Assembly (NCBI GenBank): GCA_028281265.1
Contig: JANQKE010000188.1
Span: forward strand, 1 to 64,000
From: Alphaproteobacteria bacterium
GTDB lineage: Bacteria > Pseudomonadota > Alphaproteobacteria > DSM-16000 > Inquilinaceae
DNA length: 64,000 bases
Direction: 5' to 3'
Shown here: positions 1-64,000 of the stretch, piece after piece
How positions within the stretch are numbered: the first letter of the stretch is position 1
Layout: each line of letters begins with the position of its first letter
Made by a program: the position numbers and the translations under genes
The notes under the pieces: model-generated
The model's input: the letters and a program-made list of their open reading frames with translations, nothing else
Databases searched by the model: none
What the model was told of the DNA's origin: nothing

Positions 1-32
1 AGATGAGTTCATCTGAACGCAGGTTGATCTAG
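1..32. repeat. Palindromic repeat family A, copy cut by the window edge
   Basis: The right arm of a family A palindrome lies at 10-30, with the loop at 6-9 and the inner end of the left arm at 1-5. The right arm matches the complete copy near 22.18 kb base for base. The last seven codons of the PhyH-type gene, including its TGA stop, lie inside this arm, so the element sets the C-terminus of that protein (Asp-Gln-Pro-Ala-Phe-Arg). Confidence 0.8.
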
Positions 33-839
33 GGCGGCGACGGCGGGGAAGGCGGGGCTCTCGAGCGCGGCGCCGGGGACTGCGCTGTGCGCATGGTCGG
101 ACCAGAAGGTGGCGACCGGCCAGGCCCGCGGGGTGATACGCGTTTCGATCGGGGCGAAGCGGAAGGACAGCCGGCGGAACAGGGTGTCGCACGCCCCGCC
201 GGCGGCATGCAGCGTGCGGCTGTCGATGAGGACGGCGTCCCCCGGCCGGGCGGGGGGTGCCCACCGGTCCCGCACCGCCGCCGCCATCGCTTCGGCCGGG
301 GCGAGGCCTGCGGTGCCGCTGTCGTCACCCAAGGTCGCCGCGGTGGTGGAGAACTCGACCGGGGCGAAGATCGGCCCTCGATGCGAGCCGCGGACGAGCT
401 TCAGTCCCGCACCCGCCGGCACCGGGTCGAGCGGCAGCCAGACCGTCAGGAACACCGGTTCCAGCGGGTGGTAGGGATGGTCCTGGTGCCAGGGGCTTTC
501 CTGCTCCGCCCCGGCGGCCGAGCGGAACCACTGATCCTCCATCAGGATCACCGTGTCGGCCCCGAACACCGACGCCGCGATCGCCGGCAAGGGGCCGCCC
601 GTCCCCAGGGCCCGGGACGCGGGCGTGTCGGCCCAGCGGAACAGCTCGCTTTCGAGCGGTGGCACCCCCTCCGGCGACAGCCGCCGGTAATGCCGGCCGG
701 GGGCCGTCCGACACCGTTCCACCGCCTCCGCCAATGCCGCGATCATGGGCGGGTCGAGCACGCCCTGCAGCCAGACGGCCCCGTGCTCGGCCATCTCGGC
801 CGGCAGGGTCGGCAACCGCCGTTCCCAGTGCGCCGCCAT
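9..839 (-). CDS. Phytanoyl-CoA dioxygenase (PhyH) family protein
   Basis: This 276-residue protein looks like a cytosolic non-haem Fe(II)/2-oxoglutarate oxygenase of the PhyH family. Visible ligands are His118 and Asp120 in WHQD and the distal His211, followed by Arg222-Arg223 in the expected 2-oxoglutarate-binding strand. Length is normal for the family. A purine-rich stretch (GGGGGGCAAGG) precedes the ATG. It is the last gene of a minus-strand cluster with a SnoaL-like gene and a Rieske oxygenase, 21 bp downstream of the former, which suggests a role in oxidising a small organic substrate. The substrate cannot be told from sequence. Its last six residues come from palindromic repeat A. Confidence 0.85.
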   Translation of the reverse strand: MAAHWERRLPTLPAEMAEHGAVWLQGVLDPPMIAALAEAVERCRTAPGRHYRRLSPEGVPPLESELFRWADTPASRALGTGGPLPAIAASVFGADTVILMEDQWFRSAAGAEQESPWHQDHPYHPLEPVFLTVWLPLDPVPAGAGLKLVRGSHRGPIFAPVEFSTTAATLGDDSGTAGLAPAEAMAAAVRDRWAPPARPGDAVLIDSRTLHAAGGACDTLFRRLSFRFAPIETRITPRAWPVATFWSDHAHSAVPGAALESPAFPAVAALDQPAFR

Positions 840-860
840 CCTTGCCCCCCTCGGTGCCGT

Positions 861-1280
861 TCAGCCGATCGTAAGGACGCCGAGCTGGTCGTAGACCGAC
901 AGCCCGTCCCACAGCGACACGCAATCGACGATCCGGTCGCCCCGCAGGGTGAGGATGTCGATCCCGCCCATGGTGATGCGTTTGCCGGTCGCCGCGACGT
1001 CGTCGTACGGACCGACATGGTCGCCCGCGGTCTCCCAGTGCAGGACCACCTGGTCCCCTTCGGCGATCAGATGCAGGATCCGCGTCTCCACATGGGTGAA
1101 CGCGCCCCAGTAGCGCTCTACATCGGCCTTGACCGCGGCCAGGCCACCTTCGGCCATCCCGGTGATCCTGGCGGCGGCCGCTGGGTCCCAATAGACGTCC
1201 ACGGCCGACAGATCGCCGTCCCGCCACAGACGGTAGTGATAGGTCTCGACGACCTGCTTGTTGTGCTGAGCCTGGGTCAT
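861..1280 (-). CDS. SnoaL-like / NTF2-fold protein (ester cyclase family)
   Basis: A 139-residue protein with the short alpha+beta cone fold pattern of SnoaL-like proteins: an N-terminal helix with a Tyr-Arg-Leu-Trp motif, a central Trp-Gly-Ala-Phe segment, and a C-terminal stretch ending in DRIVDCVSLWD. Members act as cyclases or isomerases, or bind small hydrophobic ligands; catalysis is not guaranteed. It starts 10 bp after the Rieske alpha subunit gene, whose 3' end carries an AAGGAGG sequence that could serve as its ribosome binding site, so the two are probably co-transcribed. The same fold is used by ring-hydroxylating dioxygenase beta subunits, but a separate beta gene is present here. 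Confidence 0.8.
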   Translation of the reverse strand: MTQAQHNKQVVETYHYRLWRDGDLSAVDVYWDPAAAARITGMAEGGLAAVKADVERYWGAFTHVETRILHLIAEGDQVVLHWETAGDHVGPYDDVAATGKRITMGGIDILTLRGDRIVDCVSLWDGLSVYDQLGVLTIG

Positions 1281-1290
1281 GGGGCGGTGG

Positions 1291-2670
1291 TCAAGCCTCC
1301 TTGGCGTGTCGGGACCGGGTGACGGCCGCTTCCACCCGCGACCGGCGGATGCGGGTCGGGACCGGGCGGGCCATCAGGCGTTTCCATTCGGCGAGATAGG
1401 CGCGGATCGGCGCTTCGGTGGCGATGTCGCCGGTGACCAGCCCGTGGTCGTCGATCGCGTCGCCCGCGCCGTCGCCGCGGCTGATGTCGATCCATTCCTC
1501 CTCCGGCACGGCGAGGCCCTGCTGCACCCGCTCGAACATGGCGAGATCGTCGGGCGTGCCGAAGCTGACGAAATCCTCGTCCACCCGCAGCCGCATCAGG
1601 TTCACTTCCTCGGGCGCGGCCTCGGCCAGGACCAGGAAGAAGTGCAGCCGGCTCCGGTCGACGGCGAGCGGTTCGACGACCATCATCTGGTTGCCCACGA
1701 AGATCAGGTTCGGGAACAGCGACAGGTTGACCATGTTGCCGGTCGCCAGATCCAGCCAGTCCCGCCGGTCCGGCGCCCGCTCGGTCAGGGACGCGGCCAG
1801 GGCCTCGCAGGTCGGCATCGGCCGCATGGTGGCCCAGGCCCCTTGCGGGATGCCGGGACGCTGATCGACGACGCAATGGCCGTGCCCCAGGGTCCGGCTG
1901 ATCATCGGCGTGTGGGCCGGGTTGCGGGCCAGCACCGTCTGCGTCTCCGCCTGCTTGCCCAGGAGGTTGTACGACCGGTGGGCGAAGGTGGCGTGCAGCC
2001 CGTCGGCCGCATTGTCCCAGGCGAGCTTCCAGTTGCCGGCATAGTCCTGCTTGACGGGTGTCGGCAGGACTTTCAGCTTGCCGCCGGGATGCCGGTCGAT
2101 ATGCGCGTCCAGCCAGGGCAGGGCGGGGCCGAGCCAGTCGGCCAGCGGCATCGGCTCGGCTGCCAGCGTACCGAACCAGAAGCCGCGATGGTCTTCCAGG
2201 ACCACCTGGCCCAGGTCGAACGGCCGCTCGTGCAGGCGGTCGTAGCTGTCGGGCACCGGCAGGCCGGCCAGCCGGCCGTCCAGATCGAAGCCCCAGCCGT
2301 GATAGGGGCAGGTGAACCGCTTGGCGCAGCCGCGATCCTCCGTGACCAGCGTGGTGCCGCGGTGGGTGCAGCGGTTGAGGAGCCCGCGGACGACGCCGTC
2401 CCGGCCGCGGACCACCAGCACCTGGCGCCGGCCCAGCCGGCGCAGCACGAAATCCCCGGCATCGGGGACCTCGCTGTCATGCGCCAGATAGGCCCAGGAC
2501 GGGCCGAACAGCCGCGTCATCTCCAGCTCGAACAGCCCGGGATCGGTGTACAGGCGGCGATGCGCCAGTTCCGGCTGCACCAGCCGGTCGACGAGGTCCG
2601 TCAGATCCGGGCCGGGATCGAGAAGGCGGTCGGCCGGCGGGGTCGGGATCGCCATCGGGGTCATGGTCAT
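1291..2670 (-). CDS. Aromatic ring-hydroxylating oxygenase, alpha subunit (Rieske)
   Basis: A 459-residue large subunit of a Rieske non-haem iron oxygenase. The Rieske [2Fe-2S] ligands are clear: Cys101-x-His103 and Cys121-x2-His124 in CPYHGW. The mononuclear iron motif follows with His226 and His231 in GLHATFAH. Length is normal. The start overlaps the stop of the beta subunit gene by four bases (ATGA), showing translational coupling. The partner ferredoxin and reductase are not in this window. The family hydroxylates aromatic or, in many divergent members, betaine-like and alicyclic substrates, so the substrate here is open. Confidence 0.9.
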   Translation of the reverse strand: MTMTPMAIPTPPADRLLDPGPDLTDLVDRLVQPELAHRRLYTDPGLFELEMTRLFGPSWAYLAHDSEVPDAGDFVLRRLGRRQVLVVRGRDGVVRGLLNRCTHRGTTLVTEDRGCAKRFTCPYHGWGFDLDGRLAGLPVPDSYDRLHERPFDLGQVVLEDHRGFWFGTLAAEPMPLADWLGPALPWLDAHIDRHPGGKLKVLPTPVKQDYAGNWKLAWDNAADGLHATFAHRSYNLLGKQAETQTVLARNPAHTPMISRTLGHGHCVVDQRPGIPQGAWATMRPMPTCEALAASLTERAPDRRDWLDLATGNMVNLSLFPNLIFVGNQMMVVEPLAVDRSRLHFFLVLAEAAPEEVNLMRLRVDEDFVSFGTPDDLAMFERVQQGLAVPEEEWIDISRGDGAGDAIDDHGLVTGDIATEAPIRAYLAEWKRLMARPVPTRIRRSRVEAAVTRSRHAKEA

Positions 2671-3284
2671 CCTCGGGGTCGGTGCCGGGCGGTCACAGCA
2701 GCCAGGCCAGGTGCGGCGTGCCGGCCCCCCAGGGCCGGCAGATCCAGGATCTTGTGGCGGATGCGGAACCCGGCCGGCTCGTCCGGGACCGGCACCAGCC
2801 GGTGGACCTGGCGGCCCAGGGCCGTCCAGGGCGTGCGGCCGTCATGGCATGCCAGGGTGATGACGCTGGCGACGATGATCTCGCCCGGCCGTATCGGGCA
2901 GGGCCAGGTCTCCACCCCGCCGATCGATCGTACGGTCCGCGGTTCCGGCTGCAGGGCCCAGGCATTGGGGTCTGTGAACCGCCAGACCCGTTCGGTCAGC
3001 CGCCGGCGGTCGTCCAGGATCAGGCTCTGGTCCCGGCCGGGATGGCGGCCCCGGGACAACGGCACCCAGAACCAGCCATCCGCGTCGATCAGCGTCAGCC
3101 AGGCCTCGCGCCGACCGGCGTCCAGCAGCCGCGCCTCATGGGTCGGGACGGCGGCGGCGGCGGGGTCGGGGGCGGCCGGAGGGGCGTCCGCGGGGAACGC
3201 GAGATCGGCGGCGAGAGCGTCGTACAGCGCCCGTACCGCGCCGAGCCGGTCGGACACCAGGGTCAGGTGCGGGGATGCGGTCAT
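2667..3284 (-). CDS. Aromatic ring-hydroxylating oxygenase, beta subunit
   Basis: A 205-residue small subunit of the same oxygenase, with the beta-subunit pattern: an Asp-rich Tyr-Asp-Ala segment, EARLLDAGRREAW, then a central WxWVPLSRG stretch and a C-terminal RIRHKILDL strand. It is structural rather than catalytic in the family. An upstream in-frame start at 3308 exists, but the ATG at 3284 has GGGAGAGAAGG immediately before it and gives a normal N-terminus, so I chose 3284. The gene ends in a four-base overlap with the alpha subunit and lies 28 bp after the permease gene. Confidence 0.85.
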   Translation of the reverse strand: MTASPHLTLVSDRLGAVRALYDALAADLAFPADAPPAAPDPAAAAVPTHEARLLDAGRREAWLTLIDADGWFWVPLSRGRHPGRDQSLILDDRRRLTERVWRFTDPNAWALQPEPRTVRSIGGVETWPCPIRPGEIIVASVITLACHDGRTPWTALGRQVHRLVPVPDEPAGFRIRHKILDLPALGGRHAAPGLAAVTARHRPRG

Positions 3285-3312
3285 CCTTCTCTCCCGTCGT
3301 GTCGGCAAGCCG

Positions 3313-4425
3313 TCATCGGCGCACCTGCTCGGGTGCGAAGCGGGAGAGCACGATCCGCTCCACCCCGCCGACCGCCGCGTAGCCGCCCGCCGAAACGAGT
3401 GTCAGGACCACCACGCAGCTCCACAGCATGGAGTAGTTGCTCGTGGTGTAGGTCAGGACCATCAGGTTGCCGATGCCGCTGCCCGTCGCCAGCCACTCCG
3501 CCACCGTGGCGGCGAGGACGACCGTCGGCACCGCGATCCGGGCCGACGCGAACAGGGCCGGCACCATGGCGGGGAGCTGGGCCCGCAGCAGCACCGACAG
3601 GCGGGACGCCTCGAACACCGCGAAGACGTCCAGCACCTGCGGGGAGACCTGGCGCAGCCCGTGGGCGCAGGCGACCAGGGTGGGGAAGAAGGCCATGATG
3701 GCGATGATGGTGATCATCGCCCCCTCCCCCCGGCCCAGGGCCAGCACGACCAGCGGTGCGGTCGCGATGATCGGCACCGCGCGCAGGGCGATGGCGATCG
3801 GTGTCATCGACCGGCGCACCAGCGGGACCTGGTCGAACAGCACCGCCAGCGCCGCGCCCAGGGCGAGCCCGGCGAGGTAGCCCGGGACGGCGACGTCCAG
3901 GGTCTCGGCCAGGGCCGACAGCAGGGTCGCGCGATGGGCCGCCGCCGCGGGGCTATCGACCAGAAACGCCCAGACCGCGCCCGCGTCCTTGGCGAAGAAG
4001 GGGTTCAGATCGAACACCCAGATCATCCCCTCCCACAGCAGCCAGACCGCGGCCAGGGTCGCGACCAGGCCGCCCGCCGGGCTCGCCGCCCGCTGCCAGA
4101 CCGTCCGGGCGGCATCGGTGGGCGGGGCCGCCAGGATCAGCGGTGGGGCGGACCGGGTCAGGGCCCGGCCCAGCGCGCCCACGGCCAGATAGGCGATCAC
4201 GGAGACCAGCGTGGCCACGACCGCCAGCGCCCAGGTCGCCACCGGATCCAGGGTGCGGATCGCCTGGATCGCCAGCACGCCCATGCCGCGGTCCGCACCG
4301 GTGAACTGCCCGATCATCGCCCCCAGGAACGCCGCCGGGGCGGCGATCTGCAGCCCGGCGATCAGATAGGGCAGGCAGGAAGGCGCCCGGACGACCCACA
4401 GCTCCACCCAGCCCCCGCGTCCCAT
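3313..4425 (-). CDS. ABC transporter permease, two-domain type, probably 5'-truncated
   Basis: The 370-residue product resembles fused permeases of SsuC/TauC-like uptake systems. The second membrane domain (about residues 150-370) looks complete, with five to six hydrophobic segments and a cytoplasmic EAA-type loop. The first begins in the middle: right after the start it reads into the EAA loop (ELWVVRAPSCLPYLIAGL), so the preceding helices are missing. Upstream DNA in this frame runs into the divergent oxygenase gene and no longer resembles a permease. No ATPase or binding-protein gene is nearby. I infer a 5' deletion or rearrangement at about 4.43 kb, which would leave a non-functional transporter. 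A very short natural variant is less likely. Confidence 0.7.
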   Translation of the reverse strand: MGRGGWVELWVVRAPSCLPYLIAGLQIAAPAAFLGAMIGQFTGADRGMGVLAIQAIRTLDPVATWALAVVATLVSVIAYLAVGALGRALTRSAPPLILAAPPTDAARTVWQRAASPAGGLVATLAAVWLLWEGMIWVFDLNPFFAKDAGAVWAFLVDSPAAAAHRATLLSALAETLDVAVPGYLAGLALGAALAVLFDQVPLVRRSMTPIAIALRAVPIIATAPLVVLALGRGEGAMITIIAIMAFFPTLVACAHGLRQVSPQVLDVFAVFEASRLSVLLRAQLPAMVPALFASARIAVPTVVLAATVAEWLATGSGIGNLMVLTYTTSNYSMLWSCVVVLTLVSAGGYAAVGGVERIVLSRFAPEQVRR

Positions 4426-4519
4426 GCCGTCGTTGCGACATGGCCCGGCACTTGCCTCGCCCACCGGACCGCGCGCCGTTGATTGTGCGCGAAACCATTG
4501 CAGCAGCGGGGCCAAGGAT

Positions 4520-5509
4520 ATGGATGTGCCGGTCATCGATCTCGGCGGGTGGTTCAGTGGGGACACCGCCGCACGGGCCAGGGTGGTGAAGCAATGGGCA
4601 GATGCCTTCGAAACGATCGGCTTTGCCACAATCGTGCGCCACGGTGTCGATGAGGCGTTGCTGGACCGCATCCATGCGGGCGCCCTTTCGTTCTTCGACC
4701 AGCCGCTGGAGACCAAGCGCACGGCCAGTTTCCCGGGTGAACAGGCGAGCCAGGGCTATGTGCCGATGGGGGTGGAGACGGTGGCCAGGACGATGGGGGA
4801 GGACGTGCCCCCCGATCTGTGCGAGAGCCTGTCGTTCGCCTATCTGGACTGGGAGGACGGGCCGCCGGATAACGCCTTCGACCAGGGCCTCCACCGTCCC
4901 AACCGCTGGCCGGCCGAGCCCGCCGGGCTGCGCGACCTCGTCCTGGAGTATCACCGGTCGGTCTACCGTCTGGGCCGGCAGCTGATGGGGCTCTCGGCGG
5001 CGGCACTCGACCTGCCGGAGGACCATTTCGCGCCCTGTTACGACCGGATGGCGACCCATCTGCGGCTGGTGCACTATCCCGACCAGAAGCGGGAACCGCT
5101 GCCCGGGCAGCTCCGCTACGGTGCCCATACCGACTACACCGGTTTCACCATCCTGCGGCAGGACGACGCCCCGGGCGGGCTGCAGGTGCTGGACCCCGGC
5201 GGGCAATGGGTCGACGTCCCGCCGGTCAGGGGGGCCTTGGTCATCAATGCCGGGGACCTGCTGATGCGCTGGACCAACCATCGTTGGAAGTCGAACCTGC
5301 ACCGGGTCGTCAATCCGCCGCGGGCCTTGACCGGGTCGACCCGGCGGCTGTCGATCGTGTTGTTCACCGGCCCCAACAACGACGCCGTCATCGAGTGCCT
5401 GCCGACCTGCCGGTCGGCGGACGAGCCGGCCCGCTACGGCCCGATCAAGGCGCATGACCATCTGATGGAGCGGATCAAGGCCTCGATGCCGGAAGGGCTG
5501 GAGGCTTAG
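4520..5509 (+). CDS. Isopenicillin N synthase-type 2-oxoglutarate/Fe(II) oxygenase
   Basis: A 329-residue oxygenase with a DIOX_N-type N-terminus (VPVIDLGGWFSG) and a C-terminal double-stranded beta helix. Iron ligands are His203-x-Asp205 and His261; Arg276-x-Ser278 is the RxS motif that binds 2-oxoglutarate or substrate carboxylate. An earlier in-frame ATG at 4424 would add 32 residues unlike the family, so I chose 4520, where AAGGA lies unusually close to the ATG. It is divergent from the truncated permease. Its TAG stop is the first part of a TAGAGCGTC sequence resembling the edges of palindromic repeat A. Such enzymes act in nucleobase, hormone or secondary metabolism; the substrate is unknown. 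Confidence 0.85.
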   Translation: MDVPVIDLGGWFSGDTAARARVVKQWADAFETIGFATIVRHGVDEALLDRIHAGALSFFDQPLETKRTASFPGEQASQGYVPMGVETVARTMGEDVPPDLCESLSFAYLDWEDGPPDNAFDQGLHRPNRWPAEPAGLRDLVLEYHRSVYRLGRQLMGLSAAALDLPEDHFAPCYDRMATHLRLVHYPDQKREPLPGQLRYGAHTDYTGFTILRQDDAPGGLQVLDPGGQWVDVPPVRGALVINAGDLLMRWTNHRWKSNLHRVVNPPRALTGSTRRLSIVLFTGPNNDAVIECLPTCRSADEPARYGPIKAHDHLMERIKASMPEGLEA

Positions 5510-5998
5510 AGCGTCTTCACGGACGACCGGGTGGGATCCGCCGGCGTGTGCCGGATCGATCCCGAAGGCGCGCCGCGCCGCGCTGCCGGGCCAGCGGCCC
5601 ATCCGCCTCGGCAGGTCCACCCGGTCGTTCCCGAAAACACTCCAGCCGCGCGACCCGGCCCGATCGACCGGCCCGCTTCCTGCCGATGCGGGACGGGCGG
5701 TGCCCGGGCCGCCGCCCCGTCCATGCCGAGCCAGGTGCTGCCGTCGATTGCCCGAAATGGCCTGTAGATACGGCTGCCCGTCAGGTGTGCGTTGTTGACA
5801 ATACAGCTCCCCATCGCAGGCCGCACCGCGAACGGGGGCTTTAAAGTCATGAAATAAAGACGTTTTCCCGACTCCAGTCCGCTTGTCTGTCGCTCAAAAA
5901 TCAACATTTATAGATCGTTATTTTTGATACTCTATCGAAGAGGATGGATGTGGAATATGCTATAAAGAACATCATGATCACGTGTAATGGAGATCCCC
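5510..5998. other. Gene-free region with a long inverted repeat and an A+T-rich promoter zone
   Basis: No convincing gene lies here. The first part is very G+C-rich and is framed by perfect 12-bp inverted arms at 5523-5534 and 5617-5628 (ACGACCGGGTGG and its complement), with smaller GC hairpins inside; it could fold as one large RNA structure after the oxygenase gene. From about 5830 to 5990 composition drops sharply to A+T-rich, including TATAAA at 5961-5966, consistent with the promoter and operator of the sulfur module. I could not identify a specific regulator site. Confidence 0.5.
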
Positions 5999-6916
5999 AT
6001 GCGTCACGCCCTGCTTGCCCTCACCCTGACGGCCACCGCGGCCCCGGCCATGGCGTCGACCGCGACGCCGCTGGTGTCCGCGGACTGGCTCGGCCAGCGC
6101 CTCGGCAGTGCCGACCTGGTCGTTCTGGACATCCGCAACCGGATCGACGGCGGCTCCCTGGACACCTTCGCCGCCGGCCACATTCCGGGGTCGGTGCACA
6201 GCGACTACCTGGCCGCCGGCTGGCGCGGGCCGGATGGCAACCTGCCTGAGATCGCGGCGCTGGAAAGCCTGATCGGCGGTCTCGGCATCGACAATGACGA
6301 CCATGTCGTCGTGGTGCCGGCCGGCGTATCGAGCACGGATTTCGGCAGTGCCGCCCGGGTCTACTGGACCTTCAAGGTGTTGGGGCACGACGCGGTGTCC
6401 ATCCTGGACGGCGGCCTGGGCGCTTGGGCGGATGCGGGGCTGACGCTCGACACCGGTGTGCCGGTGGTCGAGCCGGACCGGTTCACAGCCGATTTCCGGC
6501 CGGCGCTGGTGGCCACCAGCGCCGAGGTGGAAGCGGCACTCGCCAACGGGACGCAACTGGTCGACGCCCGCCCCGCCGAGCAGTTCGAAGGGCTCACGGC
6601 GCACCCGGCCGCCGGTCGGGCCGGGACCCTGCCGGGCGCGGTGAACCTGCAGCAGCAGACCCTCCTGGACGCGGCAGGGCGTCACACCGTCACGGCCGAC
6701 ACCGTCTCGCTGCTGCTGGAATCGGCCGGCGGCTCGGCAGCCGGGGCGGAAGAGCAGATCGCCTTCTGCAACACCGGCCATTGGGCGTCGGTCGCCTGGT
6801 TCGCGCTGAGCGAGATCGCCGGGTTCGACGATGTCAGCCTCTATGACGGTTCGATGGTCGAATGGAGCGGCGATCGGAGCCGCCCCGTCGTCCCGGGCCA
6901 ATCGGCAGCCAACTGA
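5999..6916 (+). CDS. Exported thiosulfate sulfurtransferase (rhodanese), two domains
   Basis: A 305-residue protein with a Sec-type signal peptide (residues 1-19, AMA before the likely cleavage site) and two rhodanese domains. The first is inactive-looking, as usual; the second carries the active-site Cys257 in CNTGHWAS. It should move sulfane sulfur between thiosulfate or persulfides and acceptors in the periplasm. The ATG at 5999 is preceded at proper distance by GGAG, so I prefer it to the ATG at 5987. It is followed after 55 bp by a TsuA-like transporter and then a Cys-rich exported protein, suggesting a periplasmic sulfur capture route. Confidence 0.9.
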   Translation: MRHALLALTLTATAAPAMASTATPLVSADWLGQRLGSADLVVLDIRNRIDGGSLDTFAAGHIPGSVHSDYLAAGWRGPDGNLPEIAALESLIGGLGIDNDDHVVVVPAGVSSTDFGSAARVYWTFKVLGHDAVSILDGGLGAWADAGLTLDTGVPVVEPDRFTADFRPALVATSAEVEAALANGTQLVDARPAEQFEGLTAHPAAGRAGTLPGAVNLQQQTLLDAAGRHTVTADTVSLLLESAGGSAAGAEEQIAFCNTGHWASVAWFALSEIAGFDDVSLYDGSMVEWSGDRSRPVVPGQSAAN

Positions 6917-6971
6917 TCCGGTCCGCTCCGACGGGGGCGACGACACCCCCGTCGTGACCGATAGGTGACCC

Positions 6972-8180
6972 ATGACCCTTGCTGTCACAGCCGCGCCGCG
7001 GCCGGTGATCGACCGGCCCTGGCTGCTGATCGCCACGGCCGGTCTGGCGCTGGGCGCTGCGGCGATCGCCGTCCAGGTCGACGCCCGACAAGCGGCGTTG
7101 TTCCTGCTCGGCGGTGTTCTCGGACTGGCGCTCTACCATGCCGCCTTCGGCTTCACCGGTGGCTGGCGCGTCTTCGTGGTCGAGCGCCGGGGGGCCGGCA
7201 TCCGGGGGCAATTGCTGGCGATCGGGCTGGCGCTGCTCGCGTTCGCCCCGATCCTCGCTGCGGGGACGGTGTTCGGCCAACCGGTCGTCGGGGCCGTCGC
7301 CCCGGTCGGAGTCTCGGTGATCCTGGGGGCGTTCCTGTTCGGGCTCGGGATGCAGCTCGGCGGAGGATGCGGATCGGGAACCCTGTTCACGGTCGGTGCG
7401 GGCCATGGCCGGATGCTGATCACGCTCGGCTTCTTCATCGTCGGTGCCGTGGTCGGGACGGCGCATCTGCCGTTCTGGCTGACCCTGCCGAGTCTCGGCC
7501 CGGTCGCCCTGGCCGGCCTGTTCGGGACCTGGGGCGCGGTCGCCGTGCAGGGGGCGGTGCTGGCCGCTCTGGCATGGGGCACCTGGGTGTGGGAGCGGCG
7601 GCACGGGAACGGGCACGGTCCCGCACCGGCCGCCCCGCGTCCGCAGGTCACCGGCCCGCCGGGCCAACGGCTGCTGCGGGGTCCCTGGCCGCTGGTCTGG
7701 GGTGCGGTCGCCCTGGCGGCCGGCAACCTCGCGACCCTGCTGATCGCCGGCCATCCCTGGTCGATCACCTTCGCCTTCGGCCTGTGGGGGGCGAAGATCG
7801 CACAAGGGATCGGTATCGACATCGCCGCCTGGCCGTTCTGGGCGGCCGGCTATCCCGCCCGGGCCCTGGCCGCGTCGGTGCTGTCCGACGTCACCTCGGT
7901 GATGAATTTCGGGCTGATCCTGGGGGCGCTGGCGGCGGCGGGTCTGGCCGGCAGGGTTGCCCCGGCCGCGCCGCTGCCCTGGCGATCGGTCGCCGCGGCC
8001 GTGCTGGGCGGGCTGCTGATGGGTTACGGCGCCCGGCTCGCCTTCGGCTGCAACATCGGGGCGCTGTTCAGCGGCATCGCCTCGGGCAGCCTGCATGGCT
8101 GGCTGTGGCTGCTGGCGGCCTTCGTGGGTTCCTATCTGGGGATCCGCCTGCGCCCGGCCTTCGGTCTGGCCAATCTTTGA
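6972..8180 (+). CDS. YeeE/YedE (TsuA-like) sulfur-compound transporter
   Basis: A 402-residue integral membrane protein with about nine to ten hydrophobic segments and the family's pseudo-repeat. Each half carries the hallmark cysteine: Cys133 in GGGCGSGT and Cys360 in AFGCNIGALFSG. In TsuA, thiosulfate passes along conserved cysteines through the membrane, so thiosulfate or a related sulfur species is the likely cargo. A charged loop rich in Gly, His and Pro around residues 214-236 links the halves. It lies between the exported rhodanese gene and the Pro-Cys-Gly protein gene, all in one orientation with short gaps, so an operon is likely. Confidence 0.9.
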   Translation: MTLAVTAAPRPVIDRPWLLIATAGLALGAAAIAVQVDARQAALFLLGGVLGLALYHAAFGFTGGWRVFVVERRGAGIRGQLLAIGLALLAFAPILAAGTVFGQPVVGAVAPVGVSVILGAFLFGLGMQLGGGCGSGTLFTVGAGHGRMLITLGFFIVGAVVGTAHLPFWLTLPSLGPVALAGLFGTWGAVAVQGAVLAALAWGTWVWERRHGNGHGPAPAAPRPQVTGPPGQRLLRGPWPLVWGAVALAAGNLATLLIAGHPWSITFAFGLWGAKIAQGIGIDIAAWPFWAAGYPARALAASVLSDVTSVMNFGLILGALAAAGLAGRVAPAAPLPWRSVAAAVLGGLLMGYGARLAFGCNIGALFSGIASGSLHGWLWLLAAFVGSYLGIRLRPAFGLANL

Positions 8181-8201
8181 CGGTGGGGGGAGGGAGCCGG
8201 C

Positions 8202-8627
8202 ATGCGCCGATCGAAGATCCTGTTCGGATCCACCCTGGCGGTGGCGACGCTGGCGATCGCGGCCGATCACTGGGCCACGATCCGGCCAGCGCCGGAGGCG
8301 GAACCGGCGGCTTTCCGCGCGACGGCGGCGCCCGGTGCGGCCAGCCCGGCGAACGCGGCGGCCCCGCTCGACGCCCCTTGCGGCGTGGCGGCACCCGTTG
8401 CGGCGCCATGCGGCGCCCTCCCGGTGGCCGCGCCGTGCGGGGTCCTCCGGTCGCCGATCCCGTGCGGTGCCGGATCGGCCGGCCGCGGTACGGCGGCCGT
8501 CCGGCCGGCGCCGGCGGCAGCCCCTTGTGGCGTGGCCCCGGTTCGGACGGCGGCTCCGTGCGGAGCCGTCCCCGTCCTGGCCCATCCCTGTGGAGCGCTG
8601 CCGGTCAGCCCGTGCGCGCCGGGTTGA
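8202..8627 (+). CDS. Small exported Ala/Pro-rich protein with repeated Pro-Cys-Gly
   Basis: I do not recognise this 141-residue protein. Residues 5-21 form a hydrophobic signal peptide or membrane anchor. The rest is low-complexity Ala/Pro sequence with eight cysteines (60, 70, 79, 88, 109, 120, 130, 138); seven are in Pro-Cys-Gly and the last in Pro-Cys-Ala. Spacing is roughly 9-11 residues with one longer gap of 21. A strong GGGGGGAGGGA precedes the ATG. It starts 21 bp after the transporter and ends 9 bp from the convergent VOC gene. The setting suggests an extracytoplasmic thiol or persulfide carrier, or a metal binder, for the sulfur module. That role is inferred from context. Confidence 0.75.
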   Translation: MRRSKILFGSTLAVATLAIAADHWATIRPAPEAEPAAFRATAAPGAASPANAAAPLDAPCGVAAPVAAPCGALPVAAPCGVLRSPIPCGAGSAGRGTAAVRPAPAAAPCGVAPVRTAAPCGAVPVLAHPCGALPVSPCAPG

Positions 8628-8636
8628 GCCGCCGGC

Positions 8637-9020
8637 TCACGCGGCCTTGGCCTCGAACAGGCCGATCGAGTTGCCGTCGGGATCGATGCAGTACAGGAAC
8701 CGGCCCGCGGGGATGGTGATCGGCCCGTACAGCACCTGACCGCCGGCCTCCCGGCACCGCGCGGCGGCGGCCTCGACGGTGTCCGGCACGGCCAGGTGGA
8801 TCGTCGGCCCTTGGCCGCCGGTGGCCGGTTGACCGGGGTACAGATGACCGCCGATCCCGTCGCCGGTCCGGGTCGGGAGCATCGCCATCGGGTTCGGTCC
8901 GGACGTATCGTCCCGGGTGATGCTGACGCCGAGAACCTGGGTGTAGAACGCGCTGGCCGCGTCCATGTCGCGGACCGGGATTTCAAACCAAACGCACATA
9001 TGCTCGGGCGTGAAGGCCAT
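8637..9020 (-). CDS. VOC family protein (glyoxalase/bleomycin resistance fold)
   Basis: A 127-residue single-module vicinal-oxygen-chelate protein: N-terminal CVWFEIPVRDMDAASAFY strand-helix, then GHLYPG, and a C-terminal IDPDGNSIGLFE. Length and order fit the AraC-regulator-like or glyoxalase-type VOC proteins often annotated as PhnB-like. An in-frame start at 9077 would add 19 residues; I chose the ATG at 9020, which has GGGAG about eight bases upstream and matches typical family starts. It is convergent with the Pro-Cys-Gly gene. The substrate is unknown. Confidence 0.85.
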   Translation of the reverse strand: MAFTPEHMCVWFEIPVRDMDAASAFYTQVLGVSITRDDTSGPNPMAMLPTRTGDGIGGHLYPGQPATGGQGPTIHLAVPDTVEAAAARCREAGGQVLYGPITIPAGRFLYCIDPDGNSIGLFEAKAA

Positions 9021-9343
9021 GGCCGAGGTCTCCCAAAGTTGCGGAACGGGGGGACTCTCGCACAGGGCTGCTGCCATCGCTGTGGCAGCAGGCTCACGCG
9101 TCCGGCCCGATCGTCTCGGGCGCCGGTAGCGTCGGCGGGGGGTGACGGCCTATCCGCGGCGGACCGACCCTGCCGCCCTCTCCGATCGTATCCGCAAGGG
9201 TAGGCGGACCCGTGTGATCCGGGGCAAGTTCTTGCTAACGGTACGGCCGGTACCAATACCGTCTGACGTGCCGGTCGCGACGGGCGGCAACGCACGAGCC
9301 GTCAGGCGGGCCGCTTTCGAAAGGGGCGTCCGGACCCGATGCC
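9021..9343. other. Intergenic region between divergent VOC and PAS genes
   Basis: No gene is evident. A hairpin with 9-bp perfect arms (CTGCTGCCA and complement) lies at 9068-9091, and a shorter one (GGTAC/GTACC) lies around 9240. The region must hold the promoters of both flanking genes; I cannot assign boxes with confidence. Confidence 0.4.
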
Positions 9344-9778
9344 ATGACGCAATCACGCTACAAGCAGTTGCTAGCGCTTTGGCAATCAAAGCGAGCCGGC
9401 CGCCGCTACCCGGCGCGCTCGGACTTCGACGTTCTCGAACTGCGACCGTGGCTCGGTGACCTCGAACTGGTGGAGGTCGAGCGCACCGACGATGGCGGGT
9501 ACCGCTATCGATACCGGCTGGTGGGGACCCGGATCACCGACATCGACGGCATCGATGCCACCGGCCGTCATGCCGATGAGATCTTCATCGACAATTACAG
9601 CAATGTCGTCGACGAGTACGACGAGGTCCTGGAAACGGGGGAGCCCTGCCTGCGGGACTACTCGCCGTCGCTCAGCCGGCGGGGTCTGCATCGGACATAC
9701 CATAAGCTGGTGCTGCCCCTGGCGAGCGATGGGGAGACGATCGACATGCTGCTGGTGCTGCTCGAAGAACTTGCGTAG
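9344..9778 (+). CDS. PAS-domain protein (alphaproteobacterial PAS_5-like family)
   Basis: A 144-residue soluble protein consisting of a single PAS-like sensor domain and no attached output domain. It begins with a Leu-Ala-Leu-Trp helix, has the Arg-Asp-Phe-Asp...LRPWLGDLELVEVE pattern, and a YRYRLVGTRITDIDGIDATGRHADEI core typical of the family seen widely in Rhodospirillales. The ligand and partner are unknown. It lies 54 bp upstream of the degenerate cyanophycin-synthetase-like gene in the same orientation, so co-transcription is possible. Confidence 0.75.
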   Translation: MTQSRYKQLLALWQSKRAGRRYPARSDFDVLELRPWLGDLELVEVERTDDGGYRYRYRLVGTRITDIDGIDATGRHADEIFIDNYSNVVDEYDEVLETGEPCLRDYSPSLSRRGLHRTYHKLVLPLASDGETIDMLLVLLEELA

Positions 9779-9832
9779 CTCTGCCGTCGGCGGTGCTGCG
9801 CGGCGTCGCCGGACGGTCGGAGGCAAGGCTCA

Positions 9833-11638
9833 GTGCATCAGGACGGCGTCTTCGAGGCGGGAGGATCGTCGCGCCCGGCGGTATCGGCGGGCGGCGGAGC
9901 GCTCTCCATCCTGAACGCATCCGTTCGTCTCGGTGCGAACGCCGACTCCGGCCGGACCGTATACGGGGCCGAGATCGCCTGCCGGCTGGCGGATGGCCAG
10001 GACCCGGCGGCGCTGGATCGGGCCGTGGCGATCCGGCTGGCCGAGCGGCTGCCGGCCTCTACGGACGTCGACCTCCCCCGGCTCGGCCGCCGGTTCGGTC
10101 TCGCCGATCTCATCGCGGTTGCCGTGGCGGCTGTGGAATGCGCCGCCGTACCCCGCATTCTGTGGTCCGCCGAGCCGCCCCGGGCGATGCCGTATCCCCT
10201 GGCGGACGGGATGTTCGGGGTCCGCCTCCGGTGGCATCCGGTGGTCCCGGCGCACGCGGCGGCGATCGTGGAGGCCGCGTTGGTCGTCCTGGACGGTGTG
10301 ATCGGGTGTACGGCACCCGGATCGGCGGCGGCTTTCCGCGACCGTCTGGCCGGGCTCCGGACCCGGATCGCGGCGGATTTGCCGCCGCCGGACGGCCAGC
10401 GGCTGCTCGCCGCCGCCCGGGACCGCGGTCTGCCGGCCGAACGCATCGCCGGGCCGCATCTCCGGATCGGGCAGGGGCGGCGGCAGGTTCACCTTTACGA
10501 CAGCATGCCGGCGGCGACCTCCTACGGGGCGGTACGGCGGCTGGGCGACCGTGACCGGGTCTGGGCGGTCTGGCGCGGGCAGGGTTTGCCGGTGCCGGCG
10601 CATCACATCGTCGGCAGCCGGGACGATCTGCGCGCGGCCGCGGCGTCGATCGGCCTGCCGGCCGTCGTCCAGCCGACCAAGACCCTCGCTGCCGCCGATC
10701 GGACGGTCCTCGTCGACAGCCGGGACCGGCTCGGCCCGGCCTATCGCCGGGCGGCCGGCCGGTCCGGTCCGGCCTTGGTCAGGACGCACCCGGCGGGTGA
10801 GCGGTACCGGCTGGTGATCGTCGGGCGGCGCATGGTGGCGGCCGCATGGGTGCGGGACGGCGCGGCCCGGGACGTCACCGACCGGGTCGACCCCGACGTC
10901 CAGATCCTGGCCGTCACCGCGGCGCGGAGCCTGGGCCTCGCGGTCGCCGGGATCGACCTTGTGACCCCGGATATCGGCCGGCCTCGCGCCCACGCCCCGG
11001 CCGTGCTGCTGGAAGCGACCGGCCGGCCCCCGCTCGACCTCCACCACGCGCCCGCGGCGGGGCCACCCCGGGACGTCGCCGGGGCGATCCTCGATTCCCT
11101 GTTCGACGGCCCCGATCGGGCGCACCTGCCGGTTCTGCTGGCGGTCGGAGACGCGCCGGCGGCCGAAGCCGTCGCCCGGGCCGTCCGGGCCTGCCTGCAG
11201 GCCGCCGGATATAGCACCGGCCTGTGCCTCGACCACCGGACGGAGCTGGACGGGGAACCCCTCGACGGCGCGCCGGCCGGCGGTGCATCGGGGCTTCGGG
11301 CCTTGGCGCGGGAACCCTATGTCGATGCCCTGGTCGCGGGGCTGTCGCCCGAGACCGTGATCGAGCAGGGGCTCGGCGTGATGCGCTGCCGGGCGGCTGC
11401 GCTGATCGGGCCGATCGGCACCGCCGCGGGGCAAGTGGCCCTGGCCGCGATGCTGAACGCCGGTGTCGACAGCGTGCTCGTTCCCCCGGCACGGCTGGCC
11501 GAGCCCGAGATGCGGCCGGTGGCCGACCGGCTGCGGGCCTTGTCGCAGACGGCGCCCGAGGGGGTGGCCGCGGCCCTGCTGGCCGCCGCCGGGCTGGAGC
11601 AAGAGTCAGGCATGAGGGTGATCCACCCTCATGCCTGA
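9833..11638 (+). CDS. Cyanophycin-synthetase-like protein with degenerate ATP-grasp domain
   Basis: A 601-residue protein that aligns by eye with its convergent neighbour and with CphA. An N-terminal domain (about 1-200) leads into RIGQGRRQVHLYDSM, the counterpart of RLGQGAAQRELFASI, then an ATP-grasp-like region (about 240-420). Key positions are lost: the VVKP lysine is Gln280, EVNARPG has become LEATGRP (393-399), and about 80 residues between the ATP-grasp halves are missing. The C-terminal third is a degenerate Mur-ligase-like remnant without a P-loop. It starts at GTG with GGAGG nine bases upstream. The last 13 codons lie inside palindromic repeat B. A pseudoenzyme partner is my inference. 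Confidence 0.7.
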   Translation: MHQDGVFEAGGSSRPAVSAGGGALSILNASVRLGANADSGRTVYGAEIACRLADGQDPAALDRAVAIRLAERLPASTDVDLPRLGRRFGLADLIAVAVAAVECAAVPRILWSAEPPRAMPYPLADGMFGVRLRWHPVVPAHAAAIVEAALVVLDGVIGCTAPGSAAAFRDRLAGLRTRIAADLPPPDGQRLLAAARDRGLPAERIAGPHLRIGQGRRQVHLYDSMPAATSYGAVRRLGDRDRVWAVWRGQGLPVPAHHIVGSRDDLRAAAASIGLPAVVQPTKTLAAADRTVLVDSRDRLGPAYRRAAGRSGPALVRTHPAGERYRLVIVGRRMVAAAWVRDGAARDVTDRVDPDVQILAVTAARSLGLAVAGIDLVTPDIGRPRAHAPAVLLEATGRPPLDLHHAPAAGPPRDVAGAILDSLFDGPDRAHLPVLLAVGDAPAAEAVARAVRACLQAAGYSTGLCLDHRTELDGEPLDGAPAGGASGLRALAREPYVDALVAGLSPETVIEQGLGVMRCRAAALIGPIGTAAGQVALAAMLNAGVDSVLVPPARLAEPEMRPVADRLRALSQTAPEGVAAALLAAAGLEQESGMRVIHPHA

Positions 11639-11647
11639 CTCTTGCTC
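11597..11647. repeat. Palindromic repeat family B, perfect 24-bp arms
   Basis: Arms at 11597-11620 and 11624-11647 are perfectly complementary around a 3-base loop; they start GAGCAAGAG and end CTCTTGCTC. The plus-strand gene stops inside the right arm (TGA 11636-11638), and the convergent gene ends 26 bp further on, so the element could act as a bidirectional terminator. No run of T follows directly. Confidence 0.9.
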
Positions 11648-11672
11648 TCGAAGATGAGTGTCAGAGCGGGAT

Positions 11673-13817
11673 TCAGACATCACGCGCGATTGACGCGGGC
11701 GCGCCGGGAGCCGCTGCGTTCGCTCGGTCCGGCGGAGGGGGGACGCCGAGCGCCCAGGCCATCGCCGTCGCCATGACGGTCGGTCGGTCTGGACCGGCCA
11801 GCGGCAGGCTGTCGATAGGGCGACCGGCCTGGGTCAGGTGCAGGGCTGGCCCCACCGCCTGGGCCACCAGCGCATCGTCGGGAACCCTCGCCGATCCCGG
11901 CGGATCGACCAGTACCAGCCGATCGACCGGAAGATCGCCGGCTGCCGCGACCCATGGCCAGGCGGCCGGCGCCACCACCAGCCGGCCGGTGGTGGCACGG
12001 GCCAGGAGTGCGACCACCGCGGCGGCGTCCGCCTGCCCCGACCCGGGGGCGGTCAGCGCCGTCACCGTCACCGCCTGGTGGTCCAGGCCGGAATCGAGCA
12101 CACGGCGCGGACTGGCGGTCTGAACCAGCGCCTCCAGCGCGTGGTCGTCCATCAGCCGACGCACCGTCTGCCGTTGGATCGCCGCGTCGCCCAGCGGCGT
12201 CACCGACCCGTCGAGATGCAGCGCCCGCCGCGTCGCCACCGCCGTGCGCCGGCCGGCCCGGTCCAGCAATCCGCCGAGGGCCCGGGCGACGGGCCCCGTC
12301 CCGGTCCCGCCGCAGACCAGCCCGATCGGGATCCGGCCATCCTGTCTGGCCGGGAAGAGGGCATCCAGCAAGGCGCCGGTCACGTCCCGCGGCGCGCCTT
12401 GCCAGGGCCAGCTATGGGGCCTGAGACCCGGCCGGGCGTTGACTTCGATGATCGCGCCGCCGGTTTCCTTGTAGGACCGGGTGATGTCGGTGGTCAGATA
12501 GTCGATCCCGGCGACGTCGAGCCCCAGGGCGCCGGCAGCCCGGATCGCCATGCGGACGGTGTCGGGGTGGACCGTGTCGGTGACGTCGATGGCGCAGCCG
12601 CCGGTCGACACGTTGGCCGTCGCCCGCAGCTTGAACACTGAGCCCGGCGGCAGGATGGTGTCCAGGGAATGGCCGTCGCGCGCCATCAGCCGGTCGAGTT
12701 CGCCGTCGTGCCGCACCCGGGCGCGGCGCAGCCCGTCCCGGAACGGATCGGTGTTGAGCGCGGCGATCAGCGCCCGGATCGTCCTGCGGCCGTCACCGGT
12801 GACGACGGGCGGGGAGCGGCGGACGCCGGCGACGAACCGGCCGTCGATCACCATCAGCCGGTGATCCTCGCCCTCGACGAACGTCTCGACCACCACCAGG
12901 CCGCCACCGGCACGGTCGAAAGCGGGCGGAATCTCCGCCGGCGCGCGCAGATTGGCGGTCACCCCGTCGCCTTTCTTGCCGCGTTCGGGCTTGACGACGA
13001 TCGGGTAGCCGATCGCGGCCGCTGCGGCGACCGCCTCCTCCGGGGAGGTGGCGTGGATCTGCCGGGGCACCGGCAGGCCGAGTTGCTCCAGGGCCTGGCT
13101 GGTCTGCTCCTTGCTGCCGGCGAGCACGCACGCACCCCGGGCGGTACGGTCGGTGATGGAGGCGAACAGCTCGCGCTGGGCGGCACCCTGGCCCAGACGG
13201 ATCCGCTGCTCCCCCAGGAGCTGGAGCGGCAGCCCGCGCTTCTCCGCCGCCTGCACGATCAGTGCCGAGCTGGGGGAGAGCAGATGCGCCTGTGCCCGCC
13301 GGCGCAGATCGGCATAGGCCTGATCGAAGCTCGGCGTTGCCGCACCGGCCGGCCGCAGCCCTTCGGGCAGCAGCTCGCCCAAACCGAGGAACGCCGTTTC
13401 GGCGGCGGCCTGGGAGATCTCCGGCACCCGCGCATCCCAGATCAGCAGGGCGTCGTCCGGTGTCGCGCCCGCGCCGCACTCGGCGAAGGTGACGGTTTCG
13501 AGATGGTGCATGGCGAACGCCATGGCCGCTTCGACCGCCAGCACCGCCTCGAAATAGAGGTCGAGCACCGCGACCGGCCGCCCCGCGGCCAGGGCTTCGG
13601 TGACACCGGGCCGCAGCGCCGGGCGCGGCGCCAGGGTCCGCAGCCGGCCGAACCGGTCCCGGTAGGCGGCGATCGCCCGGTCCCCCAGATCCAGCGCCGT
13701 GATCCCCCGCCACGCCCCAAGCGCGACCGGCTGAACGACCGCCGTCCGCGCGCAGTACCGGTTCTGACCTCGCAGGACGGACGATCGGCCAAGGGCGGGA
13801 GGGGGCCGGGCGGCCAT
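11673..13817 (-). CDS. Cyanophycin synthetase-like ATP-grasp protein (CphA2-like layout)
   Basis: A 714-residue protein with the CphA order: N-terminal domain opening with VLRGQNRY, then IRLGQGAAQ...SITDRTA, an ATP-grasp domain with VVKPERGKKGDGV (about 274-286), ETFVEGEDHRLMVI, ATANVSTGGCAIDVTD and the metal-binding EVNARPGLRPH (about 458-468). The following Mur-ligase-like part is short (about 220 residues), and the P-loop TGTNGKTT is replaced by CGGTGTGPV, so it should not bind ATP. CphA2 proteins that polymerise beta-Asp-Arg dipeptides also keep only the ATP-grasp site. An in-frame start at 13931 would add unlike sequence; I chose 13817. It is convergent with a degenerate paralogue. The product is unknown. 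Confidence 0.75.
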   Translation of the reverse strand: MAARPPPALGRSSVLRGQNRYCARTAVVQPVALGAWRGITALDLGDRAIAAYRDRFGRLRTLAPRPALRPGVTEALAAGRPVAVLDLYFEAVLAVEAAMAFAMHHLETVTFAECGAGATPDDALLIWDARVPEISQAAAETAFLGLGELLPEGLRPAGAATPSFDQAYADLRRRAQAHLLSPSSALIVQAAEKRGLPLQLLGEQRIRLGQGAAQRELFASITDRTARGACVLAGSKEQTSQALEQLGLPVPRQIHATSPEEAVAAAAAIGYPIVVKPERGKKGDGVTANLRAPAEIPPAFDRAGGGLVVVETFVEGEDHRLMVIDGRFVAGVRRSPPVVTGDGRRTIRALIAALNTDPFRDGLRRARVRHDGELDRLMARDGHSLDTILPPGSVFKLRATANVSTGGCAIDVTDTVHPDTVRMAIRAAGALGLDVAGIDYLTTDITRSYKETGGAIIEVNARPGLRPHSWPWQGAPRDVTGALLDALFPARQDGRIPIGLVCGGTGTGPVARALGGLLDRAGRRTAVATRRALHLDGSVTPLGDAAIQRQTVRRLMDDHALEALVQTASPRRVLDSGLDHQAVTVTALTAPGSGQADAAAVVALLARATTGRLVVAPAAWPWVAAAGDLPVDRLVLVDPPGSARVPDDALVAQAVGPALHLTQAGRPIDSLPLAGPDRPTVMATAMAWALGVPPPPDRANAAAPGAPASIARDV

Positions 13818-14084
13818 GGTCGATGCGATGTCCTGACGGATGAAGCGGTCGGGGGGGTGGCCCATGGCCGGGCACGCGTGCCGACGCGTGTGGCGACCGC
13901 CACGGTGGGATGAGCATGGGGCCAGGGTCAAGGGTGGCGGTTCGGGGCGGTCGCGGTGACATCGGTGGCCGTCACCAAGCCGGTCCGCATGACCCGGGCC
14001 CGTATCGGGGGGCGTCCGAAGGCCTGTCCGTCGTGTCGCGGCGATCGGCCGATGCGCGGCGACCGCCCAGCGCCCAGGCCGTCG

Positions 14085-14861
14085 CTACGCCGACCAGCCC
14101 CCGTCGATCACCATCGTCGTTCCGGTGACGAATGCACTCTCCTCGCCGGCGAGGTAGACGGCGAGATGGGCGATTTCCTCGGCCGTGCCGAGCCGTCCCA
14201 TCGGTTGCCGGTCGATGAAGGCCTGCCGTGCCCGGTCGACGGCGGCGGAGTCGTCGCGGGGGTCGATCCGCCGGGCCTGATCGGCGATGCGCTGGTCCAG
14301 CGAGGGGGTCTGGACGGTGCCGGGGCAGATCGCATTGCAGCGCACGCCCTGGCCGACATAGTCCGCCGCGACCGCCTTGGTCAGGCCGATGACCGCGCCC
14401 TTGGTCATCCCGTACAGCGCCCGATGGGACGCGCCTTTGATGCTGGAGGCGACCGAGGCGATGTTGACGATCGAGCCACCGCCGGCTTCCAGCATCGCCG
14501 GCAGGAAGGCCTGGATGGTCCACATCATCGAGCGGACGTTCAGTGCGACCGCGGTGTCGAACTCCTGGTCGGTGGCGTCCATGACGGTGCCGTGATGGAC
14601 GATGCCCGCGCAGTTGAACAGCACGTCGATCGCACCGCATTCCCGGGCCAGGGCCGCGATGGCGGCCTTGTCGGTCACGTCCAGCCGATCGGTCCGGATC
14701 GGCCGGTCGGTCGCCTGACGCAAGGCGTCGAGACCCGCCCGGTCGATATCCGTGGCCCAGACCGCCGCCCCTTCGGCGGCGAACGCCAAGGCCGTCGCCC
14801 GGCCGATCCCCTGTGCCGCGGCGGTGACGACCGCGGTCTTGCCTGCAAGCCTGCCGGACAT
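14085..14861 (-). CDS. SDR family oxidoreductase (DHRS6 / 3-hydroxybutyrate dehydrogenase type 2-like)
   Basis: A 258-residue classical short-chain dehydrogenase. The NAD(P) motif TAAAQGIG is at about 13-20, NCAGIVHHG follows, and the catalytic Ser-Tyr-x3-Lys is present in ASVASS...YGMTK. The Asp in ATDID after the second strand favours NAD over NADP. The run VHHGTVMDAT and RCNAICPGTVQTPSL closely resemble DHRS6-like enzymes, often annotated as 2-keto-3-deoxy-L-fuconate or hydroxybutyrate dehydrogenases. I cannot decide which applies. The start at 14861 follows a GGGGGG stretch; a start at 14957 would overlap the transglycosylase gene and add unrelated residues. Confidence 0.85.
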   Translation of the reverse strand: MSGRLAGKTAVVTAAAQGIGRATALAFAAEGAAVWATDIDRAGLDALRQATDRPIRTDRLDVTDKAAIAALARECGAIDVLFNCAGIVHHGTVMDATDQEFDTAVALNVRSMMWTIQAFLPAMLEAGGGSIVNIASVASSIKGASHRALYGMTKGAVIGLTKAVAADYVGQGVRCNAICPGTVQTPSLDQRIADQARRIDPRDDSAAVDRARQAFIDRQPMGRLGTAEEIAHLAVYLAGEESAFVTGTTMVIDGGWSA

Positions 14862-14953
14862 CGCGGCAGCCCCCCTTCGGATCCCTGGTCGCCGGTTGCG
14901 GGCGCCATCGACGCGTGTCGATGCGGGCAGTGGAGCCGATGAGCCGCCGGTGG

Positions 14954-16177
14954 TCAACGGCCGGCGGTGTCTCGGCGGAGTTGTGTGAGCAGGGCCTCAG
15001 TCGCGTAGCCGTCCGGCGGCTGGTTCAGGGCGGCCTGGTAGGCGCGGAGAGCCGCCCGGGTTCTCGACCCGGTGCGCCCGTCGACGCGGCCGGCATCGTA
15101 GCCCAGACGATTGAGCCGTTCCTGCATCTCGGCCACCTGCCGGGCGTTCAAGCGCGGTCCGATCTCCGGTCTCGGCGCCGTGCGCGGCGGGGCGCCGACC
15201 AGTTGATCGGCCAGACTGCCGACGGCGATCGCGTAGAAGCTCGACCGGTTCCAGCCCAGGATCGCGTCGTAGTTGCCATAGCCCAGGAAGACCGGTCCGC
15301 GATGGCCCAGCGGCGCGACGATCCGGCCTTGCATGTCGCCGATGACGGGCAGCGGCCGGCCGTTCCAGCGCGTCACGCCCATCGCCGCCCAGTCGGCGAG
15401 CGGCAGCCGCGTGCCGCTATTGGCCAGGCGCCAGTCGAACCCGGACGGGACCCGCACCTGCCGGCCCCAGGTTTCGTCGCCGCGCCAGCCGAGCTGGCTG
15501 AGGAAATGCGCCGCCGAGGCGAAGGCGTCGGCCAGGCTGCCATAGAGGTCGCGCCGGCCGTCGCCGTCGAAATCCACCGCATAGGCGCGATAGGTGGACG
15601 GGATGAACTGGACATGACCCATCCCGCCCGCCCACGATCCGATCATCTGCTCCAGGCGCAGATCGCCCTGGTCGGCCAGGTACAGCGCATCCAGCAACTG
15701 CGCCCGGAACAGCGCTTCCCGCCGGCCCTCATAGGCCAGGGTCGCGGTCGCCTCGATCACCGGGAAGCTGCCCATGAAGCCGCCGAAATTGGTCTCCAGG
15801 CCCCATAGGGCGACGATGAACCGCGGCTGGACGCCGTATGCCGCCTCGATCTCCGAGAGCAGGCCGGCATGTCTGGCCATCAGCTCCCGCCCCCGGTCGA
15901 CCCGGCTCGGGCTGACCGCCCGGTCGTAGTACTGCCAGAAGGTCGACAGGAACTCCGGCTGGGCGGTGTCGAGTTCGATCACCCGGGCCGACGGCGCCAG
16001 CCCGTCGAGTGCGGCGGCGAGGGTCGCCTCGGAGACGCCGGCGGCGCGGGCATCGGCCCGGAACGCCTGCAGCCATCGGTCGAACTCGGGCGAGGCCGAC
16101 GCTGCCGGCGCGGCGCCGAGCCATGCCAGGGCGAAGCCGAGCAGGGCCGTGAAGCGGAGGCGGTTGCGGGGCATCAT
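14954..16177 (-). CDS. Lytic murein transglycosylase (MltB family) with peptidoglycan-binding domain
   Basis: A 407-residue envelope enzyme that cleaves the MurNAc-GlcNAc bond to give 1,6-anhydro ends. It has an N-terminal signal peptide (about 1-28), an SLT_2 domain with the catalytic Glu128 in GLETNFGG, the GGMGHVQFIPSTYRAYAVDFDGDG segment, and a C-terminal PG_binding_1 domain (about 345-402). No lipobox Cys is visible, so it is probably soluble periplasmic. ATG codons at 16177 and 16174 are adjacent; either could start. The SDR gene lies 92 bp downstream. Confidence 0.9.
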   Translation of the reverse strand: MMPRNRLRFTALLGFALAWLGAAPAASASPEFDRWLQAFRADARAAGVSEATLAAALDGLAPSARVIELDTAQPEFLSTFWQYYDRAVSPSRVDRGRELMARHAGLLSEIEAAYGVQPRFIVALWGLETNFGGFMGSFPVIEATATLAYEGRREALFRAQLLDALYLADQGDLRLEQMIGSWAGGMGHVQFIPSTYRAYAVDFDGDGRRDLYGSLADAFASAAHFLSQLGWRGDETWGRQVRVPSGFDWRLANSGTRLPLADWAAMGVTRWNGRPLPVIGDMQGRIVAPLGHRGPVFLGYGNYDAILGWNRSSFYAIAVGSLADQLVGAPPRTAPRPEIGPRLNARQVAEMQERLNRLGYDAGRVDGRTGSRTRAALRAYQAALNQPPDGYATEALLTQLRRDTAGR

Positions 16178-16336
16178 CGGATCGGGCCTGCAGGGACGGA
16201 GTGCGGGGGATCTGCCGCCGATTCGGTGGCGGGACTGTGGCGGCGGAAGGGCATGACGGCCGGCCCGGTGCTGCCGGCTTTGACGGTGCCGGACGCCTCG
16301 GCCACAGTCCGGGGACGTGCGGCACAGGCGGGGGCA

Positions 16337-16729
16337 ATGGAGATGGTCGAGTACGAGGATGCGGGCGATGCGGTGCGGGCGGTGTACGACGACATCATGG
16401 CCACCCGCGGGGTCGGCTGGATCAACAATTTCTGGAAGGCACTGGCCCATCACCCGCCGACGCTGGCGCGGACCTGGGCCGGCCTCAAGGAGGTGATGGC
16501 GCCCGACGGCGCGCTCGACCCCCTAACCAAGGAGATGGTCTACATCGCCGTGTCGGTGGCCCAGGGCTGCGACTACTGCATCGCCAGCCACACCGCAGCC
16601 GCCCGCAAGGCCGGGATGACGGATGCCCAGCAGGGTGAGCTGATGGCGGTGATCGGCATGGCGGCGGAGACCAACCGGCTGGCTCAAGGCCTGCGGGTGC
16701 CGGTCGATCCTGCGTTCGAGGCCCGGTGA
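16337..16729 (+). CDS. AhpD-like carboxymuconolactone decarboxylase family protein
   Basis: A 130-residue AhpD-fold protein with the redox core Cys78-x2-Cys81 and His85 in GCDYCIASH. The upstream helices (AVYDDIMATRGVGWINNFWKALAHHPPTL) match small peroxidase-related members of the family. It probably acts as a thiol-dependent peroxidase or disulfide reductase, but substrate and reductant are unknown. An in-frame ATG at 16253 would add 28 residues; the ATG at 16337 follows GGGGG and fits family starts, so I prefer it. It is divergent from the transglycosylase gene, 159 bp apart. Confidence 0.8.
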   Translation: MEMVEYEDAGDAVRAVYDDIMATRGVGWINNFWKALAHHPPTLARTWAGLKEVMAPDGALDPLTKEMVYIAVSVAQGCDYCIASHTAAARKAGMTDAQQGELMAVIGMAAETNRLAQGLRVPVDPAFEAR

Positions 16730-16808
16730 GCGCGATCTTCGGAGCCCCGGCGGCCCAAGAGGGGAGCCACGGTCGAGGCGGCGCGGTCGTGTTCCGCGAA
16801 GACGGCGT

Positions 16809-16850
16809 CCTGTCCGTCCAGCCTTTCCGTCCCCCCGCTGGACGGACAGG
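16809..16850 (+). terminator. Hairpin after the AhpD-like gene
   Basis: Perfect 14-bp arms (CCTGTCCGTCCAGC and complement) at 16809-16822 and 16837-16850 surround a 14-base pyrimidine-rich loop, 80 bp after the stop. No T-run follows, so a role in termination or mRNA stability is tentative. Confidence 0.45.
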
Positions 16851-16974
16851 CTGAGCCACGCTCCCAAATCGTCGCGTCGGTGATCCAGGTCAGGGCCCTC
16901 CCGGTGGCGGATCGGGTCAACTGGACCCAGGTCGCCGTCGACGGCCGCTATACGTGCTGGGGCGGGGGGACGCG

Positions 16975-18144
16975 ATGGGCGCATCACGGGGCCGGGCATC
17001 GGGGTTGCGGTGGCTTGTCGGCCTGCGGCTAGCCGCTGCGATCGTCGTTGCCGGCGCACCGATCACGGTGCAGCCGGCCACGGCACAGCCAGCCGATCAG
17101 CCCTCGGCGACCGTCGAGCAGGTGGGCGAGATCATTCGACTGTGCCTCGCCGGACAGTATCCGGCGGCCGCGGTCCGCGCCTGCGACGTTCTTCTGGCGC
17201 AGGACTTTCTATCGTCGGAGGACCGGAGCCGGTTCCTGACCCGGTCGGCGGTCGCCCTGAACGGACAACGTCTTCTCGATGAGGCCAGGGATCGGCTGCA
17301 CCGGGCCATCGAGCTCCATGGCGATCACGCCCCGGCCCATTTCCACCTGGGGATCAACCGGCTTTACGCCGGCGACGTGGCATCGGCGATCGAGAGCCTG
17401 GAGACCGCCCACGCCCTGCACCCCGAGGCGATGAGCACGGTCCGCCTGCTGAGCGGGCTCTACCGGCAAACGGACGCGGCCGATCGCGCCGTCGCCTTGT
17501 GGAACGGGGTGATCGAACGCGATCCGGACAGCGTTATCGCCCGTTCCGCACTGGCGGGCCTGTGGCTGGCGTTGGGGGAGGCCGATCGGGCCCTCGCCCA
17601 TCTCGACGCCGCCGTTACGCTTGACCCGGCGAATCACGAGCTGGCGAACACCCGAGGCACGATCCTTAAGCAGAGTGGCCATATCGAACAGGCGTTGGAG
17701 GCGTTCAGCCAGGCGCTGAAGATTGCGCCCGACTTTCTGGTCGCCCGAGCCAATCGCGGCCAGGCGCATGCCTTGCTCGGAAACGACGCCCTCGCCTTGG
17801 CCGATTTCTCGGCCGTGCTCGAAGCGCTGCCAAGGGACGTGCCGACGCTGCTCAACCGCGGCAATCTGCATCATCACCGCGGTGACGGTGAGGCCGCCGC
17901 CCGCGACTGGGCGATCGCGGCTGTTGCCGGGGGCGAGCGCATCATGCGGCTGTTCCAGGTCCGCAGCCATCTGGCCGGCCACTATGACGGTGCTTTCGAC
18001 GGTCGCCCTTCGGACGGGCTGGCCCGGGCCATCGCCGTGTGCGCTTGGGATCCCGACTGTCGCCCGCCATCGCCGCAGACCTATTGCGACGTCGCCGGCG
18101 TCGATCCTTGCCAGTCGCCCTATGTGCATATCGAAGGGCGGTGA
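16975..18144 (+). CDS. Exported TPR-repeat protein
   Basis: A 389-residue protein with a signal peptide (about 1-38) followed by tandem tetratricopeptide-like helices, for example the units around AHFHLGINRLYAGDVASAIESLETA, DSVIARSALAGLWLALGEADRALAHL and ANTRGTILKQSGHIEQALEAFSQAL. TPR arrays act as protein docking scaffolds; here probably in the periplasm. The C-terminal 60 residues are not TPR and contain four cysteines, possibly disulfide-bonded. The ATG at 16975 is preceded by GGGGGG; the upstream start at 16954 adds only seven residues. No specific partner is suggested by neighbours. Confidence 0.75.
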   Translation: MGASRGRASGLRWLVGLRLAAAIVVAGAPITVQPATAQPADQPSATVEQVGEIIRLCLAGQYPAAAVRACDVLLAQDFLSSEDRSRFLTRSAVALNGQRLLDEARDRLHRAIELHGDHAPAHFHLGINRLYAGDVASAIESLETAHALHPEAMSTVRLLSGLYRQTDAADRAVALWNGVIERDPDSVIARSALAGLWLALGEADRALAHLDAAVTLDPANHELANTRGTILKQSGHIEQALEAFSQALKIAPDFLVARANRGQAHALLGNDALALADFSAVLEALPRDVPTLLNRGNLHHHRGDGEAAARDWAIAAVAGGERIMRLFQVRSHLAGHYDGAFDGRPSDGLARAIAVCAWDPDCRPPSPQTYCDVAGVDPCQSPYVHIEGR

Positions 18145-18150
18145 AGGCTG

Positions 18151-18185
18151 GAGCGTCCCCGCGTCCGACCGGACCCGGGACGCTC
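18151..18185 (+). terminator. Hairpin after the TPR gene
   Basis: Arms GAGCGTCCC (18151-18159) and GGGACGCTC (18177-18185) lie seven bases after the TGA of the TPR gene. The arm sequence shares GAGCGTC with the element following the oxygenase gene at 5509. It is followed directly by a family A palindrome. Confidence 0.45.
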
Positions 18186-18198
18186 TCCCTCCTTGACG

Positions 18199-18248
18199 TC
18201 GATCCCCTTACTTGCGTTCGGATGCGGCCATCCGAACGCAGGTCGATC
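18199..18248. repeat. Palindromic repeat family A, variant copy
   Basis: Arms TGCGTTCGGATG (18213-18224) and CATCCGAACGCA (18229-18240) are perfect; GATC-containing flanks continue the similarity to the complete copies. It lies between the TPR and chromate transporter genes, and makes the long N-terminal extension of the transporter reading frame implausible. Confidence 0.75.
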
Positions 18249-18348
18249 CAGGTACCGCGACGGTGTCACGAATCCGTCGCTATCGGTCCGGGCGGGAGAT
18301 GCCTATGACCGGCGGGTCCTTCGACGACCCGCTCTCGCCGGCCCGGTC

Positions 18349-19647
18349 ATGGTGACTTCCGACCCCGCCCCGTCATCGTCCCCGCAACCGCCCCCGTTCC
18401 GCGCCGCGCTGGGCTACTGGCTCAAGCTCGGCTGCGTAAGCTTCGGCGGGGCGGCGGGCCAGATCGCGATGATGCAGGCCGATCTGGTCGACCGGCTGAA
18501 ATGGATCGACCAGCGGCGCTATCTCGAAGCGCTGAACTTCTGCATGCTCCTGCCCGGCCCGGAAGCCCAGCAGCTCGCCACCTTCATCGGATGGCGGCTG
18601 CACGGGCTCAAGGGCGCGCTGGCGGCCGGAATCCTGTTCATCGTCCCGGGTTTCGCGGTGCTGATGCTGCTGTCCTGGATCGCCGCGGCGTATGGGGAGC
18701 TGCCCGTGGTGGAGCGGATCTTCTACGCCGTGCAGCCTTCCGTCGTGGCGATCATCGCCGCCGCCCTGTACCGCATGGGCCGCAAGACCCTGCGCGGCTG
18801 GTCCCCTGCGCTGCTGGCTCTGGCGGCGTTCCTCGCCCTGTACGCCCTGGGCCTGCCGTTTCCCGCGGTGATCATGGCGTCGGGGCTGATCGGCTGGCTG
18901 GCTCCGCGCGTCGGCCTGCGCAGCTTCGATCCGGCCGAGCCGCATCCGCAGGCGCATCGTCTCGAGGCCCTGGATCCGGGTCGTCTGGCTCGCCTGGTCG
19001 GCTGGTTCCTGCTGTTCCTGTCGGTTCCCGTCGGGCTGGTTCTGGCCGTGCTGGGGGCCGACCCCTTCCTCGACATCGCCATCCTGTTCACCACCGCGGC
19101 CTTCGTGACCTTCGGCGGGGCGTACGCCGTCCTTCCGTACGTCGCCGACGCGGCCGTGCAGACATACGCCTGGGTGACACCGGCCCAGATGGTCCAGGGG
19201 CTGGCCCTGGCGGAGACGACGCCGGGGCCGACCATCCTGGTCACCCAGTTCGTCGGCTTCCTGGCCGGCTGGACGCCGGCGACGGACGGCGCCGTGGCGA
19301 TCGACCCGCTGCTCGCCGGGGTCGCCGCGGCGAGCCTGACCGTCTACTGCATGTTCCTGCCCGGTTTCTTCTTCATTCTGGCCGGCGCCCCGGTCGTCGA
19401 GCGGTTGAACGGCAACCCCGCGATCGCCCGGGTGCTTGCCGCCATCACCGCGGCCGTGGTCGGCGTGATGGCCAATCTCGGCGTCTTTTTCGGGCGGGAG
19501 GTCCTGGTGCCCGATGGCGCGCCGGACCCGATGGCGATCGGACTGGCGATCGCAGCACTGGTGGCGCTGTTGCGGTTCGACCTGGCGGTGCATTGGCTCG
19601 TGCTGGCCGCCGCCCTGCTCGGCGTGGGGCTCGCGGCGTTCGGCTGA
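18349..19647 (+). CDS. chrA: Chromate transporter, two-domain (ChrA-type)
   Basis: A 432-residue inner-membrane protein of the CHR family with two homologous halves. Each opens with the family motif: LGCVSFGGAAGQIAMM near residue 27 and FVTFGGAYAVLPYV near residue 255; PGPEAQQLA and TTPGPTILVTQFVGF are the conserved proline-glycine segments. About ten to twelve transmembrane segments are visible. Characterised members export chromate in exchange for other anions, but many are not proven. The reading frame is open from 18193, but that stretch contains a palindromic repeat, so I chose the ATG at 18349, which gives a typical N-terminus. Confidence 0.9.
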   Translation: MVTSDPAPSSSPQPPPFRAALGYWLKLGCVSFGGAAGQIAMMQADLVDRLKWIDQRRYLEALNFCMLLPGPEAQQLATFIGWRLHGLKGALAAGILFIVPGFAVLMLLSWIAAAYGELPVVERIFYAVQPSVVAIIAAALYRMGRKTLRGWSPALLALAAFLALYALGLPFPAVIMASGLIGWLAPRVGLRSFDPAEPHPQAHRLEALDPGRLARLVGWFLLFLSVPVGLVLAVLGADPFLDIAILFTTAAFVTFGGAYAVLPYVADAAVQTYAWVTPAQMVQGLALAETTPGPTILVTQFVGFLAGWTPATDGAVAIDPLLAGVAAASLTVYCMFLPGFFFILAGAPVVERLNGNPAIARVLAAITAAVVGVMANLGVFFGREVLVPDGAPDPMAIGLAIAALVALLRFDLAVHWLVLAAALLGVGLAAFG

Positions 19648-19827
19648 GACTGGCCTTGCGTCGGGGTGGCCTGATCGCAAAGCGTGTCTGCGTTCCGGCA
19701 CTCCCCGCGAGGCTCGTCGCGCACAAGCGCGGGCGCGACTTGATGCGGGTGCCGCCGGTCCGGCCTGGACAGCGGCGGATGCCCGCGCGACAACTGTGGC
19801 GATACCCGGCCCAGGGAGGGAAAGACC

Positions 19828-21306
19828 GTGCCCCGACTGATCGTGACGCTGCTGGCTGCCCTGCTGCTGTCCGGCCCGGCGATGGCGCAAGGCAACACGT
19901 GCCAGTGGGCCCATGACGGCGAATGCGATGAGCCGAGATACAACGGCACCGGCGCCTGCGACGACGGCACCGACGCCGCGGATTGCCAGGCGACGGGGAC
20001 GATCCCGGTGGGGGGCTCGACCTTGGTTCCGGGCGGTGCCGGGACGGTCGGTACCGCGCTCGCGGCACCGTCGCCGGATGTGTCGGGGGACGATAGCTGC
20101 CGCTGGGCGCTCGACGGTGAATGCGACGAGAGCCGGTACGGCGGCACCGGTGCTTGCCCGGCGGGCAGCGATACGACCGATTGCACGGGCGGCGGCACCC
20201 AGGCGGGCGGCGGTTTCAGCCCCGTCCCATCGGATTTCGGCGATGATAGTTGCCAATGGGCCCATGACGGGGAGTGTGACGACACCCGCTATGGCGGCAC
20301 CGGGGCCTGCCGTCCCGGCACCGACGCCTCGGACTGTCGGGCGGCGGCCGCCGGGGGCGACGACAGTTGCCGGTGGGCCTTCGACGGGGAATGCGACGAA
20401 CCCGGTATCGGCCTGGGCCTCTGTACGACCGGGACCGATACGACGGACTGTGCGCCGGTGGCGTTTCTGCGCAACCGCACCAATCGCTGTGCCTCCGCCT
20501 TCGACGGGACTTGCGACGAACCGGGCCGGGGGACCGGCCGCTGCGATGCCGACAGCGACACCGCCGATTGTCTTGGCCGCGGTCGGCCGCCCCAGGCCGC
20601 CGACCATTACTTCGGCCGGGATGACCGGTTCGCACCGGATTCGTCCCGCCTGCCGTGGCGGGCGATCGGCCAGTTGACCGACGGGGATGGTGACGGCGTC
20701 TGCACCGCCACCCTGATCGGCTCCCGCCACGTGCTGACGGCGGCCCATTGCGTCATCGATGACGAGGGCGCGGTCGCCATGCCGGAACGCTTCCAGGCCG
20801 GCTTCTCCGGCCGGCGGGATGCGGGGCAGGCCCGGGCGGTCCGGGTGATCGCGGCACCGGACTACACCGACGAGCCCCGTGGCGCCGGCGAAGGCAACGG
20901 CAATGACTGGGCGATCGTCGAACTGGACCAGCCGCTGGGCGATCGGGTCGGCTATCTCGGTGTCCGCACGCTGACCCGGGAAGAGCTGGATCGGATCGAC
21001 CGCAGCGGGCTGGTGGTCAGCCAGGCGGGCTATAGCTGGGATACCGGAGACCATCTGTCGGGCCATGCCGGCTGCCGGGTGATCGAGCACTACCGGGATG
21101 GCACGATCCTGCACGAATGCGACACCACATCCGGGGACAGCGGCAGTCCGATCTGGGTGGAGGAGCCCGACGGGCGCGTCTCGATCATCGCCGTCGATAG
21201 CCAGTTCTTCAGCAAGCAAGACGCCGTCACCCCGTTCGGCACCGCCAATCTCGCCGTCGACAGCCGGGCCTTCATCGCCGCGGTGAACCGCGCGCTGGGA
21301 CGCTGA
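19828..21306 (+). CDS. Exported trypsin-like serine protease with five Cys-rich repeats
   Basis: A 492-residue secreted protein: signal peptide (1-20), five Cys-rich repeats of about 28 residues at 25-53, 91-119, 142-170, 181-208 and 221-248, then an S1-type protease domain (about 275-490). The triad is His307 (TAAHC), Asp360 (NDWAIV) and Ser438 (GDSGSP). Each repeat has four cysteines in the order C-x8-C-...-C-x8-C and a final Gly-Thr-Asp-x2-Asp-Cys that recalls the acidic calcium loop of LDL-receptor class A modules. Linkers are Gly/Thr/Ser-rich. The GTG start follows GGAGGG. Function of the repeats is unknown; adhesion or calcium-dependent folding is plausible. Confidence 0.85.
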   Translation: MPRLIVTLLAALLLSGPAMAQGNTCQWAHDGECDEPRYNGTGACDDGTDAADCQATGTIPVGGSTLVPGGAGTVGTALAAPSPDVSGDDSCRWALDGECDESRYGGTGACPAGSDTTDCTGGGTQAGGGFSPVPSDFGDDSCQWAHDGECDDTRYGGTGACRPGTDASDCRAAAAGGDDSCRWAFDGECDEPGIGLGLCTTGTDTTDCAPVAFLRNRTNRCASAFDGTCDEPGRGTGRCDADSDTADCLGRGRPPQAADHYFGRDDRFAPDSSRLPWRAIGQLTDGDGDGVCTATLIGSRHVLTAAHCVIDDEGAVAMPERFQAGFSGRRDAGQARAVRVIAAPDYTDEPRGAGEGNGNDWAIVELDQPLGDRVGYLGVRTLTREELDRIDRSGLVVSQAGYSWDTGDHLSGHAGCRVIEHYRDGTILHECDTTSGDSGSPIWVEEPDGRVSIIAVDSQFFSKQDAVTPFGTANLAVDSRAFIAAVNRALGR

Positions 21307-21343
21307 TGGGGTTTGCGGGACGGTTGCGACCTGCTTGGTCCCG

Positions 21344-21395
21344 ACTTGCGCTGAGATGGCCTCATCTCACGTCGATATGAGATCGACCCGTGTGC
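21344..21395. repeat. Decayed copy of palindromic repeat family A (tentative)
   Basis: The segment GCGCTGAGATGGCCTCATC followed by a CG..TCGAT tail resembles a family A hairpin with several substitutions: GAGATG/CATCTC arms around a short loop. It lies between the convergent protease and acetyltransferase genes, the same kind of position as other copies. Confidence 0.35.
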
Positions 21396-21489
21396 CGGTG
21401 GCGTCCGAGGCTGTGAAGCAGGTTTCCCGGTCGCCGATGAACGCGGACAGCGTATCGTCGATCGCCGCCTATCGTCTGGATATCGCCGT

Positions 21490-22002
21490 TCAATGCTCCG
21501 CCGGTCCGGCTCGTCTTTCGGCCAGCGCCTCGATGGCGGCCGTCTCCAGCCGGTAGGGCCGCCACTCGGTCAGGTCTTCGAACCCCAGACGGTGATAGAA
21601 ATCGCGCGCGGGGTTCCAATCCAGCACCCACAGATCGATCCGGGCGCAGCGGCGCGCGACCGCAATCCGGGCGACCGCCTGCAGCAACAACGCGCCGACC
21701 CCTTCGCCCCGGGCCTGGGGCCGGACATACAGGTCCTCGACGTAGATCCCGGGCCGGCCGCGCCAGGTCGAGTAGTTGTGGAAGAACAACACGAAGCCGA
21801 CCGGGGTTTCCTCGGCATCGACGGCCATCAGGGCCTCGAATACCGGTCCGGTGCCGGTCCCGTCGCCCCAGCCGTCCCGTTCGAGATCGGCGACCGTGGC
21901 GACCACCGCATCCGGCTCCCGCTCGAACGCCGCGAGTTCCCGGATCATCGCCAGGATCTCGGCGGCATCGGCGCGGGTGGCGGGGCGGATTCGGTACGGC
22001 AT
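21490..22002 (-). CDS. GNAT family N-acetyltransferase
   Basis: A 170-residue acetyltransferase. The acetyl-CoA motif A is clear in IYVEDLYVRPQARGEGVGALLL, preceded by FVLFFHNYSTWRGRPG and followed by the WNPARDFYHRLGFE motif B. That pattern resembles spermidine/spermine or diamine N-acetyltransferase-like enzymes, but the acceptor is not certain. An in-frame start at 22152 would run back into the palindromic repeat; the ATG at 22002 begins MPYRIRPATRADA, a typical GNAT start. It lies downstream of cysNC on the same strand, separated by the double palindrome. Confidence 0.85.
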   Translation of the reverse strand: MPYRIRPATRADAAEILAMIRELAAFEREPDAVVATVADLERDGWGDGTGTGPVFEALMAVDAEETPVGFVLFFHNYSTWRGRPGIYVEDLYVRPQARGEGVGALLLQAVARIAVARRCARIDLWVLDWNPARDFYHRLGFEDLTEWRPYRLETAAIEALAERRAGPAEH

Positions 22003-22155
22003 GGACGGTGCGTGTCCGGTGTGTGCGGGGGGATGACCCCACTCTGGCGGCCGCAGCGGCACCTGCCAAGCCGATAGCGCGGTTTCAGGCACCACCAGGC
22101 CCATCCGCCCGGGCCGTCGCCGGGGGAGGGCGACACCGTGGTGAAGGACCACATC

Positions 22156-22203
22156 TAGATCAACCTGCGTTCAGATGGACTCATCTGAACGCAGGTTGAT
22201 CTA
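22156..22203. repeat. Palindromic repeat family A, complete hairpin H1
   Basis: Perfect 22-bp arms at 22156-22177 and 22182-22203 surround the loop GACT; the core is CTGCGTTCAGATG. It is separated by the A+T-rich spacer ATTTAAAGAGT from a second, related hairpin that ends in the cysNC stop codon. The same pair and spacer recur after dnaB. Confidence 0.9.
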
Positions 22204-22214
22204 ATTTAAAGAGT

Positions 22215-22256
22215 TAGAGCATCTTATCTGCGTCCGTTAGGACGCAGGATGCTCTA
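22215..22256. repeat. Palindromic repeat family A, second hairpin H2, overlapping the cysNC stop
   Basis: Stem TAGAGCATC/GATGCTCTA, a 4-base bulge TTAT on one side, stem CTGCGTCC/GGACGCAG and loop GTTA. On the minus strand the first bases (CTA on plus, 22254-22256) are the TAG stop of cysNC. On the mRNA it would form a GC-rich hairpin directly at the stop, so a terminator or 3'-end stabiliser is likely. Confidence 0.85.
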
Positions 22257-24125
22257 GGCGCGCAGGATCAGGCCGAGGATCCGATCGGTGGCCTCCTGGA
22301 CGGTGAGCTGGTCGGTCCGCAGGGTCAGCTCGGGCGTCTCGGGCGGCTCATAGGCCGAATCGATGCCCGTGAAGTTGGCGATCTGGCCGGCCAGGGCCTT
22401 TTTGTAGAGCCCTTTGGGATCGCGGCGGCGGCACACGTCGAGCGGTGCGTCGACGAACACTTCGACGAACTCGTCGGCCCCCAGCAACTCGCGGACCAGG
22501 CGTCGTTCCGATCGGAACGGCGAAATGAAGGCGCAGATCACGATCAGCCCGGCATCGACGAACAGCTTCGCCACCTCGCCGACCCGCCGGATGTTCTCGA
22601 CCCGGTCGGCGTCGGTGAACCCGAGATCCTGGTTGAGACCGTGCCGCACATTGTCCCCGTCCAGCAGATAGGAGTGGAGCCCGTGCTCGGTCAGGTGCAG
22701 GTCGACCTGCCGTGCGATCGTCGATTTTCCCGCCCCTGACAGCCCCGTCATCCAGATCACCCGGGCTTTCTGCTGCTTCATCGCGGCCCGGCGGGCCTTG
22801 CCCACCAAGCCGGCCTGGGCGTGGATGTTCTGGGCCCGCCGCAGTCCGAAACGGATCATCCCGGCGCCGACCGTTTGATTGTTGAACCGATCGATCAGGA
22901 TGAAGGAGCCGAGATCGCGGTTTCGCACATAGGGTTCGAAGGCGATCGGGGCCGCCGTCGAAAGCTCGCATCGGCCGATGGCGTTGAGGCCGAGTTGCCG
23001 GGCCGGCCGCCGGTCCAACGTGTCGATGTCGACTTCATGCTTGATCCGGACGATCGACGCTTGCGTGTAGGTCGATCCGATCCGCATCAGATAGGGCCGG
23101 CTCGGCAGCAACGGTTGGTCGGACATCCACACGATGTCGGCCGACAGCAGTCGCGAGACCTCAGGCCGATCCCGGGCCGCCGCCAGGACGTCGCCGCGCG
23201 CCACATCGACGTTCGTGTCGAGCAGCACCGTCACGGCCTCTCCGGCCCGGGCCGCGGTCCGGTCCCTGTCCGCGGTGACGATGCGGTCGACCCGGGCCGG
23301 CTGTCCGGACGCGGCCACGACGACGTCGTCGCCCACCGCGACCTGGCCGGCCAGGATCGTTCCGGCAAGGCCGCGGAAATCGGGATCCGGTCGGTTCACC
23401 CATTGCACCGGCATGCGGAAGGGCAGATCGTCCGCCGCGGTGGCGGCCGGGATCGCCTCCAGCCGTTCGATCACGGTCGGGCCGGCATACCACGGCGTCA
23501 GACGGCCGCGGTGGACCACGTTCTCGCCGAACCGTGCCGACACCGGGATCGGAACGATGGTGGCGAAATCCATGGCGTCCGTGATCCGGCGATAATCGTC
23601 GCCGATCCGCTGGTAGATGTCGTGCGAATAGTCGACCAGGTCGATCTTGTTGACGGCCAGGACGATGTGCCGGATGCCCATCAGATGGCAGATGAAGGTG
23701 TGCCGTCTGGTCTGCGACAGCACACCCTTGCGGGCATCGACGAGGATGACCGCGGCATCGGCCTGGGACGCCCCGGTGGCCATGTTGCGGGTGTACTGCT
23801 CATGGCCGGGCGTGTCGGCGATGATGAAGGTCCGCCGGTCGCTCCGGAAGAACCGATAGGCCACATCGATCGTGATGCCCTGCTCCCGCTCGGCTTGCAG
23901 ACCGTCGAGCAGCAGGGCGAGATCGTGGTCCTCGCCGGTGGTGCCGTAGCGTCGCGAATCCCGTTCCAGACTCCGCAACTGATCCTCGAACACCGCCTGG
24001 CTGTCGTACAGGAGGCGGCCGATCAGGGTGGACTTGCCGTCGTCGACCGATCCGCAGGTCAGCAAGCGCAAGACGTCGCCGGACCCCGTCCACGCGGCGG
24101 GCTCGACCGGCCGGGTATCGTGCAT
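22254..24125 (-). CDS. cysNC: Bifunctional sulfate adenylyltransferase subunit 1 / APS kinase
   Basis: A 623-residue fusion. The N-terminal part (about 1-430) is the GTPase subunit of ATP sulfurylase with [18 protein letters not shown] and NKID. The C-terminal part (about 440-623) is APS kinase with the P-loop GLSGAGKST and the FISPF segment. Together with CysD it converts sulfate and ATP to APS and then PAPS for reduction or sulfation. Its start overlaps the cysD stop. The TAG stop belongs to a palindromic repeat. PAPS reductase is not in the window. Confidence 0.95.
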
Positions 24126-25096
24126 CAGAAATAGCCCTCGCGCTTCTTCACCTCCATGGACGCCGCATCGTCATGGTCGATGAGGCGTCCGGCCCGTTCC
24201 GAGCTGCGTGTCGCGATCAGCTCCGCGACGATGGCGTCGGCCGACCGGGCGTCGGACTCGACCGCGCCGGTCAGCGGGTAGCAGCCGAGGGTGCGGAACC
24301 GCACCGTCTTGGTCTCGGGCTCGTCGGGACGGGCCAGCGGCATCCTGTCATCGTCGACCATGATCAGCGTGCCGTCCCGATCCACCACCGGGCGCGGTGC
24401 GGCGAAGTAGAGAGGGACCACCGGTATCTCCTCTTCACTAATGTATTGCCAAATATCCAGCTCGGTCCAGTTCGACAATGGAAATACGCGCATCGATTCA
24501 CCTTCCGCCAATCGCGTATTGTACAGGCGCCAGAGTTCCGGACGTTGGTTCCTTGGATCCCAGACATGCTTGCGATCGCGGAACGAGAAGATGCGTTCCT
24601 TGGCGCGGGACTTCTCCTCGTCCCGTCGGCCGCCGCCGAAGATGGCGTCGTAGCGGCCCTGATCGAGGGCCTGGAGGAGGGCGTCGGTGCGCATCACCTG
24701 GGTGTGCAGTGCGGTACCGGAGATGAACGGGTTGATGTCGCGGTCCGCCCCCTCCCGGTTGACGTAGACCGTCAGGTCGAGGTCGAGGGCATCCCGCAGC
24801 CCATCGCGGAAACGGGCCATCTCCCGGAACTCCCAGAGGGAGTCGATATGCAGGAGCCGGAACGGTGGCTTGGAAGGCCAGAAGGCCTTCAGCGCCAGGT
24901 GCAGCAGGCAGGTCGAGTCCTTGCCGATGGAATACAGCAGGACCGGATTGCCGAAGGCGCCGGCCACGTCCCGCATGATGTGGATCGCCTCGGCCTCCAG
25001 GGCTTGGAGGTGCGGCGGCAGGATCCTGGTGCGCGGGGTGCGGTCGGGTCGAAAGCGGGCAGCATACCTCGCGATTGAGGCATCGATCGAGGGCAT
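24125..25096 (-). CDS. cysD: Sulfate adenylyltransferase subunit 2
   Basis: A 323-residue ATP-pyrophosphatase subunit of ATP sulfurylase. The PP-loop SIGKDS is near residue 58, and [22 protein letters not shown] is the conserved substrate-binding stretch. It ends with the usual KKREGYF tail. It forms the complex with CysN, whose gene overlaps its stop. A patch covering about residues 190-225 (DNA about 24.42-24.53 kb) is clearly lower in G+C than the rest while the protein stays conserved. Confidence 0.95.
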
Positions 25097-25196
25097 CGGA
25101 TCTCGGCGGTCGGAAGGCGGGCGAGTGGGGCGGTGCTATCGGCGATCACCCGGCCCTTGTCCACCCGGTCGCCCCTGAGAACGCTCTGGATTCTCG

Positions 25197-26729
25197 CTAC
25201 CCGGTCGCGCGCCCGTAGCCGTCGTCCAGCCGGACGATGTCGTCGTCTTCCAGATACGAACCGGACTGGACCTCGATGAACTCGAGCTCGATCTTGCCCG
25301 GATTGGCCAGCCGGTGTTCGGCGCCCAGGGGGATGAACGCGGACTGGTTCTCGGTCAGCAACTGGCTCTCGCCATTGATTTCGACACGGGCGGTGCCGGA
25401 GACGACGACCCAATGCTCGGCGCGGTGGTGGTGGCGTTGCAGGGACATCAGCCCGCCCGGCGAAACCCGGATCCGCTTGACCAGATAGCGCTCGCCCCGG
25501 GCGATGGTGGTGAACGATCCCCAGGGGCGAAAGACGGTCCGGTGCTGTTCGGCTTCGGGGATCCCCTGATCCCGCAGCACGGCGACCAGTTTCTTGAGAT
25601 CGTTGGCCCGGTCCCGAGGGCATACCAGGATCGCATCGGGGGTGACGGTGATGATCAGCCCTTCGACACCGAGGGTGGCGACCAGCGTGTCGGTATTCGA
25701 ATAGACGAAGCTGTTGCGGGTATCGACCAGAGCGGTCCGGCCCCAATGCGCATTGCCGCTCTTGTCATGATGGATCAACTCGGCGATCGACGGCCACAGA
25801 CCGATATCGTTCCAGTCGAAGCTGGCCTCGACGACCGCGAGGTTCCGGGCCTTCTCCATGATCGCGTAATCGATCGAGATCGACGGCAGCCGGCGGAACG
25901 CGTCAGGCTTGAACCGCAGGATGTTCTCCTGCTCCCAGGCGGTCGCCCAGGTTTCCTCCAGCAGGGTCCACGCGTCGGGCAGGTGATCGTGGAAGGCCTG
26001 CCGCATGACCCGGGCCTCGAACAGGAAGATACCGGCGTTCCAGTAGCTCTCCCCTTCGGCGAGAAGGGTCTGCGCCGTCTTCAGATCCGGCTTCTCGACG
26101 AACCCCTCCAGCCGCTTGGCGCCGGTGCCGGAGATCCCGTCGCCGCGCCGCAGATATCCGTAACCGGTGTGCGGCCGGTCCGGCGTGATGCCGAAGGTGA
26201 CGATGTAGCCCTCTTGCGCGGCCGGGATGGCCGCCTGGATCGATTCCGAGAATCCTTGCAGGTCTTCGATCAGATGATCGGCCGGGCAGACCAGCAGCAG
26301 GGTGCGGGGATCGACGTCCATGGCGGCGATCGTCGCCAATCCGACGGCCGAGGCGGAATCCCGTCGGTCCGGTTCGGCCAGCACCTGGCCCCCGCCGCGG
26401 GCGGCCTTGGCGACCTGCTGTGCGACGAAGAAGCGATCGGCTTCGTTGCAGATGACCCGAAGCGGCGCGCGGCTGAGTGCCGGAACCGAGGACAGGCGGG
26501 TCACCGTCTTCTCCAGAAGCGATGGCTGGCCCGCGATCTCCAGAAGCTGCTTGGGGAAGGCCGCCCGCGACAGCGGCCACAACCGCTCGCCACCGCCGCC
26601 GGACAGGATGACCGGGTGGACCGTGGCCTCGGCCGCGCCCGCCAGGGTCCCGTACAGCGGTTCCGAAGCGTCCAGACGATCGACCGAAATCTGCCCGTCG
26701 CCGACCACACTGCTGTTCATGCCTGCCAC
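25197..26729 (-). CDS. manC: Mannose-1-phosphate guanylyltransferase / mannose-6-phosphate isomerase (type II PMI)
   Basis: A 510-residue bifunctional enzyme for GDP-mannose synthesis. The nucleotidyltransferase signature GGGGERLWPLSR lies near 44-55, with PADH and FVEKPD further on. The C-terminal cupin (about 395-500) carries RPWGSFTTI, the metal-binding HHHRAEHW and GTARVEING, and gives the isomerase activity. An N-terminal extension of about 35 residues precedes the conserved start. GDP-mannose feeds exopolysaccharide, LPS or GDP-fucose-type sugars; no such cluster is seen beside it. It is preceded by a long, A+T-richer upstream region that may hold its promoter. Confidence 0.93.
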   Translation of the reverse strand: MAGMNSSVVGDGQISVDRLDASEPLYGTLAGAAEATVHPVILSGGGGERLWPLSRAAFPKQLLEIAGQPSLLEKTVTRLSSVPALSRAPLRVICNEADRFFVAQQVAKAARGGGQVLAEPDRRDSASAVGLATIAAMDVDPRTLLLVCPADHLIEDLQGFSESIQAAIPAAQEGYIVTFGITPDRPHTGYGYLRRGDGISGTGAKRLEGFVEKPDLKTAQTLLAEGESYWNAGIFLFEARVMRQAFHDHLPDAWTLLEETWATAWEQENILRFKPDAFRRLPSISIDYAIMEKARNLAVVEASFDWNDIGLWPSIAELIHHDKSGNAHWGRTALVDTRNSFVYSNTDTLVATLGVEGLIITVTPDAILVCPRDRANDLKKLVAVLRDQGIPEAEQHRTVFRPWGSFTTIARGERYLVKRIRVSPGGLMSLQRHHHRAEHWVVVSGTARVEINGESQLLTENQSAFIPLGAEHRLANPGKIELEFIEVQSGSYLEDDDIVRLDDGYGRATG

Positions 26730-27157
26730 CCCGTTCTGGTGCGCAACTGTAACATCCTGGCCCGGCGCAATCTTTTGCCGCCTTATAGCCGCTTGCAGTG
26801 ACGGCTGTCATTCTCAATTTCGACAGCCTTTCGACACCTGCATGCCACGGTTCGAACACATCGGAACCTAGGCTACGGTCCGGCGGCGCGCAATGCGGAT
26901 CACCTTGAGGGATAAATGGAAGTGGTCTCGAATTCTTCTCAACTTGAATGCGGGCCCGAGTACCTACTACAGGATGGTCTACGACGACTTGCCCGGAGCA
27001 ATACGAGGAGGATCAATACGAGGATATGAGCCGACGGTCTCGTCCGGTTCGGGGCCGACCGAGTCATCGTGACCGGACGGGCGATGTGCCCGCGACCAGC
27101 GCCGACCCGGCGGCCCGGCCCGGGCGGGCCGATACCGGGGCGCTGGTCCGGCCGCGA
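26730..27157. other. Gene-free, A+T-richer region upstream of manC
   Basis: No gene is convincing here. About 26.75-27.02 kb is much lower in G+C than its surroundings. It contains a hairpin with arms GGCTGTC/GACAGCC at 26803-26828 followed by TTT, and an 11-bp direct repeat CAATACGAGGA at 26999-27009 and 27014-27024. The side next to DUF455 holds a GC-rich hairpin (separate entry). The manC promoter presumably lies here. Confidence 0.45.
27094..27148 (-). terminator. GC-rich hairpin downstream of the DUF455 gene
   Basis: Perfect 10-bp arms GACCAGCGCC (27094-27103) and complement (27139-27148) enclose a 35-base loop that is itself GC-rich and self-complementary. It begins ten bases after the DUF455 stop on the minus strand. 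There is no T-run. Confidence 0.4.
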
Positions 27158-27994
27158 TCATGCCGTCCGATCCGGTCGGGCGGCCGGGGCGATCGGATCG
27201 TAATAGGCCGCGGCGAACCCGGCCGCCTCCCGCGACCGATAGTTGAACGGCCGTTTGAGGACGCCCTTGAAGTACGTCGTCACCAGGCTTTGCCACGTCC
27301 CGATCGGTTCGCGCCCCTGATGCGCACAGACATGCTCGAACCAGCGCTTGCCGATCGCGACATGACCGATCTCGTCGTCGTGGATCATCTGGAGAATGTC
27401 CGCCGAAGGGTCGTCGCCGTGCCGACGTAGCGAGGCGATCATGGCGGGTGTGACGTCCAGGCCGCGCGCTTCCAGCACCATCGGCACGACCGCCAGCCGG
27501 GCGGCGAGATCGTGCGCGGTGTCCTGGCTCGATTGCCACAGCCCGTCATGGGCCGGCAAGGCGCCGTAGCCGCTGCCCAGCGTCCGCAGCCGCGCCTCCA
27601 GGCACAGGAAATGCTTGCCTTCCTCGTCGGCGACCTGGACCCAATCGTCGAAGAACGGACGCGGCAGGGGCACGCGGGCGTGCTCGGGATCGCTGAACCG
27701 CGCGATCACGTCCCATGACAGATCGACGGCGTTGAGCTCGATATGGGCGAGCGCGTGCAGCAGCGCGATCCGGCTTGCCGGGCTGCCCGCCTTGCGCCGC
27801 TTCGGCATGTCCGCCGGCGGACGCAACGCCGGCAAGGCCGGTCGCGCCGGTCGGTCGTCGGGGTGGCCCCGGCCGATCTCCCCCACCGCACCGGACCGCC
27901 AGGCCGCCGCCCAATGCCGGCTGGCCCGGGCCTTGGCGACGGCATCGGCCGTGCGGAGAACGGTGATCGCGGCGTCGGCCAGGGTGGGTGTCAT
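27158..27994 (-). CDS. DUF455 family ferritin-like protein
   Basis: A 278-residue soluble protein of the DUF455 family, which has a ferritin-like four-helix bundle. Carboxylate and histidine ligands for a di-iron site are visible: HIELNAVDLSWD, VADEEGKHF and HDDEIGHV. The KRRKAGSPASRIALLHALAH stretch is the family signature. Catalytic function is not established in the family; oxygenation or RNA modification resembling MiaE has been suggested by fold. An in-frame start at 28060 adds unlike residues; the ATG at 27994 fits. It is divergent from the GGDEF gene. Confidence 0.85.
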   Translation of the reverse strand: MTPTLADAAITVLRTADAVAKARASRHWAAAWRSGAVGEIGRGHPDDRPARPALPALRPPADMPKRRKAGSPASRIALLHALAHIELNAVDLSWDVIARFSDPEHARVPLPRPFFDDWVQVADEEGKHFLCLEARLRTLGSGYGALPAHDGLWQSSQDTAHDLAARLAVVPMVLEARGLDVTPAMIASLRRHGDDPSADILQMIHDDEIGHVAIGKRWFEHVCAHQGREPIGTWQSLVTTYFKGVLKRPFNYRSREAAGFAAAYYDPIAPAARPDRTA

Positions 27995-28127
27995 GGCGGA
28001 ACGGGGTCTCGGTGCACGGCCCGGTGGAACGCCTCCGTCGAAAGGCTGCACCGCCGGCAAGGGCTGGTTAACCCAATCGGGCTAGCGTCGCACGCACTCA
28101 TTATCGTCGTCACCATGGTGCAGGCCG

Positions 28128-29849
28128 ATGTGCGCTGTTGCGGCCCAGATCACGCGAACCGATGCGGCCGCCCCGGAGCCGGTCGACACGGATACGGCCG
28201 TCGAGCTGGTCGAGCGGTTTCCCGGTCCGGCCCTGCTGGTCGATGTCGAAGGCCGTGTTCTGGCCAGCAGTCAGCCGGCCCGTCCCCTGGCCGTCCACCG
28301 CAGCGGCCAGCGATGGTGGCAGCGGCTGTGGGCATGGGTCTCCGGCGGTCTCGGCCGCGGGGAGCCGGTCTGCGTCACCGAGATCGATACCAGCATCGGG
28401 ATCGCCGTCATCGAATGGACGGCGACCGTCCTGCCGCCGTCGAAGGTGGTCCTGCTGGGGCGGGACGTCACCGCCGAGCGCACGCTGCATACGGCCTTGG
28501 TGGACAGCCGCCAGCGCTTCCGCGCCTTGGTCGACCTGGTCGCCGACTTCGCCTGGGAGACCGACGCCCAGGGGCTGTTCCGCTATATGTCGCCGGGCGG
28601 CGCCCTGGGCCATGCGGCGACCGATCTGTCGGGCTGGTCGATCGCCGTTCTGTATCCGGAGGAGCCGCTGCACCGCACGCCGTTCGAGGCGCGGACGCCG
28701 ATCGAAGGGGAGGAGATCCGTCTGCTGGCGGCGGACGGATCGGTGGCTTACATCCAGGTCTGGGCGGTGCCGATCCTCGACGGCCGGGGACGGTGGTGCG
28801 GCGCCCGCGGCCTGTGCCGGGACGTGACGGCCGATCGGCAGCGGCAGCAGGCCCTGGCGCGGGCCCGGCTGCGGCAGCGCGTCCTGGACGACGTGATGCG
28901 GGCCATCCGCGACGAGATCGAGCCCGACGGGATGCGCCGCCGGGCGGTGGAAGCGGTCGCCCAGGCGTTGGGGGCGGTCGGATGCGACATCGATGACGGC
29001 GGACCGATGCCGGACCGGGTCGTGCTCTGCACCCACGGAACGGCGATCCCCGACGGGTTGTTGCCGGATGTGGCCGCCAGGGCCGGTCTGCCGATCGCCG
29101 GCGTCGCCCCGGCCCTGGTCGCCGCCCGCACCGAAGCCGGCCACTGCCTGAGGCGCCCGACCTGGAACTCCGGCCGCTGCAACGGGGCGGTGGCGGTATG
29201 GCGTCGAGCCGGCGACCGGCCGTTCGACGAGGAGGAGGCGGAGACCTTCGCCGCCGTGGCCGCCCAGTTGGGCGTCGGTATGGCGCAGGCGGATGCCATC
29301 ACCCGCTTCCAGCACCTGGCCGAGCGCGACGGCCTGTCGGGTGTCTACAACCGGCGGACGTTCCGGGACAAGCTCGCCGCCATGCTGACGGCCGCCCCGG
29401 CCGGGGGCGCGCTGCTCTATCTCGACGTCGACAACTTCAAGTCGGTCAACGATCGGCTCGGGCACCAGGCCGGCGACGCGTTGATCAGGATCGTCGCCGA
29501 ACGGCTGCAGGCCAAGGCGGTCGAGACCGCGGGGATGGCCGGGCGGATGGGCGGGGACGAGTTCGTGCTGTGGATCCCCGATCCGGCCGACCGCGGCGAC
29601 GCCGTCGCCCGCGACCTGACCCGAGCGGATCCCGCCATGGCCGAGATGACGCGCCAGGCCGGGATCGCGGTTGCCCTGTCGGTCGGCCTGACGGATTGGC
29701 GGGGTCGCGCGGACACGCTGGATGCGCTGATCGCGCGCGCGGACGGCGCCATGTACCGGGCCAAGGGCCTCGCCAAACAGCAGGGCAGGGCCGGCGGGTT
29801 GTGGATCGACCGCCAGTGCGAGACCGGCACCCAAGGCAGACAGCCGTGA
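28128..29849 (+). CDS. PAS-containing diguanylate cyclase (GGDEF)
   Basis: A 573-residue cytosolic signalling protein without transmembrane segments. The N-terminal half contains two PAS-like regions (about 25-115 and 125-230), the second with a typical WxVPILDGRGRWCGARGLCRDVTADR end. A GAF-like stretch follows (about 245-395), then a GGDEF domain with the intact motif at 475-479. The residues five positions ahead do not form an RxxD I-site, so product inhibition by c-di-GMP is probably absent. Its TGA overlaps the GTG start of the DUF2336 gene by four bases, indicating coupled expression. Confidence 0.9.
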   Translation: MCAVAAQITRTDAAAPEPVDTDTAVELVERFPGPALLVDVEGRVLASSQPARPLAVHRSGQRWWQRLWAWVSGGLGRGEPVCVTEIDTSIGIAVIEWTATVLPPSKVVLLGRDVTAERTLHTALVDSRQRFRALVDLVADFAWETDAQGLFRYMSPGGALGHAATDLSGWSIAVLYPEEPLHRTPFEARTPIEGEEIRLLAADGSVAYIQVWAVPILDGRGRWCGARGLCRDVTADRQRQQALARARLRQRVLDDVMRAIRDEIEPDGMRRRAVEAVAQALGAVGCDIDDGGPMPDRVVLCTHGTAIPDGLLPDVAARAGLPIAGVAPALVAARTEAGHCLRRPTWNSGRCNGAVAVWRRAGDRPFDEEEAETFAAVAAQLGVGMAQADAITRFQHLAERDGLSGVYNRRTFRDKLAAMLTAAPAGGALLYLDVDNFKSVNDRLGHQAGDALIRIVAERLQAKAVETAGMAGRMGGDEFVLWIPDPADRGDAVARDLTRADPAMAEMTRQAGIAVALSVGLTDWRGRADTLDALIARADGAMYRAKGLAKQQGRAGGLWIDRQCETGTQGRQP

Positions 29850-31234
29850 CCGTCGTCGAGGATTGGGCCGAGTCAGCACCGCTCGACTACGAAGCCGCCA
29901 AGGCCCTGGCCCGGCATACCGATGCGGCCGTCCGGCGCCTGCTCGCCGCCCGCCGGGACGCGATGCCGGAGATCCTGTTCTTCCTCGCCGCCGATCGGGA
30001 TCGGACGGTGCGGGCGGCGGCGGCCGGCAATCCGGCCACGCCGAAGCGGACCGACCTGTTGCTGGCGACCGACCCCGAAGAGGCCGTGCGGTCCGAGCTG
30101 GTCGGCAAGATCGTCGATCACCTGCCGGCCAACGGCACCCCGCCCAAGCCGATCGAGACGATCGTGGTCGACGTGCTGAAGCGGCTGTCGGCCGATCCGT
30201 CGCCGTCGATCCGGCGTCTGTTGTCCGAAGCCGTCCGCGAACTCGAACAAGCACCCAGATCGGTGGTCCTCGATCTCGCCCGGGACCGGGCGGACGAGGT
30301 GGCCGAGCCGGTCTTGCGGCATTCTCCCCAACTGGGTGCGGACGACCTGATCGATCTGGTGGAGGAGGGGCGCAGCAGCCGGCAGCTCCGCGCCATCGCC
30401 GCGCGGGACAATCTGCCCGGTTCCGTCGCCGCGGCGATCGTCGCCCGGGACGACGTCGACGCCACGGCGGCGTTGCTGGGCAACGCGTCGGCCCAGATCC
30501 GCGAGGACACCCTCGATCGCATCCTCGACCTGGCGCCGGACCGGCCGGCCTGGCATCGCCCGCTGGTCTACCGGCCGACCCTGCCGGGCAGTGCGGTCAA
30601 GCGGCTGTCGGAGTTCGTGGCCCGGTCGCTGCTGGAGAACCTCGCCGCCCGCGCCGATCTGCCCGCAGAGGTCCGCGCCGACGTTCAGGCGACGACCGCG
30701 CACCGGTTCGGACCGACGACCGATCCGGTCGACGTCACCGTTCTGCCGGTCACGGCGGATACCGATGCGGAAGATCCCGAAGACGCGGAAGAGGCGGCGG
30801 CCGCCGGGTCCGGCCGGGGGCAACTGGTCGACATCCTGGATACCGATGCCGGTGCGGACCCGACTGCGGAAGAACCGTCGAAGGCTTCGTTCGGGGGGGC
30901 CGACGCGGCCGCTGCCGCTGCCCGGGCCGGCACGCTGACCGAAAACGATATCGACGATGCCATCTTCGGCGGGGATCGGGCCTATGCGGTGGCGGGTCTC
31001 GCGGCGAAGATCGGAACGGACGCTTCGGTGGTGGAATCGATCCTGCGGTCGCAGAGCCCGCGTTCGGTCACCGCCCTGGTCTGGCGCGCGGGCATGAGCA
31101 TGCGGCTGGCGATGAAGGTGCAGCTCCAGCTCGCGCGCATCCCCAGCCGGTCCGTCCTGAACGCCCGGGACGGCACGGCGTTCCCGATGTCCGACACGCA
31201 GATGCGGGAGCAGCTCAGCATGTTCGGGGTATAG
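29846..31234 (+). CDS. DUF2336 domain-containing protein
   Basis: A 462-residue protein of the alphaproteobacterial DUF2336 family. It consists of HEAT-like helical repeats (for example FFLAADRDRTVRAAAAGNP and VLRHSPQLGADDLIDLVEEG), an acidic Asp/Glu/Ala linker around 300-350, and a C-terminal helical part ending MREQLSMFGV. Function is unknown; the family recurs beside signalling genes. The reading frame is open from 29198, but that part overlaps the GGDEF domain; the GTG at 29846, with AAGG upstream and a GTGA overlap, is the credible start. Confidence 0.85.
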   Translation: MTVVEDWAESAPLDYEAAKALARHTDAAVRRLLAARRDAMPEILFFLAADRDRTVRAAAAGNPATPKRTDLLLATDPEEAVRSELVGKIVDHLPANGTPPKPIETIVVDVLKRLSADPSPSIRRLLSEAVRELEQAPRSVVLDLARDRADEVAEPVLRHSPQLGADDLIDLVEEGRSSRQLRAIAARDNLPGSVAAAIVARDDVDATAALLGNASAQIREDTLDRILDLAPDRPAWHRPLVYRPTLPGSAVKRLSEFVARSLLENLAARADLPAEVRADVQATTAHRFGPTTDPVDVTVLPVTADTDAEDPEDAEEAAAAGSGRGQLVDILDTDAGADPTAEEPSKASFGGADAAAAAARAGTLTENDIDDAIFGGDRAYAVAGLAAKIGTDASVVESILRSQSPRSVTALVWRAGMSMRLAMKVQLQLARIPSRSVLNARDGTAFPMSDTQMREQLSMFGV

Positions 31235-31352
31235 CCGGCCGCCCGGCCATGCCCGCGGCGATTGTCCGATGCCCGTGACCATGGTGTAAGCTCGACCGCA
31301 TGACGGTCGCCGGTCCGGCGGCCGGTCCCGTCCGATCACCCGTTCGAGGGCA

Positions 31353-34013
31353 ATGATGGCCGTGCCTGACGCCTCCGCCGTGCCGCCCCAGCCCAAGCGG
31401 CTGTCCGACTACGCCCCGCCGGCGTTCATCGTCGATACCGTGGACCTGGTGTTCGACCTCGATCCGACGACCACGCGGGTCAAGGCGCGACTGGGGCTGC
31501 GGCGCAATCCTGCGCCGGGGCTCGATCCCCGCGCGCCCTGCCGGCTGGACGGCGACGGGTTGACCCTGGTCGGGCTGGAGATCGACGGCGCCCCGCCCGA
31601 ACAGGGCCAGGTCGCCATGCGCCCGGACGGGCTGATCATCGACGGCCTGCCACAGGCCTGCACGCTCGACATCGAAACGGAGATCGGTCCCGCGACCAAC
31701 ACGGCCCTGTCCGGACTGTACGAATCCGGCGGCAACCTCACCACCCAGTGCGAGCCCGAAGGGTTCCGGCGGATCACCTATTTCCCCGACCGGCCGGACG
31801 TGCTGGCGCGCTACACCGTGACCTTGCTGGCCGACCGGCAGCGCTTCCCGGTCCTGCTGTCGAACGGCAACCGGGTCGACGCGGGCGAGACCGGGGACGG
31901 CCGGCACTGGGCCAAATGGGTCGATCCGTTCCCCAAGCCGTCCTATCTGTTCGCGCTCGTCGCCGGGGACCTCGAAGCGGTGCGGGACCGGTTCGTCACC
32001 CGGTCGGGCCGGGCGGTGGAACTGGCGATCTACGTCCGCGCCCCCGACCTCGACAAATGCGATCACGCCATGGAGAGCCTGAAGGCATCCATGCGCTGGG
32101 ACGAGGCGGTCTTCGGCCTCGAATACGATCTCGACATCTTCAACATCGTCGCCGTGTCCGACTTCAACATGGGCGCGATGGAGAACAAGAGCCTGAACAT
32201 CTTCAATACCGCCCTGGTGCTGGCCAAGCCGGAGACCGCGACGGATACCGACTATCACCGGATCGAAAGCGTCGTCGCGCACGAGTATTTCCACAACTGG
32301 ACCGGCAACCGGATCACCTGCCGGGACTGGTTCCAGCTCACCCTCAAGGAAGGGCTGACCGTCTTCCGCGACCAGTTGTTCAGCGCCGACCAGGGCGATC
32401 CGACGGTGCAGCGGATCGTCGATGTCAGGCGGCTCAGGGCGGCCCAGTTCCCCGAGGATCAGGGGCCGCTCGCCCACCCGATCCGACCCGAAAGCTATAT
32501 CGAGATCAACAACTTCTACACCCCGACCGTGTACGAGAAGGGGGCGGAGGTGATCCGCATGATCCACACCCTGCTGGGTCATGACCGGTTCATGGACGGC
32601 ATGCGGCTGTATGTGGAGCGGCACGACGGCCAGGCGGTGACGTGCGAAGACTTCGTCGCCGCGATGGAGGATGCGGGCCCTGTCGACCTGACCGCCTTCA
32701 GAACCTGGTATCGTCAGGCCGGGACCCCGACGCTGACGGTGTCGGACGCCTATGACGCCGCGGCCGGAACCTACCGGCTGCACCTGCGGCAGACCACGCC
32801 GCCGACGCCGGGCCAGCCGGACAAGGACCCCGTCGTCCTGCCGATCCGCTTAGGCCTGGTCGGGCTCGGCGGCGGTGTGCTTGCCGTCACCCCGGACGGC
32901 GACGAGGAGACGGTCATCGTCCTGGATCGGGCCGAAACGGTCGTGGAGGTCGGCGGCCTGACCGAGCGCCCGGTGCCGTCGCTGCTGCGCGGCTTCTCCG
33001 CTCCGGTCAGGGTCGACGGCCTCGGCCGGGACGCCCTGGAGGTGCTGTTCGCCTACGACCCCGATCCGTTCGGCCGCTGGGAAGCCGGCCAGCAACTGGC
33101 CACGGATCTGCTGCTGGAGATGGTCGCGACGCTGCAGGACGGCGGGCAGCCGGCCTTGTCCGACCGGTTCGTCGAGGCGTTCGCCCGTACCCTGGCCGAC
33201 GATCGGCTGGCCCCCGCCCTGAAGGCGGAGGCCCTGGCCCTGCCGGGGGAGGATTTCCTGGCCGACCGGATGGCCGTCGCCGACCCGGTCGCCATCTTTC
33301 GGGTCCGCGATCTCGCCCGGCGGACGATCGCCACCCGTCTCCGCGAGGCGCTGGCCGCCGCCTACGACGCCATGACCGACCGGGGACCCTTCCGCAAGGA
33401 CGGGGCCGCGGTCGGACGGCGCGCGCTCAAGAACCTCTGTCTGGGTCTGCTGGGCACGCTGACCGACGATGCCGAGGCGATGGCCCTGGTCGACGGCCAG
33501 ATGGCCCGGGCGGACAACATGACGGATTCGCTGGCGGCGCTGGCGATCCTCAACCACCAGGACCGGCCGGAACGGGCCGAGGCCTTGGCCGGGTTCTACG
33601 ACCGCTGGCGGGAGGAGGCGCTGGTGATCGACAAGTGGTTCAGCCTCCAGGCGGCGACCCGGCGCCCGGCCGCGCTGGCGGAGGTCGAGGCGCTGCTGGG
33701 CCATCCGGACTTCACCTTGCGCAATCCCAACCGGGTGAGGGCGCTGGTCGGCGGCTTCGCCGGAGGCAACCCGCTGCACTTCCACGACGCCGGCGGGTCG
33801 GGCTATGCGTTCCTGGCCGATCAGGTCTTGGCGCTCGATCCCCTGAACCCGCAGATGGCGGCCCGGCTGCTGACCCCGCTGGGGCGTTGGCGCCGGGTCG
33901 ACGCGTCGCGGCAAGCGCTGATGACGGCGCAGTTGAGCCGGATCCTGGCCGCGCCGGACCTGTCGCGCGACAGCTACGAGATCGCCAGCAAGAGCCTGGA
34001 GCAAGATGACTGA
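31353..34013 (+). CDS. pepN: Aminopeptidase N
   Basis: An 886-residue M1 zinc metallopeptidase that removes N-terminal residues from peptides in the cytosol. The substrate-anchoring GAMEN motif is in FNMGAMENKSLN, and the zinc site HEYFH is at 310-314 with the downstream Glu in NRITCRDWFQLTLKEGLT. The C-terminal DUF3458-type helical domain is complete. Length matches E. coli PepN. ATG codons at 31353 and 31356 are adjacent. The last four codons (Glu-Gln-Asp-Asp) and the stop lie in a decayed copy of palindromic repeat B. Confidence 0.95.
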   Translation: MMAVPDASAVPPQPKRLSDYAPPAFIVDTVDLVFDLDPTTTRVKARLGLRRNPAPGLDPRAPCRLDGDGLTLVGLEIDGAPPEQGQVAMRPDGLIIDGLPQACTLDIETEIGPATNTALSGLYESGGNLTTQCEPEGFRRITYFPDRPDVLARYTVTLLADRQRFPVLLSNGNRVDAGETGDGRHWAKWVDPFPKPSYLFALVAGDLEAVRDRFVTRSGRAVELAIYVRAPDLDKCDHAMESLKASMRWDEAVFGLEYDLDIFNIVAVSDFNMGAMENKSLNIFNTALVLAKPETATDTDYHRIESVVAHEYFHNWTGNRITCRDWFQLTLKEGLTVFRDQLFSADQGDPTVQRIVDVRRLRAAQFPEDQGPLAHPIRPESYIEINNFYTPTVYEKGAEVIRMIHTLLGHDRFMDGMRLYVERHDGQAVTCEDFVAAMEDAGPVDLTAFRTWYRQAGTPTLTVSDAYDAAAGTYRLHLRQTTPPTPGQPDKDPVVLPIRLGLVGLGGGVLAVTPDGDEETVIVLDRAETVVEVGGLTERPVPSLLRGFSAPVRVDGLGRDALEVLFAYDPDPFGRWEAGQQLATDLLLEMVATLQDGGQPALSDRFVEAFARTLADDRLAPALKAEALALPGEDFLADRMAVADPVAIFRVRDLARRTIATRLREALAAAYDAMTDRGPFRKDGAAVGRRALKNLCLGLLGTLTDDAEAMALVDGQMARADNMTDSLAALAILNHQDRPERAEALAGFYDRWREEALVIDKWFSLQAATRRPAALAEVEALLGHPDFTLRNPNRVRALVGGFAGGNPLHFHDAGGSGYAFLADQVLALDPLNPQMAARLLTPLGRWRRVDASRQALMTAQLSRILAAPDLSRDSYEIASKSLEQDD

Positions 34014-34048
34014 GGGGTGACCCACCCTCCTGCCTGCCTCTTGCTCTC
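33999..34048. repeat. Palindromic repeat family B, decayed copy at the pepN 3' end
   Basis: The outer arms GAGCAAGA (33999-34006) and TCTTGCTC (34041-34048) are intact, and the centre keeps GGGGTG/CACCCT, while the middle of the arms has diverged. The pepN TGA lies inside the left arm. The mlaF gene ends 37 bp further on in the opposite direction. Confidence 0.7.
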
Positions 34049-34084
34049 AAAGGTGAGGCGGTGCCCGCGATGCCGGCGGGCGGT

Positions 34085-34876
34085 TCAGCCGAACCGCTTG
34101 GTCACCGGCATGCGGATCGGCCCCTCGGCCCGGCCGTTGACGAACTGATCGACGAAGGGATTGCCGCTGTCGCCGACCGTATCGGCCGGGCCCGACCAGA
34201 TGATCCGGCCCTCGTGGATCATGGCGATGCGATCGGCGATCTTGCGGGCGCTGGCCATGTCATGGGTGATCGACAGGGCGGTCGCACCGAGCTTCTTGAC
34301 GCAGCTTACGATCAACTCGTTGATCACGTCGCCCATGATCGGGTCGAGCCCGGTCGTCGGCTCGTCGAAGAAGATGATCTCCGGCTCGGCGGCGATCGCG
34401 CGGGCCAGGGCCACCCGCTTCTGCATCCCGCCCGACAGCTCGACCGGCATCAGCTCCGCCACCTCGGGCCGGAGGCCGACCGCCGCCAGCTTCTCCGGGG
34501 CGGCGGCCCGGGCCTGCTTGCGGGTCAGCACGCCGCGCTGGATCAGCGCGAACGTCACGTTCTCCCAGACCGGCAGGCTGTCGAACAAGGCGGCCCCCTG
34601 GAACAGCATCCCGAACTGGCGGAGCAGGACCGTCCGGTCCGATCCGGACAGGCGGGTCGTCTCCCGGCCGTCGACCCGGATGCTGCCGCCGTCGGGCTGC
34701 AGCAGGCCCAGGATGCATTTCAGCATCACCGACTTGCCGGTACCCGAGCCGCCGATCACGACGACGGATTCGCCCCGGCCGACCGACAGGTCGAGCCCGC
34801 GCAGCACCTGCTTGCCGTCGAACCCCTTGGTGACCCCGCTGAGGGCGAGTTTCGGCGGTGCGGCATCGGGGTTCAT
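34085..34876 (-). CDS. mlaF: ABC transporter ATP-binding protein, MlaF-type
   Basis: A 263-residue ATPase of the Mla retrograde phospholipid transport system. Walker A is GGSGTGKS (about 43-50), the signature is LSGGMQKR, and Walker B is IIFFDEPTTGLDP followed by the switch His in SITHDMA. The frame is open further upstream, but that part overlaps mlaE; the ATG at 34876 overlaps the mlaE stop by four bases. Mutant or missing MlaD, MlaB and MlaC cannot be judged because they are not in this window. Confidence 0.9.
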   Translation of the reverse strand: MNPDAAPPKLALSGVTKGFDGKQVLRGLDLSVGRGESVVVIGGSGTGKSVMLKCILGLLQPDGGSIRVDGRETTRLSGSDRTVLLRQFGMLFQGAALFDSLPVWENVTFALIQRGVLTRKQARAAAPEKLAAVGLRPEVAELMPVELSGGMQKRVALARAIAAEPEIIFFDEPTTGLDPIMGDVINELIVSCVKKLGATALSITHDMASARKIADRIAMIHEGRIIWSGPADTVGDSGNPFVDQFVNGRAEGPIRMPVTKRFG

Positions 34877-35643
34877 GAGAAGAACAGGTCCGTCATCACG
34901 TAGTTGGACAACAGGATCAGGATCGATGCGGACACCACGGCATTGGTCGTCGCCCGGCCCACGCCCTGGGCGCCGCCCCGGCTCTGATAGCCCTGGTAGC
35001 AGCCCATCAGCGCCACCAGCAGACCGAACACCGCCGCCTTGATCAGACCCGAGATCACGTCGATCGGCTCCAGGAACTCCCAGGTCGCCCGAAGATAGCT
35101 CGCCGGGTTGAAGTCCAGCAGATAGACCCCGACCACGAAGCCGCCGAACACCCCGATCACGTCGGCGATCAGCACCAGGACCGGCAGCATCGCCACGCCG
35201 GCGATCAGGCGGGGCACGACCAGATACTTGATCGGATTGGTCGACAGCGTGGTCAGGGCGTCGACCTGCTCGGTCACCCGCATCGTGCCGATCTCCGCGG
35301 CCATCGACGCACCGATGCGCCCGGCCACCATCAACCCCGCCAGGACCGGCCCCAGCTCCCGCGTGACCGACAGCACCACCACCGTGGCCACCGCGCCCTC
35401 GGCATTGAACCGGGCAAAGCCGGTATAGCTCTGCAACGCCAGCACCATGCCGGTGAACAGCGCGGTCATGCCCACCACCGGCAGCGAGAAGTAGCCGATC
35501 TCGACGATCTGCCGGGCCAGTTGTCGGACATGGATCGGCGGGCGCAGGCAATGCGACAGCGCCGAGGCGGCAAACAGGCTGATCCGGCCGATGGCAGCGA
35601 CGAACTCCAAAAACGCGTGGCCGACCGCGGTTACGAACCCCAT
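34873..35643 (-). CDS. mlaE: MlaE-type ABC permease (phospholipid transport)
   Basis: A 256-residue inner-membrane protein of the MlaE/YrbE family with five hydrophobic segments and the conserved LARQIVEIGYFSLPVVGMTALFTGMVLALQ and GRIGASMAAEIGTMRVTEQVDAL stretches. With MlaF it powers lipid transfer between the membranes. Its start overlaps the end of alr by 13 bases, and its stop overlaps mlaF by four, so alr-mlaE-mlaF are one transcription unit, a common alphaproteobacterial order. Confidence 0.92.
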   Translation of the reverse strand: MGFVTAVGHAFLEFVAAIGRISLFAASALSHCLRPPIHVRQLARQIVEIGYFSLPVVGMTALFTGMVLALQSYTGFARFNAEGAVATVVVLSVTRELGPVLAGLMVAGRIGASMAAEIGTMRVTEQVDALTTLSTNPIKYLVVPRLIAGVAMLPVLVLIADVIGVFGGFVVGVYLLDFNPASYLRATWEFLEPIDVISGLIKAAVFGLLVALMGCYQGYQSRGGAQGVGRATTNAVVSASILILLSNYVMTDLFFS

Positions 35644-36767
35644 GGATGCATCGTCGTTCTAGGTGCCGTGGCGGAGGATACCGCCCCGTCCAGATATATC
35701 CTTTTGTACCGCGATCCCAAGCCCGTCAGCACCTCGTACCCGATCGTTCCGGCCTCTCGGGCGACGTCGTCGACCGTGCGGTGCGGGCCGATCAGCGTGG
35801 CGTAGGCGGGCGGGCGCAGCGCCGCCTCGGGGATGGCGGTCACGTCGATGGTCAACAGGTCCATGCTGACGCGGCCGACGATCGGGGCGGGATGGTCACC
35901 GATCATCGCCGTACCGGTGCCGGACAGGCAGCGCATGTAGCCGTCGGCATAGCCGACCGGCAGAGTGGCGATGCGGCTTTCCCGCGTCACGGCATGGGTC
36001 GCGCCATAGCCGACCGTCGCGCCGGCCGGCACGGTCCGGACCTGCAGGATCGGCGCGTCGAGCCGGACCACCTGGCGCATCGGATTGCCCCGCCCGGGTA
36101 TGGGGTTGACACCGTACAGCGCACTGCCCGGCCGCACCAGGTCGTACGGCCTGACCCCGGCACGGAACACCCCCGGGGAGTTCGCCAGGCTCAGCGCGGC
36201 GGCCGGTAGGGCCGTCACCGCATCGGCGAACCGGGCCGTCTGGGCCGCCGTCAGCGGGTTCTCCGCCTCGTCGGCCACGGCGAGATGGGACAGGTAGGCC
36301 TGGATGTCGAGGCCATCGAGCCGGCCCGGCTGTGCGGCCAGCGCGGCCAGTTCCCCGTCGTCGAGCCCGAGCCGGCTCATGCCCGTGTCGATATGGATGA
36401 AGGCGGGCTGCCGGCTGCCGCCGGCCGCTTCCCGCCAGCGGTCGATCTCGGAGAGCTGGTTGAGCACCGGGGTCAGCCGGTGCTCCCGGAACGGGGCGAC
36501 CTCGTCCTCGGCGATGCCGTTGAGGACGCCGATCCGGGCCTCCGCCAGCACCGCGCGCAGCCCGATCCCCTCGGACAGATGGGCGACGAAGAAGGTGCGC
36601 GCGCCCGCCCGCCACAGGCAGGGGGCGACCTCGGCAACCCCGAGACCGTAGGCGTCGGCCTTGACCACCCCGGCCACCTCCGCCCCGGCCGCTTCGGCCC
36701 GCAGCCGGGCGTAGTTGGCGGCGATGGCGCCGAGATCGACGGTCAGGATGGCGGCGTGGCCGGTCAC
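35631..36767 (-). CDS. alr: Alanine racemase
   Basis: A 378-residue PLP enzyme that makes D-alanine for peptidoglycan. The PLP lysine is Lys36 in VVKADAYGLG and the catalytic tyrosine is Tyr254 in VGYGATHAV; the N-terminal barrel and C-terminal beta domain (GRVSMDLLTIDVT) are complete. It is separated from dnaB by the double palindrome at 36.81-36.92 kb and overlaps mlaE at its 3' end. Confidence 0.95.
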   Translation of the reverse strand: MTGHAAILTVDLGAIAANYARLRAEAAGAEVAGVVKADAYGLGVAEVAPCLWRAGARTFFVAHLSEGIGLRAVLAEARIGVLNGIAEDEVAPFREHRLTPVLNQLSEIDRWREAAGGSRQPAFIHIDTGMSRLGLDDGELAALAAQPGRLDGLDIQAYLSHLAVADEAENPLTAAQTARFADAVTALPAAALSLANSPGVFRAGVRPYDLVRPGSALYGVNPIPGRGNPMRQVVRLDAPILQVRTVPAGATVGYGATHAVTRESRIATLPVGYADGYMRCLSGTGTAMIGDHPAPIVGRVSMDLLTIDVTAIPEAALRPPAYATLIGPHRTVDDVAREAGTIGYEVLTGLGSRYKRIYLDGAVSSATAPRTTMHPWGS

Positions 36768-36812
36768 GGCACGGGCCTTTGGACGACGGAACGGAGGGCG
36801 GCCTGAGTGGTG

Positions 36813-36866
36813 CTAGATCATCCTGCGGTCAGATGGACTCATCTGAACGCAGATAAGATGATCTAG
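36813..36866. repeat. Palindromic repeat family A, hairpin H1 between dnaB and alr
   Basis: Arms CTAGATCATC/GATGATCTAG (10 bp) and CTGCGGTCAGATG/CATCTGAACGCAG (13 bp, one mismatch) with loop GACT. An ATAA insertion sits in the right arm, at the position where H2 copies carry TTAT in the left arm. Followed by the same TTTAAAGAGT spacer as near cysNC. Confidence 0.88.
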
Positions 36867-36876
36867 TTTAAAGAGT

Positions 36877-36918
36877 TAGAGCATCTTATCTGCGTCCGTT
36901 CGGACGCAGGATGCTCTA
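36877..36918. repeat. Palindromic repeat family A, hairpin H2 overlapping the dnaB stop
   Basis: Identical to the H2 next to cysNC except for one loop base (GTTC instead of GTTA). The minus-strand TAG stop of dnaB is the terminal TAG of the element (36916-36918). Confidence 0.88.
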
Positions 36919-38394
36919 GAACGGCGTTTCGGTGAACCGGGCCTCCAGGCTCGAGAAGCGGGTGTACATGCCCTCGAACTTCAGCCGCACGGTGCCGGTC
37001 GGCCCGTGCCGCTGCTTGCCGACGATCACCTCGGCGAGGTTGTTGACCCGGGCCATCTCTTCCTGCCAGGCCGCGTGTTCCGGGGTGTCGAGCGAGGGCT
37101 CCCGCTTGCTGACGTAGTACGCTTCACGGAACACGAACATGACGACGTCGGCATCCTGCTCGATCGAGCCCGATTCGCGCAGGTCGGCGAGCTGCGGGCG
37201 CTTGTCCTCCCGCTGCTCGACCGCCCGGGAAAGCTGGGACAGGGCCAGCACCGGCACGTCCAGATCCTTGGCCACCATCTTGAGCCCGCGGGTGATCTCC
37301 GAGATCTCCTGGACGCGGTTGTCGGTCCGCTGCGAGCCGCCGGGCCGCATCAACTGCAGATAGTCGACCACGATCAGGCCCAGCCCGTGCTGGCGCTTGA
37401 GCCGGAGAGCCCGGGTCTTGAGCTGGGTGATGGTGAGACCCGCGGTATCGTCGACGAACAGGGGCAGCCCGGCCAGTTCGGCGGCGGCTTCGGCGATCCG
37501 GGGGAAGTCGGCGCGGCTGAGCGTGCCCTTGCGGATCTCGTCCGAACTCACCTCCGCGCGGTCGGCCAGGACCCGGGTGGCGAGCTGCTCGGACGACATC
37601 TCCAGGGAGAAGAACGCGACCTTCGCCCCTTCCTTGCTGTCGGTTTCGAGATAGCGCTGGGCGGCGTTGAAGGCCATGTTCGTGGCCAGGGCGGTCTTCC
37701 CCATCGCCGGCCGGCCGGCCAGGATCAACAGGTCGGAGCGCTGCAGCCCCCCCAGCGTCCGGTCGAGGTCGACCAGGCCCGTGGTGCAGCCGGTCAGCGG
37801 GGTGTCCCGCATCATCGCCCGGTTGGCGCTCTCCAGCGCGCTGCCGACCGCGGCGTGGAAGCTTATGAACCCGTCGCCGAGCTCCCCCTCCTCGGCGAGG
37901 CGGTAGAGCTTCTCTTCGGCCGTTTGGATCTGTTCGGTCGCCGAGTGCTCCGGGGCCGGATCGTAGGCCTCGGTCACCGTCTCCTCGCCCAGCCGGATCA
38001 ACTGCCGGCGGAGATAGAGCTCATAGACCGTGTGGCCGTATTCCCGCGCATTGACCACGCTGATCACGCTGGCGGCCAGGTCGATCAGGTAGCGGGCGCC
38101 GCCGATCTCCGCCAGGTCGCCATCGCGCTCGAAATAGGTCTTCAGCGTCAGCGGATCCGCCAGCCGGCCCTTGTCCCGATAGGTCAGGCAGGCTTCGAAG
38201 ATGCGGGCATGCGCGGGGAAGAAGAAATGCTCGGGACGGAGGAACTCGACCACCTTGTCGATGGCGTCGTTGTTGATCAGGATCGCCCCCAGCAAAGCCT
38301 TCTCGGCGTCCTCATTGGCCGGGAGCCGGCGGTAGCCGGGGGCGCCGACGAGCCCCGGCCCGGCGGGCAGATCGGAAGGCAGATGCGTGTCCAT
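36916..38394 (-). CDS. dnaB: Replicative DNA helicase
   Basis: A 492-residue hexameric helicase that unwinds DNA at the fork. The N-terminal DnaB domain (EDAEKALLGAILINNDAIDKV) is followed by the RecA-like domain with Walker A GRPAMGKTA, FFSLEMS, the Walker B-type LIVVDYLQLM and the DLRESGSIEQDADVVMF motif. No intein interrupts it. It lies after rplI in the usual order, 259 bp away. The stop codon comes from a palindromic repeat. Confidence 0.96.
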   Translation of the reverse strand: MDTHLPSDLPAGPGLVGAPGYRRLPANEDAEKALLGAILINNDAIDKVVEFLRPEHFFFPAHARIFEACLTYRDKGRLADPLTLKTYFERDGDLAEIGGARYLIDLAASVISVVNAREYGHTVYELYLRRQLIRLGEETVTEAYDPAPEHSATEQIQTAEEKLYRLAEEGELGDGFISFHAAVGSALESANRAMMRDTPLTGCTTGLVDLDRTLGGLQRSDLLILAGRPAMGKTALATNMAFNAAQRYLETDSKEGAKVAFFSLEMSSEQLATRVLADRAEVSSDEIRKGTLSRADFPRIAEAAAELAGLPLFVDDTAGLTITQLKTRALRLKRQHGLGLIVVDYLQLMRPGGSQRTDNRVQEISEITRGLKMVAKDLDVPVLALSQLSRAVEQREDKRPQLADLRESGSIEQDADVVMFVFREAYYVSKREPSLDTPEHAAWQEEMARVNNLAEVIVGKQRHGPTGTVRLKFEGMYTRFSSLEARFTETPF

Positions 38395-38653
38395 CCCGTC
38401 ATCCTAACAGAGCCGGCCGGCCCGCCCACACCGGGGTCGCCGACCGCGGTTCCGACGGTGCAAGGGAAATGGGGATAGCTGTTGGCGACTCTGTGGACAA
38501 ACCGGGTCGTACCTAAAGAATCAGCACGTTATCGTGGGATTATGGCAGCGGGTGCGGGTGTCGGCGTGCCGCCTCGGAAACGGTGACGCCCCGCCGTCGG
38601 AATACGGGCGGGGCGTCTGGCGTCCGGTCGGACGGCGGGTGGCGAGGGGCGAA

Positions 38654-39265
38654 TCAGATCCTGTCGCCGTCGGCCTCTTCGCCCTCGTCCTCATCCTCGT
38701 CGTCCGTGGCCAGGGCGCGCGCCCGCGCCTCGGCTTCCGCGGCTTCCCGGGCGATCTCCTCGGCCTCCAGGATCTCCGAGGTGATCATGCCGCCGCGCTC
38801 GTCCTGCATGGCGGCTTCGTCTTCGGAGCGCGCGACGTTGACGGTGATGGTGGCGGCCACCTCGGGGTGCAGCCGGACCTTCAGGTCGAACAGGCCCAGG
38901 GTCTTGATCGGCGTGTCGATCGAGATCTGGCCCCGGGACACGGTGAAGCCGGCTTCGGTCAGCAGGTCCGCCACGTCGCGCGCGGTCACCGAACCATAGA
39001 GCTGGCCGCTGGCCCCGGCCGAGCGCAGGGCGACCACCTTGGTGCCGCCCAGCTTGCCGGCGACGGCCTGGGCGTCGGTCTTGCGTTCGAGGTTCTGGGC
39101 CTCGAACTGGGCGCGCCGGCTGTCGAAATAGGCCAGATTGGCCTTGGTGGCGCGCAGCGCCTTTTTCTGCGGCAGCAGGTAGTTGCGGGCGTAGCCGGGG
39201 CGGACCTTCACGACGTCGCCCATCTGGCCGAGTTTCTCGACCCGCTCCATCAGGATGATTTCCAT
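38654..39265 (-). CDS. rplI: 50S ribosomal protein L9
   Basis: A 203-residue large-subunit protein. The N-terminal domain has the canonical [19 protein letters not shown] and GYARNYLLP. The connecting helix and C-terminal rRNA-binding domain follow. The last 45 or so residues form an acidic Glu/Asp-rich tail, longer than in E. coli L9 (about 150 residues), as is common in alphaproteobacteria. A strong AAAGGAG lies before the ATG. Confidence 0.96.
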
Positions 39266-39344
39266 CTCAACTCACTCCTTTCGTCTGTCTTGTCGTTCGT
39301 TTGGGGCGGGCCCGGCAGTCCCTCAAAAGGCTCCGGATCACCTT

Positions 39345-39390
39345 GACCTGCGTTCAGACGGACTCATCCGAAGGCAAGCAGGATGCTCTA
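39345..39390. repeat. Palindromic repeat family A, hybrid/decayed copy at the DUF2232 gene end
   Basis: Begins as the left arm of H1 (GACCTGCGTTCAGACG), continues with a mutated right arm, and ends GGATGCTCTA like H2, as if an H1-H2 pair had collapsed by deletion. The terminal CTA (39388-39390) is the TAG stop of the DUF2232 gene. Confidence 0.7.
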
Positions 39391-40314
39391 GGACCTGGAC
39401 AGGCGCCGGCGCGCTCCCACCCAATGCTCGATGAACCCGAAGACCACGACGACGGCCAGGAACCAAGCATTGGTGATCAGCAGCAGCACGTAGAACAGCG
39501 TCAGAAACAGCCAGCCCGACCGCATCCGGCCGGCGAGAACGTGGACGATGCTGACCCCGACCAGGAAGAACGGCACGGACAGGATGATCGCGGCCGTCAG
39601 CGCGGCGAACTGCAACTGCCCGCCGAGCATCGCCGCCGCCCCGATCGCCCCGGCCAGGGCGACGTGCATGCCCATGGGCAGGTCGATGTCGCGCATGCGC
39701 ATGCCCGGCCGCAGGGCCCAGCCGAACCGGGCGAGCGCCCCTTGCGCCAGCGCGGCATTGGCGATCAGGATCAGGGTCCAGCCGGCCAAGGCCGTTCCGG
39801 GCAGGATCATCACGAACAGATCGATCATGGACCACAGATCGCCCATCGGAACCTGCCCGGCCGCCATCGCCGTCAGCATCCGGGCCAACTGGTCCCGCAG
39901 CAGCGTCATCAGCCCGCCGTCGACGCCGCCGGTCAGCAGCAGCATCACGGCGAACACCGCAATGCCGTACCCCGCCAGCCAGACCAGCGTCAGCCCCGGC
40001 GGGAACCATGCCGTCCCGCCTGCCCCGTCGGGCCGGTTGCGCAGCACCAGCCAGCCGATCAGCCCCGGCGGGCCGGCCACCATCATCAGATAGCCCAGGG
40101 CGGTTTCCACCCCGCCGATCAGCCCGACCAGCAGCGTACCGGCGGCGCCCGCGATCGTCGCCCCCGGCACGGCCAGGGCCAGCGCCGCCGCGAACAGCGG
40201 CAGGCTCGCCATCAGCGTGAAGATCACAGCCCCGATCGATCCCGTCACCAGGGACAGGAAGAACAGGCCGCTGACCAGGCCCGCACCGGCGCTGAAGAGG
40301 ATCGGCTTGAGCAT
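39388..40314 (-). CDS. DUF2232 family integral membrane protein
   Basis: A 308-residue inner-membrane protein with about eight hydrophobic segments. DUF2232 genes commonly sit between rpsR and rplI in Alphaproteobacteria, exactly as here. The N-terminal LFSAGAGLVSGLFFLS and the C-terminal FFLVGVSIVHVLAGRM stretch fit the family. Function is unknown; an energy-coupling or transporter S-component-like role has been suggested only by topology. Confidence 0.85.
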   Translation of the reverse strand: MLKPILFSAGAGLVSGLFFLSLVTGSIGAVIFTLMASLPLFAAALALAVPGATIAGAAGTLLVGLIGGVETALGYLMMVAGPPGLIGWLVLRNRPDGAGGTAWFPPGLTLVWLAGYGIAVFAVMLLLTGGVDGGLMTLLRDQLARMLTAMAAGQVPMGDLWSMIDLFVMILPGTALAGWTLILIANAALAQGALARFGWALRPGMRMRDIDLPMGMHVALAGAIGAAAMLGGQLQFAALTAAIILSVPFFLVGVSIVHVLAGRMRSGWLFLTLFYVLLLITNAWFLAVVVVFGFIEHWVGARRRLSRS

Positions 40315-40413
40315 CGCATGATCGCCGCAAGAGCCCCTGCCGCCCGCCCGCGGGTCCCTTGCCCGGGACCCCCGAAGCGGCCGAGCGGGGACCGCCGGCG
40401 CCGTTTCCCGGGC

Positions 40414-40650
40414 CTACTTCACCACATAGGGCAGCAGCGAAAGCTGGCGCGCGCGCTTGATCGCCCGGGCCAGTTCGCGCTGCTTCTTGGCCGATACGGC
40501 CGTGATGCGCGAGGGGACGATCTTGCCCCGCTCGGAGACGTAGCGGCTCAGCAGCTTGATGTCCTTGTAGTCGATCTTGGGCGCGCTGGCGCCGGAGAAC
40601 GGGCAGGTCTTCCGACGGCGGAAGAACGGACGACGGGGAGGCACGGCCAT
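40414..40650 (-). CDS. rpsR: 30S ribosomal protein S18
   Basis: A 78-residue small-subunit protein that pairs with S6 on the platform. [31 protein letters not shown] and the basic tail [18 protein letters not shown] are canonical. The Cys in KTCPF is kept, indicating a zinc-free but Cys-retaining type. The ATG at 40650 is preceded by AAGGAG eight bases upstream; a GTG three codons earlier overlaps that site and is unlikely. Confidence 0.96.
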
Positions 40651-40807
40651 CCTGGTCACTCCTTAGAGACTCACGGGGTCAGGAAACGCACGATCACGCT
40701 GTGCTTCGGGGCGCATCGCGCCAAGTACACCAACGGGATCGATCCTAAGCGGTCGGAGCGGCGTGTCGGCACCGTTTCCGGCGCCGGGGGCTCCGGGGGG
40801 TAGGTGG

Positions 40808-41293
40808 TCAACCGTCGGTGCTTGCGGGCGCACGCTCCCGCCGCTCGCCCCGGTCCGGCCGATCCCCGCGGTCGCCCCTGTCGCCCCGATCCCCGCGATC
40901 GCCTCGGTCCCCACGGTCGCCGCGATCACCCCGGCGTCCGCCGCGATCGCCACCGCGCCGCTCCTCGCGACCCTTGTTCTGCAGGATCATCGATTCGCCT
41001 TCTTCCAGCGCGTCGACCTTGACGATGAGTTCCCGCAGCACGTCCTCATGCAGGCCCATCTGACGCTTCATCTCCTGGACCGCCGAGGCCGGAGCGTCGA
41101 TGTTCAGCAAGCCGTAATGGGCCTTGCGGTTCTTCTTGACCCGATAGGCCAGGCTGCGCAGGCCCCAATACTCGACCTTGGGCACGTCCCCGCCCTGTTC
41201 CTTGATGATGGAGCTGAAATGCTCGATCAACCCTTGCGCGGCGGACGCGGGAATGTCCTGTCGTGCGAGGAACACGCACTCGTAATAGGCCAC
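40808..41293 (-). CDS. rpsF: 30S ribosomal protein S6 with Arg-Gly-Asp repeat tail
   Basis: A 161-residue protein. The S6 fold occupies about 1-95 ([32 protein letters not shown]). A tail from about 110 onward is low-complexity and Arg/Gly/Asp-rich, with eight consecutive Arg-Gly-Asp units. The codons of the units differ, so the repeat is maintained at protein level rather than being a fresh DNA expansion. The start is GTG with GGGAG eight bases upstream. It is the first gene of the S6-S18-DUF2232-L9 operon. Confidence 0.95.
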
Positions 41294-41542
41294 GATGTCA
41301 TCTCCCTATGGCTGTTCGCGGCACGGTGCTGGACCCGGTCCGGACCAGGTCCGACGCACGGCCCATGCCGGACCACCATAGCCAAAGCCGCCCGGGGCGG
41401 AGCCCCAAGCGACCACCGGCTTGGCGAGACGGCAGACGGGACCGGCGGTCGGACCGACCCGGTTGGCCGGCCAGCGCGCCGTGCCTAGCCGACGGGCGGG
41501 CGCCCGGCGGCAAGGAGGACCTCACCTGTGTGAGGCAGGCCG

Positions 41543-41570
41543 AAGGTAGCACGGTCCGGGGCTTTCGCAA
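41543..41570 (-). promoter_or_regulatory. Candidate sigma70-type promoter for the rpsF operon
   Basis: On the minus strand TTGCGA (41565-41570) and TACCTT (41543-41548) are separated by 16 bases. The position gives a leader of roughly 240 bases before the GTG of rpsF. The call is by eye only. Confidence 0.3.
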
Positions 41571-41600
41571 GCGCGATGGCGGTCCGCACGGCTGCTTTGC

Positions 41601-41628
41601 TTGACAGGCGGTCGCACCGCACTAAACA
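41601..41628 (+). promoter_or_regulatory. Candidate sigma70-type promoter for the fab operon
   Basis: A perfect TTGACA at 41601-41606 and TAAACA at 41623-41628 are separated by 16 bases, about 65-75 bases before the fabD start. It is the best -35 match in the region. Confidence 0.4.
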
Positions 41629-41703
41629 GCGGGACGCTGCATCGCGGCCGCGGGCGGGCGAGCCCGGGCGGCGCGATCCGTTCCCACCGCCGTGCTGATC
41701 TCC

Positions 41704-42663
41704 ATGACCCCGACACGCACATTCGTCTTCCCCGGCCAGGGCAGCCAATCCATCGGCATGGGCAAGGAGCTGGCGGACGGATCGCCGGCGGCCCGCGAGG
41801 TGTTCGAGGCGGTCGACGACGCGCTCGGCCAGGACCTGTCCGGGCTGATGTTCGAAGGCGATGCGGACACCCTGACCCTGACGGAGAACGCCCAGCCCGC
41901 CCTGATGGCGGTGTCGATGGCCGTCCTGGCGGTGATGCGCGACCGGCTGGGGCGGGACCTCGGCGGTCTGTGCGCGTATGTCGCCGGCCACAGCCTGGGC
42001 GAGTACGCCGCCCTGACCGCGGCGGGGGCGCTGACCGTGGCCGACGCCGCCCGGCTGCTTCGGCGCCGCGGGCGGGCGATGCAGCGGGCGGTGCCGGTCG
42101 GCGACGGCGCGATGGCCGCCCTGTTGGGTCTCGATCCCGCAGCCGCCGCGGCGGTGGCACAGGCCGCAGCCGCCGACACCGATGCGGTCTGCGCCATCGC
42201 CAACGACAATGCCGACGGCCAGGTCGTGGTCAGCGGTCACACGCAAGCGGTGGAGCGCGCCGTCGCCCTGGCGGCCGAGCGCGGGGCCAGGCGGTCGGTC
42301 CTGCTGCCGGTCAGCGCCCCGTTCCATTGCCGCCTGATGCAGCCGGCCGCCGATGAGATGGCCGAGGCGCTGGCGGATGTGGCGATCGGGTCGCCGGTGG
42401 TCCCGCTCGTCAGCAACGTCCTGGCCGGCCCGGTCGGCGAGCCCGATCGGATCCGGGAGCTGCTGGTCAGCCAGGTGACCGGTATGGTCCGCTGGCGGGA
42501 GAGCGTGACGTGGCTGGCGGGACAGGGCGTGACCGAGCTGGTCGAGGTCGGGGCCGGCCGGGTCCTGAGCGGTCTGGCGCGGCGGATCGACCGGTCTCTT
42601 GTGGCGGTGCCGGTCAATACCCTGGCCGATATCGACGGTTTCGCGGCCAGGCTGGACGGCTGA
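41704..42663 (+). CDS. fabD: Malonyl-CoA:ACP transacylase
   Basis: A 319-residue enzyme that loads malonate onto acyl carrier protein. The nucleophile is Ser97 in GHSLGEY, the catalytic His is in SAPFHCRLM, and FVFPGQGSQ opens the protein. An in-frame GTG at 41692 adds four residues; I prefer the ATG at 41704, although neither has a good ribosome binding site. It leads the fabD-fabG-acpP-fabF cluster. Confidence 0.95.
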   Translation: MTPTRTFVFPGQGSQSIGMGKELADGSPAAREVFEAVDDALGQDLSGLMFEGDADTLTLTENAQPALMAVSMAVLAVMRDRLGRDLGGLCAYVAGHSLGEYAALTAAGALTVADAARLLRRRGRAMQRAVPVGDGAMAALLGLDPAAAAAVAQAAAADTDAVCAIANDNADGQVVVSGHTQAVERAVALAAERGARRSVLLPVSAPFHCRLMQPAADEMAEALADVAIGSPVVPLVSNVLAGPVGEPDRIRELLVSQVTGMVRWRESVTWLAGQGVTELVEVGAGRVLSGLARRIDRSLVAVPVNTLADIDGFAARLDG

Positions 42664-42692
42664 TCCGCCCAGCTGGCCGGCCGCCGGCAACC

Positions 42693-42781
42693 GTCTCCTC
42701 CATGCGTGAAAGGGACAGCGCGCCTGGGCCTCATTGAAGCTAGGTAAGCTACAGTCTTCTCCATGCGCGAAAGGGATAGCG
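42693..42781 (+). repeat. Direct repeat spanning the fabG ribosome binding site
   Basis: Two 28-bp copies at 42693-42720 and 42754-42781 share TCCATGCG.GAAAGGGA.AGCG and differ at about four positions; the period is 61 bp. The second copy provides the GAAAGGGA just before fabG. The first has the same layout but leads into an untranslated stretch, suggesting a local duplication of the fabG leader. Confidence 0.75.
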
Positions 42782-42785
42782 ATCG

Positions 42786-43523
42786 ATGTTTGATTTGACC
42801 GGCAAAGGGGCCCTGGTGACCGGAGCGTCCGGGGAGATCGGCGGGGCGATCGCGACCCGGCTGCACGCCGCCGGCGCCACGGTCGCCCTGTCCGGTACCA
42901 AGGTCGAGAAGCTCCAGGCGCTGGCCGACCGGCTCGGCGATCGCGTGCACGTCGCGCCGGGCGATCTCTCCACCGCCGACGGTGCGGCCGCGGTGGCCAG
43001 GACGGCCGAGGCGGCCATGGGGCAGGTCGATATCCTGGTCAACAATGCCGGCATGACCCGGGACGGCCTGGCGGCCCGGATGAAGGACGAGGAGTTCCAG
43101 TCGGTCCTGGAGGTCAATCTGGTCGCCGCCTTCCGGCTCGCCCGTGCGGTGATGCGGGGGATGATGAAGCGCCGGTCGGGGCGGATCATCGGCATCACGT
43201 CGGTGGTCGGCTTCACCGGCAATGCGGGCCAGGCCAACTACGCCGCGTCGAAGGCCGGCATGGTGGGGATGAGCAAGGCCCTCGCCCATGAGCTGGCCGG
43301 CCGCGGCGTGACGGTGAACTGCGTCGCCCCGGGCTTCGTCACCTCGACCATGACCGATGCGCTCAAGGACCAGCAAAGGCAGAAGCTGCTGGACGCGATC
43401 CCGCTCGGCCGCATGGGCACGGGCGACGACATCGCCGCCGCGGTGGTCTACCTCGCCAGCGACGCGGCCGGCTACGTCACGGGACAGACCATCCATGTCA
43501 ATGGCGGGATGGCGATGGTCTGA
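42786..43523 (+). CDS. fabG: 3-oxoacyl-ACP reductase
   Basis: A 245-residue short-chain dehydrogenase that reduces beta-ketoacyl-ACP with NADPH. TGASGEIGGAIA is the nucleotide motif, NNAGMTRDGL follows, and the catalytic Ser-Tyr-Lys is in ITSVVG...NYAASKAG. The position between fabD and acpP is canonical. Confidence 0.95.
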   Translation: MFDLTGKGALVTGASGEIGGAIATRLHAAGATVALSGTKVEKLQALADRLGDRVHVAPGDLSTADGAAAVARTAEAAMGQVDILVNNAGMTRDGLAARMKDEEFQSVLEVNLVAAFRLARAVMRGMMKRRSGRIIGITSVVGFTGNAGQANYAASKAGMVGMSKALAHELAGRGVTVNCVAPGFVTSTMTDALKDQQRQKLLDAIPLGRMGTGDDIAAAVVYLASDAAGYVTGQTIHVNGGMAMV

Positions 43524-43696
43524 GCGGCCTCGGCCCCCCCGCCACACCGCCCGGACACGGACCCGGGGCATGGCTGGCCAGCCCCATTCGGACGTGATAA
43601 GGGACGTCGCTCGACTATCCGGTCCCGCGAGCGGCGGCGCACAGAGGACCGTCAATCCCACATGACATCAACAGTGGTTCGGAAAGGTCTCATCCG

Positions 43697-43933
43697 ATGA
43701 GTGACATTGCCACGCGCGTGAAGAAGATCGTTGTCGATCATCTCGGCGTTGAAGAGGACAAAGTGACCGACAAGGCCGCCTTCATCGACGATCTCGGCGC
43801 GGACAGCCTGGACACCGTCGAACTGGTCATGGCGTTCGAGGAGGAGTTCGGTGTCGAGATCCCCGACGATGCCGCCGAGAAGATCCAGACCGTCGGCGAC
43901 GCGATCGCGTTTCTCAGCGGGGCGGCGTCCTGA
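43697..43933 (+). CDS. acpP: Acyl carrier protein
   Basis: A 78-residue acidic carrier protein. The phosphopantetheine attachment site is Ser37 in [10 protein letters not shown], and the helix [25 protein letters not shown] is nearly identical to other alphaproteobacterial AcpP. A purine-rich AAAGG precedes the ATG. It is followed by a hairpin before fabF, so part of its transcripts may end there. Confidence 0.97.
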
Positions 43934-44018
43934 CCCTGTCGGCCGGCGAAAGGTCCGTATCCGTGTCGCCCGCCGGACCCCGCCGTCGGGTTCCGGTGCC
44001 GATGGGCGCCTCGACGAG

Positions 44019-44040
44019 CGCCGGGCGGTTGCCCGGCGTT
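44019..44040 (+). terminator. Hairpin after acpP
   Basis: Arms CGCCGGGC (44019-44026) and GCCCGGCG (44031-44038) with loop GGTT are followed by TTTCGCATCAT. An attenuator or partial terminator would let acpP be made in excess over fabF, as is usual for this highly expressed gene. Confidence 0.5.
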
Positions 44041-44062
44041 TCGCATCATAAGGGGGACCGCC

Positions 44063-44182
44063 ATGAAGTTGCCTTCATTGGCGGCAACCCCGGCAACCCG
44101 ATCCACCCGATCGGCCGGTGCGGCGGCGTGCCGGGTCCGGTGGGTGTCGAAACAAGCGGTTTCTCTTAGGGATTCGGGATGA
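44063..44182 (+). CDS. Possible 39-residue leader ORF overlapping the fabF start
   Basis: An ATG with AAGGGGG seven bases upstream opens a 39-codon frame that ends in TGA at 44180-44182, overlapping the fabF ATG in ATGA fashion. fabF itself has only a weak ribosome binding site, so translation of this short frame could bring ribosomes to fabF. The peptide (many Ala, Arg, Ser and Thr) resembles nothing I recognise and may be unimportant in itself. It could be chance. Confidence 0.35.
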   Translation: MKLPSLAATPATRSTRSAGAAACRVRWVSKQAVSLRDSG

Positions 44183-45465
44183 ACGGTATGCGTCGGGTGG
44201 TGGTCACCGGCATGGGCGTGTTGTCGCCACTGGCGGCCGGTCGCGAGGCAACGTGGCAGCGTCTGCTGGCCGGACAGTCCGGCATCGGCGCGATCACCTT
44301 GTTCGATGCGTCGGATCTGCCCGCCCGCATCGCCGGCGAGATCCCGCGCGGCACCGGCGACGATGCCGCCGCGCGCGGCCTGTTCGATGCCGACCGGACC
44401 CTGCCGAAGAAGGATCAGCGCAAGAACGACGACTTCATCCTGTACGCCGTCGCCGCGGCCGACGAAGCGGTCGCCGACTCCGGCTGGCAGCCGCCCGACG
44501 ACGAGGCGCGGGAGCGCACCGGGGTGATGATCGGCTCCGGCATCGGGGGGTTGAAGACGATCGCCGAGAGCGAGGTGGTCGTGCGGGACCAGGGCCCGCG
44601 CCGGCTGTCGCCGTTCTTCATCCCGTCGGCCCTGATCAACCTGGCATCGGGTCAGGTGTCGATCCGGCATGGCTTCCGCGGCCCCAACCACGCCGTGGTG
44701 ACCGCGTGTTCGACCGGGGCCCATGCGATCGGCGACGCGGCCCGGCTGATCGCGCTCGACGATGCCGACGTGATGGTGGCCGGCGGTGCCGAGGCGGCGA
44801 TCTGCCGGCTGGGTGTGGCGGGCTTCGCTTCGGCCCGGGCCTTGTCGACCCGGTACAACGACAGCCCCACCGCGGCGTCCCGCCCCTATGACGAGGGCCG
44901 GGACGGTTTCGTGATGGGCGAGGGGGCCGGGGTGGTCGTGCTGGAGGAGTACGAGCACGCCAAGCGCCGCGGCGCCAGGGTCTACGCCGAGGCGGTCGGT
45001 TACGGCCTGTCCGGGGACGCCTACCACATCACCGCCCCGGCCGAGGACGGCAATGGCGGTTTCCGGTCGATGCGGGCGGCGCTCAAGCGATCCGGGCTGT
45101 CGACCTCGGATATCGATTACGTCAACGCCCACGGGACCTCGACGCCCAAGGGGGACGAGATCGAACTCGGGGCGGTGCGGCGGCTGTTCGCGGCCGACCT
45201 GGCCGGCATGTCGATGTCGTCGACCAAATCCGCGATCGGTCACCTGCTGGGGGCGGCCGGGGCGGTCGAGGCCGTGTTCTCGATCCTGGCGATCCGCGAT
45301 CAGGTGGTCCCGCCGACCTTGAACCTGGAAAGCCCGTCGCCGAGCTGCGCCGGGGTGGATCTGGTTCCCCGTCAGGCGCGGGAACGCCCGGTGCGGGCGG
45401 TCCTGTCGAACAGCTTCGGGTTCGGCGGCACCAACGCGTCGCTGATCTTCACGGCCGTGGACTGA
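44179..45465 (+). CDS. fabF: 3-oxoacyl-ACP synthase II
   Basis: A 428-residue condensing enzyme for chain elongation. The Cys-His-His triad is Cys177 in TACSTGAHA, His in NAHGTSTPKGD and His in SAIGHLLGAAG. A GFGGTNASLIF segment closes the thiolase fold. An alternative start three codons on would give the more usual RRVVVTGMG opening. The next gene, mltG, starts 24 bp later. Confidence 0.96.
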   Translation: MNGMRRVVVTGMGVLSPLAAGREATWQRLLAGQSGIGAITLFDASDLPARIAGEIPRGTGDDAAARGLFDADRTLPKKDQRKNDDFILYAVAAADEAVADSGWQPPDDEARERTGVMIGSGIGGLKTIAESEVVVRDQGPRRLSPFFIPSALINLASGQVSIRHGFRGPNHAVVTACSTGAHAIGDAARLIALDDADVMVAGGAEAAICRLGVAGFASARALSTRYNDSPTAASRPYDEGRDGFVMGEGAGVVVLEEYEHAKRRGARVYAEAVGYGLSGDAYHITAPAEDGNGGFRSMRAALKRSGLSTSDIDYVNAHGTSTPKGDEIELGAVRRLFAADLAGMSMSSTKSAIGHLLGAAGAVEAVFSILAIRDQVVPPTLNLESPSPSCAGVDLVPRQARERPVRAVLSNSFGFGGTNASLIFTAVD

Positions 45466-45489
45466 GCGGTCCCGGCAGGACCGTCTGCG

Positions 45490-46464
45490 ATGATCCGGCT
45501 GCTGTCCCTTATCCACACGTTGATCGCCCTGGCGGTCGTGATCGCGGGCGGGGCGGCGATCTACGGGGTGTCGCAGTTTCGCGGCGCCGGCCCGCTCGAC
45601 GAGCGGACGGTGGTCGTCATCCCCCGGGGAACCGGGGTGAGCGGCATCGCGGCGCTGCTGGAGCGGTCGGGGGTGATCGCCAGCGCGGAGCTGTTCCGGA
45701 TCGGCGTGCTGATCGGGGGGGCGGACCGGGCGCTGCAGGCCGGCGAGTTCGCCTTTCCCGCCGGTGTCAGCGCCGAACAGGCGATGCGGATCCTGCAGGC
45801 CGGCCGCACCGTGTCCTACAGCGTCACGATCCCCGAGGGCCTGACCTCGCGGGAAGTGGTGGAGCGCTTGCGGGACGATCCGGTCCTGACCGGCGCGATC
45901 GAGACGGTGCCGCCGCAGGGCGCCTTGCTGCCGGAGACCTATGCCTTCACCCGCGGGGATACCCGGCAGTCGGTCCTGGACCGGATGCGGGCCGCGATGG
46001 ACCGCACGGTGGCCGAGCTGTGGGAGGACCGGGCCGCCGACCTGCCGTTCGACACGCCGGAACAGGCGGTCACCCTGGCCTCGATCGTGGAGAAGGAGAC
46101 CGGTGTCGCCGGCGAGCGGTCCCTGGTCGCCGGCGTGTTCGTCAACCGGTTGCGGATCGACATGCCGCTGCAGTCCGATCCGACCGTGATCTTCGCCTTG
46201 ACCGAAGGGCAACGGCCGCTCGGCCGCCAGCTCCTGCGTAGCGACTGGCGGGTCGAGCACCCCTACAATACCTACCGGAACCGGGGCCTGCCGCCGGGGC
46301 CGATCGCCAACCCCGGACGCGAGGCGATCGCCGCGGCCCTAAACCCTGCGGAGACGGAATACTTCTACTTCGTCGCCGACGGCACCGGCGGACACGCCTT
46401 CGCCCGCACGTTGGATGAGCACAACCGCAACGTCGCCAACTGGCGCCGCGTGCGGGATCGGTGA
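45490..46464 (+). CDS. mltG: Endolytic murein transglycosylase MltG (YceG-like)
   Basis: A 324-residue inner-membrane protein with one N-terminal transmembrane helix (about 3-28) and a periplasmic YceG domain. It cleaves nascent glycan strands and is thought to end their synthesis. The catalytic Glu is in SIVEKETGV, followed by FVNRLRIDMPLQSDPTVIF and the ending PGREAIAAALNP. The location between fabF and yicC/gmk is frequent in Alphaproteobacteria. Confidence 0.93.
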   Translation: MIRLLSLIHTLIALAVVIAGGAAIYGVSQFRGAGPLDERTVVVIPRGTGVSGIAALLERSGVIASAELFRIGVLIGGADRALQAGEFAFPAGVSAEQAMRILQAGRTVSYSVTIPEGLTSREVVERLRDDPVLTGAIETVPPQGALLPETYAFTRGDTRQSVLDRMRAAMDRTVAELWEDRAADLPFDTPEQAVTLASIVEKETGVAGERSLVAGVFVNRLRIDMPLQSDPTVIFALTEGQRPLGRQLLRSDWRVEHPYNTYRNRGLPPGPIANPGREAIAAALNPAETEYFYFVADGTGGHAFARTLDEHNRNVANWRRVRDR

Positions 46465-46747
46465 CCGTCCGGGCCGCGGGGCCGGACTCCCCGTCCGGGG
46501 GCGATGCGGGTGAAGCCAGGGCCGATCACCGACACCCCGATACCGTCGGCTGCGAGGACACCGCGCCGGGCGGCCCCGATGCCGCTGCCCGCTCCGCTCG
46601 GCGGCAGGGTCGAGGGGTTGCGCATCGGTGGGGTGTTCGCCTGCGGTCGCGATCGGTATAAGCCTGCCATCGTCGCCGGGTCGTGACCCACCCGTTCCAT
46701 CGGCGCGGCCGCGACCCCCTTTGTTCCGCTACGTCAGTGAGCCCGCC

Positions 46748-47668
46748 GTGTCGACCGCCCCGGCGCCGTCCCCGCATACGATCACCAGCATGACCGGCTT
46801 CGCCCGGGCCGAGGGGGTGTGCCGCAGCACCGCCTGGGTCTGGGAGATCCGCTCTGTCAACGCCAAGGCCCTCGACGTCCGGCCCCGCCTGGGGCCGTTC
46901 GATCGGCTGGATCCGGCCATCCGAGGGGCGGTCGGCCAGCGCATCAAGCGCGGCTCGCTGTCGGTCTCCCTGTCGGTGTCGCGCACCGAGACGGCCCCGG
47001 CGGTGCGGGTCAACCAGGCGATCGCCCTGCAGCTCGTCGATCAGGCCAACGCCTTGCGGGAGCGGCTGGCGCCGGCGGTCCCGCCGCTGAGCCTGGACGG
47101 TCTTTTGGCCGTCCGCGGGGTGGTGGAGGCGGTCGATCCCGAAACCGAGGACCCGGAGGCCGGAGCGGCGATCGAGCAGGCCCTGCTGGCCGGCTTCGCA
47201 CAGGCGCTGTCCGCGCTGGTCCAGGCCCGTGCGGAGGAAGGGGCGCGGCTGGGGGCGGTCCTGGCCGGTTTGCTGGGTCGGATCGAGGGCCTGGTCGGGG
47301 CGGCCGCCGACACCGCGGCGACCCAGCCGGCGGCCATCCGTGAGCGACTGCACCGCCAGATCGCCGATCTGCTGGCGGGGTCGACGCCGATGCCCGAGGA
47401 CCGTCTGGCCCAGGAGGCGGCGCTGCTGGCCAGCCGGGCCGATGTGCGGGAGGAGCTGGACCGCCTGCGGGCCCATATCGCGCAGGCCCGAGATCTGCTC
47501 GGGACGGCCGAGCCGATCGGACGCCGGCTCGACTTCCTGTGCCAGGAGTTCAACCGGGAAGCCAACACCCTGTGCGCCAAGTCCTCCGATGTCGCGCTGA
47601 CCCGCATCGGGCTCGACCTCAAGGCCACGATCGAACAGTTCCGCGAGCAGGTTCAGAACGTGGAGTGA
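46748..47668 (+). CDS. yicC: YicC family endoribonuclease-like protein
   Basis: A 306-residue protein with the YicC-like N-terminal domain (ITSMTGFARAEG...WEIRSVNAKALDVRPRLG) and a C-terminal DUF1732 (PMPEDRLAQEAALLASRADVREELDRL, GRRLDFLCQEFNREANTLCAKS). E. coli YicC has been linked to RNA turnover. The frame is open from 46628; I chose the GTG at 46748, which leaves a short lead before the conserved region, but an ATG at 46790 is also possible. No clear ribosome binding site decides it. It lies five bases before gmk. Confidence 0.88.
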   Translation: MSTAPAPSPHTITSMTGFARAEGVCRSTAWVWEIRSVNAKALDVRPRLGPFDRLDPAIRGAVGQRIKRGSLSVSLSVSRTETAPAVRVNQAIALQLVDQANALRERLAPAVPPLSLDGLLAVRGVVEAVDPETEDPEAGAAIEQALLAGFAQALSALVQARAEEGARLGAVLAGLLGRIEGLVGAAADTAATQPAAIRERLHRQIADLLAGSTPMPEDRLAQEAALLASRADVREELDRLRAHIAQARDLLGTAEPIGRRLDFLCQEFNREANTLCAKSSDVALTRIGLDLKATIEQFREQVQNVE

Positions 47669-47673
47669 CGGCG

Positions 47674-48357
47674 ATGACCGCTCCCCTTCCGACGCCGCCG
47701 GCGCCGACACCCGGTCCGGCCGGCGGGATCCCGCGGCGGGGTCTGATGCTGGTCCTGGTGGCACCGTCCGGGGCCGGCAAGACCAGCATCGCCCGGGCGC
47801 TCAGGACCTGGGATCCGACCATGGTGTTCTCGGTCTCCGTGACCACCCGGTCGGCCCGGCCGGGGGAGGTCGACGGGGTCGACTACCATTTCATCGACGA
47901 GACGGCGTTCGACCGGATGGTGACGGCGGGCGCACTCCTCGAACACGCCACCGTGTTCGGCCGGAAATACGGCACCCCGCGGGCGGAGGTGGAGGCACAT
48001 CTCGCCGCCGGCCGCGATGTCCTGTTCGACATCGACTGGCAGGGGGCCAAGCAGTTGCAGAAATCCGCGCCGCGCGATTGCGTGTCGCTGTTCATCTTGC
48101 CGCCCAGCCGGCACGCGCTGGAACTGCGCTTGCGCAAGCGCGGCCAGGACGACGCGGCGGAGATCGCCAACCGGATGCGGCTGGCCGCCGAGGAGACGGC
48201 GCATTGGAACGCGTTCGACTACGTCATCCTGAACAAGGATTTCGCCCATTCGGTCCGGATGGCGCAGTCGATCGTCGAGGCCGAGCGGCTGCGGGTGCAC
48301 CGCCGCACCGGGCTGGTCCCGATCGCCAACGCGCTGCAGTCGGTCGGCGAGCCCTGA
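47674..48357 (+). CDS. gmk: Guanylate kinase
   Basis: A 227-residue nucleotide kinase converting GMP to GDP. The P-loop APSGAGKT is at 30-37, followed by SVSVTTRSARPGEVDGVDYHFI (GMP binding) and the lid RLRKRGQDD. An N-terminal Pro-rich extension of about 20 residues is present. The ATG at 47674 has GGAG eight bases upstream, inside the end of yicC; the longer open frame from 47539 is in the yicC overlap and not credible. Confidence 0.95.
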   Translation: MTAPLPTPPAPTPGPAGGIPRRGLMLVLVAPSGAGKTSIARALRTWDPTMVFSVSVTTRSARPGEVDGVDYHFIDETAFDRMVTAGALLEHATVFGRKYGTPRAEVEAHLAAGRDVLFDIDWQGAKQLQKSAPRDCVSLFILPPSRHALELRLRKRGQDDAAEIANRMRLAAEETAHWNAFDYVILNKDFAHSVRMAQSIVEAERLRVHRRTGLVPIANALQSVGEP

Positions 48358-48381
48358 CGGCGGCGGGCGTCGGAGCCTCTT

Positions 48382-48419
48382 ATCGACGTTCAGATGAGCC
48401 CATCCGAACGCGGGTCGAT
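48382..48419. repeat. Palindromic repeat family A copy between convergent gmk and rsmA
   Basis: Arms ATCGAC...GTTCAGATG (48382-48396) and CATCCGAAC...GTCGAT (48401-48419) with loop AGCC; one mismatch and a small bulge. The rsmA stop (48390-48392 on plus) lies inside the left arm, and the last ten residues of RsmA are encoded by the element. It is well placed as a bidirectional terminator. Confidence 0.8.
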
Positions 48420-49274
48420 CTCGCCCGGCGCTCCGGCATGGGCTGCGGCCAGCCGGACATAGCCGCCGACATCGACCGCATCCGCCCGGAGGGTGGGGGC
48501 GAGGCCGGCCCGGTCGAGCAGCCGGTCGACGTCGCCGAGCGGCTTGAGGCTGGTGCGCAGCATCTTGCGGCGCTGGCCGAAGGCCGCGGCGGTCACCGCC
48601 TCCATCGCCGCGAACGGCACCCGGACCCGGGCCCGGTCGGCGCTGAGGTGCACGACCGTGGAGTCGACCTTGGGCGGCGGGGTGAACGCCCGGGGCGGTA
48701 GGGTCAGGCAGGGGCGGACATGGGCGCACCACTGGGTGATCACGCTCAGCCGGCCATAGGCCTTGCTGCCCGGCCGGGCGACCAGCCGGTCCGCCACCTC
48801 CTTCTGGAACATCAGGGTCAGCGAACGGTAGCCGTCGACCTGCTTGAGCCAGCCGATCAGAAGCGGTGTCGCGACGTTGTAGGGCAGGTTGGCGATCACG
48901 GCGCGCGGTGCCCCGGTCAGCGCCATCGGGTCGACGTCCAGGGCGTCGGCCTCCACCAGGCGCAGACGGCCCGCGGCCGCCGCGGCGAGGTCGGCCAGGG
49001 CGGCGAGGCACCGCCGGTCCCGCTCGATGGCGATCACGGCCGTGCAGTCGGTCTCCAGGATCGCGCGGGTCAGCCCGCCGGGGCCCGGCCCGATCTCCAC
49101 CACATCGAGGCCGGTCAGATCGCCGGCCGCCCGCACGATGCGGCGGGTGAGGTTGAGGTCGAGCAGGAAGTTCTGACCCAGGGCCTTGTGGGCGCCGAGG
49201 CCGTGCCGGGCGATCACCTCCCGCAAGGGCGGCAGCGCCGCGAGCCCGGACCGCCCGGGACCGCGCTCAGGCAA
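48390..49274 (-). CDS. rsmA: 16S rRNA (adenine1518/1519-N6)-dimethyltransferase
   Basis: A 294-residue KsgA-type enzyme that dimethylates two adenines in helix 45 of 16S rRNA. QNFLLDLNLTRRI, the SAM motif EIGPGPGGLT and the catalytic NLPYNVATPLL are intact. The last residues (EIDPRSDGLI) are not part of the family and come from the overlapping palindromic repeat. Its start overlaps the end of pdxA by eight bases. Confidence 0.95.
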   Translation of the reverse strand: MPERGPGRSGLAALPPLREVIARHGLGAHKALGQNFLLDLNLTRRIVRAAGDLTGLDVVEIGPGPGGLTRAILETDCTAVIAIERDRRCLAALADLAAAAAGRLRLVEADALDVDPMALTGAPRAVIANLPYNVATPLLIGWLKQVDGYRSLTLMFQKEVADRLVARPGSKAYGRLSVITQWCAHVRPCLTLPPRAFTPPPKVDSTVVHLSADRARVRVPFAAMEAVTAAAFGQRRKMLRTSLKPLGDVDRLLDRAGLAPTLRADAVDVGGYVRLAAAHAGAPGEIDPRSDGLI

Positions 49275-50292
49275 CCGGAACCTCCGCCCGGCGGGCCGCC
49301 AGCGCCCCGGCCAGCCGGATCGCGGCGATCAGGCTGTCCGGCCGGGCGACCCCCTGGCCGGCGATGCCGAACGCCGTGCCGTGGTCGGGCGAGGTGCGGA
49401 TGAACGGCAGCCCCAGGGTGACGTTGACGCCCTGGTCGAAGTCCAGCGTCTTGGCCGGGATCAGCGCCTGGTCGTGGGTCGGGCACAAGGCGGCGTCGTA
49501 GCGCTTGCGGGCGGCCGCGTGGAACAGCGTGTCCGCCGGCACCGGTCCGCGGATGTCGATCCCTTCGGCCTGGAGTGCGGCCACGGCCGGTGCCAGCAGG
49601 CTCTGCTCTTCGGTGCCGATCGTCCCGCCCTCCCCGGCATGGGGGTTGAGGCCCGCGAGCACCAGCCGCGGCCGGTCGATCCCGAAATCGCGGCACAGCG
49701 CGGCCGCCACGATCCGGGCCCGTTCGACGACGTGATGCGGCGTCAGGGCCGAGGGGACGGCCGAGTACGGGATATGGATGGTCAGCGGCACCACCCGCAG
49801 GCTCGGGCCGGCGATCATCATCACCGGCACCGGGGCCGGGCGACCGGTCCCCTCCGCGGTCAGGGCGGCGAGATACTCCGTATGGCCGGGGAAGCGGAAG
49901 CCGACGCTGTACAGCACCTGCTTGGCGATCGGATTGGTCACCACGGCCGCCGCGCGACCGCCCAGCGTCAGCCGGACCGCCAGGCGGATGCTGTCCAGGA
50001 CGGCGGCGGCGGCGTGCGGATCGGGCCGGCCCGGTGCCACCGGGCCGGGCAGGGGCACCGGCACCACCGGCAGGGCGGCGGGGAACAGCTCGGCCGCTTC
50101 GTCGATGCCGGCGATCGGCCGGATCGGTGCGGGCCGGCCGATCGCCTCCCCGATCGCGCGCAGCCGGTCGGGATCGTCGAGCACGGCGAACGGCGGCAGG
50201 GCGTGCCGCGCCGCCGAGTGCCAGGCATCGATGCTCAGCTCCCCGCCGATACCGGCCGGGTCGCCCATGGTGACGGCCAACGGTTTGACCAT
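49267..50292 (-). CDS. pdxA: 4-hydroxythreonine-4-phosphate dehydrogenase
   Basis: A 341-residue NAD-dependent enzyme of pyridoxal phosphate synthesis. VTMGDPAGIGGEL opens it, metal-binding His is seen in GLNPHAGEGG and in CPTHDQALIP, and ends with FIRTSPDHGTAFGIAGQG. Clustering between surA and rsmA is standard. Confidence 0.95.
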   Translation of the reverse strand: MVKPLAVTMGDPAGIGGELSIDAWHSAARHALPPFAVLDDPDRLRAIGEAIGRPAPIRPIAGIDEAAELFPAALPVVPVPLPGPVAPGRPDPHAAAAVLDSIRLAVRLTLGGRAAAVVTNPIAKQVLYSVGFRFPGHTEYLAALTAEGTGRPAPVPVMMIAGPSLRVVPLTIHIPYSAVPSALTPHHVVERARIVAAALCRDFGIDRPRLVLAGLNPHAGEGGTIGTEEQSLLAPAVAALQAEGIDIRGPVPADTLFHAAARKRYDAALCPTHDQALIPAKTLDFDQGVNVTLGLPFIRTSPDHGTAFGIAGQGVARPDSLIAAIRLAGALAARRAEVPVA

Positions 50293-50337
50293 GGTCGGTT
50301 CACAGCGGCGGGCAGGACGGTACGGGTGGCCGGGCGG

Positions 50338-51630
50338 TCACAGCCGGACATCGATGAAGGCGGCGTTCCGGAGATCCCGGAGATAGCGTCGCTGCAGCAG
50401 GTCGACCCGTTCGTCGAGCAGGGCGTTGGCGATCGCCTCCCGGTCCAGCGCCACGGCATCGGGGGATTGACGGTCGCAGATCATGAACACGATCACGCCT
50501 TCGGGCGCGGATTGCGGTGCGGACGGCTCCCCGACCTCCAGGGGGTCGAGCACGCTGCGCAGCGCGCCGGGCAGACTGGCGACGCGGCCGCTGCCGGCGT
50601 CGATGCCCGGGGCGTCGAGGCGCTCGGCGACGCGGGCCAGCTCGGGACAGCCGCGGATGCCGGCGGTCTCTTGCCGCAGCAGGGCCACCATCCGGTCGAC
50701 CAGGGCCTGGGTCGGGGCCTGCGGATAGGCCATCGCCAACCGGCCGAGGCGGACGATCGCTTCGCCGGGGTCGGGGTTGCCGACGGTGCGGCGATCCCGG
50801 ACGGTCAGAATGTGATAGCCGGACACCGTCCGCACCGGATCGCCGACCGATCCCGGGAGCAGCGTGGGCAGCACCTGATCCAGGGCCGGGGCGAGCTGGC
50901 CTTGCGGCACCCAGCCCAGATTGCCGCCCGTCTCCGCGCCCGGGCCGCTGCCGAACTGACGGGCGAGCGATCCGAACGGTGCGCCCGAGCGGATCTGTCC
51001 GACGAGCTGCTGGGCGAACTCCCGGGTCTCGGCCTCGCGGTCCGGGCTCGGCACGGGCAGCAGGATCTCGGAGACCAGGTATTCCGGGCGGCCCCTGAGC
51101 CGCTGCTGGGCCGCCAGCTCCTCGTCGACATCCTCGTCCCCGATATCGACCGTCGGCAGGATCCGGCGCTGAATGACACCCCGCCACAGCAGTTGCGCTT
51201 CGATCTGGCTTTCCAGGGTGGCGGGCGCGACGCCGGAGGTCTGCAGCATGCGGCCGAACTCCGGCACCGTCTGGCCGTTCTGCGCGGCCACGGACTCCAT
51301 CGCCTGCGCCACGTCGGAGGGGGTGATCGCGACGCCGATCTGGGCGGCTTCCTGGCGTTGCAGCGCCTCGTCGATCAGGGACCGCAACACCTGCTGCAGC
51401 ACCTGGCGCTGGTTCTCCGGTGTCGGCTGCAGCCCGCCGGCGACCAGCGCGAGCTGCACCCGGCCCTGCACGTCGGACAGCGAGATCACCTCGTCGTTGA
51501 CGACGGCCGCGATCCGCTCGATCTGCTGAGCTCGGGCGATCGGTGCCGGCAGCGCCAGCAGCCAGGCCAGCGCGATCGCCGCGACGAACCGCGGGCCGTG
51601 CCGTAAACCGGTGGCAACCAAGGGAATCAT
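50338..51630 (-). CDS. surA: Periplasmic chaperone / peptidyl-prolyl isomerase SurA
   Basis: A 430-residue exported chaperone for outer-membrane proteins. The signal peptide (about 1-35, ending ARAQ) is followed by the SurA N-domain (IAAVVNDEVISLSDV) and one parvulin domain (about 175-275, with YLVSEILLPVPS and GGNLGWVPQGQLAPALDQ). The second parvulin domain of E. coli is absent or strongly diverged. The open frame extends far upstream inside lptG; the ATG at 51630 overlaps the lptG stop by four bases. Confidence 0.92.
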   Translation of the reverse strand: MIPLVATGLRHGPRFVAAIALAWLLALPAPIARAQQIERIAAVVNDEVISLSDVQGRVQLALVAGGLQPTPENQRQVLQQVLRSLIDEALQRQEAAQIGVAITPSDVAQAMESVAAQNGQTVPEFGRMLQTSGVAPATLESQIEAQLLWRGVIQRRILPTVDIGDEDVDEELAAQQRLRGRPEYLVSEILLPVPSPDREAETREFAQQLVGQIRSGAPFGSLARQFGSGPGAETGGNLGWVPQGQLAPALDQVLPTLLPGSVGDPVRTVSGYHILTVRDRRTVGNPDPGEAIVRLGRLAMAYPQAPTQALVDRMVALLRQETAGIRGCPELARVAERLDAPGIDAGSGRVASLPGALRSVLDPLEVGEPSAPQSAPEGVIVFMICDRQSPDAVALDREAIANALLDERVDLLQRRYLRDLRNAAFIDVRL

Positions 51631-52721
51631 CCGTCCTCCGAATACAGTATCGCCGCGGTGCCGGTCAGCAGCGCGATGCCCGCCGGTGCCCAGGCCGCCA
51701 GATGGAGTGGCAACAGATCGGCCATGCCCATGGCCAGGATGACGTCGTTGACCACGAAGAACACGAACCCCGTGATCACGCCGCCGACCGCCATGGCGAG
51801 CACCCCGCCGCGCCGGGTCAACCGCCGGGAGAACGCCGCCGCCAGCAGGACCATGCCGGCGAACAGGAACGGCTGCGCGATCATGCTCCAATAGACCGCG
51901 ACATGGCGGGCGGTGTCGAACCCGCTCTGCTCCTGCACCTCGATATAGGCGGGCATCTGCCAGAACGAGATCTGCAGCGGGTCGCGCACCGAGTTGCGGA
52001 TGCGTTCTAGGGTCAGGCCCGTCGGCAGCACGAGCTCGGCGTGTTCGACCGGATCGCCGGTGCCGGTCATCACCACGGCGTTGGTCACGACCCAGCGCTC
52101 CGGTTCGAGGCGGGCGACCTCCCCGGCGATCCGCCGGCCATACTCGGTCTGGTCGCTGAAGAACCAGAACTGGGGCCGGTGCAGGACCAGGCCGTCGGAC
52201 TGGTCGACCCGGGCGGCGTTGATGAACTGGTGGCCGTCCGGGGTCTCCTGGCGCATCCACAGCCCGGTGCGGGAGACGCCGAGGGTCAGCGGATCGGCGT
52301 CGAGATAGCGCTCGCTGAGTTCCTGGTAGCCGCGCTGCATGTCGGCCACCACCTCCGAATAGGCCAGCAGCTTGAACGCTCCCACCAGCAGCGCCGCGCC
52401 GACCAGGGGGGTCAGGATCTGCCACATCGACACCCCCGCCGCCCGGGCGACCACCAGCTCCTGGGTCCGGGACAGCCGCCACATCGCCAGCATGGTCGCG
52501 AACAGCAATCCGAAATGGAACAGGCTCTCCAGCGTCGCCGGCAGCTTCAGCAGGGTCATGTACAGCAGGGAGAGCATGCCGAACTCCGCCAACGGCAACC
52601 GGCGGACCAGATCGACGAATTCGAACAGGAACACCACGCTGGACAGGATCAGCATGACGATCACGAACCAGAACAGAAACACCCCGGCGAAATACCGGTA
52701 CAGGCGCCGGGTCGGCATCAT
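51627..52721 (-). CDS. lptG: LPS export permease LptG
   Basis: A 364-residue inner-membrane permease of the LptB2FG complex that extracts LPS. It has three N-terminal and three C-terminal transmembrane segments around a periplasmic beta-jellyroll, as expected. The coupling region EFGMLSLLYMTLLKLPATLESLFHFG is conserved. Two ATG codons are adjacent (52721 and 52718); the first overlaps the lptF stop. lptB is not in the window. Confidence 0.93.
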   Translation of the reverse strand: MMPTRRLYRYFAGVFLFWFVIVMLILSSVVFLFEFVDLVRRLPLAEFGMLSLLYMTLLKLPATLESLFHFGLLFATMLAMWRLSRTQELVVARAAGVSMWQILTPLVGAALLVGAFKLLAYSEVVADMQRGYQELSERYLDADPLTLGVSRTGLWMRQETPDGHQFINAARVDQSDGLVLHRPQFWFFSDQTEYGRRIAGEVARLEPERWVVTNAVVMTGTGDPVEHAELVLPTGLTLERIRNSVRDPLQISFWQMPAYIEVQEQSGFDTARHVAVYWSMIAQPFLFAGMVLLAAAFSRRLTRRGGVLAMAVGGVITGFVFFVVNDVILAMGMADLLPLHLAAWAPAGIALLTGTAAILYSEDG

Positions 52722-53899
52722 GCCACCCCTTCCGTCGCCGGACGGGCCAGGGCCGGCACCCGGCGCTCCCGGCTCGGCCGCGGGGCGACCCGCACCTTCC
52801 GGACGCGACCGAACAGCCATGGCCGCATATAGGTCACGGTCAGGCTCAGGATCACCGTGCCGATCGGGATGACGTACAGCAGCGGGACCAGGCCGAGATT
52901 GCCGCGGGCCTCGGTGACCAGCACCATCATCGTCGACTGCAGCAGGACCATGCAGCCCACGGCCAGGGCGATGCGTCCGTTCTGCCCGCGCCGGGAATGC
53001 TCGCCCGTCAGCAGGAACGCGCACGCGATCACGATGAAGCCGATCGCGGTCAGCGGCATCGCCAGCCGCTCGTGGCCGGTGGCGATCATACGGTCGTAGT
53101 GCCACATCTGCGCGCTCCAGGTGACGTCGGGGGTCAGCAGCTCCCACACGAACCGGTCGGTGAACTTGAAGGGCAACTCCTCGATCGCCGTCCGGTCGAT
53201 CGGAACGGTCACCGTGTACTCCCCGAAGAACAGCAGATCCGGGTCGTTCTGACCGTCCCGCATGATCTCCCGGCTGCCGTTGAACAGGGTGAGCAGATAG
53301 CGATCCGGCTGCTGACGCAGCCAGCCCTCGCTGGCCGCGACGGTCACCGTCTGACCGTCGGTCCGGGTGTCGTGGATCAGCAGCTCCGACATCAGCCCGT
53401 CACTGCGCTGATCCCGGAAATAGATCGTCAGATCGTCGGAGATCGCGTTGAACTGGCCCTCGCGCAGCAGGTACTGCGACAGCCCGGCCGCGATTTCCGC
53501 CTGCATCTGGCGCAGCTCCCGGTTGGCCAGCGGGCTCACCCAGCCCTGCAGGACCAGCAGCAGCACGACGATGATCACCCCTAAGGAGATCGCCGGCCAG
53601 GCCAGGTTGAACGGTCCGATCCCCGCGGCCCGCATGACCACCAGCTCGCTGTCCATCGCGACGCGGTTGTAGACGAACAGCACCGCCACCGCCGAGCCGA
53701 TCGGCACGACCGCCTGCAGGAAGTTGGGCAGAGCGAGCAGCAGAAGGTGAAGGAACACCGTGATCGGGGCCCCCCGGTCGATCACCACGTCCAAGAGCCG
53801 CAGGGTCTGGGTCATGATGATCGCGAACACCAGCACGATCGCGATCACGCTCACCCCGGTGGCGAGCTGCTTGAACAGGTACCATTGAAACCGGGTCAT
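52718..53899 (-). CDS. lptF: LPS export permease LptF
   Basis: A 393-residue partner of LptG with the same topology. The N-terminal WYLFKQLATGVSVIAIVLVF helix, the VFLHLLLLALPNFLQAVVPIGSAVAVLF coupling stretch and ELVVMRAAGIGPF are family-typical. It is the first gene of the lptF-lptG-surA-pdxA-rsmA unit, whose members overlap or nearly touch, and is divergent from pepA with about 200 bp between. Confidence 0.93.
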   Translation of the reverse strand: MTRFQWYLFKQLATGVSVIAIVLVFAIIMTQTLRLLDVVIDRGAPITVFLHLLLLALPNFLQAVVPIGSAVAVLFVYNRVAMDSELVVMRAAGIGPFNLAWPAISLGVIIVVLLLVLQGWVSPLANRELRQMQAEIAAGLSQYLLREGQFNAISDDLTIYFRDQRSDGLMSELLIHDTRTDGQTVTVAASEGWLRQQPDRYLLTLFNGSREIMRDGQNDPDLLFFGEYTVTVPIDRTAIEELPFKFTDRFVWELLTPDVTWSAQMWHYDRMIATGHERLAMPLTAIGFIVIACAFLLTGEHSRRGQNGRIALAVGCMVLLQSTMMVLVTEARGNLGLVPLLYVIPIGTVILSLTVTYMRPWLFGRVRKVRVAPRPSRERRVPALARPATEGVA

Positions 53900-54106
53900 C
53901 GGTCCGATCGCGCCGTGTGCTCCAGGGGGACGGGGGCGGCGGCGGGCGGTGGCGCCGCCGCAGCGGGGTCGATAGCATTTGTCCGCTGCGCGTGGTAGAC
54001 GCCGCGGCGCGTGTTCCTATCGGATCGTGCGGTCTGCGGCGATGCCGCGCAGGTCATCGCGGCTTGACGCTTCCCGCCCGGTCCATCGATTCTAAAGGGT
54101 TGGTCC

Positions 54107-55642
54107 ATGGATGTCTCGTTCATCGACATCGTCGAAGATCTCACCGGTGTGCAGGCCGACGCGCTGGTCGTCGGCGTGTTCGCCGCTGCGGACGGCAGCG
54201 ACGCCGGCGCGCCGGACCTGTCGGTTTCGGCCGCCGCGCTCGACGCGGCGACCGGCGGGATGATCGGACGCGCGCTCGGCGCCAGCCCCCGGTATACGGC
54301 GAAGAATGGCGAGACCTTGGCGATCCCGGCGCCGGGCGGATTGGAAGCCAGGACCCTGATCCTGGTGGGGCTGGGCGACGCCCGCAAGCTTACCGCCCTG
54401 GCCTGGCAGAAGGTCGGCGGCGCGCTGGCCCAGGCCTTGGACGCCCGGGGCGTAGGCCAGGCCGTCATTGCGCTCGATCCGGTCGACGGGGCCGACATCT
54501 CGGCTGCGGGGGCCGCCGCGTCCTTCGGATACGGCGTCCTGCTCGGCGGCTATCGCTTCGACAAGTACCGCACCAAGCTCAAGCCCGAGCAGAAGCCGGC
54601 CCTGACGGCCCTGACGGTGGCGACAAGCGAACCCTCCGCGGCGCAGGACGCGTTCGAGGAGTTCGTCGGCGTCGCCCGCGGGGTCGCGCTGACCCGCGAC
54701 CTGGTGTCCGAACCGGCCAACATCCTGCACCCCGAAAGCTTCGCCGACCGCTGCCGGGCGCTGGCCGGGGACGGTGTCGCCGTCGACATCCTGGGCGAGG
54801 CGCAGATGGCGGATCTGGGCATGAGGGCGCTCTTGGGGGTCGGCCAGGGTTCGGCGCGCGAAAGCAAGCTCGTCGTGATGCGCTGGCAGGGCGGCGAGGC
54901 GGACGACGCGCCGCTCGCCGTCGTCGGCAAGGGCGTGACCTTCGATACCGGCGGCATCTCCATCAAGCCCAGTGCCGGCATGTGGGACATGAAGTGGGAC
55001 ATGGGCGGGGCCGGCGTCGTCACCGGCCTGATGCGGGCGCTGGCCGGCCGCAAGGCCCCGGTCAACGTCGTCGGGGTGGTCGGGCTGGTGGAGAACATGC
55101 CCGACGGCAACGCCCAGCGCCCCGGCGACATCGTCACCTCGATGTCCGGGCAGACGATCGAGGTCTGGAACACCGACGCCGAGGGGCGGCTGGTGCTCGC
55201 CGATGCGCTCTGGTACGCCCAAGAGACCTACAAACCCAAGGCGGTGATCGACCTGGCTACCCTGACCGGTGCGATAATCGTCGCTCTGGGGGAACACCAG
55301 GCCGGCGTGTTCGCCAATGATGACGAGCTGGCCCAGGGGCTGCTCGCGGCCGGCGAAGCGGTGGGAGAACCGGTCTGGCGCATGCCGCTCGGTGAGCCCT
55401 ATCACCGGGAGATCGACAGCCAGATCGCCGATATGAAGAACATCTCGGGCCAGCGCTGGGGCGGCGCCTGCGTGGCGGCGGCGTTCCTGGAACGTTTCAT
55501 TCAGCCGGGCACGGTCTGGGCCCATCTGGACATCGCCGGCGTCACCTTCGCCGCCAAGGACCGGCCGCTGGTGCCGAAAGGGGCGACCGCGTTCGGGGTC
55601 CGTCTGCTCGACCAGCTCGTGCGCGACCGGTTCGAAGGCTGA
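54107..55642 (+). CDS. pepA: Leucyl aminopeptidase
   Basis: A 511-residue cytosolic M17 peptidase with two metal ions. The catalytic domain shows VGKGVTFDTGGISIKPSAGMWDMKWDMGG (metal and Lys ligands) and the signature NTDAEGRLVLAD. The N-terminal macro-like domain is present. AAGGG stands seven bases before the ATG. holC follows 24 bp downstream, a common pairing. Confidence 0.96.
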   Translation: MDVSFIDIVEDLTGVQADALVVGVFAAADGSDAGAPDLSVSAAALDAATGGMIGRALGASPRYTAKNGETLAIPAPGGLEARTLILVGLGDARKLTALAWQKVGGALAQALDARGVGQAVIALDPVDGADISAAGAAASFGYGVLLGGYRFDKYRTKLKPEQKPALTALTVATSEPSAAQDAFEEFVGVARGVALTRDLVSEPANILHPESFADRCRALAGDGVAVDILGEAQMADLGMRALLGVGQGSARESKLVVMRWQGGEADDAPLAVVGKGVTFDTGGISIKPSAGMWDMKWDMGGAGVVTGLMRALAGRKAPVNVVGVVGLVENMPDGNAQRPGDIVTSMSGQTIEVWNTDAEGRLVLADALWYAQETYKPKAVIDLATLTGAIIVALGEHQAGVFANDDELAQGLLAAGEAVGEPVWRMPLGEPYHREIDSQIADMKNISGQRWGGACVAAAFLERFIQPGTVWAHLDIAGVTFAAKDRPLVPKGATAFGVRLLDQLVRDRFEG

Positions 55643-55666
55643 GCGGCGGCGGGGGGCGTCGGGGCG

Positions 55667-56155
55667 GTGACCGAGGTTCGGTTCTACCATCTGACCCGGA
55701 CATCGCTCGACCGGGCGCTGCCTGAACTGCTGGAGAAATGCCTGACCCGCGGCTGGCGGTCGGTCGTGCTGACCTCCAGCCGGGATCGGGTCGAGCATCT
55801 CGACGACCATCTGTGGACCTATGACAAGGACGCCTACTCCAAGGCGTCCTTCCTGCCGCACGGGTCGGCCCGGGACGGGCAGGCCGCCGACCAGCCGATC
55901 TGGATCACCGATATCGACGAGAACCCCAACGCGGCCTCGGTGCTGTTCCTGACCGCCGGCACCAGCAGCACCCGGGTCGCCGACTACCGGCTCGTCTGCG
56001 ATCTGTTCGACGGACGGGACCCGGAATCGGTCGCCGCCGCCCGGGAGCGCTGGCGGACGATCCGGGCGGCCGGCCACACCCTGGCCTATTGGCAGCAGGG
56101 TGAAACCGGCGGATGGCAGGAAAAGCAGCGGATCGACGGCACGTCGACCGCCTGA
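55667..56155 (+). CDS. holC: DNA polymerase III subunit chi
   Basis: A 162-residue clamp-loader accessory protein that links the polymerase to SSB. VRFYHLTRTSLDRALPELLEKCLTRGWRSVV, LDDHLWTYDKDAYSKASFLPHG and FLTAG match the family. It starts at GTG. It is longer at the C-terminus than E. coli chi (147 residues), with a Gly/Gln-rich end. Confidence 0.92.
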   Translation: MTEVRFYHLTRTSLDRALPELLEKCLTRGWRSVVLTSSRDRVEHLDDHLWTYDKDAYSKASFLPHGSARDGQAADQPIWITDIDENPNAASVLFLTAGTSSTRVADYRLVCDLFDGRDPESVAAARERWRTIRAAGHTLAYWQQGETGGWQEKQRIDGTSTA

Positions 56156-56292
56156 AACGCTCCGATCGCCGACCCTTTCCGAATCCGGACGAGCGATCGT
56201 CTTCGCTTTTTTGGCTTGTCCCATGCCCTATGCTTGATTAGCAACGGACGGCAAAGGGCCGCACGGTCCGGACAAGGGGAGGGGAGGCGACC

Positions 56293-58461
56293 ATGGTGGG
56301 GAGAGGGCGCAGGCTGCTGGCGGCGACGGCGCTGGCGGCAGGGATGGCATCGACCGGGGGCGCGGCCGCCCAGACCGGTCAGGTCTTCTTCTTCGGCGAC
56401 AGCCTGTCGGACACGGGCAATGCGGCGGGGTTTTCGGCCTTCAACAACGCGGGCATACCGACCGACCCGAACCCGGGTCTGTACACCGATGCCGCGGGTA
56501 CGCCGACCTGGCGGTTCTCGAACGGACCGGTCTGGATCGATCAACTCCCCGACGGCAGCGCCACCGGCAACGCGCTGAGCCTGCCGCGCCTGGCGGGCCT
56601 GTACGGGGTGCCCGCCGGCACGCTCGACACCACCGACTTCGTCGCCGGCCCGGCCTTCAACTTCGCCCTGGGCGGCGCCCGCAGCGGTGCCGTGACGCAA
56701 GAGCGGATCGCCGAACTGGTCCCGGCCCCCAGCGGGGTGCTGCTCCAGGACATCCCGGTCGCGCTGGCCCTGGATCCGGACTTCGCCGGCCGGATCAGCC
56801 TGGGCGTGCTCGACCAGGTCAACGTCTTCAACAGCTTCGTCGCCGCGGCCGGGCAGGCACCGGCCGACTTCGCGAACGACCGGGCGGTGATCTGGGTCGG
56901 CGGCAACGACTATATCGGCGACGGCCTGGCGCCGGACATCGTGCTCGATAACATCGAAACCGGCATGGAACAATTGCGCGCGGCCGGGATCGACGACTTC
57001 GTCCTGTTCAACCTGCCGGATCTGGGCAACATCGCCCTGGCCAACGAGTTGCGTACCCAGCCCGGCGGTGCCGCACAGGCGGCCCTGTTGTCCACCGCTT
57101 CGGGCCTGCACAATGCCAGGCTGGTCGCCCTGGCCGAGCGGATGGGCGATACCGGGGCGTCCGTCGCCGTGGTCGATATCGAGACCCTGTTCGACGACGT
57201 GATCGCCAATCCCGGTGCCTACGGCTTCGCCAATGCCACGGCATCCTGCTACAGCCTGGGGGCGATGGCGCCGACCGGTGCGTGCGGCGCTGTGCCGCCG
57301 TTCGATGCGACCGGCCTGGCGTTCTTCGACAGCATCCACCCGACCACGGCGGCCCACGCGCTGGTCGCCCGGACCTATCTGGGCACCCTGCACACCATCG
57401 AGGCCGGTCCTGCGACCCTCGGCGTGGCCGGGCAGGCCTCGATCGGCCTGGCCGAGCTGTTCCGGCAGACCGCCAGCGCCCGCCTGCGCTCCTTGCGCAA
57501 CGGCACGGCCCAGGTGGTCAGCGCCGGCGGGTTCGATCCGACCGCCCGGCAGTTCGCCGGCCTGGGCGACGATCTGTTGCGGCTGGAGGCCGGCGTCGAC
57601 CAGGTGGCCCAGGCGATGCCGCTGACCGATGTCGACCGGCCCTGGGGCGTCTACGTCATGGGCAACCTCGCCACCGGCGACCGCGACGCGACCTCCGGCC
57701 TGGCGGCGTTCGACTATGACGCCTGGGCCCTGAGCGTCGGCGCCGATTACCGGGTCGACGCGGCCGTGGTGGTGGGGGCGTCGATCGGCTTCGGCCGCGG
57801 CGAGACCGACCTGGCCGGCGGGCTCGGCGATTCCGAGGTCGACAGCATCCAGGCCACCGCCTATGCCAGCGTCGATGCCGACGGCTTCTTCGCCGATCTG
57901 ACGGTCGCCTACAGCGATGACAGCTATGACATCCGCCGGGCCACCGGCGGGGTCCCGGCCACCGCCCGGGCCGAGACCGACGGGATCGGCTATGGCGGCT
58001 CGGTCGATGTCGGCTACCGGTTCGACCTCGGCCCGGTCCGTGCCGGACCGACCGCGGGGCTGCGCGGCTCGGTGGTCGAGATCGACGGCTACAGCGAGAC
58101 CGGGGCGGGCGCGCTGGGCCTGACCGTTGGTGACCAGAATGTCGAGACCTTCATCGCCTCGATCGGCGCCCAGGCGACCGGCCGGTTCGATACCGCCGAC
58201 GCCCGCGTGACCCCGGAGGTGCGGGTGCGCTGGGATCAGCGGTTCGGTGCCGACGACGACCGGGTGACCGCCGCCCTGACCTCGGGCCAGCAGATCGACA
58301 GCACCGTCGATCGGGGGGATGACGGCGTGCTCGTGGTCGGGGTCGGCCTGACCCTGGAGTTGCCGGGCGGCTTCTCCGCCCAGGCCGACTACGAGGGGTC
58401 CCTGTGGCGCGATGACGGTACCAACCACCGGGCGATGGGCAAGCTGCAGTTCAACTTCTGA
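56293..58461 (+). CDS. GDSL-type esterase autotransporter (EstA-like)
   Basis: A 722-residue type Va secreted protein. After a signal peptide (1-26) the passenger is a GDSL lipase: Ser37 in FGDSLSDTGN, GGNDY (block III) and Asp346/His349 in DSIHPTTAAH. From about 455 on, an autotransporter beta-barrel follows, with alternating hydrophobic strands and a terminal Phe (KLQFNF). It should expose an esterase on the cell surface for lipid ester or detergent-like substrate hydrolysis. A GGGGAGG stretch precedes the ATG. Confidence 0.93.
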   Translation: MVGRGRRLLAATALAAGMASTGGAAAQTGQVFFFGDSLSDTGNAAGFSAFNNAGIPTDPNPGLYTDAAGTPTWRFSNGPVWIDQLPDGSATGNALSLPRLAGLYGVPAGTLDTTDFVAGPAFNFALGGARSGAVTQERIAELVPAPSGVLLQDIPVALALDPDFAGRISLGVLDQVNVFNSFVAAAGQAPADFANDRAVIWVGGNDYIGDGLAPDIVLDNIETGMEQLRAAGIDDFVLFNLPDLGNIALANELRTQPGGAAQAALLSTASGLHNARLVALAERMGDTGASVAVVDIETLFDDVIANPGAYGFANATASCYSLGAMAPTGACGAVPPFDATGLAFFDSIHPTTAAHALVARTYLGTLHTIEAGPATLGVAGQASIGLAELFRQTASARLRSLRNGTAQVVSAGGFDPTARQFAGLGDDLLRLEAGVDQVAQAMPLTDVDRPWGVYVMGNLATGDRDATSGLAAFDYDAWALSVGADYRVDAAVVVGASIGFGRGETDLAGGLGDSEVDSIQATAYASVDADGFFADLTVAYSDDSYDIRRATGGVPATARAETDGIGYGGSVDVGYRFDLGPVRAGPTAGLRGSVVEIDGYSETGAGALGLTVGDQNVETFIASIGAQATGRFDTADARVTPEVRVRWDQRFGADDDRVTAALTSGQQIDSTVDRGDDGVLVVGVGLTLELPGGFSAQADYEGSLWRDDGTNHRAMGKLQFNF

Positions 58462-58498
58462 TTCTGACCGGCGCGACCGGGGCGCCCCCCGCGGGGCG

Positions 58499-59770
58499 TC
58501 AGGCGGGCCCGCCCGATACCGCCGCGCGGTAGGCGGCGAAGAACTGGGCGGTCACGGCCGTCTGGGCGAAGCCGTCCTCGCGCAGCCGCCGCCCTCCGGC
58601 CTCGGCCAGCCGGCGGCGCAGGCCCGGATCGTCGGCCAGCCGGATCAGGGCCGCGGTCAGCCGGTCGCCGGCGCCGGGCCGTTCGGCATCGATCAGCACG
58701 CCGGTCTCCCCGGACCGGACGAAGGCACGGCAGCCCGGCTGTCGGCTGGCGACCACCGCGCAGCCGGCCGCCGTCGCCTCCATCAGCACCCGCGGCAGCC
58801 CTTCGCCATAGCGGGTGGGCAGGCAGAAGATATCGGCCCCGGCCATCACCGCCGGCAGGGTGTCGATATGGCCCAGGGCGGTGACGTTCGGCCGGCCGGC
58901 CAGACCGGCGGGATCGATCGCGTCGGGATCGCCCGGCGTGGCGCCGCCGGCGATCAGGAACCGCACTTGCGGATGGGTCGCGGCCATCCGCCCGGCCGCC
59001 TCCAAGACCAGGTCGAGGCCCTTGCTGCGCAGCAGCCGGCCCGCGAACAGGACCGTCACCGCGCCGTCCGCGGTCCGCCGGGCCGAGGGGATGTCGAACC
59101 CGCCGGGGTCGATGCCCGTACCCTTGACGACGATGCCGCGGTGGCGCGGCAGGATGCCGGTGGCCCGCCAGACCGCTCGGTCGTGCGGGTTCTCGAAGGT
59201 GACGACCGTGTGCGGGTGGCGGGCGGCGGCCCTCAGAACGCCGGCGACCAGGCCGCGCCGCACCCGGGCCGCCGGGGAGACCGCCGAGCGGGCGAACACC
59301 CGCCCCAGGCCGGGCACCGTCATCACCAGCGCCGGCGGCGTCGCCACCGATACGCGCGCCAGCAGCACCGCCAAGGCGGCGAGGACCGTGCCCTTGACGG
59401 TGATGGCGTGCACCAGATCCGGCCGCTGGTGCCGGATCGCCCGATAGACCGCCCACAGGAACCGCCCGTCCTGGCGCGCGGAGAGCTTGAACCGCGGGAT
59501 CGGCAGATCGGTCAGCGGCAGATCGGCGGGCCAGTGATGCCGGCTGGCCCGGGCGTCGGTGACGACGTGCAGCGCGGTGCCGGCCGCTTGCAGGGCGCTC
59601 AGCAACGGCAGACGGTGCGCGAGCAGGTAGGTGGATTCGTTGCTCACCACCAGGACGCGGCGGGGCGGTGCCGGGTCGGTCGGCGCCGGCGGAGCGGGGG
59701 AAGCGGCGGTCGTCACGGCCAGGAGGGTGCTGCGGTCGAACGGCCGGCGTGGTGCCGGCCGCCCCCGCAT
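58499..59770 (-). CDS. GT4-type glycosyltransferase
   Basis: A 423-residue GT-B glycosyltransferase. The N-terminal half opens VLVVSNESTYLLAHRLPLL; the donor-binding half contains VLFAGRLLRSKGLDLVLEA and the EGLPRVLMEATAAG motif with the conserved Glu pair. This type resembles enzymes that add sugars to undecaprenyl or to capsule repeats (WcaJ/PglA region-like), but acceptor and donor are unknown. The start is uncertain: ATG at 59770 or a GTG about 18 codons later. The frame is open further, but overlaps glpD on the same strand. Confidence 0.88.
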   Translation of the reverse strand: MRGRPAPRRPFDRSTLLAVTTAASPAPPAPTDPAPPRRVLVVSNESTYLLAHRLPLLSALQAAGTALHVVTDARASRHHWPADLPLTDLPIPRFKLSARQDGRFLWAVYRAIRHQRPDLVHAITVKGTVLAALAVLLARVSVATPPALVMTVPGLGRVFARSAVSPAARVRRGLVAGVLRAAARHPHTVVTFENPHDRAVWRATGILPRHRGIVVKGTGIDPGGFDIPSARRTADGAVTVLFAGRLLRSKGLDLVLEAAGRMAATHPQVRFLIAGGATPGDPDAIDPAGLAGRPNVTALGHIDTLPAVMAGADIFCLPTRYGEGLPRVLMEATAAGCAVVASRQPGCRAFVRSGETGVLIDAERPGAGDRLTAALIRLADDPGLRRRLAEAGGRRLREDGFAQTAVTAQFFAAYRAAVSGGPA

Positions 59771-59829
59771 AGCGTAAGCGCCGGCTTCGGGGAACGGTCG
59801 TCCGGCGGGGACGGCCGGTACCGGCCCGA

Positions 59830-61353
59830 CTACGCCGCGTCGCGCCGGCCGGCGCGCTGGCCCTGCATCCAGCGCCCCAGGCCCGCGATCTCGTCTGCCG
59901 TCATCCGGAGGCCGAGCTTGGTGCGGCGCCACACGATGTCGTCGGCGGTTCGGGCCCACTCCTCGTCCATCAGGTAGCGGACTTCCGCTTCCGTCAGATC
60001 GGCGCCGAACCGCACCCCCAGATCGGGCATGGTGCCGGCGTCCTTCAGAACCTTGCGGGCGCACGTCCCGTACAGCCGGGCCAGCCGCCGGATCAGCCGC
60101 TCGGGCAGCCCGGGATGGTCCCGGCGCAGCGTCGACACGAAGGCGTCGAAATCCGCGTCCGGCAGATCGCCGCCCGGCAGGGGCCGGGTGGCCGTCCATG
60201 CCGGCCGCTGGGCCGGCAGATACGCCGTCAGCCGTTCGAGCGCGTGCTCGGCCAGCCGGCGATAGGTCGTGATCTTGCCGCCATAGACCGACAGGAGGGC
60301 GGCCTGGCCGTCCGGTGCCTCGATGTCGAACACGTAGTCGCGGGTCACCGCGGAGGCCTCGACCTGCCCGTCGTCGAACAGCGGCCGCACGCCGGCATAG
60401 GTGCGGACGATGTCCGCCTCGGCCACCGGCCGGTCGAGATAGCGGTTGACGGCATCGAGCAGGTAGCGGGTCTCCTCCCCGGAGATCCGGACCTCGGCCG
60501 GATCGCCGTCGAAGACGCTGTCGGTGGTGCCGATCAGGGTGTAGTCGTGCTCGTACGGGATCAGGAAGATCACCCGCTTGTCGGTGTTCTGCAGGATATA
60601 GGCGTGCGCGCCGTCGTACAGACGCGGGACGATCAGGTGGCTGCCCTTGACCAGCCGCAGATGGGTCGCGTGGTTCCGCCCCAGACCCTGGCGCAGGAAC
60701 CGGTCGACCCACGGACCGGCGGCGTTGACCAGCACCTTGGCGGCGACCTCGTGCCGCGCACCGGTTTCGGTGTCCTCCAGGGTCGCCCGCCAAAGGTCCC
60801 CGTCGCGCCGTGCGGCGGCACAGCGGGTCCGGACCCGTATATCGGCCCCCCGATCGGCCGCGTCCCGGGCGTTGAGGACGACCAGCCGGCTGTCCTCCAC
60901 CCAGCAGTCGGAGTACTCGAACCCCCGCACCAGCTCCGGCTTCAGCGGCGCGCCCTGCGCCTCCCGGCGCAGATCGAGGCTCCGGGTCCCCGGCAGGCTG
61001 TGCCGGCCGCCGAGACGATCGTACAGAAACAGCCCCAGGCGGATCAGCCAGGCGGGGCGCAGCAGCCTGTTGTGCGGCAGCACGAACCGCAGCGGCCAGA
61101 TGATGTGCGGGGCCGCCTTCAGCAGGACCTCCCGCTCCGCCAGCGCTTCCCGCACCAGACGGAACTCGTACATCTCCAGATAGCGCAAGCCGCCGTGGAT
61201 CAGCTTGGACGACGCCTGCGAGGTGCCGGTGGCCAGATCGTCCTGTTCCACCAGGCAGACCGACAGGCCGCGGCCGGCCGCGTCCCGGGCGATGCCGGTA
61301 CCGTTGATGCCGCCGCCGACAACCAGGAGATCGTAAGGGACCTCGGCGTTCAT
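59830..61353 (-). CDS. glpD: Glycerol-3-phosphate dehydrogenase (FAD, aerobic)
   Basis: A 507-residue membrane-associated flavoenzyme oxidising glycerol-3-phosphate to dihydroxyacetone phosphate and passing electrons to quinone. The FAD motif GGGINGTGIARDAAGRG is at about 12-28, followed by TSQASSKLIHGGLRYLE. The C-terminal helical domain (about 390-500) is complete. No glpK, glpF or glpR is nearby in this window. Confidence 0.95.
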   Translation of the reverse strand: MNAEVPYDLLVVGGGINGTGIARDAAGRGLSVCLVEQDDLATGTSQASSKLIHGGLRYLEMYEFRLVREALAEREVLLKAAPHIIWPLRFVLPHNRLLRPAWLIRLGLFLYDRLGGRHSLPGTRSLDLRREAQGAPLKPELVRGFEYSDCWVEDSRLVVLNARDAADRGADIRVRTRCAAARRDGDLWRATLEDTETGARHEVAAKVLVNAAGPWVDRFLRQGLGRNHATHLRLVKGSHLIVPRLYDGAHAYILQNTDKRVIFLIPYEHDYTLIGTTDSVFDGDPAEVRISGEETRYLLDAVNRYLDRPVAEADIVRTYAGVRPLFDDGQVEASAVTRDYVFDIEAPDGQAALLSVYGGKITTYRRLAEHALERLTAYLPAQRPAWTATRPLPGGDLPDADFDAFVSTLRRDHPGLPERLIRRLARLYGTCARKVLKDAGTMPDLGVRFGADLTEAEVRYLMDEEWARTADDIVWRRTKLGLRMTADEIAGLGRWMQGQRAGRRDAA

Positions 61354-61538
61354 TTCGCGTCGCTCCGAAGGCTGGATGCTTTCGGATCCGAAAGTATCAT
61401 GGCGTATCGGTCACTGGAACCGCGCATCTGGGTTTTCCTTTGCGTGGACGGCATGGCGCGTGGGCGTCCTGCCGATGGCTGTGGGCGCGGCCCGGCCGAT
61501 CTGCCATGGATCGGAACCCGCTCCGACGCGCACCTCGG

Positions 61539-61585
61539 AGAGCAAGATGACCGGAGGGTGATTCACCCTCCGGTCATCTTGCTCT
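61539..61585. repeat. Palindromic repeat family B, perfect 23-bp arms, between divergent genes
   Basis: Arms at 61539-61561 and 61563-61585 are perfectly complementary around a single base; the ends are AGAGCAAGATGACCGG and its complement. It lies between the divergent glpD and YdbH-like genes, unlike the other two copies at gene ends. A following TAGG recalls the TAG edge of family A. Confidence 0.9.
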
Positions 61586-61647
61586 AGGCTGCCACCGTCT
61601 CTCCGCGGCCCGGGTGCCGCCCGTCCGATCCCGGGACCCCGGTGTCG

Positions 61648-64000
61648 ATGCTGCTCCGATTGCTGCTCCGGGCGGTGCTGGGCACCGCGGTGACGCTGGT
61701 GGTGCTGGCGGCGCTCGTGCTGGCCGGCGTCCGGTGGCTCGGGCCGGACCGGTTGGCCGCGACCCTGTCGCAGACGGCGCGGGACCGGGGGATCCCGCTG
61801 TCGGGCTTCACGATCGAGACCGTCTCCCCCTCCGCCGTCGTCCTCACCGACATCAGCCTGGGCGACCGGGCGGTGGTCATCGATCGGGCGACCGTCCGGG
61901 TCGACCTCGACCGGGTCGCCCGCGACGGCCGGGTGGAGGATGTCGCGCTGGACGGCGTGCGGGTCCGGGCGGCCCTGGTCGACGGCGGCATCCGGCTGCC
62001 GGGGATCGATCTTCGGGCCGGCGGCGGCCCGGCCGGCGCGCCGGCCGGGCTGCCCCGGCTGCCGGTCGACCGGGTGACGGTGTCCGATCTCGACCTCGCC
62101 ATCACCACGCCGGTCGGGCCGGTGACCGTGGCCGCGAGCGCGGTGATCGACGGGCCGCCGGGCGGCCCGCTGGCGCTGCGAACGACGGATCTGGCCGTGT
62201 CCGTCCCGAACGCGACGCTGTCCGGCCGGCTCGTCGGGACGGTCGAACCGGATCTGTCGGCGTCGGTCCGGTTCAGCGATCTGGCGGGCCGGGTCGACCG
62301 GGATCGGGCCCGGCTGACGTTTGCGGATGCCGAGGCGGCCGTCGACCGGCCGGCGGGTCGGCCCGTCACCTGGTCGGTCACGGTCCCCCGGATCTCGGTG
62401 ACCGTCCCCGGCCGGCCGGCCCTCGACGGCCGGCTGACGGCCGATGGCGACCCGTTTCCCCGCCGGATCAGCGTGGCGGCCGACGGGGCGGAGAGCGGCG
62501 TGTCCGCGTTCGCCGAGGTCGCGCTCGATCCCCCCGCCGCCGACACCGCCCAGGCGATCGCCCAGATCGGGTTGCAGGCGGACGATCTGGCCGCCGCGGC
62601 CGCGGCGGCCGGGATCGGTCTGCCGTTGGCCGGCAGCGGCCGGTTGGACGGGACGCTGACCGTCCCGCTGGCCGCCTTGCGGACCGGCACCGGCACGTCC
62701 TGGCCCGAACGGCTGGCCGGGAGCCGGGCGCAAGCCGTGCTGACCGGCCATGGGGTGGCCTGGGGGGAGGCGTTGACGGATGGCGAGATCGATCTGCCCC
62801 TGGCCCTTGCCCTGCGTCGGGACGGTCTGGCGGTCCGGTCGAGCGGCCCGTGGACGGCTCGCGGCCGGTGGGCCGGCCTGCCGGTGGGGCTGACCCTGGC
62901 CGGACCCGGTGACCGGCCGGTCACCGTCGGGGTGCCGCTGAGCGGGCCGGCGGCCGTCCTGGACGTCGACGCCGGCGGCCGCGGCTATTGGGGCGACCGC
63001 ATCGGCGCCGGCGCCGTGGCCGCGATGCTGGGGTGGTCGGACGAAGGCTTGCGCCTGGATGACGGCCGGTTCAGCCTGGCGACCGGCCCGATCGCCGTGG
63101 GTGACATGACGGTCCGCGTCGCCGAGGCGACCATGCGCGGCCATGGCGACGGGGACCGGTTCACCGGCCGTGCCGCGCTGTCGGCGGTGCTGGCCGGCGA
63201 GGCCGCCACGGTCGGGGTCGACGGTGCCGCCGTCTCCGCCGATCTCGGCATCGACTGGCAGGCGGGCCGCCTGGTCGTCGACCCGGTGGGGGACTGCCAG
63301 ACCGTGACGGCCGATCGGCTGACCGTTGGCGACGGCGTGCGCGTGACCCGGCCCATACAGCTCTGTCTGGGGCGCAGCGGCGACCGGCCGCTGGCCGTAT
63401 GGGACCGGTCGTCCGGGGCCGTCCGGCTCGCGTCCCGCCTCGGGCCGGTCGAGACCTCGATCCGCATGGCGGGGACCGGTCTGGAGGTGTCGCTGCCGCC
63501 GATCGCGCTGGTCGCATCCCGGGCCGATCGTCCAAGCCCGTGGCGGTTCGAGGGACGGCTGCAAGGGGGCACCGTCGCGGCCGCGGATCCGGGCTTGTCG
63601 CTGACCGGCCTGGACCTCGCGGTGACGGGGACCGGCCCTTCGGCGGGTTCCCCCCTGTCGGCGGTGGCGAGCGTGCGCGAGGGCCGTCTCGCCAGCACGG
63701 CCGTGCCCGCGCTGTTCGCCCCCTTGCGGGTGATCGGCCGCGCGGGCCTGACCGGCGACCGGCTGGACGGACGCGTCACCGCGACCGGGGCGCTCGGCGC
63801 CCTGACCGTCCGGGCGGACGTCTCCCACCGGATCGCAAGCAGGCAGGGGGCGGTCGACATCGCGCTGGAGCCGCTGTCCTTTGCCCCCGGTGTCCGGCAG
63901 CCGGGCGATGTGGCCCCGGTCGCCGCGACCCGGCCGGTCGAGGACGTCTCCGGCGTCGTCGCCGCGACCGGCCGGGTCGCCTGGCGGCCGGGCCGGCCGC
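61648..64000 (+). CDS. YdbH/AsmA-like envelope protein (3' end beyond the window)
   Basis: The frame is open from 61648 to the window end, at least 784 codons. A single N-terminal transmembrane helix (about 8-27) leads to a long, repetitive beta-rich region of short GlyArgLeu/AspGly turns, as in AsmA-like and TamB-like lipid-bridge proteins. Near the end LEPLSFAPGVRQPGDVAPV resembles the YdbH-type C-terminal domain. YdbH helps carry phospholipids between membranes. There is no good ribosome binding site; a GTG two codons earlier is an alternative start. Confidence 0.75.
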   Translation, partial: MLLRLLLRAVLGTAVTLVVLAALVLAGVRWLGPDRLAATLSQTARDRGIPLSGFTIETVSPSAVVLTDISLGDRAVVIDRATVRVDLDRVARDGRVEDVALDGVRVRAALVDGGIRLPGIDLRAGGGPAGAPAGLPRLPVDRVTVSDLDLAITTPVGPVTVAASAVIDGPPGGPLALRTTDLAVSVPNATLSGRLVGTVEPDLSASVRFSDLAGRVDRDRARLTFADAEAAVDRPAGRPVTWSVTVPRISVTVPGRPALDGRLTADGDPFPRRISVAADGAESGVSAFAEVALDPPAADTAQAIAQIGLQADDLAAAAAAAGIGLPLAGSGRLDGTLTVPLAALRTGTGTSWPERLAGSRAQAVLTGHGVAWGEALTDGEIDLPLALALRRDGLAVRSSGPWTARGRWAGLPVGLTLAGPGDRPVTVGVPLSGPAAVLDVDAGGRGYWGDRIGAGAVAAMLGWSDEGLRLDDGRFSLATGPIAVGDMTVRVAEATMRGHGDGDRFTGRAALSAVLAGEAATVGVDGAAVSADLGIDWQAGRLVVDPVGDCQTVTADRLTVGDGVRVTRPIQLCLGRSGDRPLAVWDRSSGAVRLASRLGPVETSIRMAGTGLEVSLPPIALVASRADRPSPWRFEGRLQGGTVAAADPGLSLTGLDLAVTGTGPSAGSPLSAVASVREGRLASTAVPALFAPLRVIGRAGLTGDRLDGRVTATGALGALTVRADVSHRIASRQGAVDIALEPLSFAPGVRQPGDVAPVAATRPVEDVSGVVAATGRVAWRPGRP

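Follow-up and report, generated by a model that had tools for sequence, protein, structure and literature searches.

A convergent pair of Mur-less CphA-like genes in an alphaproteobacterium: a putative ATP-grasp ligase and its predicted pseudoenzyme sister

Cyanophycin synthetases have been studied as two-site polymer makers, and the cyanobacterial CphA2 is the described single-site exception. In the 64,000-nucleotide stretch of alphaproteobacterial DNA analysed here (the window), two convergent genes encode CphA-like proteins, P0001 and P0002, that both lack the Mur ligase active site. What could such a pair make, and do both of its members work? An initial annotation had raised the possibility of a two-protein ATP-grasp system. 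The features that bear on these questions are the following:

9833..11638, + strand: P0001, 601 aa, GTG start; CphA homologue with a predicted catalytically dead ATP-grasp (pseudoenzyme) and a Mur-core remnant
10670..10672, + strand: Q in place of the ATP-binding K261, P0001 codon 280 (residue map)
10844..10864, + strand: gap of the G-omega lid, about 70-75 residues missing, at P0001 residues about 338-344 (alignment and column count)
11018..11020, + strand: Mg/ATP-site residue N452 replaced by T, P0001 codon 396 (residue map)
11597..11647, no strand: perfect palindrome, 24-nt arms (11597-11620 and 11624-11647) and a 3-nt loop; REP-like repeat
11673..13817, - strand: P0002, 714 aa; CphA homologue with an intact G domain (ATP-grasp) and a dead and truncated Mur domain
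12291..12314, - strand: CGGTGTGP, remnant of the Mur P-loop without GKT, P0002 codons 502-509 (alignment)
12438..12446, - strand: EVN, with the Mg/ATP-site residues E450 and N452, P0002 codons 458-460 (residue map)
12990..12992, - strand: K equivalent to the ATP-binding K261, P0002 codon 276 (residue map)

Layout and identity of the gene pair

The coordinates, strands and lengths initially given for the pair proved correct, with the two genes converging across 34 bp. The frame of P0001 is uninterrupted along its full length and that of P0002 is open to 13931. GC by codon position was coding-like in both genes; this evidence is weak, as the DNA is GC-rich and its opposite strand is open as well.

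Both proteins are homologues of CphA. They were matched by the two NCBIfam CphA models, NF010623 (1.4e-121 for P0002 and 9e-51 for P0001) and TIGR02068, each match lying far under the curated cut-off; the TIGR02068 equivalog cut-off of 850 bits was missed by both (354.7 and 154.7 bits). Pfam gave ATP-grasp/RimK matches in P0002, and the Pfam search of P0001 found nothing. Among solved structures, CphA1s were the best matches for P0001 and P0002, the latter scoring 302 bits to the CphA1 7lgm against 184 bits to CphA2. Across the ATP-grasp region, P0002 is about 38-47% identical to CphA1s.

The palindrome had been described as perfect, which it is. It sits between the convergent genes, overlapping the last codons and the stop of P0001, and its hairpin is very stable (folding z -7.4). 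The genome contains 43 copies of its half-site, AGCAAGA-N-AGGGTG, often arranged in inverted pairs, against a single copy of the reversed control. The palindrome is thus a REP-like member of a genome-wide repeat family; on this ground we reject a functional role for it in the pair, on which it is uninformative. It may serve as a (bidirectional) terminator between the genes.

Active sites and predicted folds

We have mapped both proteins residue by residue on TeCphA1, whose G-domain residue roles (N452 excepted) have been assigned and whose aspartate is bound by R323, N394, S396 and R458 (PMC9427784). P0002 retains K220, K261, R309, R323, N394, S396, D431, E450, N452, G456 and R458. Two positions differ: H267 is K, a residue that both solved CphA2s also have, and E215 is V. 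Outside the omega lid, P0002 keeps 87 of the 117 G-domain columns conserved in CphA1. The site is complete on this map, in line with the earlier statement that the larger protein keeps its ATP-grasp motifs. Judging from these residues, P0002 is probably a working ATP-grasp ligase, and we slightly favour an aspartate-like acceptor for it.

The two ATP-binding lysines and the acidic/amide Mg site of the ATP-grasp superfamily, present in P0002, are absent from P0001. The latter carries the changes K220R, K261Q, H267A, R323V, N452T, G456P and R458D, and has R at the position of E215. Its glycine loop is replaced, and N394 and S396 are gone with the deleted omega lid, which is reduced to 9 residues versus 79-84 elsewhere (gaps fill 25 of the 27 conserved omega columns). 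Outside the lid, it still keeps 56 of the 117 conserved columns. By these residue states, P0001 is a pseudo-ATP-grasp, unable to bind or use ATP or to catalyse. Hence, with K220, K261, N452, the glycine loop and the omega lid lost from P0001, a system of two working enzymes is unsupported.

The Mur half is dead in both proteins, as had been noticed. The Mur P-loop GTNGKT reads GGTGTG in P0002 and GDAPAA in P0001, and the catalytic K499/E558 are absent from both, P0002 having T/G at K499/T500 and T at E558. The primer-making N-domain motif Cx19HxxEH, found in most CphA1s (PMC9262961), had no match in P0001 or P0002; a slightly relaxed form of it was matched by 34 of 38 CphA1 controls.

Structure prediction, which had been suggested as a check, returned a CphA fold for each protein. 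From alignments of 40 sequences, the AlphaFold models reached a pLDDT of 79 for P0002 and 77 for P0001, the latter exceeding 90 across most of the G core. Foldseek ranked CphA1 first for both models, then CphA2, followed by GshF-type glutathione synthetases and RimK; the top matches to the P0001 model were CphA1s and CphA2s. P0001 is therefore predicted to be a folded CphA-type protein, with the reservation that its model leans towards the CphA fold because the input alignment was mostly CphA1.

Phylogeny, relatives and genome context

P0001 and P0002 are sisters, with support of 99/96 for the whole proteins and 100/100 for the ATP-grasp region. The P0001 branch (about 2.1-2.3) is about threefold that of P0002 (0.8), and this length makes the exact tree position of P0001 somewhat risky. 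Placement of P0001 as sister of L095, another CphA with a dead G domain (genome G017), was rejected (AU p 0.018), which probably makes two separate losses of the omega lid. The initial annotation had recorded neither the sister relation nor the destruction of the P0001 ATP-grasp domain.

Placement of the pair inside the cyanobacterial CphA2 clade was likewise rejected (AU p 0.011), and the bit scores of P0002 also favour CphA1. The best reading is therefore that P0002 lost its Mur site independently of CphA2. The nearest tree neighbours of the pair, weakly supported, are Mur-less CphA-like proteins of the genus g171. Searching with a P0002-based alignment, we recovered canonical CphA1s alone, all with an intact P-loop; the best-scoring named sequences were canonical CphA1s of Gemmatimonadota, Woeseiaceae and others, and the P-loop was present in all of the best 80 named relatives.

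The pair shares its fold with CphA1, and P0002 has the CphA1 catalytic and aspartate-acceptor set. Unlike CphA1, the pair is devoid of the Mur P-loop, most of the Mur half and the N-domain primer motif, its genome has no cyanophycinase, and P0001 has no working site at all. P0002 resembles CphA2 (PDB 7ta5, 8fxh) in its lost Mur site, its size (about 600-700 aa), its single ATP-grasp site, its K at 267 and its missing N-domain motif. It differs in its separate clade, its proteobacterial origin and the dead paralogue alongside, and it keeps R at R458 (Y/F in CphA2) and has V at position 215 (D in CphA2). The host genome also has no CphA1 or cyanophycinase to supply the dipeptide.

With CphA models and the pair's own proteins as queries, no CphA1 was found elsewhere in the genome. 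The initial annotation had named a canonical CphA1 in every genome with the pair, together with a lack of conserved co-occurrence, as grounds against its proposal; this genome has no such CphA1. The next matches were true Mur ligases and one ATP-grasp, which we take as a putative N-acetylglutaminylglutamine-synthetase-like protein. There is no cyanophycinase nearby, as had been noted, nor anywhere in the genome, and no IaaA-type asparaginase; the isoaspartyl dipeptidase IadA gave nothing above cut-off, with genome matches only near 20 bits, far beneath it. At 99% completeness in 232 contigs, the assembly could have missed a gene, but this is unlikely. With the other known cyanophycin genes absent, the product is probably something other than cyanophycin. 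The neighbours encode a 2OG-Fe(II) oxygenase, a rhodanese, a sulphur transporter, VOC, PAS_5, SDR, CMD and TPR proteins and a lytic transglycosylase, and suggest no pathway or biosynthetic partners in the window.

These data bear on the idea that P0002 is a CphA2-like scavenger, which would repolymerise beta-Asp-Arg or related isodipeptides, imported or freed by an unrecognised hydrolase, into ordinary cyanophycin. The single-site ligation initially suggested for the larger protein is plausible from its Mur-less build, its intact ATP-grasp and H267K, and the corresponding CphA2 chemistry has been reported (PMC10206079). The clade, the scores, R458 and position 215 argue against, as does a genome with neither cyanophycinase nor IaaA, and we consider such scavenging improbable.

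The same absences would fit a decaying cyanophycin locus that has lost its Mur half and cyanophycinase, with P0002 in early and P0001 in advanced decay and no function left. P0001 is dead, fast-evolving and without orthologues, and a genome of the same family (G008) still has a CphA1 adjoining a cyanophycinase. Against decay stand the intact catalytic residues and acceptor pocket of P0002, together with its well-kept G core, and the unbroken, coding-like frame of P0001 (a weak point, the opposite strand being open too). We regard decay as somewhat unlikely.

We have searched for the pair in other genomes. Samples of 17 genomes from the order, 385 from the class and 399 from the phylum (overlapping in part, roughly 800 altogether) yielded no P0001 orthologue, and a pattern scan of the GTDB genome collection, which detects close relatives only, returned no relative of P0001. 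Within the samples searched, the pair is known from this genome alone; the conserved co-occurrence that had been suggested as a check did not appear, and with no orthologue of P0001 in the sampled genomes co-conservation cannot be shown. A literature search combining cyanophycin synthetase and pseudoenzyme found nothing.

Alphaproteobacteria frequently have Mur-less CphA-like proteins (about 600-715 aa), usually solitary ones. Three of the four g171 genomes examined (G196, G757, G758) carry 12-13 matches apiece, many of them tandemly arranged; nearly all of these copies have intact core ATP residues, with varied acceptor residues, and three have Q at N452. These clusters resemble our pair in holding adjacent Mur-less CphA-like proteins (roughly 600-800 aa), but their copies keep the core ATP-site residues. 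In G703, an AMP-binding (adenylation) domain is fused to a Mur-less CphA-like ATP-grasp, and a second one adjoins it. Genomes of other proteobacterial classes have a full CphA1 adjoined by a short CphA (about 720-850 aa, its P-loop mostly degraded), an arrangement that corresponds to the cphA'/cphA pairs known from Ralstonia and others. There too two CphA paralogues are adjacent and the short one has a live ATP-grasp, but the partner is a full CphA1 in tandem, whereas here it is a dead Mur-less copy in convergent orientation.

Such relatives leave room for P0002 as a stand-alone dipeptide or oligopeptide ligase in the making of a specialised metabolite, with P0001 a bystander copy. Solitary Mur-less genes in many alphaproteobacterial genomes, the tandem expansions and the adenylation-domain fusion would agree with this. 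The window lacks biosynthetic neighbours, though, and the function of the relatives is likewise only putative; we find a lone ligase very improbable.

A candidate role for the pair

The best explanation overall, which we hold with middling confidence, is that of a Mur-less CphA-type ligase, P0002, accompanied by a dead sister, P0001, that may be a non-catalytic partner. One CphA-type gene would have lost its Mur active site and then been duplicated, giving the two convergent copies. P0002 would phosphorylate a small peptide or oligomer at its C-terminal carboxylate and couple the resulting acyl phosphate to the amino group of an acceptor whose head is Asp-like, such as aspartate or a beta-aspartyl dipeptide. 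This would be the CphA backbone step without the arginine-adding Mur step; lacking a Mur half, P0002 would incorporate arginine only if it came with the acceptor.

P0001 would form a heteromer with P0002. In CphA1, the G domains dimerise and E215 reaches into the site of the partner (PMC9427784). A heteromer is a natural guess because these dimers share residues across the interface. A relic would be less likely in this scheme, and the choice of partner over relic is one we make with reserve, the balance being close to even.

Several observations count against this best explanation. The genes are convergent and form no operon, the neighbours suggest no pathway, and the pair was not found elsewhere in the samples searched. 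E215, which reads the arginine of cyanophycin in TeCphA1, has been replaced in both proteins, and the long P0001 branch would be expected of a relic too. A bolder version, in which P0002 and the pseudoenzyme form an obligate heteromer making a non-cyanophycin (iso)aspartyl peptide or polymer, as one case of a wider Mur-less alphaproteobacterial radiation making diverse isopeptides, is rather unlikely.

In this locus, the loss of the Mur half appears to be separate from that in CphA2, and one of the sisters has lost its ATP-grasp site as well. If the heteromer were real, it would offer a clean system for the role of the shared G-domain dimer interface, and for the products of CphA-type ligases when arginine is not added. 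The interest lies mainly in the Mur-less radiation, which suggests a pool of uncharacterised isopeptide-forming enzymes.

Repeats and cysteine-rich frames in the window

A family of REP-like palindromic repeats with the half-site AGCAAGA(N)AGGGTG occurs three times in the window, and about 30 more sites were found elsewhere in the genome. A further inverted repeat is unrelated to this family in sequence.
Window 11597-11647, about 33999-34046, and 61539-61585: REP-like repeat
Window 22156-22203: perfect inverted repeat of 22 nt with a 4-nt loop

Two open frames were rich in cysteine. The smaller adjoins a rhodanese gene and a sulphur transporter; the larger carries, by eye, several CxWAxDGECDExRYxGTGAC-type repeats in tandem, followed by a trypsin-like part.
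Window 8202-8627: small open frame of 141 aa with numerous APCG-type cysteine repeats
Window 19828-21306: predicted secreted protein with Cys-rich tandem repeats and a trypsin-like part

CphA-like proteins in the compared genomes

One alphaproteobacterial genus (genomes G196, G757 and G758; loci L223-L237) encodes about 12 CphA-like proteins per genome, most of them lacking the Mur P-loop. Some of the genes are grouped in twos or threes, and several adjoin genes that, by appearance, encode putative peptide ABC-transporter binding proteins.

Genome G703 holds an adjacent pair at locus L128, with putative hut genes (by appearance) close by.
L128:4258-7566: fusion protein that combines an AMP-binding (adenylation) domain and a Mur-less CphA-like ATP-grasp
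L128:7785-9761: second Mur-less CphA-like gene, the immediate neighbour of the fusion

Opposite CphA states in G017

Two CphA loci of genome G017, located on different contigs, were in opposite states, L093 having a dead P-loop and a live ATP-grasp domain and L095 the reverse.
L095:6973-9402: CphA with an intact Mur P-loop and a dead ATP-grasp domain (omega lid lost)
L093 and L095 may represent a complementary split.
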